A stretch of DNA of 45,917 nucleotides, from the NCBI GenBank assembly GCA_003602635.1, contig QQSJ01000061.1, positions 1 to 45,917 of the forward strand, in the 5' to 3' direction. Below the pieces are notes generated by a model, which saw only the letters and a list, made by a program, of their open reading frames with translations, was not told where the DNA came from and searched no databases. The translations under genes were made by a program, and so were the position numbers. This document shows, one piece after another, positions 1 to 45,917 of this stretch. Source of the DNA: Candidatus Poseidoniales archaeon. GTDB lineage: Archaea > Thermoplasmatota > Poseidoniia > Poseidoniales > Poseidoniaceae. The number at the start of each line of letters is the position of its first letter. The stretch's first letter is position 1.

Positions 1-485
1 CCGCTGCTCTCCTCGGTGCCGAACACGGCGACCTGCGCGAGGGCGTAGCCGTGTGGGACGTAATTCTCGAAGATGAACTCGCCACGGCCCGGACTCACGA
101 CGTTGGTGGGCAGGGATTCCGAGCCCTGTGGCCCGTAGGAATAGTAAGGGGAGATGACGGCGATCACCGGCACCTGCTCGCCGGCCTCGGTGTTGGAGGG
201 GAGCCAGTATGAGAGGTGTACTTCGGAGGTCGGTGGGCCGGTTTCCCAAATGTCTGAGGTGTCCACCTCAATGAGGGCTTCTTGCACGGGAAGGGCCGTG
301 TGTGGCCCGTCTTCGAGGACACGGCTGTAGGAGCCGGTCCAATTCCATTCGACAAGATGGCGGTCTTCGAGGCGAAGGCGGTCGTCGTCGTCGCCGTCTC
401 CTTCGGCCGACGGAGCATCGCTCAAACACCCCGAGAGCGGCATGCAGAGGACAAGCAACGCCAGCACCGCGGCACGCCCTCGCAT
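1..485 (-). CDS. Lipoprotein, CocE/NonD-type (peptidase S15, X-Pro dipeptidyl-peptidase-like) alpha/beta hydrolase, C-terminus cut by window edge
   Basis: Own translation of the minus strand (not in the ORF track because the stop lies outside): MRGRAAVLALLVLCMPLSGCLSDAPSAEGDGDDDD...VPVIAVISPYYSYGPQGSESLPTNVVSPGRGEFIFENYVPHGYALAQVAVFGTEESSG. Lipobox LSGC and an S15-like 'PVI..SPY...GYALAQV.V.GT.ESSG' pattern. Confidence 0.75.
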   Translation of the reverse strand, partial: MRGRAAVLALLVLCMPLSGCLSDAPSAEGDGDDDDRLRLEDRHLVEWNWTGSYSRVLEDGPHTALPVQEALIEVDTSDIWETGPPTSEVHLSYWLPSNTEAGEQVPVIAVISPYYSYGPQGSESLPTNVVSPGRGEFIFENYVPHGYALAQVAVFGTEESS

Positions 486-593
486 GAAGGGGCCTCGAGG
501 TTGCCCTTCATCACGCTGACGCCCTCCCCTGAACGCGTGCAAGGGCGCCCGTCAGACGGGAAACGTCAAGCCAGACCCGTTCGACCACGGACC

Positions 594-1181
594 ATGGGCG
601 CTGGTCCTGCCGAGGCCGGAAAGAAGTGGTTCATGCGCCAGTATTGGCGCTTGCAGCAATCGCAGAGCCTCATTTCGATGGGGTTCTGGTGCGTCACGCT
701 GACCCTGTTGATTTGGCCCTACGTGTCCTGGCGTTTCAACGCGGACACGCAATGGGCGGGCATCCCTGCCACCTACGTTGGCTTGGCGTCGATCGCCATG
801 ATGGTGTTGCTCACCGTGCTGCTCGTCGGTTACATCTACGACCAATTCCTCTCGTTGTGGAAGGAACATCAGAACGTCATCATCGAGCGGAACCCCTTCG
901 CGACCTACCTTTTGACGCCACGCGATGCCGTCATCATTGGGCAACTGTCGGCGCTGATGAAGACCATGCATCCTGATGACGAGCGCATTCAGGCCCAAGC
1001 CGAGTGGATGGAACGATGGCTGGCCTCCATGCCGGAACTGGAAGTGTTTGAGCGAATGGTGACCGAGCTTGACGAGCGCCTCGGCACACCGGTCCCCGAA
1101 TTCACCTTCCTGCCCGACGGCGCGGTCGAAGCTGCGCGGCAGTCCGCTGCTGCTCGGCGCAACGGTGACGAGGGGGCATGA
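594..1181 (+). CDS. Hypothetical membrane protein with two predicted TM segments
   Basis: Internal ATG of ORF 282..1181; MGAGPAEAGKKWFMRQYWRLQQSQSLISMGFWCVTLTLLIWPYV...; two hydrophobic segments; upstream part of the ORF overlaps the start of the divergent lipoprotein. Confidence 0.7.
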   Translation: MGAGPAEAGKKWFMRQYWRLQQSQSLISMGFWCVTLTLLIWPYVSWRFNADTQWAGIPATYVGLASIAMMVLLTVLLVGYIYDQFLSLWKEHQNVIIERNPFATYLLTPRDAVIIGQLSALMKTMHPDDERIQAQAEWMERWLASMPELEVFERMVTELDERLGTPVPEFTFLPDGAVEAARQSAAARRNGDEGA

Positions 1182-1182
1182 C

Positions 1183-1731
1183 ATGGACTGGCCAAGCGAT
1201 TGGTGCCGCCCATCGCCTGAGGTGATCACCCGCTTGGCGGGACTCGAGATGTTGCTCCTCGATGTCGACGGCGTCCTGACCGACGGTACCGTCCTTCGAG
1301 GCGCGGACGGTTCGGAAGCGCGCCGCTTCTCGGTCATCGACGGTCATGGCCTCGGCATGCTTCGTGACGACGGCATGACCATCGGCGTGGTCAGCCGCGA
1401 GGCGTCCGAAATCACCCGCGGGCGAATGGAGAAGCTGCAGATGCCAGAAATTCACGTCGGAGCCTCGGACAAGGCCTTGGTCGTCGCAGACATTCGGGCG
1501 AGGCACAATCTTGGCCCTGGAACCATCGCGTTCGTCGGCGACGACATACCGGATCTGGCAGCCTTCGCAGAAGCCGATTTCTGCATCGCGCCAGCCAACG
1601 CACATCCGGCGGTGAAGGCAGCGGCGGACGTGGTGCTGTGCCGCCGTGGTGGCCATGAGGCCGTCCGTGAATTGGCTGAACTCATTCGTGCAGCGAAGGG
1701 CCTCGGGCCGATGGCTCACCTGTTGTCGTGA
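1183..1731 (+). CDS. KdsC-like HAD phosphatase (3-deoxy-nonulosonate/octulosonate phosphate phosphatase type)
   Basis: HAD motifs LLLDVDGVLTDG and GDDIPDLAAF; KdsC-like IDGHGLGMLRDDGMTIGVVSREAS; ATG at 1183 is just after the upstream stop. Confidence 0.85.
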   Translation: MDWPSDWCRPSPEVITRLAGLEMLLLDVDGVLTDGTVLRGADGSEARRFSVIDGHGLGMLRDDGMTIGVVSREASEITRGRMEKLQMPEIHVGASDKALVVADIRARHNLGPGTIAFVGDDIPDLAAFAEADFCIAPANAHPAVKAAADVVLCRRGGHEAVRELAELIRAAKGLGPMAHLLS

Positions 1732-2424
1732 TCAGGCTGGAGCGAGGCCGCGCTCGGCCACCACGTGTTCCAAGCGAGCCCAATCGTTCTCTGTGTCGAT
1801 TTCCCAAGCCTGCCATGGCCGCATGACGTAGGCGCCGGTCCGTCCTCCAAGCCTGCAGGCGGCGTTGCCCCATACCTCGCGGGTGGCGATGTAGAAGGCA
1901 CCGTTTTCCGCCACCCGGTCAGGAATGTCCTGGCGGCGGGGGCGATGTTGTGGATCATAGTTGAGCGGAGTGGCCGTGCCGTCCGTCCCAATCGACCATT
2001 GGAACACGTGATTTTCAACCACCGACAAGAGGCTGTCCAGACCTTCTTTGCTCATCTGCGTCAACGCCGCGTCGAGATCACTGGGCATGGTCAGCGGCGA
2101 CGTGGCCTGCATCAGCACCACGGTGCTGGCCTTCTGGCCTACGGGGTGGTGGGAAAGAACGTCGATCACCACCGGCTCTGTTCCCGCTTCGTCCGTGGCG
2201 AGGGCTTCGGGACGACGGTGGATTTGAGCCCCGCAGGATTCGGCTACGGCCAAGATCTCGTCGTCTTCGCTTGAGAGGACAACGTGGTCAATGCCATCTG
2301 CCGCCAAAGCTGCACGAATCGTCCACGCGATGAGCGGGTGCCCTGCGAAAGAGCGGATGTTCTTGCGCGGGATGCCTTTGGACCCGCCGCGAGCGCAAAT
2401 GATGGCCACGACGGACACGGTCAA
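1732..2424 (-). CDS. neuA: CMP-N-acetylneuraminic acid (nonulosonate) cytidylyltransferase
   Basis: N-terminus IICARGGSKGIPRKNIRSFAGHPLIAWTIRAAL and VLSSEDDEILAVAESCGA, typical of NeuA. Confidence 0.88.
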   Translation of the reverse strand: MTVSVVAIICARGGSKGIPRKNIRSFAGHPLIAWTIRAALAADGIDHVVLSSEDDEILAVAESCGAQIHRRPEALATDEAGTEPVVIDVLSHHPVGQKASTVVLMQATSPLTMPSDLDAALTQMSKEGLDSLLSVVENHVFQWSIGTDGTATPLNYDPQHRPRRQDIPDRVAENGAFYIATREVWGNAACRLGGRTGAYVMRPWQAWEIDTENDWARLEHVVAERGLAPA

Positions 2425-2427
2425 CCC

Positions 2428-3333
2428 TCACTGAACGCGTCGGAGTTTGGCGCGCATCGGGACTTCTTCGTCGTAGACGCGCTTGACGCCGTCGCCGAGG
2501 GCCACTTCGAACGCTCTGACGTCGCGCACGAGTTTCTGCAGGCCTGGCACTTCCAAACTGGCCGCGTGATCGCTGCCGCGCATCGCCCGGTCAAGCGTGA
2601 AGTGACGCTCCAGAACCTTCGCGCCCATCGCCACAGCGGCGATGTCGATGGCGATGCCTTGGTGATGGCCAGAGAACCCGAGGATGAAGTCCGGGTACCG
2701 CTCTTGGAGGGTGGCCATGTACGCGAGGTTGAGTTGTTCGAACTTCGCAGGATACGTCGAAGTGCAGTGGAACATCACCTTTGGCTGCGCAGAGGAGCGA
2801 AGCCATTCCGCGCAGGTGTGGATTTCTTCTTCCGTGCTCATTCCAGTGGACATCATCATCGGGACGTCAGCAGCAAGCATGGCCTGGACGGTTTCCTGAT
2901 CGGTGATGCTGGCGCTGGCGATCTTGAACATCGGAATGCCCGCTTCAGCCATCTGACCCGCGCTGACGGGGTCCCATGCCGATACGAAGTACGCCACACC
3001 GCGGCTGGCGGCGTGGGCCATGAGCTCCATGTGTTGCTCGACCGAGAGTTCGAGGGCGTCACGATGAGCCCCGTACGTGTCAGCAAATGCGTTCGGCGAA
3101 GCGTAGGGTCGGTCGTACTGTTCTGGCGTGAGCAGCGTCCTGGTGTGGCGCTTTTGGCTCTTGATGGCGTTGACGCCGGCTTCAGCAGCCGTGTCGATCA
3201 GCCGCTTGGCGATCTCCATTTCGCCCTGGTGGTTTTGGCCGATTTCGGCGATGATGTAGGTCTGCCCTGCGGTGACGGCTTCGGCGATGTCGCTGATGGC
3301 CATGCTTCCGGGCACCGGACATGAGGTTATCAT
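2428..3333 (-). CDS. neuB: N-acetylneuraminate (nonulosonate) synthase family protein (start may be 3303)
   Basis: YIIAEIGQNHQGEMEIAKRLIDTAAEAGVNAIKSQKR ... FKIASASITD ... MMMSTGMSTEEEI ... FHCTSTYPA; NeuB family signature. Confidence 0.88.
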   Translation of the reverse strand: MITSCPVPGSMAISDIAEAVTAGQTYIIAEIGQNHQGEMEIAKRLIDTAAEAGVNAIKSQKRHTRTLLTPEQYDRPYASPNAFADTYGAHRDALELSVEQHMELMAHAASRGVAYFVSAWDPVSAGQMAEAGIPMFKIASASITDQETVQAMLAADVPMMMSTGMSTEEEIHTCAEWLRSSAQPKVMFHCTSTYPAKFEQLNLAYMATLQERYPDFILGFSGHHQGIAIDIAAVAMGAKVLERHFTLDRAMRGSDHAASLEVPGLQKLVRDVRAFEVALGDGVKRVYDEEVPMRAKLRRVQ

Positions 3334-3351
3334 CCTGTGGACCGATGTGCT

Positions 3352-4533
3352 TCATTCTGCGTCGGTCCATGCTTCAGGCGCACCACCTTCGGCCAGCCAA
3401 CGCGCCAAAGAGGCCACTCGGACCCCATTCTTCCCATCGGCGCGGTGCCCCAACCGGGCAAATGCACGGTCACACGCCGCCTCTGTGGGGCGAAGGCCCT
3501 CGTCGAGGATGGCCATCAAATCCCCCGGTGAAAAGACGGCATCGCCCAACACGTCAAGCAACGCTTCCACCTCAGCGGCAGGAGCTGCACCGTCCTCCGG
3601 GCGGATGCTGTTGACAAAGGGCGTGCGGAACGCCAGCGCTGGGATGACGACCGAGGTGGCTGGAGACAGCACCACCTTCGCATGGCGTAGCAAGGGCAAG
3701 TAGAGGTCCTGGTCCAACGTCGTGATCACGCCGTCGGGCATCGAAATGGCCGTCCCTTGGCTCACTTCAACCGGATGTGGTTTGTGGACGAAGGCCAGGT
3801 CAGAGCGGTCTCCAAATCGGGCCAAGGCCTCTTGGAAAAGGGCGTCTGCAGGGCCCTTGACCGGCAAGCGGTGAGAGCCGAGCATCAGCACAATGCCCCG
3901 GTCCGCGTCGAGGCCAAGACGAGCGTGAACGTCGATTGAACTGGCGGCGTCCAACCCGTCCAGCGAGGGTGAACCCGTGATGATTTGTCCCTTGGCGGGT
4001 GCGCCGACGCCGACGTTGATGTCCCGGCAGACCTCGGACCACACCGCATTGGCGGTGCACCCCATCATGCTCCCCCTGTAGTCCAGCCATGGCCATGTGA
4101 GGGTGGGTGAACCGTGGTCGATGGAAAGGACCGGTATCTCCTCGCGCTGGGCCCAAGGGACGACGCTGTGCTTTGTCCATCCTTGGTTTGGAGTCACCAC
4201 AATGATCACGTCGGGGCGCCATGGGAGGCGCCCGCGGGCAGGTGGGAAAGGCACCGTCCAAGCGACGTCGTTCGAATCCATCTCTCCGCCGTCCGCGTCC
4301 TCCCACGACCATTCTGAGCCGCGGTACGTGTTTCGAGCCCACCTCAATCGGGCCCACAGGAAACCGTTGACCATGCGGCCGAGCTTGGTTCGCGCTTCGT
4401 AGGCGTGGGGGCCCGGGGTCGTGCGACCGATGATCATCAGCGCGTCGTCACCGCCCTGCGCAAGGGCCTCCAGAACCGTCGCCACGTGCTGGCGGTTGGT
4501 CGGAGCTTCACCGGCCACCACGAGCGCTCGCAT
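3352..4533 (-). CDS. GT-B-fold glycosyltransferase / CDP-glycerol-phosphotransferase-like surface polysaccharide protein
   Basis: MRALVVAGEAPTNRQHV...; contains FVHKPHPVE and SPATSVVIPALAFRTPFVNSI motifs; start placed at the internal ATG (4533) because the upstream extension overlaps the divergent PhyH gene. Confidence 0.65.
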   Translation of the reverse strand: MRALVVAGEAPTNRQHVATVLEALAQGGDDALMIIGRTTPGPHAYEARTKLGRMVNGFLWARLRWARNTYRGSEWSWEDADGGEMDSNDVAWTVPFPPARGRLPWRPDVIIVVTPNQGWTKHSVVPWAQREEIPVLSIDHGSPTLTWPWLDYRGSMMGCTANAVWSEVCRDINVGVGAPAKGQIITGSPSLDGLDAASSIDVHARLGLDADRGIVLMLGSHRLPVKGPADALFQEALARFGDRSDLAFVHKPHPVEVSQGTAISMPDGVITTLDQDLYLPLLRHAKVVLSPATSVVIPALAFRTPFVNSIRPEDGAAPAAEVEALLDVLGDAVFSPGDLMAILDEGLRPTEAACDRAFARLGHRADGKNGVRVASLARWLAEGGAPEAWTDAE

Positions 4534-4613
4534 GACCTCCCCGTCCACACGACGGCCTTCCTGCTTATAGCGACCCAAGCCTTGATGAACGCCTCCAGAA
4601 GGTCTTGCGCTGC

Positions 4614-5468
4614 ATGTCGGGTCGTTTTGCAGGCCTGCGGGAAACCTACCGCCGGGACGGGTTCGTCGTCGTGCGGGGTTTGCTCGACGTGGAGGAGGCG
4701 ATGGACCTCCGCCGTCGCCTTGTGGAGCATTCTGGCGTGACGGACGCTGATTTCGATGACGTCGAAAACGGGGTGCCCCGAAAATGGACCTCGCCGGGCG
4801 GGGTGGCCAAAACCCCAGAATTCCAACATCTGCTCTTCGATGAACGGCTGATCGAATTGGCCCGCGAGGTGCTCGGCCCCGAGGCGGTGTACCTGCACCA
4901 CAACGACTTGCATGCAGGGTATTCCTCACCAGGGTGGCACCGCGACAACGTCCACCGCACGTTCAGCAAGGGGGACGATTGGGACGAGGAAAAGGCCCCC
5001 TACCGATGCGCGCGCATCGCTCTTTACCTCCAGACGCATGCAGAATCCGGATTCAAATTCGGATTGATTCCTCGCTCCCATCGACGGGAATCGCGCTTGG
5101 TTCAGTGGGAACGGGGAGCGCCGCGTTTCTCGACCGTACGCCGCTTGGTGATGGGACAAGGGTTGGCCTTTGCACGGGCCCGATGGATCGCCACAGAACC
5201 CGGTGACGTGGTCATCTTCGACCACCGCGTCTTGCATTGTGGGGGTCGAACGCGTGGGCCGAAGTACTCCATCTACCTTGGAGCGGGCGTGCAAAACGAA
5301 CACTTCGACCGCCATTGGTCCTACTACCGTGACCTGCGGACTGACCTCGACTATCCAGAGGTCCCGGAGGCGTTGCAGGCACGTTTGCTCGACGAAGGGT
5401 TGTGGCCTTCAGAAGAGGTCCCCGCGCTCGGCCATGTCGACCACGCCTTCCTGCCGCCTGCGGCGTGA
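4614..5468 (+). CDS. Phytanoyl-CoA dioxygenase (PhyH)-family Fe(II)/2OG oxygenase
   Basis: YRRDGFVVVRGLLDVEEAMDLRRRL; WHRDNVH (H-x-D) and later VIFDHRVLHCGGRT with distal His/Arg. Confidence 0.8.
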   Translation: MSGRFAGLRETYRRDGFVVVRGLLDVEEAMDLRRRLVEHSGVTDADFDDVENGVPRKWTSPGGVAKTPEFQHLLFDERLIELAREVLGPEAVYLHHNDLHAGYSSPGWHRDNVHRTFSKGDDWDEEKAPYRCARIALYLQTHAESGFKFGLIPRSHRRESRLVQWERGAPRFSTVRRLVMGQGLAFARARWIATEPGDVVIFDHRVLHCGGRTRGPKYSIYLGAGVQNEHFDRHWSYYRDLRTDLDYPEVPEALQARLLDEGLWPSEEVPALGHVDHAFLPPAA

Positions 5469-5528
5469 TGGGGGTTTGGCCGCCTCAGGGCCCACCACGC
5501 TCAAAGGGGTCGGAGCGAAGGCAGGGGC

Positions 5529-6764
5529 GTGAGCACCCGCCGCCTCTTCGCCGCAGTGCGTGACCTCGATCCACCAGGAGGTGGTGCGGAGCGTTCCTTG
5601 GCGGCCCTCCTGAATGGGATTGCGGTCCCCGGGCCAACGCTCGAAACCGCACCGCTGTTTGTGCCAATGTCGCCCGCTGCGGATGCTCCAACGCATCCTG
5701 CGTGGACGGTCCGCGCCTTCGCAAGCCACGATCGAGGCGACCCTATTGGTTTGCTCGAGCCTGAAGTGGACTTCACCACCACAGATCTCCCCATCGAAGG
5801 ATTCTGGTCGAAGGTGGCCTGGGGTCTACGGGAACGAAAGGGCGAGCGCCGAAGGAGAAAGTGGGCTCATGACCGGCACATCGGCCGGCGAAGCCCTCAG
5901 TTCGCCGCTCGTGTCGGCTCGTGGTTGGACCGGCAGGAGCACGCCGGCGGCATCGGATTGACCCAGCTTGAATGGGCGCCTGGAGCTGCACAAGCCTTCA
6001 CCGCCCGGGGCATGCCCTACGTCATGTTTGTTCGGGACGACACGGTGTTCCGCCTCGAAGAACGGTTTCGACCCGTGATGGAAGGGGCCGCTCTGGTGTG
6101 CGCAGCTGGAGAAGGCTTGCTCACCGACATTCGGTCCAGGTTTGCCATTCAACACGGCCACAGCGTGCCGCTGCCCATCGATTTCGGTGGACGCTTTGGC
6201 AGCATGGACGACGTGACCGCCCTGCGGTCGGCCGAGCAAGCGAAGCGCCCGGATGGAGCACCGCCCACGATCGGCATCATGGTGGTCACACCAGAGAAGG
6301 GGTTGCGGATGTATCAGCGCCTGCTGCCAAAATTGCTTGAGCGCTGGCCAGAGGCGGAAGTCCACATTGCAGGAGGGAGCGTGTACCCACAGGAGCTCGC
6401 ACATCATCCGAATGCGCGTGTGGTGGGACACGTGGACGCTGCGACCTTCTTCGCCGGAATCGACCTTCATCTCATCCTCTTCGAGACGACCGGATCATGG
6501 GGCCGGGTCATTGGCGAGGCGGGGTTGTTTGGGGTGCCAAGCGTGACCTCAGACGTGGGTTCGCAGAAGGAGGCCTTGGGCGAGGGGGGCCTTTTGGTCG
6601 ACGACGGCCATGATGCTGATGCTGTCATCGACGCCCTGCAAGCCGTGTACGCCGACCGTGAGCGCTACGGTGCCCTGGCCCGTGAGCACACCCGGATGGT
6701 GGACCATCGGCGTTCTGTGGCGGCCTTCCGCAGCGGGCTTGAGGCCCTGTTTGAAGGCCGTTGA
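5529..6764 (+). CDS. Glycosyltransferase family 4-like
   Basis: GTG start; VVTPEKGLRMYQRLLPKLLERWPEAEVHIAGG, SWGRVIGEAGLFGVPSVTSDVGSQKEALGEGGLLVDD (GT4 C-terminal donor site pattern). Confidence 0.85.
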   Translation: MSTRRLFAAVRDLDPPGGGAERSLAALLNGIAVPGPTLETAPLFVPMSPAADAPTHPAWTVRAFASHDRGDPIGLLEPEVDFTTTDLPIEGFWSKVAWGLRERKGERRRRKWAHDRHIGRRSPQFAARVGSWLDRQEHAGGIGLTQLEWAPGAAQAFTARGMPYVMFVRDDTVFRLEERFRPVMEGAALVCAAGEGLLTDIRSRFAIQHGHSVPLPIDFGGRFGSMDDVTALRSAEQAKRPDGAPPTIGIMVVTPEKGLRMYQRLLPKLLERWPEAEVHIAGGSVYPQELAHHPNARVVGHVDAATFFAGIDLHLILFETTGSWGRVIGEAGLFGVPSVTSDVGSQKEALGEGGLLVDDGHDADAVIDALQAVYADRERYGALAREHTRMVDHRRSVAAFRSGLEALFEGR

Positions 6765-6803
6765 GCCGGAACCCTTGAGGGGGCCCGGCACGGCACCCCA
6801 ACC

Positions 6804-7607
6804 ATGGAGCCGGCGGAGGTTTGGGGTGAGCGATGGGCCGCCATGAACGCGCCCATCGCACGTCAATACATGACGGCGGCCACGCGTTCGCAAAGCCTGG
6901 TCTGCTTGGCTGCGGACCGAACCAAGATGAGCGATCTGCTGGCTTTGGTTCGCAGCGTTGGCCCTTCCCTGGCCGCCCTGAAAACCCACGTGGACGTCGT
7001 TGAAGATTGGACGAAGGAGGGGTGGGCCGAGGTTCGCGCGGCGGCCGACGAAGTCGACCTTTTGCTCTTCGAAGACCGGAAATTCGCGGACATCGGTGGC
7101 ATCACTCAGAAACAAATGCACGGCCTCTACGGCGTCGCTGAGTGGGCCGATCTGGTGACGGCGCACCTGATTTCTGGACCTGACATTGTGGACGGGTGCA
7201 TGGCCGCGTGGGCAGACGTTGGGCGTGACGGAGGGGTCCTTCTGTTGGCGCAAATGTCCAGCCGGGGCAACCTGCTTGCAGGACCATATTCGGATGCTGT
7301 GGTCGCCCACGGGCGCGGGCATGATGGTGTGGTGGGCTTCATCGGAAACGGAAGCCGACCCGAGGAACTTCGTGACTTACGCGGCCGTGTGGGTGAAGGC
7401 CGCATGATCTGGACGCCTGGCGTCAACCTCGCGGTTGGGGACGGAGCCATGGGCCAACGGTATGGACATCCACGAGAAGCGGTGTTGGCCGGTTCGGACG
7501 CCATCATCGTCGGTTCTGGCATCCACAAAGCAGAGGACCCAGTCGCGGCGGCCAAGGCGTATGCAGAAGCATCATGGCAGGCCCTCCTCGAACGGAGCGG
7601 AGCCTGA
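6804..7607 (+). CDS. pyrF: Orotidine 5'-phosphate decarboxylase (start may be 6843)
   Basis: LAADRTKMSDLL, KTHVDVVEDW, LLFEDRKFADIGG (catalytic DxKxxD), TPGVNL; eukaryote/URA3-like ODCase. Confidence 0.93.
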   Translation: MEPAEVWGERWAAMNAPIARQYMTAATRSQSLVCLAADRTKMSDLLALVRSVGPSLAALKTHVDVVEDWTKEGWAEVRAAADEVDLLLFEDRKFADIGGITQKQMHGLYGVAEWADLVTAHLISGPDIVDGCMAAWADVGRDGGVLLLAQMSSRGNLLAGPYSDAVVAHGRGHDGVVGFIGNGSRPEELRDLRGRVGEGRMIWTPGVNLAVGDGAMGQRYGHPREAVLAGSDAIIVGSGIHKAEDPVAAAKAYAEASWQALLERSGA

Positions 7608-7846
7608 TGGACGCCGTCGACCTCGTCGGGTGGATCCTTGCGGCCATCTCGATTGCAGCTCTTGTGTGGATGGTGCGGTCGGCCGCGCTTCGCGACCAGG
7701 CCCTCGATGACCGAATTGCGGCCGGTGATCTGTCGCTGTTTGACGAAGGCAACCTCGACATCGAAGAGGTCGTTCGTGCTCCAGCCGGCTCAACGGTTCA
7801 ACCCGGTCGCTTGATGGAGCTTGGTCCACAGCCACCGTTCAGATGA
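7607..7846 (+). CDS. Small hypothetical protein with an N-terminal TM helix
   Basis: ATG overlaps pyrF stop; MDAVDLVGWILAAISIAALVWMVRSAALRDQ... Confidence 0.55.
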   Translation: MDAVDLVGWILAAISIAALVWMVRSAALRDQALDDRIAAGDLSLFDEGNLDIEEVVRAPAGSTVQPGRLMELGPQPPFR

Positions 7847-8735
7847 CCAAAAGACCGGTTTGGTAGGCGTATCCAGCGCCACCTACCGCTGCAAGAACGA
7901 GCATCAGGAAGAAGCGGAGGCCCCACCTTCGACGCTTCTTCGGTGGCGAGGCCGCGCCGTTGATGATTTGCCTGAACTCATCAAACGATACCTTCGAATC
8001 TCCATCGGTGTCGCCAAGGTGGAGCATCTTCCTCACCTTCTCGTCCGTCACCTCCCCACTGTCCAAGCTCATCTTGTTGAGCGCAAACCTCAGTTCCTCG
8101 AGTTCAATGTAGCCCGACTTGTCCCTGTCGATCTCCGAGAAGACCACGCGCAGCTCGTCATCAGCAAATTCGGGCTCGGGCCCCTTCGCCTTTCCACCCT
8201 TTGCGAGCGGAATCAATTCCGCATCCTCGGCCACCGCGGGCAAGGGCGGTAACGGAAGATCAGGGAGCGGAAGGTCGGGGAGTGGTAGGTCCAGAGGGGG
8301 TGGCGTCCGGTCTGGGTAGAGCTCTTCGAGGTCTTCCAGCCCCGGTGCTGCGGGCACGGGTCCCTCAACGGCCGACCAAATGGCGTCAAGTGCACTGCGC
8401 GTCACCGGCTTCTCCAGCACCGCCACGGCACCGGCGCTGAAGCCTGCGTCCTTGGCGAGCGAAAGCATGCGGCGAGGCGCGACGAAGATGATGCGTTCGT
8501 CTCCCCCGTGCTCGCGCATTTCCAGCGCGGCGAGGTGGCCGTCCAGGGACGGAAGATCCAGAGCGAGCACGACCAATTCTGGGTCGAGGCGGATGTATTC
8601 GTCCACCGCCTCGTCGCCGTCTTCGCACACGTTGACGTCGAAACCGCGGCCTTGCAGCAGTTCTGTCATCCGCAGCACGTTCATCGGATTTGAGTCGACC
8701 AGCAGGACGGTCGGGGCGACGTCCGAGGCGGTCAT
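7839..8735 (-). CDS. Receiver-like domain + Pro-rich linker + EF-hand pair + C-terminal TM anchor
   Basis: CheY-like VLLVDSNPMNVLRMTELLQGRGFDV...VVLALDLPSLDG...VLEKPV; linker DLPLPDLPLPDLPLPPLP; EF loops DRDKSGYIELEE and DTDGDSKVSFDE; polybasic KKRRRWGLR then FFLMLVLAAVGGAGYAY. Confidence 0.88.
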   Translation of the reverse strand: MTASDVAPTVLLVDSNPMNVLRMTELLQGRGFDVNVCEDGDEAVDEYIRLDPELVVLALDLPSLDGHLAALEMREHGGDERIIFVAPRRMLSLAKDAGFSAGAVAVLEKPVTRSALDAIWSAVEGPVPAAPGLEDLEELYPDRTPPPLDLPLPDLPLPDLPLPPLPAVAEDAELIPLAKGGKAKGPEPEFADDELRVVFSEIDRDKSGYIELEELRFALNKMSLDSGEVTDEKVRKMLHLGDTDGDSKVSFDEFRQIINGAASPPKKRRRWGLRFFLMLVLAAVGGAGYAYQTGLLVI

Positions 8736-8784
8736 GTCTCCAACCCACCGCGTGGCCCGCCATGAAGGATGCGCCGGTTCGGCC

Positions 8785-9144
8785 TCAGAGGGACTCGCTC
8801 GGGCCGTCCCTTGGGGAAGCGAAGGTCTGCTTCACGGTCTCAGCGTCCCGCTCCTCTTCCTCGAGTTGGCGTTGGCGGGCCGGGGCTTTGACGAACTGCA
8901 GCCTCAATTCAGACAGCAAGCCGTCGAGCAACGCATGCGATTTCGCGTCCAAATTCCCTTTCGTTGTGGTTTGCAAGGCTCCGATCAAATCGATGGCTTC
9001 CTTCGCCTCGGGGAGGTTGAATCGGAAGCCGCCCTCGGGATGGGGAAGGTGCCCAAGGTTCAGGAGCGCGGTGCGCTGAAGCATGTGAATCAGTTGAAAC
9101 AGCCGTTCAGTGGACTCGTTGGGAAACGTGGCGTCCATCGGCAT
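8785..9144 (-). CDS. DUF1844-like protein
   Basis: RTALLNLGHLPHPEGGFRFNLPEAKEAIDLIGALQTTTKGNLDAKSHALLDGLLSELRLQFV resembles the DUF1844 pattern. Confidence 0.7.
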   Translation of the reverse strand: MPMDATFPNESTERLFQLIHMLQRTALLNLGHLPHPEGGFRFNLPEAKEAIDLIGALQTTTKGNLDAKSHALLDGLLSELRLQFVKAPARQRQLEEEERDAETVKQTFASPRDGPSESL

Positions 9145-9147
9145 CCC

Positions 9148-10485
9148 TCATTCGAAAATTTCCTCGATCAGCCAATCCGGATCGAAGGGTGTGAGGTCTT
9201 CGTATCCTTGGCCCATGCCTGCGAACACAATCGGGCGTCCGGTGGCGAAGGCGATCGACAAGCCTGCGCCGCCTTTGGCGTCGGTATCGAGTTTGGTCAA
9301 GACGGCCCCGTCAAATTGGAGCATGGACTGGAACATTCGAGCCTGTTCAACCGCGTCGTTGCCCGCCAAACTGTCGCCGACAAAGAGGGTCAGGTGAGGA
9401 TTTGCAACGCGCCTTACCTTGGCGAGTTCGTTCATCAGGTTCGTCTTGTTCTGCATCCTTCCTGCCGTGTCCACCAAGACCACGTCGATGCCTTTGGCCT
9501 TGGCCGAGGCGATGGCGTCGCGTGCGATGGCCGCGCTGTCTCCGCCGCGTTGGCTTGAGATGCAGCGAACGCCGAGGTTCTCGCAATGCTGTTCCAATTG
9601 CTGGATGGCTCCCGCGCGAAAGGTGTCTCCTGCTGCAGCGATGACCGTATGGCCCTGTGCCATCAGCCGATGGGCGAGTTTCGCCGTGGTGGTGGTCTTG
9701 CCCGTGCCGTTGACGCCGACGAGCATGATGACCACGGGGGCGTCGCCGGCCTCGAGGGCTTTCGCGACGGTGGCGTCAAAATCCCAGTATCCTGCTTCGA
9801 GGAGCGAACGGAGCGCACGCTTCAGGCTGGCCTCAAGCACTTTCGCCAAATCCGCACCACGGCGGAGACGTGCGCCGATCAGTTGGTTGCGCAAGGCGTC
9901 GACCACGCCGGTGACGGCGTCCGATGACACGTCCGATTCCAACAGGGCCCATTCGAGTTCTTCGAGCAGGTCGTCCAAGGCCTTGCTTGATTTGATGACG
10001 CGCCCGCCTTCGCTGACCACGCCACCTCCGAGATCGATTCGGATGTCGTCGCCCGATTCGGTGGTCATGTTGGCCTCAACGCTTGATCCGCGAGGTGCTT
10101 GGGCCACCTCCACCAGCTGCCTTCCAGTCGTGGACCGCATCATGCGGAGTTCGACCTTGGGCGCGGCGGGGGCTCGTCGCTTGGGTTTGGGAGCTGGAGT
10201 GGGTTGCGCGACCGGTTCCTCTTCTGGAAGCTCCCAATCGTCCTCCGGGGCCTCCCAATCGTCCTCGGGAGCCTCCCAATCGTCGTCTTCTGGATCGTCC
10301 CAATCCTCCTCGGTTGACGAGGGTGGGGTCGCCGAAGGGGTTTGAGCGGGTTGTGCCTGCGCTTCCTCGCGGGCGCGGAGGGCCGCCTGCGCTTCGTCCG
10401 ATCCGTCCTCGGCCAACATGCCTTCTGCATCGGATGCATCGACCGTTTCCTTGACGCGGCGGCGGAAGCGGTTGAACAGCCCCAT
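9148..10485 (-). CDS. ftsY: Signal recognition particle receptor FtsY
   Basis: VGVNGTGKTTTTAKLAHRL, DTFRAGAIQQLE, DVVLVDTAGRMQNKTNLMNEL, LTKLDTDAKGGAGLSIAFATGRPI; acidic N-terminal repeats. Confidence 0.96.
   Translation of the reverse strand: MGLFNRFRRRVKETVDASDAEGMLAEDGSDEAQAALRAREEAQAQPAQTPSATPPSSTEEDWDDPEDDDWEAPEDDWEAPEDDWELPEEEPVAQPTPAPKPKRRAPAAPKVELRMMRSTTGRQLVEVAQAPRGSSVEANMTTESGDDIRIDLGGGVVSEGGRVIKSSKALDDLLEELEWALLESDVSSDAVTGVVDALRNQLIGARLRRGADLAKVLEASLKRALRSLLEAGYWDFDATVAKALEAGDAPVVIMLVGVNGTGKTTTTAKLAHRLMAQGHTVIAAAGDTFRAGAIQQLEQHCENLGVRCISSQRGGDSAAIARDAIASAKAKGIDVVLVDTAGRMQNKTNLMNELAKVRRVANPHLTLFVGDSLAGNDAVEQARMFQSMLQFDGAVLTKLDTDAKGGAGLSIAFATGRPIVFAGMGQGYEDLTPFDPDWLIEEIFE
10225..10315 (-). 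repeat. Short tandem repeats encoding (D/E)DDWE(A/L)PE in the FtsY N-terminus
   Basis: Repeated 'cctcccaatcgtcctcggg(a/g)g' units (about 24 bp) on the + strand; protein DDDWEAPEDDWEAPEDDWELPEEEP. Confidence 0.8.
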
Positions 10486-10494
10486 GATGTCACC

Positions 10495-11055
10495 TCAGTC
10501 GTCCAACGTCAACTCAGAGCCGAAGCGCCTTCGGCGAGGGGCAGGGGCCCGCTTTGCTTCAGACTCGGGTTCTGGTTCGTCTGGGCTGGTCGTTTCAGCG
10601 GGGGCGGGCTCGGCCTTCGCGTCGCTTTCGATTTTCTCGGCCATGGCGTTGAAGGCGATCGCATGTTGTGCAACCTCCTCCTCCAATTCGCTCATGCGGG
10701 CTTCAAGATCGTTCACGATGCTTTCGAGGTCCTTCTGGCGCTGCTGAGTGACCTCCAATGCACCGGTCCAGGTGCGCTCACCGTACACGCCGCTGCCGAG
10801 ATCAACGATGGAGCGCCCTTCGGCGTCAGAGGGTGCGAGTGGGAGGCTGACGCCGGCCCCGATGCCCACGTGGCCGCTGGCGGTTCCTGCGGTAGCGGAC
10901 TCAAGCAGCGAGGTCAACACCGCTGCGGTTCGGCGGTGGTCTTCGACGACTTCAAGCACGCCTTGCTTGCGGCGATCGAGTTCCTCCAAGCGTTGCCTGC
11001 TGCGCTCAACAATGCGGGCCAGCCGCTGCAATTCAGCACGTGGTTCGGAGGACAC
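10495..11055 (-). CDS. pfdA: Prefoldin alpha subunit-like
   Basis: N- and C-terminal coiled coils around a beta-hairpin core (VSLPLAPSDAEGRSIVDLGSGVYGERTW); directly upstream of ftsY, the common archaeal order. Confidence 0.82.
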   Translation of the reverse strand: MSSEPRAELQRLARIVERSRQRLEELDRRKQGVLEVVEDHRRTAAVLTSLLESATAGTASGHVGIGAGVSLPLAPSDAEGRSIVDLGSGVYGERTWTGALEVTQQRQKDLESIVNDLEARMSELEEEVAQHAIAFNAMAEKIESDAKAEPAPAETTSPDEPEPESEAKRAPAPRRRRFGSELTLDD

Positions 11056-11097
11056 CGACCTTTCCGGGTCGGCCGCCCTTGATGAATGCCGCGACGG

Positions 11098-11367
11098 TCA
11101 TTCTTCTTCCGTAGGTGCGACCGGGCCGCCTGCGGCAGCGATGGCCTCGCGGAAGTGGTGGAGCACGCTGGGCTCTTGGGAGGTGCGGGGATCGATCTCC
11201 GCAACAGAATCCAGGTGGATGGAGCGGCGGGTGACGTTGTGGCGGGATCCCATGATGGAGTACACGCGGTGCTCCGCATCGCCCGCATCAGCGGCGGGGA
11301 GGTCCATCGAGAACGCTTGACGTTGCTGGCCGAAAGGCGCGGTGCCCTTGACGCGGAAGGCCTTCAT
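11098..11367 (-). CDS. rplX: Large-subunit ribosomal protein L18a / LX
   Basis: MKAFRVKGTAPFGQQRQAFSMDLPAADAGDAEHRVYSIMGSRHNVTRRSIHLDSVAEIDP; real start is the internal ATG at 11367. Confidence 0.85.
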   Translation of the reverse strand: MKAFRVKGTAPFGQQRQAFSMDLPAADAGDAEHRVYSIMGSRHNVTRRSIHLDSVAEIDPRTSQEPSVLHHFREAIAAAGGPVAPTEEE

Positions 11368-11467
11368 GAGGCCCGCGACCGGCCGTTCCGTCTTAAACGC
11401 GGCGGCGTGGCATCGCCGGGGGGCTGATAGAGGCAGAGCGTGTGCTGAAGGCGTGCGCGCCGCTCTG

Positions 11468-14374
11468 ATGATCGTCCTGCTCCTCGGCGCAGGGCTTGGT
11501 CCAATGGCTGCGCCCGCCCATGAATCGGGGCTGGTCGTGCTCGAAGTCGAGGAAGGCGTGTGGACCCAAGCCACATGGACGGCCTTGACGGAAGACGGGT
11601 GGTCTCTCCTCCGACTGGCCACATGGACGGAAGCCGTCGTTTGGCACGATGGGGCGAGAGCCCCGCCGGAGGGATTCCTCATGCGCGCCGTGCCGGTGCC
11701 TGACGTCGATGCCTTGGTGGTGGATCAGCCGGTCAGGCTGGTGTTTGAACCTCGTCTGCCCGCTGAGGCGGTCGAACGGTTGGTCGCGGCCGGTGGCCCA
11801 ACGACCGTGGAACCGAACATGCGTGGCGTTCAAACCGTCATGGTGCCCTTTCACCCCACCCAACAACACTGGCCTGGCCTGCAACAAATCGAACCCGTCC
11901 TCCACACCGAGTCCCGGAACGACCGAGGCGCTGGCTTGCTACAATCCGGATCACAAAGCGACTTCCCATTGTGGGCGCTTGGTTTCAACGGAAGCGGCGT
12001 GGTGCTGGCCACCGCCGACAGCGGACTGGACATGGATCACGCTTGTTTCCGACAGGGAACGGACGTGATTGGAACACCGGGGCCTGACCACAGAAAGGTG
12101 GTCTTGCTCAACACCACCCTCGATGACGGGGACACACCCGGTCACAGCGATTACCGCCATGGGACCCACACCGCCGGCACGCTCGGATGTGAGCCAGTGG
12201 ACTGGAACCGTTCCAACGCGCCCGGCGAAGGGGTTTCGTTGGCGCATGGTGCTCGCCTCGTCGTCGCCGACATCGTTGATGCCAGTGGGTGGTCTCCGCC
12301 TTCGTTCGACGCCCTGTTGTCGGAAGCTGCGCTGCAGGGAGCCGTCATTCACGCCCACTCATGGGGCGATGACACAACGGAATACACGGCCAGGAGTGAG
12401 GCGCTTGATCGGTGGTCGTTGGAACACCCTTGGACCCTGGCGTTCATTGCACCGGGCAACGGTGGACAGGTGCTTGAGCCTGCCAATGCCCTCAACGCGG
12501 TGGCGGTTGGAGCCACGACGGTGGGCACCCCTGACGAGCGGTGGGTCGGTTCGCCTGAAGGTCCGACGGTGTTTGGCACCGATGGCATTGGTCTCCTTGT
12601 GCCCGGAGCGCACATCGTCTCCGCGAAAGCCGACGGAGATCCGAACAGCATGAACGGGGATTGGCGGGGTTCCAGCGGCACGAGCATGGCGACGCCCATG
12701 GCGGCCGCTGCGGCCGGTGTGCTGCAACAGATGATCGAGGACGGCGTGCTGCACGGCGGCTCGCCCAGTGAAGCGACCCTCAACCTCACCGCACACGCCC
12801 CGATGTGGGCGAGCCCGGACCCTTCTGGCCTGGCTTGGGCGTCCGATGGATGGACGCCGTCGGGCCCCATGCTGCGCGCAGCCTTGTCGCTAAGCGCCGA
12901 ACCGCTTCCCCCGGAACACGCCAACGGAGGAGCGGGGCCGGGAGGATTGAGCAACGCTCACGACGGATGGGGTCAACCACGGCTGGAGCGGTTGCTCGCG
13001 CCCACCCAGATCGATGGAGCGTGGGATTTGACGCCGCATGTGTTCCTTCACGACGCGTACCGGCTTCATGCCGGAACGCCACAAAGCCTGCTTGGCGAAC
13101 GTCTGAACCTCACTGGGAACACCGATCGTCTCGGTGAAGCCCCATGGAACGGTTCCGGGGCCGTGGGGCCTTTCCTCGCCGAAGGGGACCGTTACCAACG
13201 GACGTTTGACCTCCGACCGGGAGAGGACCTCGACGTGCGGTTGGCCTACCCTTCGCTGGGCGGTCAAGCCGTGGATGACCTCGTGCTCTACGTTCACTTG
13301 GACGACGGTCATACAGCGGCGTCGGGGATTGATTTCGGAGGGGCTTCCGTGTTGAGTGACGACGTCCCATCGCCTGAACGGTCAAACGAAACGCTGCGTG
13401 GAATCCACATCAACTCGGACGATCTTGGCAACGCCACGTCGGCGACGGTGGAGGTTGTCGCTCGCCACGTGGTGCCAGGAAACAGCCCGGGTGCTTTGGG
13501 TGCAGACGGGGATCGCATCGGTTTCGCACTGGCCGTCATGGGGGTGGAACGGGCGCCGCCGGGGCCACAAGACCTCGATGAAGACGGTGTCCTTGACCCA
13601 CTTGACGCGTGTGCGTCAGAACCCGCAGGGGCCGTCGATCTCGACGGCGACGGATGCCCTGACGACCGTGACATGGACGGCATCGACGACGTGGATGATG
13701 CGTGCCCGGACGAAGATGCTCGCCCGGCGGACGGCAACGCCGACGGATGCCTCGACGATTCTGATGCGGACGGCGTCGCCGATCACCTGGATGCTTGCCC
13801 GGCCACCACGGCTGACCCTGCATGGCCCACGAGGGCCGATGGATGCAGGCCCGCGGATGTTGTGCCCGTGGTGGAAGCATCGTTCCCCCAACCCAATCTT
13901 GCTCCTGACCAAGCGTTGGAAGTGGTGGTGATGGTGCGTGACGCCGACGGTGACGGGGGCGAACTTCTCGCCTCGTTGGTCGTTGACGGCGTGCCCCTCC
14001 CGGGCAGCCACATGCACGCCAACGGCACAGGACACCACATCCTCGTCTGGAACGCGACGGTATGGGCCGTGCCTTGGGTCGAGAACGGTTCGCTGGTGGA
14101 CGTGATCTTGACCTTCGAAACGTCGAACGCATCGCCGGAAGCGACGCTTGAGGTGGCCATGCCTGTGGGGGGCGTGCGTACCGTCGTCCTCCACCCTCCG
14201 CCTTCTGCCCCAAGCGAGGATATGTCGCCGTCCTTCCGACCGGCTCTCTTGGCTGGGCTGCTTTTGCTGCTTCTTGTGGCGTTGATTCGGTGGCGTGAGC
14301 CGCCTGAACGGGACCCTGCGGGACCACGCGACCCCTTTGTCACCTCGTCGAGGCCTCGAAAATCAGAAGAGTGA
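11468..14374 (+). CDS. Secreted subtilisin-family (S8) serine protease with TSP3-like Ca-binding repeats and C-terminal TM
   Basis: Signal-like MIVLLLGAGLGPMAAPA; catalytic D (ATADSGLDMDH), H (YRHGTHTAGTL), S (GSSGTSMATPMAAAAAGVL); DLDEDGVLDPLDAC... repeats; C-terminal TM PALLAGLLLLLLVALIRWR. Confidence 0.9.
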   Translation: MIVLLLGAGLGPMAAPAHESGLVVLEVEEGVWTQATWTALTEDGWSLLRLATWTEAVVWHDGARAPPEGFLMRAVPVPDVDALVVDQPVRLVFEPRLPAEAVERLVAAGGPTTVEPNMRGVQTVMVPFHPTQQHWPGLQQIEPVLHTESRNDRGAGLLQSGSQSDFPLWALGFNGSGVVLATADSGLDMDHACFRQGTDVIGTPGPDHRKVVLLNTTLDDGDTPGHSDYRHGTHTAGTLGCEPVDWNRSNAPGEGVSLAHGARLVVADIVDASGWSPPSFDALLSEAALQGAVIHAHSWGDDTTEYTARSEALDRWSLEHPWTLAFIAPGNGGQVLEPANALNAVAVGATTVGTPDERWVGSPEGPTVFGTDGIGLLVPGAHIVSAKADGDPNSMNGDWRGSSGTSMATPMAAAAAGVLQQMIEDGVLHGGSPSEATLNLTAHAPMWASPDPSGLAWASDGWTPSGPMLRAALSLSAEPLPPEHANGGAGPGGLSNAHDGWGQPRLERLLAPTQIDGAWDLTPHVFLHDAYRLHAGTPQSLLGERLNLTGNTDRLGEAPWNGSGAVGPFLAEGDRYQRTFDLRPGEDLDVRLAYPSLGGQAVDDLVLYVHLDDGHTAASGIDFGGASVLSDDVPSPERSNETLRGIHINSDDLGNATSATVEVVARHVVPGNSPGALGADGDRIGFALAVMGVERAPPGPQDLDEDGVLDPLDACASEPAGAVDLDGDGCPDDRDMDGIDDVDDACPDEDARPADGNADGCLDDSDADGVADHLDACPATTADPAWPTRADGCRPADVVPVVEASFPQPNLAPDQALEVVVMVRDADGDGGELLASLVVDGVPLPGSHMHANGTGHHILVWNATVWAVPWVENGSLVDVILTFETSNASPEATLEVAMPVGGVRTVVLHPPPSAPSEDMSPSFRPALLAGLLLLLLVALIRWREPPERDPAGPRDPFVTSSRPRKSEE

Positions 14375-14443
14375 GTCCACCTTTGTCAGGGTGAACCTTG
14401 AAGTCCGGACGCGCAGTCGAGGAACCATAGGACGCTGGATACA

Positions 14444-15448
14444 ATGAGCGAACGACTGTACATCGGCATTGACCTCGGCACGTACCAATCGACCATCGCA
14501 TCGAGCTCCGGCACCATCCACACTGTGGAAACCGTCGTCGGCCGACCCAAGGACCCGGTGGCCCGAAACATGCTCAAGCGTGACGTGCTTTTTGGCGCTG
14601 ATGCGCTCAAGCACAAGATGTCCTGCGACCTGTACCGGCCGATGGCCAAGGGCGTGACGCAAGACGATGAAGCCAACCTGGCGGCCGCGAAGGCCTTCAT
14701 GGGCCACCTCATCGAAACGATGGACCCCGAAGAGTACGACGAAGTCGTTGGCGTGGTGTGCTCGCCCTCCCACGTTTCCTTCACGGACAAGTCCAACCTT
14801 GTCGCCACCCTCCGTGGCCAAGTGAACGCCATCATGGTCGTGAGCGAACCCTTCGCCACCGCCTACGGAATCGGTGAATTCCACGGCACCATCGTCGTGG
14901 ACATTGGTGCAGGCACCACCGACATCGCTCGCCTCTACGGGACCTTCCCCAACGACGACGACCAGATCAGCATCGCCGAAGCCGGCGACTGGCTCGACCT
15001 CCACCTCATGGAACTGATTCGCAAGAAGTTCACCGGCGCTCAAGTCACGAAGGACATGGTTCGCCGCTGGAAGGAAGAGTCGTCGTACGTGGGCGGCGAA
15101 GCCCGTGAAGTCCTCGTCTCCCTCTCCGTCGAAGGCAAGCAACAGCGTGTCGACATCGGCGACCTCATCGGTGAAGCATGCGAAGCGCTTGTGCCCCTCC
15201 TCGGAAACGGCATCAAGAAGACGGTCGCTGGCGCCGACCCGGAATACCAGGAAACGTTCCGCCAGAACATCATCCTCTCTGGTGGCGGCTCCCTCATCGA
15301 GGGCATCGCTGACCGCTTGGCTGCGGAGATCGCCGACATCGGAAACGTCGCTGTTCGCTGCGTCGAAGAGCCGATTGACAAGGTCGCCGTTGGCGCTGTG
15401 GCGCTCGCGCAGGACATGCCCGAAGACATGTTCACCTCCATCGAGTGA
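14444..15448 (+). CDS. MamK-like bacterial-type actin (filament-forming ATPase)
   Basis: Phosphate 1 LYIGIDLGTYQSTIASSSG; VVGRPKD; VVSEPFATAYGIGEFHGTIVVDIGAGTTDIA; EYQETFRQNIILSGGGSLIEGIADRL; closest recalled family pattern is MamK. Confidence 0.85.
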   Translation: MSERLYIGIDLGTYQSTIASSSGTIHTVETVVGRPKDPVARNMLKRDVLFGADALKHKMSCDLYRPMAKGVTQDDEANLAAAKAFMGHLIETMDPEEYDEVVGVVCSPSHVSFTDKSNLVATLRGQVNAIMVVSEPFATAYGIGEFHGTIVVDIGAGTTDIARLYGTFPNDDDQISIAEAGDWLDLHLMELIRKKFTGAQVTKDMVRRWKEESSYVGGEAREVLVSLSVEGKQQRVDIGDLIGEACEALVPLLGNGIKKTVAGADPEYQETFRQNIILSGGGSLIEGIADRLAAEIADIGNVAVRCVEEPIDKVAVGAVALAQDMPEDMFTSIE

Positions 15449-15510
15449 CGGCGCCGCCGTTTTGCTCGGACAACGCAGGCCCTCAGGGGCTCGATTGAAG
15501 GAAGGTTCAA

Positions 15511-16788
15511 GTGCGGTTCGACGGGCTTCACGCTCACATGTCGTCCAGCGAAGCCGTTTCGACTCGTGGGACCCCAAGTGCTCGTGAGGAGCGTGCTGCC
15601 CTCGAAGGCATGCTCCGTGGGTATCCCGTGGAGCAATTGGTCGAGGAGGTCATGACCGCCTGGGAGGAACTTGCGGAACGAAACGACGAGGTCGTTGAAG
15701 CCAAGCAGCGCCTTCGGGTCATGGAACTTGATTTGGCAGAGCGGGCCGACGAGGTGGCTCCTGAAGTCAAGCGACTGAAGGAAGTCGAACAAGTCGCCAG
15801 CGAAGCGCAGGCCCGCATCGTCCACCTGGAGCGTTTGCTTGAGGACGCGAGAGAGGAAGCGGCCATGCATGCGGCCTCCGCCTCGGCCGAGGAACGAGCA
15901 AGGCTCACCGCTGAAGTGGAACGGCTTGGCGCCTTGTGCGAGGACCAAGACGAAGTCATCGGTGAAATGGAAGAGCGGGTGGAACGGATGGTCGTCGCAC
16001 TGGAGCGGGCGGCTGACGCGGGCTTGACCTCGGTCACCGCAGACGAAGTTCGACGTTTGAAGCAACTCAACGAAGAAGCGCAAAGCGCCCTGGCCGGCGA
16101 ACAAGCCAGCGTTCGCAGCCTCGAAGAGGAACGGCAGCGCCTTCGTGACATCGCCGACCGGCTCCGTGGATTGATCGACGTCCGAGACCAACGGCTCGCC
16201 GAACTCGAGGATCAGGTCGAGCGCGTCATGAGTGGCCCCAAGTCCATCTCAGCTGAACACGATTACCTCGTTGAGCAAATCGAGGACCTCAAGCGCCGTC
16301 TCCTCGAACGAAACCGCGAGTACGAATCGCTCCGACGCCGTGAGCGGCGCCTCCACAACGACGTGTTTGAGCGCGACGAGCGGTTGCAGCAGATGACGCT
16401 CACCATGACCGACCTCGAAGCGGCCTTGCAGGACCGTACCGCAGAACTGCGGGACCTCGAAACGCGCGCCAGCGACGCAGAAGACGAAGTGGCACGCCAG
16501 CGACGTGGTGAGCGCACCCGTGAAGTCGTGGGCAAGGCCTTCTCCGACACGCTCGGACTCGTTCGAGGTCACGATCAGCGTGAAGCCGCGCGTGCTGCGT
16601 ATGCTGACGCTCCAGACGTTGAGCGGCGCATCAGCAGCCCGACCGTCGAAGACATGCAGGACCTCGCTCAGGGCGGCCAACTCGATCTTGACGTGGACGT
16701 CGAAGCCGTTCCCGTCGGTGAAGCGCTTGACGAGGATCGTCCTCCCGCCCCCGGCGGCAAAGGCGACCCTGTGGTTTACGACGAGTGA
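15511..16788 (+). CDS. Long coiled-coil protein (start 15511 GTG or 15538 ATG)
   Basis: Extended heptad-rich Glu/Arg/Leu sequence (EELAERNDEVVEAKQRLRVMELDLAERADEVAPEVKRLKEVEQ...), same strand 62 bp after the actin gene. Confidence 0.8.
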   Translation: MRFDGLHAHMSSSEAVSTRGTPSAREERAALEGMLRGYPVEQLVEEVMTAWEELAERNDEVVEAKQRLRVMELDLAERADEVAPEVKRLKEVEQVASEAQARIVHLERLLEDAREEAAMHAASASAEERARLTAEVERLGALCEDQDEVIGEMEERVERMVVALERAADAGLTSVTADEVRRLKQLNEEAQSALAGEQASVRSLEEERQRLRDIADRLRGLIDVRDQRLAELEDQVERVMSGPKSISAEHDYLVEQIEDLKRRLLERNREYESLRRRERRLHNDVFERDERLQQMTLTMTDLEAALQDRTAELRDLETRASDAEDEVARQRRGERTREVVGKAFSDTLGLVRGHDQREAARAAYADAPDVERRISSPTVEDMQDLAQGGQLDLDVDVEAVPVGEALDEDRPPAPGGKGDPVVYDE

Positions 16789-17594
16789 GCGGTCAGTCCG
16801 CTCAGCACATCGTCCAGTGCGTGGATCAATTCCGTCGTGTCCGCCGTCTCTTCGATCAACGTCCCGGTCACGACCCAGTCTGCTCCCGCGGCAACGGCCG
16901 TAGCGGCCGCGGCACCGTCGCGCAGTCCGCCACCGACCATCAAGGTCAGTCCGTCCACGTCACGTGCAGCGCGAATGAGCTCGGGGCTGACGGGAGCATC
17001 GGCCCCCGAGCCAGCCTCCAGATAGAGCAACTGGAATCCATACATGGAGGCCGTCAAGGCATTGGCTTTGACGCGGTCCGCGTCGCCGGCCTCCACGAGG
17101 TCCGCTTGGCCGACGCGGCCCACTTCGCCTCCCGGGGCCATCACGAGGTAGCCGGTCGGGACGGTGTCGATTCCAAACGCGGCGATGTGGGGGGCTCCGC
17201 GGACTTGTTCTGTGATGAGGAATCGAGGGTCTGTGCTGTTCATGAGCATCATGAACAGGATGCCGTCGGCGGCCGGTGAAAGGGCGTGAGCGCCTCCGGG
17301 AAAGAGGACGACCGGAACGCGCCACGTGTCTTCGTTCCCCTCGGGATTTTGCGAGGCGGCCATGGCCGCAAGGTCGAGGGCGTCCTGAATGGCGGTGCAC
17401 GTGGCGTGCACAACCTCGTTTGGCGTGTCGGTCGAACCACCCACAAGGATGAGTTGTGTGCCGCGTTCGACGGCAACAAGGGCCCTTCGTGCAGCGATTT
17501 CGACGTCCTGCTTGCCTGGGTCGATCAACAGGGCGTGGCGGGGCCCGACCTTTGCCGTCACGTGAGCCAACACATCGCCGTGCTCTGAACGCAT
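16776..17594 (-). CDS. Geranylgeranylglyceryl phosphate synthase family
   Basis: HALLIDPGKQDVE, LILVGGSTDT, VVLFPGGAHALSPAADGILFMMLMNSTDPRFLI, LYLEAGSGADAPV, MVGGGLRDG; start at the internal ATG 17594. Confidence 0.9.
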   Translation of the reverse strand: MRSEHGDVLAHVTAKVGPRHALLIDPGKQDVEIAARRALVAVERGTQLILVGGSTDTPNEVVHATCTAIQDALDLAAMAASQNPEGNEDTWRVPVVLFPGGAHALSPAADGILFMMLMNSTDPRFLITEQVRGAPHIAAFGIDTVPTGYLVMAPGGEVGRVGQADLVEAGDADRVKANALTASMYGFQLLYLEAGSGADAPVSPELIRAARDVDGLTLMVGGGLRDGAAAATAVAAGADWVVTGTLIEETADTTELIHALDDVLSGLTAHSS

Positions 17595-17662
17595 CTCGAC
17601 CGGTTGAACCACGGGACAGAGGACGATAGCCGTTGCCGACGCAACCACCACGATGAAACCCA

Positions 17663-19450
17663 ATGGCGCGAGCGGCCACCATGGAAGAACGAGGGCCGCT
17701 GCGGCGCCTCATGGGCCACGTCGCCCACCGCGCCGCCACCATTCGTTTGGCCGTGCTGTGTTCCATCCTCAACAAAATCTGGGACCTTGCACCGCCTTTG
17801 CTCATCGGTGTGGCCGTTGACGTGGTGGTCACGCAGGAAGACTCGTTGTTGGCGTCGTTTGGCGTGGTCGATCCATGGCATCAACTCCTGTTGCTCGCGG
17901 CCGTGACCGTGGCCATTTGGGCCCTGGAATCGATCTTCGAGTACTGGTACGGCGTCCTTTGGCGGAACCTCGCCCAAAGCGTCCAGCACGACGTACGCAT
18001 GGCGACCTTCGAACGCGTGCTGGGGCATGCGCCCTCGTGGTTCGATGAGCGGCGCAAGGGCGACCTGTTGGCGGTGCTCAACGACGACGTCAACCAGCTC
18101 GAACGCTTCCTCGACAAAGGCGCCAACGATCTGCTGCAAGTCGGCACCACCGTGATCGTGGTGGGTGCCATTTTCTTCGCCATCACGTGGGAAGTGGCGT
18201 TGCTGGCTTTCATGCCGGTGCCGCTCATCCTGTGGGGTTCCTTCCGTTACCAACGCGCGTTGGAGCCAAAATACCTCAGCGTTCGGGATGCAGCTGGTGA
18301 CCTGAACGCGCTGCTTGAGAACGACATCGGCGGCATGGCCACCATCCAGTCCTTCACCGCTGAATCCCTTGAAGCCACTCGGCTTACAGAACTCAGTGAG
18401 GCGTATCGGGCGCGGAACCGCGAAGCCATTCGCTTGTCGGCCGGCTTCGTGCCGCTGATTCGCATGGCGATCCTCGTCGGATTCACGGGCACGTTGCTGC
18501 TTGGAGGATGGTTCACGCTGGAGGGCACGCTTGAGGTCGGGGCCTACTCCGTCCTTGTGTTCATGACGCAGCGGCTCCTTTGGCCGTTGACGCGTCTGGG
18601 TGAAACCTTTGATCTGTACCAGCGCGCCATGGCTTCAACGGCGCGAATCTTGGACCTCATTGAGGCCCCTGACAGTTTGGTGGACGGTGAGGTCGACCCT
18701 CCGATGGAGGAAGCCGTGGCTTCGTCGCTGCGCTTGGAGAACGTCACCTTTGCACACCCGGGTCGGGAAACCGTCCTGGACGGAGTTGACGTGGAAATCG
18801 GTGCTCAAACCACCGTTGGCATCGTGGGGTCGACCGGGTCCGGCAAAACCACCCTCATCCGGTTGCTGATGCGGTTCATTGACCCGACCGAAGGCGCCGT
18901 CACGTGGTGTGGTCACGACCTTCGTTCATGGTCCACTGAATCGCTTCGTTCCAAAATGGCCCTCGTCGATCAGCACGTCACCCTCTTCCCGACGAGCGTG
19001 ATGGAGAACATCCGCTACGGCCGACCGGGGGCAAGCGACGACGACGTGGAGGCGGCGGCCAAAGCAGCAGAGGCTGATGCATTCATCCGATCTTTCCCCG
19101 ACGGCTACGCCACCATGGTTGGCGAAGGGGGGCACCGTTTGTCCGGTGGGCAACGGCAACGGCTGGCCCTGGCACGCGCGGTGTTGAAGGACGCCCCCGT
19201 GCTCATCCTTGACGAAGCCACCTCGGCGGTGGACAACGAAACCGAGGCTGCCATCCAGCGTTCCTTGCGCCGTGTTGCAGAAGGCCGGACCACGGTCATC
19301 ATCGCGCACCGCTTGTCGACGGTGCGCCATGCCGACAGGATCCTCGTCCTCGACGGCGGGGCGGTGGCTGAAGCCGGGTCGCACGAGGAATTGCTGGCCG
19401 AGGAAGGCCTCTATCACCGGCTCTGGTCGGTGCAAACCGGTTTGCGGTGA
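17663..19450 (+). CDS. ABC exporter, fused membrane + ATPase (MsbA/MDR-like)
   Basis: Walker [19 protein letters not shown], signature [18 protein letters not shown], Walker [14 protein letters not shown]-loop IIAHRLST; N-terminal TM domain. Confidence 0.94.
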
Positions 19451-19456
19451 ATCGGA

Positions 19457-20410
19457 TCAGGCCTTCGAAAGGGCGGATTCCAGCGACCAGGGTCGAAACC
19501 GTTCGGGCCAGAGGGCGGCCAAAGGCCACCACATCAGCGTGCAGAGCAGCACAAGGAGGGTCGAAACCGTCACGCTCGGTGCATCGACCGAGCGGTGCAG
19601 GACCCACAGGAGTGGCGTGTGCGCAACGTACACCGTGAGGCTGAAGCGTCCAAGGTCGGGCAACGACGGTGCTCGGGCCAGCCATGTGCCGATGGCCCAC
19701 AACAGCAACACGCCGGTGCTTGCGGCGATCAGGAATGACCCGTTGGCGGGGAAGAAGGTGAGCAGGGCTTGACCGTCTGGACTGGTTGGCGCGGCCCAGG
19801 GGACGTTGTTCTGGGAGGCCCGGACAAGTTGGATGACACAGAAGAGGAGTCCTGCTGCCGCCGCCACCGCGCCCGGGCGGTACAGGCGTGAGCCATGAAC
19901 ACGAAGCATGACGCCCAACCACGCAAGGGCGCACCACGGCACCAACGGATAGAGGCCGGTCAGGAGCAGGTGGGAGGCGAACCCTTCGAAGCCGTTCACC
20001 GTCACGCGGCCGTCCCACGAGGACGGTCCTTGGAGCGCAGGTGAAAGCATGACGGTCAAGGGGGCCAACAACGCCACCGCCCGGGTGCACCGCTGCACGT
20101 GTTGGCTGGGATGCGTCCACGGCACGAGGGCCAAGAGCGCGAACAGGGAAAGCACACCTGGTGTGAACGGACCGTAGAGGTGTGGTGCACTGAGGTTGAC
20201 CACCAGTTGTGCACACAGAAGCAAGCCAGCCCTCCGAAACCTCGAGGTCCATGCCCGATGCTTTCCTGCGGATCCCCAACCGGCCAGCACCACAAAGAGA
20301 GGGGCTGCTAGGCCGCCCAAACCCGCCACAAGGTAGCCGATCGCCGTGGTCTGACCAAGGGACGGCGGGGGGACGGTCGCGGCCACGTGGACCATGACCA
20401 TCAGCAACAC
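19457..20410 (-). CDS. DUF1624/heparan-alpha-glucosaminide acetyltransferase-like multi-TM protein; true start probably upstream of 20410
   Basis: Multi-TM; PLFVVLAGWGSAGKH; in-frame upstream translation RRDDIDALRGLAVLLMVMVHVAAT matches the family N-terminus but lacks an ATG/GTG/TTG. Confidence 0.75.
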   Translation of the reverse strand: MLLMVMVHVAATVPPPSLGQTTAIGYLVAGLGGLAAPLFVVLAGWGSAGKHRAWTSRFRRAGLLLCAQLVVNLSAPHLYGPFTPGVLSLFALLALVPWTHPSQHVQRCTRAVALLAPLTVMLSPALQGPSSWDGRVTVNGFEGFASHLLLTGLYPLVPWCALAWLGVMLRVHGSRLYRPGAVAAAAGLLFCVIQLVRASQNNVPWAAPTSPDGQALLTFFPANGSFLIAASTGVLLLWAIGTWLARAPSLPDLGRFSLTVYVAHTPLLWVLHRSVDAPSVTVSTLLVLLCTLMWWPLAALWPERFRPWSLESALSKA

Positions 20411-20479
20411 CGCAAGGCCTCGAAGCGCGTCGATGTCATCGCGGCGTGCGGTGACGGAATCCGTCGGCAGAGCACCACC

Positions 20480-21355
20480 TCAGCTGGAGCGGTTTCGGAC
20501 GTGTTCAACGGCGTTGCGGAACATCTGCAGCCCCTCGCCTTCCCATTCGCCGAGGCTTCGCTCGTCCACCGGCACGCTGGCTTCCGCCTCAGGTGCCGTG
20601 TAGCGGGTGTGATCCGGATGGAGCCATTTCGCGTAAATCGCCTCTGGATGAGGCATCAGGCCGAAGACCAGCCCGGTGGCATCGCACACGCCTGCGATGT
20701 TGCGCGCGGAACCGTTTGGCGACGTGGGGTAGGGCAGGCGTTCGTCGGTCCGCCCCTCGCCTTTCGGCGTGGCGGGGTCGACGTACCGGACGACGAGTTG
20801 GTGTGCGGCGTCCATTTCGTCCAGCACGCTCTCGTCTTCGACGACGAATCGGCCCTCTCCGTGGCGCACCGGGCAATCGATGCGGGTCAGGCCTTGCGTC
20901 CACACGCACGCGCTTTCGGGATCAAATTCGAGCGTCACCCACCGGTCTTCGTAACGGCCGCTTTCGTTCATGGCGAGGGAGGCGCGTTGTTCGAAGTCGG
21001 GGGTCGTATCGCCGCCCGCGGGTGGACCCGGGAGCAGGCCCGTCTTGACCAGGACTTGGAAGCCGTTGCAGATGCCGATGACGGGCCCTCCGTTCGCCAC
21101 AAAGTCACGAAGAGGGTCACGAAGGGCGAACCGGAGTCGGTTGCCGAGCAATCGACCGCTTCCAAGATGGTCGCCAAAGGAAAAGCCACCAGGAATGGCG
21201 AGGATGTCGTAGGAGGACAACAGGTCCGGCGATTCGATGAGTCGGTTGACGTGCAAGCGGTCGGCTTCTGCTCCAACGAGCCGGAACACGGCGGCCGTTT
21301 CATGGTCGCAATTGATGCCAAACCCGAACAAGACCGCGACGCGGACGGTCTTCAT
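20480..21355 (-). CDS. purQ: Phosphoribosylformylglycinamidine synthase, glutaminase subunit
   Basis: VRVAVLFGFGINCDHETAAVF, ILAIPGGFSFGDHLGSGR, GPVIGICNGFQVLVKTGLLPG (nucleophile Cys), MPHPEA. Confidence 0.95.
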   Translation of the reverse strand: MKTVRVAVLFGFGINCDHETAAVFRLVGAEADRLHVNRLIESPDLLSSYDILAIPGGFSFGDHLGSGRLLGNRLRFALRDPLRDFVANGGPVIGICNGFQVLVKTGLLPGPPAGGDTTPDFEQRASLAMNESGRYEDRWVTLEFDPESACVWTQGLTRIDCPVRHGEGRFVVEDESVLDEMDAAHQLVVRYVDPATPKGEGRTDERLPYPTSPNGSARNIAGVCDATGLVFGLMPHPEAIYAKWLHPDHTRYTAPEAEASVPVDERSLGEWEGEGLQMFRNAVEHVRNRSS

Positions 21356-24300
21356 CAGCGCTCACCTCCCACAGGGAGGGCCAAAGGAGCCTTCCAAGCC
21401 TCGACCATGTCGTCAACGGCGACGTCGATGAGTGCATCGAACCCGTCTTCAACGACAAGCCGGTCGCCCTTGACCACGAGGCCGATGAGGGTCAATCCGT
21501 GCTCCTCAAGGGCGTTGCACACCTCCGCTTCGTGCATCGCTTCCACACCGATCACGATGCGTCCAAGCGATTCGCCCCAAAGTTGCCCGAAGGTGTCTGC
21601 GCCGTCAAGCCCGAGGCCGTCGAGGTCGATCATGGCGCCGCGGCGGCCACCAATGCACATCTCGGCCAGCGCGACACCAAGGCCGCCTTCCGAGCAGTCG
21701 TGGGCCGTGCGGATGCGCCCGGCGGCGATCTCGCCCGACAAGGCTGCGTAGGCTTCCCGTTGCGCTTCGGGGTCGTCCATGGCTGGAACCGTTCCTCCAA
21801 TGCCTTCCGCCTCGCCGCTTTCGGTCAACATGCTCGCGACTTCCGAAGCTCCGAGTTCCTGACGGCAGCGGCCGAAGAGGTAGAGGCGCTCACCGGCGCG
21901 CTTGAGGTCGGAGGTCGCCGTCATTCGCACGTCGGGATGGTCTCCGAAGAGGGAGAACAGCATCGTCGGGGGGATGGAAATCTTGTCTGCGCCGGTGCCG
22001 TAATCGTTCTTCATCGAGTCTTTTCCTGACACGCAGGGGACGCGGTAGGCGCGGCACATGCGTTCCAGTTCTCGGTTGGCACGAACGAGTTGCGCGAGTT
22101 TGAACCGCCCGTCGGGGGTTTTCTCCGACACGATGGGGTCGGGCCAGCAGAAGTTGTCAAGGCCGGCCATTCGGTCCACGTCCACGCCGACGCACACGGC
22201 GTTTCGAACCGCCTCGTCAACGGCCGCGACGACCATGGCTCCTGCGTCGATGTCTGCATACCGCGGAACGATGCCGTTGCTGACCACAAGGCCACGGCTG
22301 GATCCGTGCACTGGAGCAATGACGGCCGCATCGGCGGGGCCGTCTCGCTCAACGCCGACGAAGGGTTTGACCGCGGTTTGAGCGATCACTTCGTGGTCGT
22401 ATTGGCGCACCCAATCCTCCTTGCTGGCCACGTTTGGTCGACCGAGAAGTCGGAGCAAGAGGGCGGTGTGGTCCACGTGTTGAGGGGGGACAAAGGCGGG
22501 ATGGGTCGGCGGAGACCAGACGCTCTCAAGGCGAAGCTGGGGTACGCCGTCGTGGAGGAATTCCAACGGCAGCAGGGCCACCACGTCCTCGCCATGGCGC
22601 ACCAAGAAGCGCCCGTCGTCGGTGAAAGTCGCCACCACCGTGGCTTCGACTTCGTGAACGGCAGCCATGGCCTCGAAGGCTTCTGCATGCTCGGGATGCA
22701 CGGCGACCGTCATCCGTTCCTGCGATTCTGAAACGAGGATTTCCCACGCTGAGAGGCCCACCTGCTTGAGGGGCGCGGCCGCGAGGTCGATTTCCACGCC
22801 ACCGGTTTGTTCCGCCATCTCGCCGATGGACGAGGAAATGCCGCCAGCGCCGTTGTCGGTGATGCTTGCGATGAGGCCCGCATCGCGTGCCTCAAGGATC
22901 ATGTCAAGCATTTTCTTTTGCGTGATTGGGTCGCCGATTTGCACGGCGCTCGAAGGCGAGTCTTCGGTCAATTCCAGGGACGAGAAGGTCGCGCCGTGGA
23001 TGCCGTCGGCCCCGATGCGCCCGCCAACCATGTAGACCAAGTCGCCGGGTTCCGCGGTCTTGGCGTGGCCGGGCCGGCCGTCTGGCAGCGTTGCAGGCAT
23101 CAGGCCGACGGTCCCGCAGTACACCAGCGGTTTGCCGATGTAACGGTCGTCGAAGACGATGGCTCCGTTGACGGTGGGGATGCCCGATTCGTTGCCGCCC
23201 ACGCGAACGCCAGCGTGAACCCCGCGGAGGACGCGGCTGGGGTGGAAGAGGTTGGACGGCAGGTCGCCCTCCCAATTTGGTGGTCCGAAACAGAACACGT
23301 CGGTGTTGGCGATCGGGCGGGCGCCAAGGCCGGTGCCCAGAATGTCTCGGTTCACGCCTACGATGCCGGTCATTGCACCGCCGTACGGGTCGAGGGCCGA
23401 CGGGGAATTGTGGGTTTCCGCCTTCATGCAGACGCTCCATTCATCGTCCCAAGCGATGACCCCCGAATTGTCGTGGAACACCGAAAGCAGCCATGGCATC
23501 TCCTCCTGCATGTCGAGGGTGGGCCTCATGATGTGGGTCTTGAACAGCGAGTCAATCTCCACATCTTCCCCGGTCTCCTCGTCGCGGTGATGGATGTGTG
23601 CGGCGAAGATCTTGTGCTTGCAGTGCTCACTCCACGTTTGCGCCAAACATTCCAATTCCACGTCTGTCGGAGCGTGTGGAGGCAGCCCGAGGGCGGTGCG
23701 TGACGCCTGCACGGCGGGGTCCCTGTAGTGGTCTCGAATGGTTTGCATCTCCTCCAGGTTGAGGGCGAGCAAGCCGTCCTCGGAAAGCCGGATGAGGGTT
23801 TCATCGTCGACTTCGAGGTCGACGGTCGCCGGCGGTTGTGCTTCCACGGCCGGGCGTTCCGGGTACCCGAGGAGGTTCCACCCGTCGGGGCCCGGCCCTG
23901 TTTGGATCAAGGCTCGCTCAATGAGCGGATTGTGGAGCGATGCTGCGATGGCGTGGCCGTCCGCATCGGCAGGAAGGCCGTAGAAGGCGAAGGTCAGGTC
24001 GGTGGACACGCCCGCCCCCTCGACCCTGGCTTCGGGGAAGAGCGTACGCAATCCGTCAAGCGCGGCGCTTCCTGCGTTGTCCGTTACACCGGGCTTGAAG
24101 CCAATCGTGATCACAAGGTCAGGGGCGTCGGGAAACTGGGTGGAGTCGCCCAACCATGCCGAGCCCAGCAGGCCCGTTTCGATGATCGGATCCACGAACA
24201 GGTCGTCGACGCGTTCGCCGAGCGTGGCGGCGTCCATCGGGCTGCGGACCACAAATCCGCAAATGGAGCGCACCCGAGCCACGTTGAGGTTCAAGTCTTG

Positions 24301-24405
24301 CAAGAGGCGCGCCTTGACCACGTTGCCGCGCACGTCAACGGCTTGGCCATCGAGCCTCGGGGTCACCTCCACGCGGACGTCGTGCATGATGTTCCCTCGG
24401 TGCAA
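21355..24405 (-). CDS. purL: Phosphoribosylformylglycinamidine synthase PurL with N-terminal PurS-like extension (start 24405 or 24387)
   Basis: TWSEHCKHK, MKAETHNSPSALDPYGGAMTGIVGVNRDILG, VSGKDSMKNDY, TAHDCSEGGLGVALAEM; N-terminal MHDVRVEVTPRLDGQAVDVRGNVVKARLLQDLNL resembles PurS. Confidence 0.95.
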   Translation of the reverse strand: MHRGNIMHDVRVEVTPRLDGQAVDVRGNVVKARLLQDLNLNVARVRSICGFVVRSPMDAATLGERVDDLFVDPIIETGLLGSAWLGDSTQFPDAPDLVITIGFKPGVTDNAGSAALDGLRTLFPEARVEGAGVSTDLTFAFYGLPADADGHAIAASLHNPLIERALIQTGPGPDGWNLLGYPERPAVEAQPPATVDLEVDDETLIRLSEDGLLALNLEEMQTIRDHYRDPAVQASRTALGLPPHAPTDVELECLAQTWSEHCKHKIFAAHIHHRDEETGEDVEIDSLFKTHIMRPTLDMQEEMPWLLSVFHDNSGVIAWDDEWSVCMKAETHNSPSALDPYGGAMTGIVGVNRDILGTGLGARPIANTDVFCFGPPNWEGDLPSNLFHPSRVLRGVHAGVRVGGNESGIPTVNGAIVFDDRYIGKPLVYCGTVGLMPATLPDGRPGHAKTAEPGDLVYMVGGRIGADGIHGATFSSLELTEDSPSSAVQIGDPITQKKMLDMILEARDAGLIASITDNGAGGISSSIGEMAEQTGGVEIDLAAAPLKQVGLSAWEILVSESQERMTVAVHPEHAEAFEAMAAVHEVEATVVATFTDDGRFLVRHGEDVVALLPLEFLHDGVPQLRLESVWSPPTHPAFVPPQHVDHTALLLRLLGRPNVASKEDWVRQYDHEVIAQTAVKPFVGVERDGPADAAVIAPVHGSSRGLVVSNGIVPRYADIDAGAMVVAAVDEAVRNAVCVGVDVDRMAGLDNFCWPDPIVSEKTPDGRFKLAQLVRANRELERMCRAYRVPCVSGKDSMKNDYGTGADKISIPPTMLFSLFGDHPDVRMTATSDLKRAGERLYLFGRCRQELGASEVASMLTESGEAEGIGGTVPAMDDPEAQREAYAALSGEIAAGRIRTAHDCSEGGLGVALAEMCIGGRRGAMIDLDGLGLDGADTFGQLWGESLGRIVIGVEAMHEAEVCNALEEHGLTLIGLVVKGDRLVVEDGFDALIDVAVDDMVEAWKAPLALPVGGER

Positions 24406-24505
24406 TCCTCAGGCGCTGAGCACGCTCCTTGAACACTTTGACCGGGGGCGTGACCCGGCTGGCCCGCGACAGGCGTTCAAAGATGGAGGAGAGGTGCCGT
24501 GAATC

Positions 24506-24772
24506 ATGCATCCAAAGCGTCCCGAAGACGGTGGTATCGTTTGCCCGCATTGCCTCCACGTCATGACCGGTCGGGAAGCCGAGCCTCGCGGAAAACGAGA
24601 GGTGGTCCCTGAGCACACCACCGATTGGCCGCGGTGGACCTTGGCCAGCATCCGAAACCCCACAGACCCGCTCAACAAAGGTGCGGATGCCATCAAACAA
24701 GTCTGGTGTGGTGCATGCGAAGGTTTGCTGTACACCGCCTTTGTTCCGTGGCAACCAAAGCGAACGCACTGA
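24506..24772 (+). CDS. Small putative zinc-ribbon protein
   Basis: CPHC...CGAC pairs: MHPKRPEDGGIVCPHCLHVMTGREAEPRG...VWCGACEGLLYTAFVPWQPKRTH. Confidence 0.6.
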   Translation: MHPKRPEDGGIVCPHCLHVMTGREAEPRGKREVVPEHTTDWPRWTLASIRNPTDPLNKGADAIKQVWCGACEGLLYTAFVPWQPKRTH

Positions 24773-25846
24773 TCAATGGGCGTGGCCGATGCCCAACACC
24801 TCGGCCACCAGAAGGAGCACGACCATGCCGCCGACGCCAGCCAGCACCAACAGCAAGTCGGTGGAGCCGGTTTCGGAATCATGAACGTCAGGAAGGGTGT
24901 CCAATGCAGCGACGCTAAGCAAGGTCCCTCCAGCAAAGAGCATGGCCAGACCAATCCATCCGCTGGGAAGGCCAGAAAGCAGGAAGTAGGCCAAGACGAT
25001 CATCAGAGGTGTTGATGCTGCAAAAATACCGACGTCCATGAACACTTTCCGCTCGTCGGTATGGTCGTTGAGACTGAACACGCCCAAGGTGAAGGCCTCG
25101 GGGAACTTGTGGATGACCACGGCGAACACAATCAGCAAACCGGCCGCCAAATCTCCGGTCGCTGTCGCAGCACCGATGGCCAGTCCGTCCGTGGCCGCGT
25201 GAATCGTAATTCCGATCACGGCAGACCTGTTCGAACCTGTTCCGTGTGCATGGCCGTGGCCGTGATGCGCATGTCCCGGACCGAAGGTCTGGAAGAGGAG
25301 CATGGACAAGAATCCGAGCGCGAGCGCGCCGCCCATCACCACGGCGCTCAATTCGTTGTCCTCGTCATCGTGGTGATGGTGATCAACGTCGTCCAACAAC
25401 ATACGAATGTCGTTGATCGCCGTGGTCGCGTTCACGCGTCCGCCGTCGTATTGGGCGATGATGTGTTTGAGGCGGTCCTCGAAGGTGGCCTCTTCACCGT
25501 GCTCATGGTCGCTGTGGTCCCCGTGGCCATCCCCGTGGACGACGGAACGTATCTCGCTCATCGCCGTTCCTGACGTGATGGCTCCGTCGTTGTATTCGAG
25601 CATGACCAACGCCACTGGGCCGGCGAGGTCATCTCCGCTTCCGTGGGCATGTCCGCCGCTTGCGGTGTGGAAGCCTTCGGGGATGACGACAAGCAAGGCT
25701 GAAGCGAGCAACAGGCCGGCCGCTACCGCAGTCGCGGCACGGAGGCGGGGTTGGTGACTGGCCAGGTTCAGCGAACTTGGAAGGAGTGCGCCGAGAAGGC
25801 CGACAATGAGCGTGAGCACTGCAAACAGCAGCGCCACGCCAAACAT
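24773..25846 (-). CDS. ZIP-family metal transporter with His-rich loops
   Basis: GITIHAATDGLAIGAA and VVIHKFPEAFTLGVF (ZIP TM4/TM5 signatures), HHHHDDE and GHAHHGHGHAHG loops; start set at MFGVALL (25846) because upstream DNA is AT-rich and promoter-like. Confidence 0.88.
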   Translation of the reverse strand: MFGVALLFAVLTLIVGLLGALLPSSLNLASHQPRLRAATAVAAGLLLASALLVVIPEGFHTASGGHAHGSGDDLAGPVALVMLEYNDGAITSGTAMSEIRSVVHGDGHGDHSDHEHGEEATFEDRLKHIIAQYDGGRVNATTAINDIRMLLDDVDHHHHDDEDNELSAVVMGGALALGFLSMLLFQTFGPGHAHHGHGHAHGTGSNRSAVIGITIHAATDGLAIGAATATGDLAAGLLIVFAVVIHKFPEAFTLGVFSLNDHTDERKVFMDVGIFAASTPLMIVLAYFLLSGLPSGWIGLAMLFAGGTLLSVAALDTLPDVHDSETGSTDLLLVLAGVGGMVVLLLVAEVLGIGHAH

Positions 25847-25865
25847 GATGCGTGCGCTGTAATTA

Positions 25866-25890
25866 TGTTTAAGTGAGTTATTATTAAACA
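25866..25890. promoter_or_regulatory. Inverted repeat TGTTTAA-N11-TTAAACA upstream of the ZIP gene (candidate operator/TATA region)
   Basis: Read directly: tgtttaa gtgagttatta ttaaaca, in the divergent ZIP / NikR-like intergenic region. Confidence 0.5.
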
Positions 25891-25914
25891 ACGGCGCTTC
25901 AACGGCCGCCGCAT

Positions 25915-25938
25915 GTTGCTCATCTAATCAGGAGCAAC
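25915..25938. promoter_or_regulatory. Inverted repeat GTTGCTC-N10-GAGCAAC (candidate operator)
   Basis: Read directly: gttgctc atctaatcag gagcaac, between ZIP and the NikR-like regulator. Confidence 0.5.
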
Positions 25939-26026
25939 GTTCGTGGCGCTTCTATGCGCCGGTTTTGCTTCTCGGTTCTTCGCTGTTCGGACATTCGCCT
26001 ATTAATCAGAACCGTTACGGCCCGTT

Positions 26027-26446
26027 ATGGCGAGGGTCCTCTCCTTCAGCGTCGACGACGATTTGGACATGGAAGGATTGGTCCTGAAAGCGGGCTACAG
26101 GAACCGTAGTCGCTTCTTGAGGGACGCCGCCACGCACTACGCTGAGGTTTTGTCGAGCGGGGATCTTGTTGATCGCCCGGCAGAAGAATCGGTGGAGGGG
26201 ACGCTTGTGTTGTATTACCAGCACACCGTCGCGGAAAAGCTCCCTGATTTCCGACACCACACGAACATCAGCCTCATCTCCTCCACGCACGCCTGCATGA
26301 CGGACAGCCATACCTGTGTGGACACGCTCCATTTGTCTGGGGAGGTTGGCACCATTCGTGATGCTGTGGAAGGGCTGCGCCGCCTGGAGGGCGTGGACCG
26401 TGTGGCCTTCGTGACCGCGCCCGCCCGCGAGGACGGGTGTTGCTGA
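26027..26446 (+). CDS. NikR-like ribbon-helix-helix metal-responsive regulator
   Basis: RVLSFSVDDDLDMEGLVLKAGYRNRSRFLRDAATHY (RHH) + GTLVLYYQHT...HHTNISLISSTHACMTDSHTCVDTLHLSG (NikR C-terminal ACT-like domain). Confidence 0.85.
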   Translation: MARVLSFSVDDDLDMEGLVLKAGYRNRSRFLRDAATHYAEVLSSGDLVDRPAEESVEGTLVLYYQHTVAEKLPDFRHHTNISLISSTHACMTDSHTCVDTLHLSGEVGTIRDAVEGLRRLEGVDRVAFVTAPAREDGCC

Positions 26447-26520
26447 ACCCTCCTCTCGGCGCTTTCGGGCGCCCTTGGACTCGGCCCGGGGCGTATTGCA
26501 CGGCCGTTGGCGGGGCGCGC

Positions 26521-29500
26521 TCAAAACTCTGGGAAATATTTCCGCGTATAGGCCAGGGCGTCTTCTTCGCTGTAGCCTTGTTCGATCAAGTCCGCATGGT
26601 ACGCGAGAGCCTCGGGGTCATGCACAGAAGCATGGTCCAGCGAATCGGGGGATGCATCGACGTTCGCTTCAACGGCGGAGGCCGTCCCGGTCTCATGGTC
26701 GTCCTCACGCTCCTTGGCCTGTTGGGCGGCCACACGCAACGTCAGCATGAGTGAGCCGACCCCCAACAGCACCATCGCTCCGACGATGAGTACGAATGAG
26801 AACGCGTCCCCTGACGTGCCTTTGGCTGAATCATCGAGGCCGTCTTCCTCCTCATCGTCCAAGACGGGTGGCGCGAACGAGTAGGTCCCATCGTGAAGCA
26901 CCGTAGCGGGCCCTGATGGATGGGACGCAGTCATGCTCCATGTCACGTTCCAGGCCACCGAGGAACGGTGGGCTTCGTTGTACTTGATGAAGGCAGGATT
27001 GGCTTCCCAGATGGTCCACTCCATTCCAGGTTGGACGGTGATGGCCCATCCGTCCTCGGTGCCGTCAACGGCGGTCTGCCAGGTCAACGTCACGGGCCGG
27101 AACCCGTTGTTGATGATCTGGCACATGATCACGTCCGTGGCGTTTCCGTCTGGGACGGCGTCCAAACAACTTCCTCCCAAGCCGAGGCTCTGGAGTTCGG
27201 TCAAGTCGAGCAGGGTGACGTTGGTCAAGCAGCCTGAATCGTTCGTATGGCAAAGGGTGACCGAAAGGTTGGCTTCCATCGCACCGGCCATGAGAACGTC
27301 GTTGGCGACGGTCAGGAGGTCGAACGTCTCGTTGCCCTGTCCTTCGGCCACCTCGGCTTCGTGGAAGAGCGTCCCGTTCAGGGCGATCGACAAGAAGGCG
27401 GTGGGCTGATCGGTCTGGAAGTCCCATCCGACCGACACTTCCGTTGGGGTTGTACGGGTGGCCAGAAGGCGTCCAAAGACGCCAACGGGTTCCGCGACGA
27501 GGAAGTCGGCCTCCACCGGTAGGGCCGAGTTCCCTACCTCGTCAAGCACCTCGAGTCGAACGCGGTGCATCCCCTCAACCAACGCGCTCGCCGAGAGGAT
27601 CAGTTCGAGGTTCGTCGCCGGACCCATTCCGGTGCCTTTCGAATCGATTTCGCCGCCGTTTGGTCCAAACACCGTGATCGAGGCGATGGCGTGCTCATCG
27701 GGGCTCAGGGACCACGAGCCTGTGACCGTCACGTCTTCGCCAAGCAGCGCGGCAGGGGGGGTTGAGATGGAGAGGTCGGCCGGGGCCGTTCTGTCCACCA
27801 ATTGAAGGGTGGCGTCATGGCCGGGGCCGAGTCCGTCGTCGTCGGATGCTCCCGCACCGGTGGATTCTGAGAGGTGGACCTCGATCGTCCAAGCACCAAG
27901 GCCTTCGCGGCCCGGGGCCCACGCGGCAAGGTAGGCGCCCTCGGCCGAGTCCCACGGCGCATCCAGCGTGGTGGTCACGCCTTCACGGACGAGATCCATC
28001 GATGCGGTGAGGTCGCTGCGGTTTCCTGCATCGGTCACGCGGAACGTGAAATTCGGGGCATCGCCCTCCCAAGTTCCGGCAAGTTCGGCCCCTTCGAGCA
28101 ACGCGGTGCCCTCGTCCGCAGACACCTGGAGGGTGGCCACTTCGGGCATGCGATCCAGCACTGGGAAGGTGTACGCCGAGGGCGTGGACATGGCGTTGCC
28201 GCGCTCGTCGGTCATCCGGACGCTGACGCTCATGGTGCCGGGCGTGTCACGGTGGTCGGCCGTGTCGATGGAGGCCATCCAACCTCCAATGCCAGCGTTC
28301 CAAGACGTTTCGACGCGATCGGCTTCCGCACCGACGTTCGTTCCGAACCACAGATCGACCGTGGCCGTGGTTTCGTCAATGAGGTCCTCGACGACGATGA
28401 CGGTGCGTTCTCCAAGGCGAACGTCCGGTTCGTCGACGCCCCCGTAACGGTGAATGACACGATCGAGCCGCGGGGGTTCGTTGTCGAGCCACGACAAGGA
28501 AGGGTCGGAGAGAGAGATCTGCACGCCCGTGTCTGTCCCTTGCCCGGTGGCGTAGAGCACGTCATGGGATGACGACAAACCGCAGGTGGTGCTGAGGTAC
28601 ACGCTGCCGCACGTTTGGACGATGCTCGCGTTGGTTGCTGCAGCGAGGGAGAGTGGGGTTTCCATGGACCATGGAACGGCCACGTGCTCAACCGTCAAGC
28701 CAAGGTCACTCAGCGCCGTGTTGGACGAGAGGCTGAGGGTCACGTCGAGCCAAGCGCGCCCATCGCTTGCCGTGCGAGGCGTGGCGGTGGTCAACATCGA
28801 GCCAAGGTGCGCTTGCGACAGCACGAGGTCCCCGCCAGGGTTCACGTCGGTGTCGGCGTCGAACAGAGGTCCGAAGGTTGGGTGGCTCACCGTAAGATCC
28901 GCGTCCGTCAGTGTCCAACCGAGCCACAGGTGCCCGTCGTCGGCAGGCGTTGCATCGGCAGGGAGGCTGAACTCAAGCGTTGCATTGGTGATGTCCAAAC
29001 TTGCTGAAGAAGACGAGAGGCTCATGTCGGTTGGCGCTGAGATGGGTTGGTTGTCGACGGAGAGTGAAAGCCCGTCCACCGTTGTCCATCGGCCCCAATC
29101 AAAGGTCACGTCGACAACGGACGGAGAGGCCGTGCCGTTTCGGGTCATGGCGTACGCCATCTGAACGAAAGTGGCACGGCCCAAGGAGGCGTTTTGAACG
29201 GGCGCTGTGGTCCATGCAGACCACGATGGAGCTGACGTTCCCGGCGCTGACATGGAGGTCCGGACGAGGACGTCCAGCGTGCTGTTGGCCGGAACCGTGG
29301 TGCTGTGGTTCATCCAAAGCGGCCCACGGGCTTCTGGGAACGCGATGGCGTCGCCGATGAACGCCCCGCTCGGAGCTTGGAAGGAGCCCGTGGCATATCC
29401 TGACCATGTGCCGGCGGTCACGGTTCCAGCGGACCCAACGTCGCCGTCGAATCCGTCCACTCCCGTGCCGTACTTCAGGCCCTTCAAGCCGCCGCCGCCT

Positions 29501-30627
29501 GCGGTGGCGCTGATCAAACCAAGAGAGGTGCTGCCACCAGAAGTGGTCCGTGTTTGGACGTACCCGCCACCGCCGCCACCGCCGCCGTCGCCGCCGTCGT
29601 ACATGCCGAATCCTATGCCGCTTTGCTGCCCGTCTTCGCCGTCACCACCGGCACCGCCGTTGGCTGAAATGACGCCGGTCGAGCCGACGGAGAGGGTGTT
29701 GACCTGCACGTCAATGCTCCCGCCTGAACCGCCGCCGCCACCTGAACCGCCTGCGCCCGTGCCACCGTTCGGTGAAACACCTGCATCGCCACCTGCGCCG
29801 TTGGCGAGCAGGGAGCCGTTGACCACGAGGGACCCTGCGCGGATGGTGAGAAGGCCCCCTCCATGTCCGCCGTATGCATCGCCGTAGTTGCTGCTGCCGA
29901 ACACGTCGCCGCCGGGGCTTCCCATTTCTGTGCCGTTCCCGTACGTCGTGCCGCCTGTGCCCCCGTTCGTTCCTCCGCCAGCGCCACCGGCGCCGTTGTG
30001 GCCGCCACCGCCGCCGCCGTCGCTTCGACCGTTGGACGGGGTGGTGACCGAAGAGCCCGCGCCCGAACCGGAGCTTGCCGCCCCCTCGACCGAGATTGAC
30101 GTGCCTGTTTCAAGGATGATTTCACGTGCGTAGATGGTGAGGTTGGTGCCCGTGACAGTGCCGCACACACCGCTGTTGCAGATCAGGTGGAGCGTGTCAA
30201 AGGATTTCGTTCCGGTCCATTGAACGGCGGTAGAGACCTGTTGGCTTGTGTTTCCTGCTTCTGGAGGACCTCCCAGCGTGCTGGTCAAGACCAGTCCAGA
30301 TGGGGTGATGCTCGTGTTGGTGGGTGTCCCGGTGATGGTCCCTGAGGTGAAACTGTAACTCGCTTGTTCAGCGAGGGCGGCGGGGGTCAGCGTCAGATTG
30401 ACCGTACCAGAGGTCATTTCCGCTCCGGGGACCGTGTCGAAACGAACCGACCCTCCGCAACCTGCACAGAGCACGTCGTCGTGCTGAGTGCTGCCGTCCT
30501 GGAAGGAGGTTTCTGTGGCCGTCCATGAGGTTGCAGGAGCGCGTGGGGCCTCCTCCAGGAGGCTTGGGGCCACCGGAAGAACAAGGGCCGTGAACATGAG
30601 CAAGACCAACGCCACTGCGGCTCTCAT
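26521..30627 (-). CDS. Very large secreted/membrane-anchored surface protein with glycine-rich region and Ig-like C-terminal half
   Basis: Signal peptide MRAAVALVLLMFTALVLPVAPS; GGGGGGHNGAGGAGGGTNGGTGGT...; C-terminal TM FSFVLIVGAMVLLGVGSLMLTLRV and short cytoplasmic tail; start at internal ATG 30627. Confidence 0.85.
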   Translation of the reverse strand: MRAAVALVLLMFTALVLPVAPSLLEEAPRAPATSWTATETSFQDGSTQHDDVLCAGCGGSVRFDTVPGAEMTSGTVNLTLTPAALAEQASYSFTSGTITGTPTNTSITPSGLVLTSTLGGPPEAGNTSQQVSTAVQWTGTKSFDTLHLICNSGVCGTVTGTNLTIYAREIILETGTSISVEGAASSGSGAGSSVTTPSNGRSDGGGGGGHNGAGGAGGGTNGGTGGTTYGNGTEMGSPGGDVFGSSNYGDAYGGHGGGLLTIRAGSLVVNGSLLANGAGGDAGVSPNGGTGAGGSGGGGGSGGSIDVQVNTLSVGSTGVISANGGAGGDGEDGQQSGIGFGMYDGGDGGGGGGGGYVQTRTTSGGSTSLGLISATAGGGGLKGLKYGTGVDGFDGDVGSAGTVTAGTWSGYATGSFQAPSGAFIGDAIAFPEARGPLWMNHSTTVPANSTLDVLVRTSMSAPGTSAPSWSAWTTAPVQNASLGRATFVQMAYAMTRNGTASPSVVDVTFDWGRWTTVDGLSLSVDNQPISAPTDMSLSSSSASLDITNATLEFSLPADATPADDGHLWLGWTLTDADLTVSHPTFGPLFDADTDVNPGGDLVLSQAHLGSMLTTATPRTASDGRAWLDVTLSLSSNTALSDLGLTVEHVAVPWSMETPLSLAAATNASIVQTCGSVYLSTTCGLSSSHDVLYATGQGTDTGVQISLSDPSLSWLDNEPPRLDRVIHRYGGVDEPDVRLGERTVIVVEDLIDETTATVDLWFGTNVGAEADRVETSWNAGIGGWMASIDTADHRDTPGTMSVSVRMTDERGNAMSTPSAYTFPVLDRMPEVATLQVSADEGTALLEGAELAGTWEGDAPNFTFRVTDAGNRSDLTASMDLVREGVTTTLDAPWDSAEGAYLAAWAPGREGLGAWTIEVHLSESTGAGASDDDGLGPGHDATLQLVDRTAPADLSISTPPAALLGEDVTVTGSWSLSPDEHAIASITVFGPNGGEIDSKGTGMGPATNLELILSASALVEGMHRVRLEVLDEVGNSALPVEADFLVAEPVGVFGRLLATRTTPTEVSVGWDFQTDQPTAFLSIALNGTLFHEAEVAEGQGNETFDLLTVANDVLMAGAMEANLSVTLCHTNDSGCLTNVTLLDLTELQSLGLGGSCLDAVPDGNATDVIMCQIINNGFRPVTLTWQTAVDGTEDGWAITVQPGMEWTIWEANPAFIKYNEAHRSSVAWNVTWSMTASHPSGPATVLHDGTYSFAPPVLDDEEEDGLDDSAKGTSGDAFSFVLIVGAMVLLGVGSLMLTLRVAAQQAKEREDDHETGTASAVEANVDASPDSLDHASVHDPEALAYHADLIEQGYSEEDALAYTRKYFPEF
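29440..30090 (-). repeat. Glycine-rich low-complexity coding segment
   Basis: Runs of gcc/gcg on + strand (Gly codons on -): SGSGAGSS...DGGGGGGHNGAGGAGGGTNGGTGGT...GAGGSGGGGGSGG...DGGDGGGGGGGGYV. Confidence 0.85.
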
Positions 30628-30708
30628 GGCCGGCCGTCGAAGGCTTCGGTTTTCACAAACGTGGTGATTTTGTTTCACAGGCGGGTGATGCTGCACTGGC
30701 CGGCCCAC

Positions 30709-33651
30709 TCAGGAAAGGAGGCCTGCAAGGAAGCGCCCGGTGTAACTGGATTCGTTCGCAGCGATGTCTTCTGGTGTGCCCGTGGCGACCACGGTACCTC
30801 CCCTTCCGCCGCCTTCTGGTCCGAGATCGATGACGTGGTCGGCGCACTTTACCACGTCGAGATGGTGTTCGATGACGACCACGGTGTGGCCTTTCCCACG
30901 CAGTTCGAGCAGGACGTCCACGAGTTTTTGCACGTCGCTGAAGGACAGCCCGGTGGTCGGCTCATCGAGGATGTACACCGTGTGACGGTTGGGCGGGCGA
31001 CGCAGTTCGCTGGCCAACTTCACCCGCTGGGCTTCACCGCCAGAAAGCGTGGTCGCGGGTTGGCCAAGCCGGATGTAATCCAGTCCGACCGCGGAAAGCG
31101 TGGACAAGGTGCGGTGAATTTTCCTGTGGTTGGCGAAAAACTCCACGGCCTCCCCAACGGGCATTTGGAGGACGTCATGGATGGTCTTCCCCTTCCACGT
31201 CACTTCGAGGCACTCGCGGGTGTACCGCTTGCCTTCGCAGTTGTCGCAGGTGATCCAGACGTCTGGGAGGAAGTTCATCTCGAGCTTGATCGAGCCGCCG
31301 CCCTTGCACGCTTCGCACCGTCCGCCCTTCACGTTGAAGGAGAAGGTGCCGGGCGTGTAGCCTCGTTCCTTGGACAGCGTGGTCTTGGAAAAGAGGCTGC
31401 GGATTTCATCGAAGACCTTGGTGTAGGTCGCGGGGTTGGAGCGCGGGGTTCGCCCAATCGGTGACTGGTCGATGATGATCGCCTTGTCCACCTTTTCGAT
31501 GCCGTCGATGCTCTTGTGCTTCCCCGGAGCAGCGTCCGCGTTGTGCAGGTGGCGCTGAAGCGCGGGGGCGAGGATGCCAGAAATCAGCGAGGATTTCCCC
31601 GAGCCGGAAACGCCCGTTACGGTGGTGAGCAAACCCAGAGGGAGGTCAACGTCGATGCTCTGCAGGTTGTTGTGGGCTGCGCCTTTGATGCGCAAACGGT
31701 GGCCCCGCTTTGCCTTCGTGCGCTTTTCAGGCACTTCGATGCGCCGCCGCCCGGCCAGGTAATCGCCGGTGATCGACCCCTCCGTGGCCATGACCTCTTC
31801 CGGAGGCCCGTTGGCCACGATGGCTCCTCCTTCGAGGCCCGCGCCGGGGCCGAGGTCGCACAACCAATCGGCCTGCCGCAACGTGTCCTCGTCGTGTTCG
31901 ACCACCACGAGGGTGTTGCCAAGATCAGAAAGTTCGCGTAGGGTTTCCAACAATCGCTCGTTGTCACGCTGATGGAGCCCAATGGACGGCTCGTCAAGCA
32001 CGTACATCACGCCCGTCAAGCGAGAGCCGATTTGGGTGGCCAAACGGATGCGTTGGCTCTCGCCACCAGACAAGGTGTTCGCGCGGCGGTCCAGCGTCAG
32101 GTAATCCAAACCGACGCTGTCGAGGAAGCTTAGCCGTGATTCGATTTCCTTGAGGATCTCGCGTCCGATGAACAGGCTGCGTTCGTCAAGCGTTTCTGCG
32201 CTGTCCGCCCAGGCTTCTGGTGGGCCGGCCTCCGCGTCAGGCCACCAGGCGCGGACCAGCGCCAAGGCCTCGTGAACGGCGGCCATCGAAATTTCCGGCA
32301 ACCGAAGGCCGCCGACGGTCACGCTGCGCGCGGCGGGGTTGAGTTTCTCGCCATGGCACGTGGGGCAGGGAAGGTCCGTCATGCAGGCGATGAGGCGCGC
32401 GCGCGTGCGCTCGGACGTCGTCTCGGTGTAGGTTTTCTCAAGGCGGGCGATGATCCCCTCCCAAGGGCGGTTCATCTGGTAGACCGACCCGTTGTCGGAT
32501 TCGAAATGGAAGTGGATGACCGTGGAACCGGACCCGTGCAAGAGGATGTCCCTGTGGTCCTCGTCCAAGAGATCGAAGGGCGTTCGTGTGGGGATGCCGT
32601 AGTGTTCGGCGACCTGAATCATCAGGCGTTTGTACCACGCAGGAGACATCGACTGACGCCAAGGAAGCACCGCCCCCTGTTCGATGGTCAGGGTTCCGTC
32701 CACCACGAGGTCTTCGCTGAAGCGGCGTTGAACGCCAATACCTTGGCAATCCGGGCATGCGCCAAGCGGCGAGTTGAACGAAAACACGCGGGGGGAAAGT
32801 TCGGGCATGAAGGCCCCGTGATCCGGGCACGCGAAGTCCTCGGACCATGCGATGGTCTCGCCTGCCGCGGTCAAACGCGCCCGGCTGCCCTCGCTCAATT
32901 CTACGTCCTCGTCCGGCGCCTCGAGGCTCTCGACATGGACGGTGCCCGAGCCCAAGCGAAGGGCCTGTTCGATGGCTTCCGTGAGGCGTTGGCGTCGTTC
33001 CCGTGTGCAGCGGAAGCGGTCCACCCGCGCATCGACGTCATGGCGGTAGGCCTTGTCGAGGGTTGGGGGTTGTTCGAAATCGGCCTCATGGCCGTTCACG
33101 CGCCCCGCCAGCAACCCCTGCTCGACCAGTTGGCGGAACAGGTCTGCATGCGTTCCTTTTCTCGCCCGGATGATGGGGCTCCACACGGCCACAGCGTGTC
33201 CTTCGAGTTGCCAAAGAACGTCGTCCACGATCTCCTGAACGGTGCGTCGAGCAACCTCTCGACCGCACACCGGACAGTGGGGTTTGCCGACGCGCGCCCA
33301 GAGAAGTCGAAGATAATCCTGGATTTCCGTGACCGTCGCCACGGTCGATCGAGGGTTGTGTGACCCTTGCTTCTGGTCGATGGAAATGGCCGGAGAGAGG
33401 CCTTCAATCCCGTCACAATCGGCTTTCTTCATCTGGCCGATGAACTGACGAGCGTAGGATGAGAGGGACTCGACGTAACGCCGTTGCCCTTCCGCATAGA
33501 GGGTGTCGAACGCGAGGGAGGACTTCCCGGAACCCGAGACGCCGCTCACCACCACGAAGCAGCCTCGTGGCAGCCGGACGTCGACGTCTTGCAGGTTGTG
33601 GGTCCGCGCACCGCGGACCTCAATCCATCCTGCATCGCCGGGTTTCGACAT
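30709..33651 (-). CDS. uvrA: Excinuclease ABC subunit A
   Basis: [99 protein letters not shown]. Confidence 0.97.
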
Positions 33652-33701
33652 GGGCCTCAGGCGAGGTTCCGGTCAACGGTTCTTGAATCCCTGCCTGCTG
33701 T

Positions 33702-34580
33702 TCAGGAGACGAAGGGCACGGGTGCTTCGAAGCGAACTGGCTCCTCGGATTCGGGGTGGAGGAACTCCAACGCGTGGGCGTGCAGGGCAACGCGGCCAAG
33801 CGGATCGGCGCTCGCTCCGTGCAGATGGTCGCCAACGATTGGGCAGCCCAATTTCCGCAACGCCATTCTGATTTGGTGGCGGCGGCCGGTCTCGATGAGC
33901 AGTTCCACGTCGGCCACAAGCCCGTCCTCGTCGAGGACGCGGTAGTGGGTGATGGCCTCCCGCGCTCCTCGATAGCCGGCCTTCATTTCCCGCACGTTGA
34001 GATGGCTGTCTTCCACGAGGTGGGCCACGACGGTCCCTTGGTTGGGTTCTGGACACCCCTCGGTCAACGCGCGATAAATGCGGTGAACGTCGCGGTCGGC
34101 GAACTGCCGTTGGAGGTCGTCTTTGTGGCGGGCGTGACGTGCGAAAACCATCACCCCTGAGGTCTCTCGGTCCAGGCGATGCACGACGTGAACCCACGCC
34201 CGCTCCCCGTGGTGAGCGCGTACATGGGCGACGCAGCGGCTGTGGAGCGTGTCGTCCTCAAGTTTGTTCGTCGCCACGGAGAGCAATCCTGCGGGTTTGT
34301 TCACCACCAGGATCGCTTCGTCCTCAAACAGCACGTCCAACTTCGGGCCCTTGGGCCGTTTTTGGGGCGCAGGATGCTGTTCTGTCGCGACGGTGCGCGC
34401 CACGACCTCCACGCGCTGTCCTGCAGAAAGCACGGTTTTTGCAGCATGCACCGAGTCGCCGTCCACCTGCACACGGCCTTGCGTGAGCATCCGACGAAGG
34501 GTGCCCGTGGAACTGTCTGGATGGATGCGCCGCAAGGCGTCGAGAAGGGTCTCGCCTTCCTCGGCCTGCGTCTCCTGCAT
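33702..34580 (-). CDS. RluA-family pseudouridine synthase (N-terminal S4-like domain)
   Basis: VVNKPAGLLSV, VHVVHRLDRETSGVMVFA, IETGRRHQIRMALRKLGCPIVGDHLHG. Confidence 0.92.
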   Translation of the reverse strand: MQETQAEEGETLLDALRRIHPDSSTGTLRRMLTQGRVQVDGDSVHAAKTVLSAGQRVEVVARTVATEQHPAPQKRPKGPKLDVLFEDEAILVVNKPAGLLSVATNKLEDDTLHSRCVAHVRAHHGERAWVHVVHRLDRETSGVMVFARHARHKDDLQRQFADRDVHRIYRALTEGCPEPNQGTVVAHLVEDSHLNVREMKAGYRGAREAITHYRVLDEDGLVADVELLIETGRRHQIRMALRKLGCPIVGDHLHGASADPLGRVALHAHALEFLHPESEEPVRFEAPVPFVS

Positions 34581-34701
34581 GCTCGTCCATCGGGGCCTGA
34601 GGGATGAGGCATCCGGTGCAATTCGGTGTGCGCTGTTTCACTTAACGTTGAAATATTCTCGCCGAAGAGTGCTTTCGTCCGCCTGGACAGGAGATGAAAC
34701 A

Positions 34702-34782
34702 TGGCCGTCGAATCCGCAGAACACCACCAAACCCTGGTGGGCTCGGGTCACGGCCAGTGGCATCGTCGTCGCTTCAATTGAC
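34702..34782 (+). CDS. Candidate 26-aa small ORF MAVESAEHHQTLVGSGHGQWHRRRFN
   Basis: ATG preceded by ggag (caggagatgaaacATG) downstream of an AT-rich stretch (cttaacgttgaaatattctcg); not in ORF track because it is short. Confidence 0.3.
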
Positions 34783-34858
34783 GTCGATGCGTCGCCCATG
34801 TCGGGCGACACCCACAGAAGGTCAAGCCACCCAATGGGTGCCGTGGCCTTCGTTTCAG

Positions 34859-34933
34859 GGGGGCATGGTGTAACGGAGAGCACAACAGGCTGCGAAGCTG
34901 TAGATCCGGGTTCGATTCCCGGTGCCCCTTCCA
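34859..34933 (+). tRNA. tRNA-Arg (anticodon GCG), 3' CCA encoded
   Basis: GGGGGCA-TG-GTGT AACGGAGA GCAC-A-ACAGG CTGCGAA GCTGT-AGAT-CCGGG TTCGATT CCCGG-TGCCCCT-T-CCA. Folds as a cloverleaf; anticodon loop CU-GCG-AA; A20 present. Confidence 0.82.
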
Positions 34934-34958
34934 CTCACGACCACATGGAGGGAAGACC

Positions 34959-35615
34959 TTGACAGACAACGATGCATGGGACGGCGTAAATTGGGACTTG
35001 GATTTCGAGTCCTTCGAATGGATGGTTCACCTGGCCGCGTGCTTCAACCGCCACCTTCCAGCCAACGCGTCTTGGACGGTGTGGCCAGACTGGTCCGCCG
35101 ACATGCCTGGCTTCGTGGTCGACGAACATCGCCCTGGGTGGCTCTCAGCCTGCCACTTTGTTCACACGCACCCAAGGATTTCAGTCAAGGGAAATTCGAT
35201 CACCGTCATCGATTCGCGTGGCACGGCAAGGGTGTTGGAGGACGTGGACGTCAGTTCGAGGTGGTGGCACGTGGATGTGTGTTCAGAATGGAACGTCCCG
35301 CTTGAGGTGGTGGCTGCGCTCGACGCACGCCATGGCCACTCGCCGTCTCACAGGTTCGTCCCGGGGCAGATGGAGCAGGTTTGTTTGGGGGTCGACGACG
35401 ATGCGCTCTCGTATGGCCTCGGTCTTGCCGTGGTGCTTCAGACGATGCTCGACGAGGTGGCGTTGTTTGACAAAGCCACGGATTTTCACGCCGCAAGGTG
35501 CCGCTTCTGCCGCGAAACAACGTACAGGCAAGGCCTCAGAGGCCAGGGGTTCGAACCCGGAAAGGAAGTGGTGTTCACCTGCGGGTCCTGCACGCGTGAA
35601 CCGTTGACGAATTGA
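34959..35615 (+). CDS. Hypothetical protein with C-terminal CxxC...CxxC zinc-binding motif
   Basis: TTG start preceded by ggagg; CRFCRETTYRQGLRGQGFEPGKEVVFTCGSC. Confidence 0.7.
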   Translation: MTDNDAWDGVNWDLDFESFEWMVHLAACFNRHLPANASWTVWPDWSADMPGFVVDEHRPGWLSACHFVHTHPRISVKGNSITVIDSRGTARVLEDVDVSSRWWHVDVCSEWNVPLEVVAALDARHGHSPSHRFVPGQMEQVCLGVDDDALSYGLGLAVVLQTMLDEVALFDKATDFHAARCRFCRETTYRQGLRGQGFEPGKEVVFTCGSCTREPLTN

Positions 35616-36977
35616 TCAGACTTCGACGAAACCTGTCGCCACGGCGAACACCATCAGCACAAACAGGGCTCCCCCGGTGACCGCGTGTGCGGTCAGGTGG
35701 AGGAGGATGCGCGCGCCCCGTTCGTCGGTGGCCGTGAACGGCCAGAGTTTCTCGGCTTCCTCCCGACCACCTCGTAACCCGACCAAGGGCCGCAAGTACG
35801 CCGTACGACGGAACAAGATGAAGCACGCCAACACACCTGCCACCACGAAGGGTGTGCCAAGGGCCGTTGACGTCCACCAACTCATGCCAAGGATGCCTGC
35901 CACCGCCATCCATGGAAAGGTGATGTGGAAGTGCATGATGTAGGTCGGATACACCGCCTCGTTCAACCACGACAAGGCGCGGCTTTTCCGGTTCAGCAGC
36001 CGCGCTCCCCATGCGAAGATCAGGAGGCACCACATCCACGCATGGAAGGTTTGCAGGACCGTCCCGCCCGTGGTCAGAAGGGAGAAGGGGTCCCGCCCCC
36101 ACATCGCCCAGCCGCCTTCCATCAGCCCTCCTGGGCCGTCGTGTTTGATGGAAAACCAAAGCACGCTCAGTGGGAGGGTGGTGGCCAACAGCCACCAGCG
36201 CAGGGCTTCGATGCGCTCAAACCACGCAGCGCCTGTCTGGATGGCCAAGTAACCGAACAACGTGAACAAGAAGTAGTGAGGGAACTCCCACCACATGCCG
36301 ACCTCGCCGTAATGCCAAGGCTTGGTGAGCACCGCAGAAGCGGCAAGGATGAGGGCGGGCACGATGATGAGAGCAAGCCCTCGTCCGGCGTCGACGGTCC
36401 AACGCGCCGCACGCACCGGTCCTGATTCTGGGTTGCTTCGGACGTACGCGAACAATGGCGCGAGCATCACCGAGTACAGGAGCAGGTTTCGAAGAAACCA
36501 CAGGTGCGCATACGGCATGGCGTCCACGCCAGGGAACGGTACGAGCATGAGCCACAGCGTCTCGATGGGCGCGATCAGTCCACCGAGCAAGACGTACGTG
36601 GCGAACAACAGCGGGACGCCAAGGCGGATGAGGCGTTCGTTGAGGAAGGTCTTGAGATCCCTTCTGCGAAAGGCGAAGGCCGTGCCCATCCCAGAAATGA
36701 GAAACAGTGCGGCTAACCGCCATTGGTGCATCACGTCCACCACAAAGGCCACGCCAACGGGCGCCTCGCCGTCAGGGAACAGCCAGAAGGTGAACACGCC
36801 AAGGTGGAACCAAATCAGCAGCCCAAACAGAATGACGCGCAGCCAGTCCAGATCGTGCCTCCGGGTTGGCGTTCCCGCCGAGGGAGCGGGATGTGGCAAC
36901 ACAGACAAGGTGTTGCTGGGCAGCGTTGGCTGCATGGCCGCGTGCTGGCTCGGAGAGATATCAAGCAATGGGGACAA
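35616..36977 (-). CDS. Acyltransferase-3 family membrane protein
   Basis: RRHDLDWLRVILFGLLIWFHLGVF; WRLAALFLISGMGTAFAFRRRDLKTFLNERLIRLGVPLLFA; about ten TM segments. Confidence 0.85.
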   Translation of the reverse strand: MSPLLDISPSQHAAMQPTLPSNTLSVLPHPAPSAGTPTRRHDLDWLRVILFGLLIWFHLGVFTFWLFPDGEAPVGVAFVVDVMHQWRLAALFLISGMGTAFAFRRRDLKTFLNERLIRLGVPLLFATYVLLGGLIAPIETLWLMLVPFPGVDAMPYAHLWFLRNLLLYSVMLAPLFAYVRSNPESGPVRAARWTVDAGRGLALIIVPALILAASAVLTKPWHYGEVGMWWEFPHYFLFTLFGYLAIQTGAAWFERIEALRWWLLATTLPLSVLWFSIKHDGPGGLMEGGWAMWGRDPFSLLTTGGTVLQTFHAWMWCLLIFAWGARLLNRKSRALSWLNEAVYPTYIMHFHITFPWMAVAGILGMSWWTSTALGTPFVVAGVLACFILFRRTAYLRPLVGLRGGREEAEKLWPFTATDERGARILLHLTAHAVTGGALFVLMVFAVATGFVEV

Positions 36978-36993
36978 CGGTGCCTTTCCGTGC

Positions 36994-38205
36994 TCAGAGC
37001 AAGAGCACGTCGATGGTTTCGCCCGCTTCGCCTGAAGCCCCGGGTGGGAGCAGGGTCAGCGCATCGGCGCTGGCCAAGCTTTCGAGGTTGCCTGAGCCTT
37101 GATGGCGAGGTTGTCGAGCGACCATTTCGCCGTCCTCAAGGGTCACCGTCACGCGTCTCAGTGTCAAGCAATCCTTCGTGCTCTTGACCGGGTCGAGAAG
37201 GCGTGCGCGAACGGTGGTCTCACGAGGGCCTTGTGCACCGGTCCACGCCCGAATGGCATCGGCCACGAGCAAACGGAACACAACGTGACTGCTGACAGGA
37301 TTCCCGGGGAGGCCGAAGAGAGGTGTGCCCTTCCACAAACCGAAGAGCGGGGGCGAGCCGGGTCGAATCTTGACCCGCCAGTACCGGAGGTCGCCTTCCT
37401 CTTCCATCAGACGACGAACAAGATCCCACTCGCCCATGGAAACGCCGCCGGAAGTGACGATCATGTCGGAGGCGTTCGCGGCGGCATCGAGGGCTGCACG
37501 CAGCCCGTCCAACGTGTCCTCAACCGCGGGATGATGGTGCGCTTCGTGTCCCATGCCGCGCACCAAACCCACCAACCCATGCGAATTCGATTCGTACACC
37601 TCGCCGTGGCGCAAGGGTTCGCCCGCGGGTCTTAGCTCATCGCCGGTGGGAATGATCGCCACGTTGAGCCGCTGGACGACCGGCACCTCTGGATGACCCA
37701 TGGTGGCGCACAAACCGACCTTGGCGGGCGTCAGGTGGGCGCCGGCCACCAGTCCCACGGCGCCCTTGCGGAGGTTTTCGCCTTGCTTTCGCACGAATCC
37801 CGTTCGTGCCGCTGCGGTGAGCGTCACGTTCCCATCGCCGACCTCGCAACGTTCGATGGGGAGAATGGCGTCGGCGCCCGGGGGCATTGGTGCGCCAGTC
37901 ATGATCCGCACCGCGTGGCCGGGTTGAAGCGGGGGCAGATCGTCGTGAGCGGCCGCCGCCACCGTGCTCTGAATGGGAAGTGTGGTGGGAACGGTTGGAA
38001 CGTCCGCTTCTCGCATGGCAAAGCCGTCCATGGCCGAATTGTCGAACGGGGGGTCGTCCACGCGCGATTGAAGGGATTCGGCAAGAACCCGGCCGTGTGC
38101 TTCGCTGAGTGGAACGTTCACCGTGGCGGGGCCGGGGAGCGCCTTGAGGGCGTTCGCTGCAATCCTGCGGGCCTCATCCACCTCGATGAAGTACGGGACG
38201 TCCAT
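36994..38205 (-). CDS. moeA: Molybdopterin molybdenumtransferase
   Basis: VDDPPFDNSAMDGFAM, IMTGAPMPPGADAILPIE, RQGENLRKG-like, IPTGDEL, TSGGVSMGEWDLV, LPGNPVSS. Confidence 0.95.
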   Translation of the reverse strand: MDVPYFIEVDEARRIAANALKALPGPATVNVPLSEAHGRVLAESLQSRVDDPPFDNSAMDGFAMREADVPTVPTTLPIQSTVAAAAHDDLPPLQPGHAVRIMTGAPMPPGADAILPIERCEVGDGNVTLTAAARTGFVRKQGENLRKGAVGLVAGAHLTPAKVGLCATMGHPEVPVVQRLNVAIIPTGDELRPAGEPLRHGEVYESNSHGLVGLVRGMGHEAHHHPAVEDTLDGLRAALDAAANASDMIVTSGGVSMGEWDLVRRLMEEEGDLRYWRVKIRPGSPPLFGLWKGTPLFGLPGNPVSSHVVFRLLVADAIRAWTGAQGPRETTVRARLLDPVKSTKDCLTLRRVTVTLEDGEMVARQPRHQGSGNLESLASADALTLLPPGASGEAGETIDVLLL

Positions 38206-38258
38206 GCCTCAAGGGAGACTCGGCCGCGCTTGAGGATGGTGGTGCGTCCGCCGTCATC

Positions 38259-39599
38259 ATGATGGCGGGGGTGGTGCAGGGGGCCTTGGGGGCAGCCATG
38301 GCATCCATTGTGGCGACGACGCTGCTCACGAGCGGTTCTGCGACCTTGCTCGCATCGCTCATCGGCATCCCCCTCGGGGCGCGCTGCGCCCGGCGTGGTG
38401 GTTTGAACGGTTTGCGGGTGGTGGTGCGCACCTTGTACGGCCTGCCGCCCGTCGTGGTCGGGGTCCTGGTCTACCTCATGCTGTCCAACCAAGGACCGCT
38501 CGCCTCGCTGGATCTGCTCTTCACCGTTCCAGCGATGGTGTTGGCGCAGACGTTGTTGGTGTTGCCCCTCGTGTGGGGTGGGACGTGGTCAGCGTTTGAC
38601 GCGATCACACGCGATCACCGCGAGGCCCTCGATTTGCTTGGCCTCGACGCACGGCGAAGGCTTCGCATCGAAGTAGGTCTGGTCTGGCGCGGGGTGTTGA
38701 ACGGAGTCGCATTGGGCTTCGGACGAGCCATTGCTGAGGTCGGTTCTGTCCTCATGGTCGGCGGCAACATCGCGGGACAAACGCGGGTGCTGACGACCAG
38801 CATTGTGCTGGAAACCAGCCGCGGCGACCTTGGTGCGGCGGTGGCTCAAGGTGGCCTGCTCTTGTTGTTGGCGCTGGCGGCGATGTTCCTTGTCGAAGGT
38901 GCGCTGAAGGTTCGCCCAAAACGCCGTTCACCGCTTTCACATCATGAGGAGGGCCTCGAGGCTGTATCAACGGCGTACGACGAACATCGGTGGCCGCGCA
39001 TCGGCGTCGTTCGTGACGGGACCACCGTGCTCGACGTGGAGGACGTTGTCGTTCGCGGAGGCGAGGTGGTGGTGATCATGGGCGCTTCGGGCGCGGGAAA
39101 ATCAACGCTGTTGCGCGCCGTCGCAGGTCTGCTTCCCGACGTTGACGGCGTTCCTGTGCCCCGAGGCCAGGGGGGAGTTGGTCGTGTGGCTCAACACCCT
39201 GTGATGCTCACCGCCCATGCCACGGCCGAGGTAGAATTGGTTCAATCTGGCCGCACCGGTTTGCTGGCTGCGCTCGAATTGGAAGGCGTGGCCACCCGGC
39301 CCGCAGCGGTCTTGTCTGGGGGGGAGCGGCAACGGGTCAGCCTTGCACGTGCGTTGGCGCTCAAGCCCTCGGTGCTTGTCTTGGATGAATTCACCTCGGG
39401 GCTGGACTTGGCGACGACCTTGGCGGTGGAAGCCGTGGTGCGGCGAGCTGCGGACGCAGGCGCCGCCGTGGTGTTGGCCACGCATGACCTTGCTCAAGCC
39501 CGGCGAATGGGTGACCGTCGTATGCTGCTCGCGGCAGGCCGGACCGTCGAAGAGGGCAGTGCAACGGCGGCCCTGATGCTTGGAGAGCCTCAGGGCTGA
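38259..39599 (+). CDS. Tungstate/molybdate-type ABC transporter, permease and ATPase fused (TupB-TupC-like)
   Basis: N-terminal permease with AIAEVGSVLMVGGNIAGQTRVLTTSIVLETSRGD (TupB-like EAA region) followed by Walker A IMGASGAGKSTLLRAVAGL, LSGGERQRVSLARALALKPSVLVLDE. Confidence 0.88.
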   Translation: MMAGVVQGALGAAMASIVATTLLTSGSATLLASLIGIPLGARCARRGGLNGLRVVVRTLYGLPPVVVGVLVYLMLSNQGPLASLDLLFTVPAMVLAQTLLVLPLVWGGTWSAFDAITRDHREALDLLGLDARRRLRIEVGLVWRGVLNGVALGFGRAIAEVGSVLMVGGNIAGQTRVLTTSIVLETSRGDLGAAVAQGGLLLLLALAAMFLVEGALKVRPKRRSPLSHHEEGLEAVSTAYDEHRWPRIGVVRDGTTVLDVEDVVVRGGEVVVIMGASGAGKSTLLRAVAGLLPDVDGVPVPRGQGGVGRVAQHPVMLTAHATAEVELVQSGRTGLLAALELEGVATRPAAVLSGGERQRVSLARALALKPSVLVLDEFTSGLDLATTLAVEAVVRRAADAGAAVVLATHDLAQARRMGDRRMLLAAGRTVEEGSATAALMLGEPQG

Positions 39600-40396
39600 C
39601 CTGGCGTGAACATCGGCTCACCGGACACGGTGTGTGCTTCGATCAACGCCGTGGCGTCGTCCAGAAGGAAGGATCGGAGCGCTTCGGCCGCGGCCCCGTG
39701 TGGCCCCTCGAGCGGGATGATGCTGTACGGATTCAGGAGGACGGTGTCGTTGTACCGTTGCAGCTCAAGGTCGACCGTGTCCGAACGAAACAAGGCCGTT
39801 CCGAGGTCGCTGAGGGTCACGCACCGCTTTTCATCGGCCATCGTGATGGCCGCCCCCATTCCTTGGCCGATGGAAAGGTACCAGTCGCCGTCGGGGTGGA
39901 CGCCGGAACGGTCCTCAACGACCTCGCCGCGGCCCGCATCGGCCCATGCCTGCCAGAGCGTTTGCTCCTTCATGTGCGTCCCGGACGCGTCGCCACGGGA
40001 CACGAAGCAGCGTTCGTCTTCGACCACGGCGTCCAGCACGTCAAACAGGCTGCCGTTCATTGGTTCGGGCGTCAGGAGCACGAAGGTGTTCCACGCGAAC
40101 ACCGTTCGAGTCGTGCCGTGACCTTCCTCGAGGAAGTCGGCTTCGGCCTCGGGTGCATGGACGATGAGCACGTCGGCGTCGCCGCTTCGCCCAAGGTTGA
40201 GGGCGGCGCCGGTTCCGACGGCGACCACGTCAACCTCGTGCCCTGTGGCGTTGGTAAACGCCGGGAGGAGCACGTCCAGCAAGCCTGAGTCTCGCATTGA
40301 CGTGGTGGTCGCGAGGATCATCCGGTCGTCGTCGGGCGTGACGCAGCCTGGTGAGGCCATGAGCAAACAGAGCAACACGGCGAGCAGGGCTCGCAT
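39590..40396 (-). CDS. TupA-like tungstate-binding lipoprotein
   Basis: Lipobox ASPGC; ILATTTSMRDSGLLDVLLPAFTNATGHEVDVVAVGTGAALNLGRSGDADVLIVHAPEAEADFLEEGHG. Confidence 0.9.
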   Translation of the reverse strand: MRALLAVLLCLLMASPGCVTPDDDRMILATTTSMRDSGLLDVLLPAFTNATGHEVDVVAVGTGAALNLGRSGDADVLIVHAPEAEADFLEEGHGTTRTVFAWNTFVLLTPEPMNGSLFDVLDAVVEDERCFVSRGDASGTHMKEQTLWQAWADAGRGEVVEDRSGVHPDGDWYLSIGQGMGAAITMADEKRCVTLSDLGTALFRSDTVDLELQRYNDTVLLNPYSIIPLEGPHGAAAEALRSFLLDDATALIEAHTVSGEPMFTPGQP

Positions 40397-40405
40397 GGCG
40401 GGCCC

Positions 40406-40696
40406 TCAGCTGAAATCCATCGTGTGGCCGCACGACTCGTAATCGCACGTGATGGTGTAGCGCGTTTTCCTTGGCTTTCGCGCCTTCATCATGATCCCGC
40501 ACATTTCACACTGCACGGTGATGAATTCGGGCTCGGCCTCCTTGGGGGCGTCGCCAAGGGTCCGACCGACGTCGGTGGACCAGCCGAGGCTGTCCTTGTA
40601 GGAATCCGCGGTGACGTCCATCTTCTTCTGCTTGAGCGTCAAACGCATCTTGCGTCGTCGTCGCCCTTTCTTCTTCGCAGGAGGCTTGGCTGCCAT
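40406..40696 (-). CDS. Small basic zinc-binding protein of unknown function
   Basis: MAAKPPAKKKGRRRRKMRLTLKQKK...VQCEMCGIMMKARKPRKTRYTITCDYESCGHTMDFS. Confidence 0.7.
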   Translation of the reverse strand: MAAKPPAKKKGRRRRKMRLTLKQKKMDVTADSYKDSLGWSTDVGRTLGDAPKEAEPEFITVQCEMCGIMMKARKPRKTRYTITCDYESCGHTMDFS

Positions 40697-40783
40697 GGTG
40701 GTTTACCCTCGTGCGGTTGACTTCAATGATTCGCACACCGGAGCCTGCGTCGCATTCATGAGCAGGGGGGGCAAGGGGGGGTC

Positions 40784-41851
40784 ATGCGCCGCGCGCTTCC
40801 GATGGGGGTGCTCCTCATGCTGTTGCTGGCGCCTGCAGCGTCTGCGTGCGAAACGGAGGTTGCGCGCCTCATCGACGGGGAAGCCCCGTCGCCTGAAGGC
40901 CTCAGTCCAGCGAAGGATGCGGCCATTCGCGAAGCCACCACCATCGCAGAGTTTGGTCAAGAGACCGCCCGATGGATGCTGTGGCGCGTGTTGATGGGCG
41001 AGGAATTCACCGAAGCGGAAATCGCTGAAGAGATCGATCGCGCCATGATTCGAAACGGTTCGAACCCCATTTGGCCAAGCTTCGAAACCATCGTGGCCAG
41101 CGGTCCAAACGGCGCCATTCCACACGGTGATCCAGAACACCATGGCGCCGGTCCGCGCATTGTGCAACCGGGCGATGTGGTGGTGGTCGATCTTGGAGCG
41201 CGGGTCCAGGATTGGGTCAGCGACGTGACGCGTTCCTACGTCGTTGGAGGCACAGACAACGAGACCATCATCAAAGCCTACATGGCCGTGTATGACGCTC
41301 AGAACCTGACCTTTCCCTTGATTGAATCTGGAACGCCGGCATGGGTGTTGGACGACGTGGCGCGGACGCACATCGAAGAGCAAGGGTTTGGTGAATACTT
41401 CATTCACAGCCTCGGGCATGGTTTCGGCGTCTGTGTGCACGAGCCGCCGTTGCTTTCCAGTGGGTTCGACGAACCGTTGTTTGGTTTGAATTTCAACAAC
41501 GAACCCTTGTCCCCGATCGACGCCATCACCATCGAGCCTGGCATCTACATCGAAGACTGGTTTGGCATCAGAATCGAGGACGATTACCTCGTGGATGTGG
41601 ACGGTCATGAGCCGCTGACCGAAGACTTGCCGCGCGATCTCGAGTGGTTCATGATCATGGAAGACGACTATCCGGCCTTGCCTCAACACAAAGCGGGCAT
41701 GGACCAAGATGAGGGTGGCGACGGTGTGCTCGAGGCCGTCCCGTTGCCCTTTGGCATCGTGGAAACGTTGGCGATCGCTTGCGTTGTGGCCGTGTTGGTT
41801 CCACGCCGCGCAGAACCGGAACTGGAAGACGACGTTAACGGGACCCGTTGA
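40784..41851 (+). CDS. Secreted, membrane-anchored M24 (aminopeptidase P-like) metallopeptidase
   Basis: Signal MRRALPMGVLLMLLLAPAASA; VVVDLGARVQDWVSDVTRSYV, HSLGHGFGVCVHEPP, TIEPGIY, RIEDD (metal ligands D,D,H,E,E); C-terminal TM. Confidence 0.88.
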   Translation: MRRALPMGVLLMLLLAPAASACETEVARLIDGEAPSPEGLSPAKDAAIREATTIAEFGQETARWMLWRVLMGEEFTEAEIAEEIDRAMIRNGSNPIWPSFETIVASGPNGAIPHGDPEHHGAGPRIVQPGDVVVVDLGARVQDWVSDVTRSYVVGGTDNETIIKAYMAVYDAQNLTFPLIESGTPAWVLDDVARTHIEEQGFGEYFIHSLGHGFGVCVHEPPLLSSGFDEPLFGLNFNNEPLSPIDAITIEPGIYIEDWFGIRIEDDYLVDVDGHEPLTEDLPRDLEWFMIMEDDYPALPQHKAGMDQDEGGDGVLEAVPLPFGIVETLAIACVVAVLVPRRAEPELEDDVNGTR

Positions 41852-42080
41852 CGAAGACCAGGTTCACAATGGACTGGAACACGAGGAACCAAAGCACACC
41901 AACGACGGTGATGTACCCTAAAGACGGGTCTTCGCCTCCTAGGGCATAGGAATAGACGATGATGGCGGCGGCGAGGCCGACCACAAAGAACACCCGGTAC
42001 GCGACCGTTGCGAGGATGCTCCCTCGGGTGGAAAGCTCCTTCCAGCCGTTGAAACCGAACCATTTCTGGACGAAGCCCAT
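41835..42080 (-). CDS. Small hypothetical membrane protein
   Basis: MGFVQKWFGFNGWKELSTRGSILATVAYRVFFVVGLAAAIIVYSYALGGEDPSLGYITVVGVLWFLVFQSIVNLVFVNGSR; two TM. Confidence 0.7.
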   Translation of the reverse strand: MGFVQKWFGFNGWKELSTRGSILATVAYRVFFVVGLAAAIIVYSYALGGEDPSLGYITVVGVLWFLVFQSIVNLVFVNGSR

Positions 42081-42232
42081 GATGGGTTGACGGTCTTTGC
42101 CTACTTGATGGCGCCCCCCACAAGACGTTCGGAACCCGGGATTACGCGAGCGTTGCATCGCCCTCGGCCATCGAGAATGGCCATCTTGCTCCGAGAACAA
42201 CGTTTGAATCCGTATCGTACGTGGTACCAAGC

Positions 42233-43243
42233 ATGGGTGAGCGCCCCACGCCGTTTGCCCCACACCTGCTGGGATTGATCAATCCGGGATTGGTCGTTGC
42301 AGGCAACCTTGTCGGCGGGCCAGCGGCCGCCATGGGGGCGGTATGGATGTTGGGCGTTGGTCCAATCTTGGATCGCGTGCTCGGTTCTCGTCCTCGCACG
42401 CAAGGACGGCCGACCTCTGGTCGGCCGTTTCGTTCGTTGCTCTACGTCCACACGGCACTGCACGTATGCGCCATTGTCGCCTTGGTGCGGCTCGCGTTCC
42501 TCGGCGAAGCCCCCCAGTGGATTGTGGCGGCGGCCGTGTCCACCGGCATTTGTTCGGGCGTGAGTGGGGTCATCGTTGCGCATGAACTCGGTCACACGCG
42601 GCCCAAATCCATCTCAGCACGCTTGGCCCGACTGAACATGCTGCTGGTGCTGTACGGGCATTTCACCGAAGAGCACAACGTGACCCATCACAAGCATGTC
42701 GCGACCGGGGCCGACCCTGCGTCGGCCGAACAGGGCGAGTCGGTGTGGGGCTTTGTCGCCAGAACCGTTCCAAGACAGCTCCGGGACGCGTACGCGCTGC
42801 ACGCCAAACGTGGGGCGCACGGCTGGCGAAACCGGGTGGTCCGAATCCTGCTGCTTGAGGTCGCGGTCGTCGTTGCCTTGGCGGTCGTGAGCGTCCCTGC
42901 GGGCCTGGCCTTCATCGGTCAAGCAGCGGTAGCGGTCTTCCTTCTGGAATACATCAACTACGTGCAGCATTACGGCCTTCGGCGAGCAGAGGGAGAACGG
43001 CAGAACAAGATGCACAGTTGGCAATCTGAACGGCGGTGGTCGTGTTGGACCCTGTTCAACCTCAGCCTGCATCCAGCCCACCACCTGAAAGCAAGCGAGG
43101 GATGGTGGGATTTGCAGCCCTACGATGGGGCTCCAAACATGATCAGCGGCTACTACGGCTGCTTTTGGCCGGCGTTGGTCTCGCCGTTGTGGAAACGGTG
43201 GATGAAGGCGGAGTTGGCGACGCATGGGCGGCCCAGCGCTTGA
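42233..43243 (+). CDS. AlkB-like integral-membrane non-heme di-iron monooxygenase / desaturase superfamily
   Basis: His motifs HELGHTRP, EEHNVTHHKHVATGADPASA, NYVQHYGL, LHPAHHLKA, matching the alkane 1-monooxygenase layout. Confidence 0.82.
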   Translation: MGERPTPFAPHLLGLINPGLVVAGNLVGGPAAAMGAVWMLGVGPILDRVLGSRPRTQGRPTSGRPFRSLLYVHTALHVCAIVALVRLAFLGEAPQWIVAAAVSTGICSGVSGVIVAHELGHTRPKSISARLARLNMLLVLYGHFTEEHNVTHHKHVATGADPASAEQGESVWGFVARTVPRQLRDAYALHAKRGAHGWRNRVVRILLLEVAVVVALAVVSVPAGLAFIGQAAVAVFLLEYINYVQHYGLRRAEGERQNKMHSWQSERRWSCWTLFNLSLHPAHHLKASEGWWDLQPYDGAPNMISGYYGCFWPALVSPLWKRWMKAELATHGRPSA

Positions 43244-43315
43244 CCCGTCCAACTTCGTGGTTCACTCCGAACGTTTGGAGATGCGGATAAGTACTGCATC
43301 GGTCAAATCAAACCA

Positions 43316-44920
43316 ATGTCGGAATCCGGTGTCGAATTCCTTGACGAAATCGGCCTCGTGCTCAACGTGTTCGTGCTGCTCTTCGTCATCCTCTTTCACG
43401 TGGTTCCTTTTCAGACCAGGCAACACATTCTGGCTTGGACCGAGGCAAAGGTGCGATCCTTTCGTGGAAAGATCGGGGCCAGATCTGGTGAAGATGTTGC
43501 TTTGGACGAGCCGAAAAAGCGGCAGAAGAAGCCGGCTCCCATGTCGTGGGAACGGCGCGTCGGTGCATGGTTGATCATCTGGCTGCTCGCCTATTTCATC
43601 CACCTTCAGATGAGCCTCTACGAGTCGATGGCGTGGCTCAGGTACGATTGGGACGGTTCGGCCGTTTCCAGCGCCATCTTTCGAATGGAAAGCATCGCTT
43701 CGTGGTTCAATTTCATGATCATCTGCACGCTGCTGATGCTGCTTATTCCCATCCCCATCCTCCGCCGGATCTGGATGATTCCGTTGTTTGCCGTGTTGGC
43801 CATCGTGACGCGGATGGTCGATTCGTGGGGGATTGAAAACGGATGGAACCTCAACCTCGCCATCCTGTTCGTCTTGATGGTCGCCATGACGAACATCATC
43901 ATGTCGTTGCGCACGATGTTCTTCCTCCCTGAGCGTTCAGACAGGTCCCCAGAAGCGTTGGCGCTGCGACGAAGTGGGTACTTCGCCTTGGGGGCGACGG
44001 TCATTTTGAGCGATTTCATGGTCTTCCTTGTCCCGGGATTCTTGAGCGGGGAGTCGTCCACCTGGTGGTATGGGAATTTCATGAATTGGACGGTGGTCTT
44101 TCACGGCCATGGAGGCTTGTTGACCACGCATGTGCTCACGAGCGTCATCATGGGAACCTTCTCCCTGTTCATGCTTGGGTTGGCCGTTGGCGGAATCTAC
44201 CATTTGGTGAGGGTGGTGCAAAAGAAGCGGGACTTTGGCGTCGTTGGAATTTTTTCCGTGTATTACCTCTTCATGTGGGCCCTGATTCTCATCCGTTTCA
44301 CGGCGAACGTGACCGATTTCGCGCCCTTCTTGAACATGTCCGGGCGGCCGATGGAAGCGGGCGTGTATTGGGACGGAGCCTATGTGGTCACGGAGGAACA
44401 GGTCTCGCGCGCCGTGCTCATCGACGCCTTAACGCGGGGGTTCACCGAACATCTCGTTTACCCGATCATCGCCTTGTTGCACGCGGTCAAATTTGGTCTG
44501 ATTCGCATTGAGACGGATTTGGAAAAGAAAGCGTTGCGGGGATTGGCCCTCGTGTTGCTTCTGGCCATGGCGGCGGTGTTCACCGAAGTGCTCCAAGAAG
44601 TGTTGAGCATGTTGGACCTGTACAACAACGACATCATCTTCGCCATCATCTGCGGCGCGGTCTTGGCCACGGGTTGGGAACGTCTGCTCATCGAGGCCAT
44701 GATGCCTGAGAAAGAGACGTTGACCATCACGTGGAAATTCCCAGGCAACGAGACGGTGTTGGTGTGGACGGTCAACCTGATCGTCGGTGGAGCCTTCCTC
44801 TTGCAGGTCGTGATCGGGATCTTCAGCCCCATGTCATGGGGTGCCGTGATGGGGGTGTTCGCCGCCAGCGTGGCGGTGATTGCGTTGGCCCGTGAACTGC
44901 CAAGGAGGGTGTTTTCATGA
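43316..44920 (+). CDS. Polytopic membrane protein of unknown function
   Basis: Many TM segments; no motif recognised; stop overlaps the next ATG. Confidence 0.85.
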   Translation: MSESGVEFLDEIGLVLNVFVLLFVILFHVVPFQTRQHILAWTEAKVRSFRGKIGARSGEDVALDEPKKRQKKPAPMSWERRVGAWLIIWLLAYFIHLQMSLYESMAWLRYDWDGSAVSSAIFRMESIASWFNFMIICTLLMLLIPIPILRRIWMIPLFAVLAIVTRMVDSWGIENGWNLNLAILFVLMVAMTNIIMSLRTMFFLPERSDRSPEALALRRSGYFALGATVILSDFMVFLVPGFLSGESSTWWYGNFMNWTVVFHGHGGLLTTHVLTSVIMGTFSLFMLGLAVGGIYHLVRVVQKKRDFGVVGIFSVYYLFMWALILIRFTANVTDFAPFLNMSGRPMEAGVYWDGAYVVTEEQVSRAVLIDALTRGFTEHLVYPIIALLHAVKFGLIRIETDLEKKALRGLALVLLLAMAAVFTEVLQEVLSMLDLYNNDIIFAIICGAVLATGWERLLIEAMMPEKETLTITWKFPGNETVLVWTVNLIVGGAFLLQVVIGIFSPMSWGAVMGVFAASVAVIALARELPRRVFS

Positions 44921-45917
44921 GCGAAGAAGGCTTTGTTGAGGGGGTTGAACAACCCGCTGAGGCCGAGAAAGAAGTGGAAGCACCGATCCGCCGTGCCGTC
45001 AAACGACGTGTTCCGAAGCGCCGTGGAAAGGATGGAAAGGCACGTCGTCCCAAACGTCGCCGAAAGAAGAAGCCGGCCCTTCGAGAAATCGAGGAGCTGC
45101 CTTCGTTGACGTACCTGATCGGAGGCGAACAAGCACGCTGGTTGATTCCAGCGGCGTTTGCGGCCATGCTGCTGTTGTCTGCATGGGGCGGCATCATCGA
45201 CTGGCGGCGAGAATACACCGACGTGCCCGAGGGGTTCGATGGAACGCCAAAGGAATACCACAATTGTATCGTGGTCCACAACCTGTACGGTGATCGAAAT
45301 TCGACCTCACACGACCCGTCGCATCCAGACAACATCGCGTGCTCTGAAAAGCACGGCGAGGACCCGAATTACTCCGAACTTGAATACCAAGCTTGGCTGG
45401 ATGAATTCCTGGCCAGTGTGGCCGTGGACACGGGCAACCATTCGGGTTACGTATGGACCGAGGGGGGCATCGCCACGATGGCGTACCTTGGCAGCACCAT
45501 GGGTTCGAACATGAGCGTCTACTACGACCCCGCGCCGGGCGACGAATTCAACGCCACGCACCTCGCCATTTGGAATTCCGCGACCACCGCTTTTGGTGGA
45601 GGGAACGACTCCTTCGCAGACTTGCTTCCCGGTGGAGCCAGTGCCATGTCCATGTACATCGGCGCGGGTGGAATCGTCGAAGACAAGCCGACCGGGTACA
45701 TGTGGACCGAGGTGGGCATTGGGACGATGACGTACCTGTGGGCGTTGAACGGTGCCAACATGAGCATGTACGGGGATCCAGAACCTGGTGACGTGTTTAC
45801 CGAAGCTCATCTTGGCATCTGGAACGGTGCTACGGTTGCCTTCGGCGGTGGAAACGACTCCATGGAGGATCTGCTGCCCGGCGGCGGTACGGCGTTGGCG
45901 CTCTATGTCGGAGCCAC
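44917..45917 (+). CDS. Membrane-anchored repeat protein, truncated by window end
   Basis: Own translation (not in ORF track): MSEEGFVEGVEQPAEAEKEVEAPIRRAVKRRVPKRRGKDGKARRPKRRRKKKPALREIEELPSLTYLIGGEQARWLIPAAFAAMLLLSAWGGIIDW...; overlaps upstream stop (ATGA). Confidence 0.85.
   Translation, partial: MSEEGFVEGVEQPAEAEKEVEAPIRRAVKRRVPKRRGKDGKARRPKRRRKKKPALREIEELPSLTYLIGGEQARWLIPAAFAAMLLLSAWGGIIDWRREYTDVPEGFDGTPKEYHNCIVVHNLYGDRNSTSHDPSHPDNIACSEKHGEDPNYSELEYQAWLDEFLASVAVDTGNHSGYVWTEGGIATMAYLGSTMGSNMSVYYDPAPGDEFNATHLAIWNSATTAFGGGNDSFADLLPGGASAMSMYIGAGGIVEDKPTGYMWTEVGIGTMTYLWALNGANMSMYGDPEPGDVFTEAHLGIWNGATVAFGGGNDSMEDLLPGGGTALALYVGA
45445..45917 (+). repeat. Tandem 83-aa (249-bp) repeats, at least two copies
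   Basis: GYVWTEGGIATMAYLGSTMGSNMSVYYDPAPGDEFNATHLAIWNSATTAFGGGNDSFADLLPGGASAMSMYIGAGG / GYMWTEVGIGTMTYLWALNGANMSMYGDPEPGDVFTEAHLGIWNGATVAFGGGNDSMEDLLPGGGTALALYVGA. Confidence 0.9.

Follow-up and report, generated by a model that had tools for sequence, protein, structure and literature searches.

The window, i.e. the whole stretch of 45,917 nucleotides analysed here, comes from a metagenome-assembled genome (MAG) of the Poseidoniales (Marine Group II), which has a size of 1.70 Mb and is 69% complete. A preliminary description of this DNA had drawn attention to an open reading frame at 7839-8735, and the frame and its motifs are confirmed here. The description omitted the strand: the gene is read on the minus strand, from an ATG at 8735 down to 7839, and encodes 298 amino acids, while the plus strand is broken by stops in the first frame of the interval. 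The features of the gene and its upstream neighbours are as follows.

7839 to 8735, minus strand: tail-anchored pseudo-receiver with an inserted EF-hand pair, 298 amino acids (translation, Pfam, AlphaFold2 model, orthologues)
8382 to 8708, minus strand: pseudo-receiver domain, residues 10-118, with Ala58 at the phosphoacceptor position, Asp14-Ser15, Ala86 and Lys109 (Pfam 2.4e-14, whole-genome search coordinates, fold match to solved receivers)
8307 to 8363, minus strand: motif that immediately follows the receiver and is conserved across the order, residues 125-143 (consensus GPIPEAPGLEDLDxLYP, 86% mean column identity, 110 sequences)
8184 to 8306, minus strand: proline-rich DLPLP-repeat linker, residues 144-184 (translation; model confidence below 50 at 168-184)
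7965 to 8159, minus strand: calmodulin-like EF-hand pair, residues 193-257 (loops 203-214 and 242-253), restricted to a single clade within one genus (Pfam, tree)
7857 to 7946, minus strand: C-terminal membrane helix preceded by the basic patch PPKKRRRWGLR, together residues 264-293, with a tail of about 5 residues (predicted helix 271-293)
8785 to 9144, minus strand: DUF1844 protein, encoded upstream of the pseudo-receiver at a distance of 49 bp and missing in many f2 genomes (Pfam 1.5e-18)
9148 to 10485, minus strand: FtsY, the SRP receptor GTPase; its N-terminus has MGLFNRFRRRVKE and its A domain is acidic (TIGR00064 4.6e-94)
10495 to 11055, minus strand: prefoldin alpha-like subunit, the first gene of the conserved block (Pfam Prefoldin 2.1e-07)

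Both of the Pfam domains that the preliminary description expected were found in the 298-residue protein, Response_reg at residues 10-117 (2.4e-14) and EF-hand_7 at residues 193-257 (2.6e-13). An AlphaFold2 model built from 58 sequences (mean pLDDT 79) has a complete receiver fold, a short helix at 135-139, a disordered linker, the EF-hand pair and a C-terminal helix at 271-293. The DLPLP repeats, the polybasic patch and the single C-terminal membrane segment are thus where they had been placed, as judged from the translation and the model helix. Divergent from the prefoldin-ftsY block, on the plus strand, lies a gene for a secreted subtilase-like protein (11342-14374); as read from its translation, it has a C-terminal membrane helix and Asp-rich repeats that resemble thrombospondin type 3. 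An actin/MreB-like protein (MreB_Mbl 3.5e-22, Actin 2.6e-14) is encoded at 14444-15448, also on the plus strand.

The receiver domain and its active site

In the window protein Response_reg (PF00072) scores 53.9 bits against a curated cut-off of 30.2, and the same family is matched in all 58 Poseidoniaceae members. A Foldseek search with the receiver of the model gave 528 matches to solved receivers at E<=0.001, with TM-scores by target length of up to 0.88. The acidic pair lies in VDS (13-15), the switch region reads VAP (85-87) and the conserved lysine is found in EKP (108-110), all as first reported. In VVLALDLPSLDG, Ala58 precedes Pro62 by four residues, and in the model strand b3 (54-58) finishes with Ala58, where the phospho-Asp classically sits. 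Could the Asp of LDLP, Asp60, be a hidden phosphoacceptor? This was ruled out: a sequence alignment to the receiver structure 3t6k puts the Asp of that protein on Ala58, and in both the alignment and the model Asp60 lies two residues past the site.

The orthologues tell the same story. Among 110 distinct sequences position 58 is Ser in 59, Ala in 46 and Gly in 5, and Asp in none. Asp14 is present in 90/110, while position 15 is mostly Asn, with Asp in 1/110 and Glu in 2/110; switch position 86 is Ala in 84/110 and Thr or Ser in 20/110. The earlier claim of a receiver that has no usable canonical Asp is therefore borne out by the pocket model, the 3t6k alignment and the survey of homologues. 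By sequence, the window domain would be classed with the pseudo-receivers (PsR, ALR), in that it is recognised as a receiver and the residues for phosphotransfer are missing.

Three receiver matches were found in the genome that hosts the window. A second receiver protein, of 365 amino acids, was seen on contig 73 of genome G000 (L166:2263-3360); it has a long unannotated C-terminal part and no obvious output domain. A histidine kinase was not found in the host genome and is likely to be absent from it, at 69% completeness; the two HATPase_c proteins that it encodes were identified as TopoVI-B and, from the sequence, MutL. In most relatives the number of HATPase_c hits is two or three and their lengths are similar; G043 is one of a few exceptions.

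Conservation of the family and origin of the EF-hand pair

Of 59 relatives, 53 have a match to the protein; they cover two families and all 20 genera, and a few of the matches are to EF-hands only. A profile search found a match in 230 of 289 genomes of the class. The named orthologues are from Candidatus Poseidoniaceae or Poseidoniales. EF-hands are absent from 53 of the 58 aligned Poseidoniaceae orthologues and from all f2 orthologues read. The conserved protein is therefore a tail-anchored pseudo-receiver that lacks EF-hands and occurs throughout the Poseidoniales. In those genomes of the order that have no pseudo-receiver match and were tested, FtsY was likewise not matched at the threshold used. 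Such genomes are thus uninformative on loss, and nearly all members of the order probably have the gene. Some weak matches in the sister order (f3; G061, G063, G072) were rejected as orthologues: they are not located near ftsY, their alignments are limited to profile positions 8-87, and they resemble ordinary receivers. The search gave three ftsY matches in f3; in the single neighbourhood that was read (G061, L148), ftsY is not followed by a pseudo-receiver.

A hydrophobic C-terminal segment is found in 110/110 orthologues and is in most of them preceded by basic residues (median 6). By the positive-inside rule the anchor would hold the protein on the inner face of the membrane, towards the cytosol. 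In two loci of genus g15 (L041, L044) the orthologues have 270-272 amino acids, and a C-terminal extension with extra hydrophobic segments replaces the short tail. The most conserved parts among the 110 orthologues are the EDGD loop, helix a3 (HLAALEMREHGG, 91%), the LDIPSLDG turn and the motif that comes after the receiver, GPIPEAPGLEDLDxLYP (86%). Since polar residues that are expected to be exposed are conserved in a3, this helix may well be a docking face.

The EF-hand pair has a different history. Its loops in the window protein, DRDKSGYIELEE (203-214) and DTDGDSKVSFDE (242-253), are both canonical, with ligands at positions 1, 3, 5 and 12; EF-hand_7 (PF13499) scores 50.6 bits against a cut-off of 30, and two canonical loops arose in just 2 of 20,000 residue shuffles of the protein. 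The best sequence matches among solved structures are calmodulin and calmodulin-like proteins, including the calmodulin C-lobe. The two loops reported in the preliminary description are thus upheld, and their ligands are intact in five species. These five are among eight sampled species of a single Poseidoniaceae genus, and the pair is absent from the three others, as it is from every other orthologue read. In a tree of receiver, DUF1844 and FtsY the five group together, with the EF-less G004 as their sister (UFBoot 86 and 76). This fits a single recent insertion in one genus, at a point after the flexible linker and before the anchor. That EF-hands are the ancestral core of the protein is rejected, since they are limited to one clade.

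EF-hand pairs are common in the order, with a match in 39/39 genomes versus 1/14 control genomes, and others are fused to e.g. an APC-type transporter (L176) or a zinc-ribbon protein (L164). The insertion therefore fits a habit of the Poseidoniales. A close donor was not found within the order, where other EF pairs are at best ~35-38% identical; eukaryotic genomes were outside the search.

The ftsY block and a possible docking role

Prefoldin, ftsY, DUF1844 and the pseudo-receiver are co-directional and are followed by a convergent OMP decarboxylase gene. While the preliminary description did see a tail-anchored pseudo-receiver, it missed this order-wide conserved place beside ftsY. In 122 of 123 loci with enough flanking sequence ftsY lies directly upstream in the same direction, often with DUF1844 between; in many f2 genomes, which lack DUF1844, the pseudo-receiver comes directly after ftsY. 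The OMP decarboxylase adjoins the pseudo-receiver in 89 of 114 loci. The gap to the upstream gene has a median of ~54 bp (44-74 bp between DUF1844 and the pseudo-receiver in the f1 loci measured), and none of 115 upstream gaps contains any of four TATA-like words. These short gaps without TATA-like words suggest that the ftsY block and the pseudo-receiver form one transcript. One locus, L117, is the only one in which DUF1844 and the pseudo-receiver are present but ftsY is missing; its place is taken by a divergent secreted peptidase-like gene, on a short contig that could be chimeric.

Does the pseudo-receiver also evolve in step with FtsY? A branch-rate covariation test limited to linked genes gave a rho of 0.58 for the pseudo-receiver with FtsY against ~0.04 with OMP decarboxylase. 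A second round, in 28 genomes, added the unlinked controls SRP54, SecY and TopoVI-B; the value for FtsY was then 0.28 (p 0.05) and that for TopoVI-B 0.30. In this round the test did recover FtsY-SRP54 (0.47) and SRP54-SecY (0.56). With these controls the signal is non-specific, and we have discarded it as proof of a partnership. FtsY was not singled out, and the case for a role with FtsY therefore comes from gene order.

We propose that the pseudo-receiver is a phosphorylation-independent docking protein on the inner face of the membrane that works with FtsY, and that one lineage has added a Ca2+-binding module. This is our leading reading, with a probability of roughly 0.4. The receiver would not be switched by phosphorylation but would offer a constitutive docking face made up of a3 (HLAALEMREHGG), the EDGD loop and the EAPGLEDLDELYP motif that follows, and the flexible proline-rich stalk would hold this module at the cytoplasmic side of the membrane. 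Docking would most likely help to bring FtsY and its SRP-ribosome cargo to the membrane, or regulate FtsY there. In the one Poseidoniaceae lineage the EF pair would probably bring in a conformational or docking input that depends on Ca2+ and acts close to the membrane; Ca2+ binding beside the anchor would alter the stalk, or the contact of the stalk with lipid or a partner.

Nearly as likely, in our ranking, is that the same anatomy serves another job: a scaffold for some other membrane process (envelope, division or transport) that merely shares an operon with ftsY, a gene expressed in all cells. The outcome of the unlinked-gene rate test speaks for this, as does the slow movement of the whole block, in which the convergent OMP decarboxylase is often kept too. 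Furthermore, the N-terminus of Poseidoniales FtsY (MGLFDRFRKRV) is basic and looks amphipathic; it is likely a membrane helix of its own, so an extra anchor for FtsY is not obviously needed. However, the link to ftsY outlasts those to other neighbours (122/123 versus 89/114) and survives the loss of the intervening DUF1844 in f2. We keep docking with FtsY slightly ahead.

A more specific version of the FtsY docking proposal is that the pseudo-receiver is a membrane-anchored subunit of the SRP receptor, a counterpart of SRbeta in role and not in descent, with Ca2+-controlled targeting in one clade. We regard this as unlikely. Some further features of the targeting machinery were seen in these genomes. 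Between its A and N domains the Poseidoniales FtsY has a conserved element, M.[ST]TGRxLV...IDLGGGVV..GGRxIK, that was not seen in the f3 representative; its TTGRxLV part and the pseudo-receiver are both most diverged in genus g12, which we give as an observation only. In three Poseidoniales genomes SecY was read (L263, L286 and L280, from G011, G018 and G037) and has 639-648 amino acids, with an N-terminal extension of ~150 residues in which several additional hydrophobic segments precede the usual first membrane helix; the sister order has open frames of 569 amino acids. From these sequences the translocon of the Poseidoniales looks remodelled.

The preliminary description had inferred that the receiver fold may be coupled to Ca2+ sensing at the membrane. 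Taken as a rival reading, the pseudo-receiver would be the output of a Ca2+ sensor, and sensing Ca2+ there would be the chief task of the protein. The EF pair probably does bind Ca2+, to judge from its ligand positions, which are kept while dN/dS stays below 1 in all pairs of the EF clade (0.11-0.77, NG86). Such purifying selection on canonical loops in five species favours a sensor, and so does the frequency of EF pairs in the order; a study of genome content also noted that each Poseidoniales family has calcium-binding families of its own (PMC9258230). But only 5 of 58 orthologues have EF-hands, EF-less species occur in the same genus, and across the EF clade the pair evolves faster than the receiver (57-64% versus 92-97% identity). 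Ca2+ sensing as the core of the system is therefore not supported, and we consider this reading improbable.

Less probable still is a receiver that is switched covalently, through Asp60 or, in relatives, Ser58, by a kinase that our searches missed. Asp60 is nearly invariant (107/110), Lys109 is mostly retained (96/110) and Ser is the commonest residue at position 58, all of which would suit such a switch. Against this, Ala or Gly occupies position 58 in 51/110 orthologues, the second acid and the switch Thr are mostly gone, and the host genome yielded no histidine kinase.

Finally, an assembly or frame artefact that fused a receiver gene to a calmodulin fragment might be feared in an incomplete MAG, but its probability is negligible because five MAGs carry the same architecture, the other four being 74-91% identical over the full length, and the EF-less sister (L009) aligns across both borders of the insertion.

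Comparison with known systems

Receivers without the phosphoacceptor Asp are known, and PsRs can act by protein-protein docking (PMC12632262, PMC4395418). The Poseidoniales protein resembles them in its receiver fold, by Pfam and by structure, in the missing Asp and in being an orphan with no visible kinase. It differs in being tail-anchored and placed next to ftsY across an order, in having no DNA-binding or enzymatic output, and in the EF pair of one clade. The main texts of PMC12632262 and of the ALR survey PMC4395418 make no mention of EF-hand or transmembrane receiver architectures, nor does that of a census of archaeal two-component systems mention EF-hand receivers. This agrees with the initial impression that the architecture is not a described family; none was found in the searchable literature, papers under other licences being outside it.

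A good point of comparison is FrzS of Myxococcus xanthus, an unphosphorylated PsR that acts as a docking beacon and binds SgmX through its a3-b4-a4 face (PMC12632262). The Poseidoniales family would likewise dock, a3 is its most conserved helix, and FrzS structures (PDB 2gkg, 2i6f) are among the sequence matches of the window receiver (3.1e-06). FrzS differs in its coiled coil and its work in motility, and to our knowledge it has no membrane helix.

The other calmodulin-like EF pairs of the Poseidoniales (L176, L164) are also canonical helix-loop-helix pairs appended to other domains. The window pair differs from these in its position, between the linker of a pseudo-receiver and a membrane anchor, as well as in sequence.

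Eukaryotes have a beta subunit in their SRP receptor, SRbeta, which is a small GTPase anchored at its N-terminus. If the link to FtsY is real, the Poseidoniales protein would be like it in being a membrane-anchored partner of the SRP receptor. The two differ in that ours has a receiver fold and a C-terminal anchor, with no homology between them; no Ras-like GTPase domain was found in the window protein or in the Poseidoniaceae members, whose Pfam matches are to receiver and EF-hand only.

A review from 2025 knows of no published functional study of any archaeal pseudo-receiver and lists the switching of the bacterial ones as unknown (PMC12632262). The family described here is a well-defined archaeal pseudo-receiver with a fixed genomic partner and putative docking surfaces that are conserved. 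Some members have the inserted Ca2+ module while close relatives lack it, which makes the family a natural experiment on 'dead' receiver domains. Archaea have been stated to have FtsY only (PMC2905702, PMC2572998), and the pseudo-receiver is a candidate membrane partner for it, in a group that is among the most abundant of the marine archaea.
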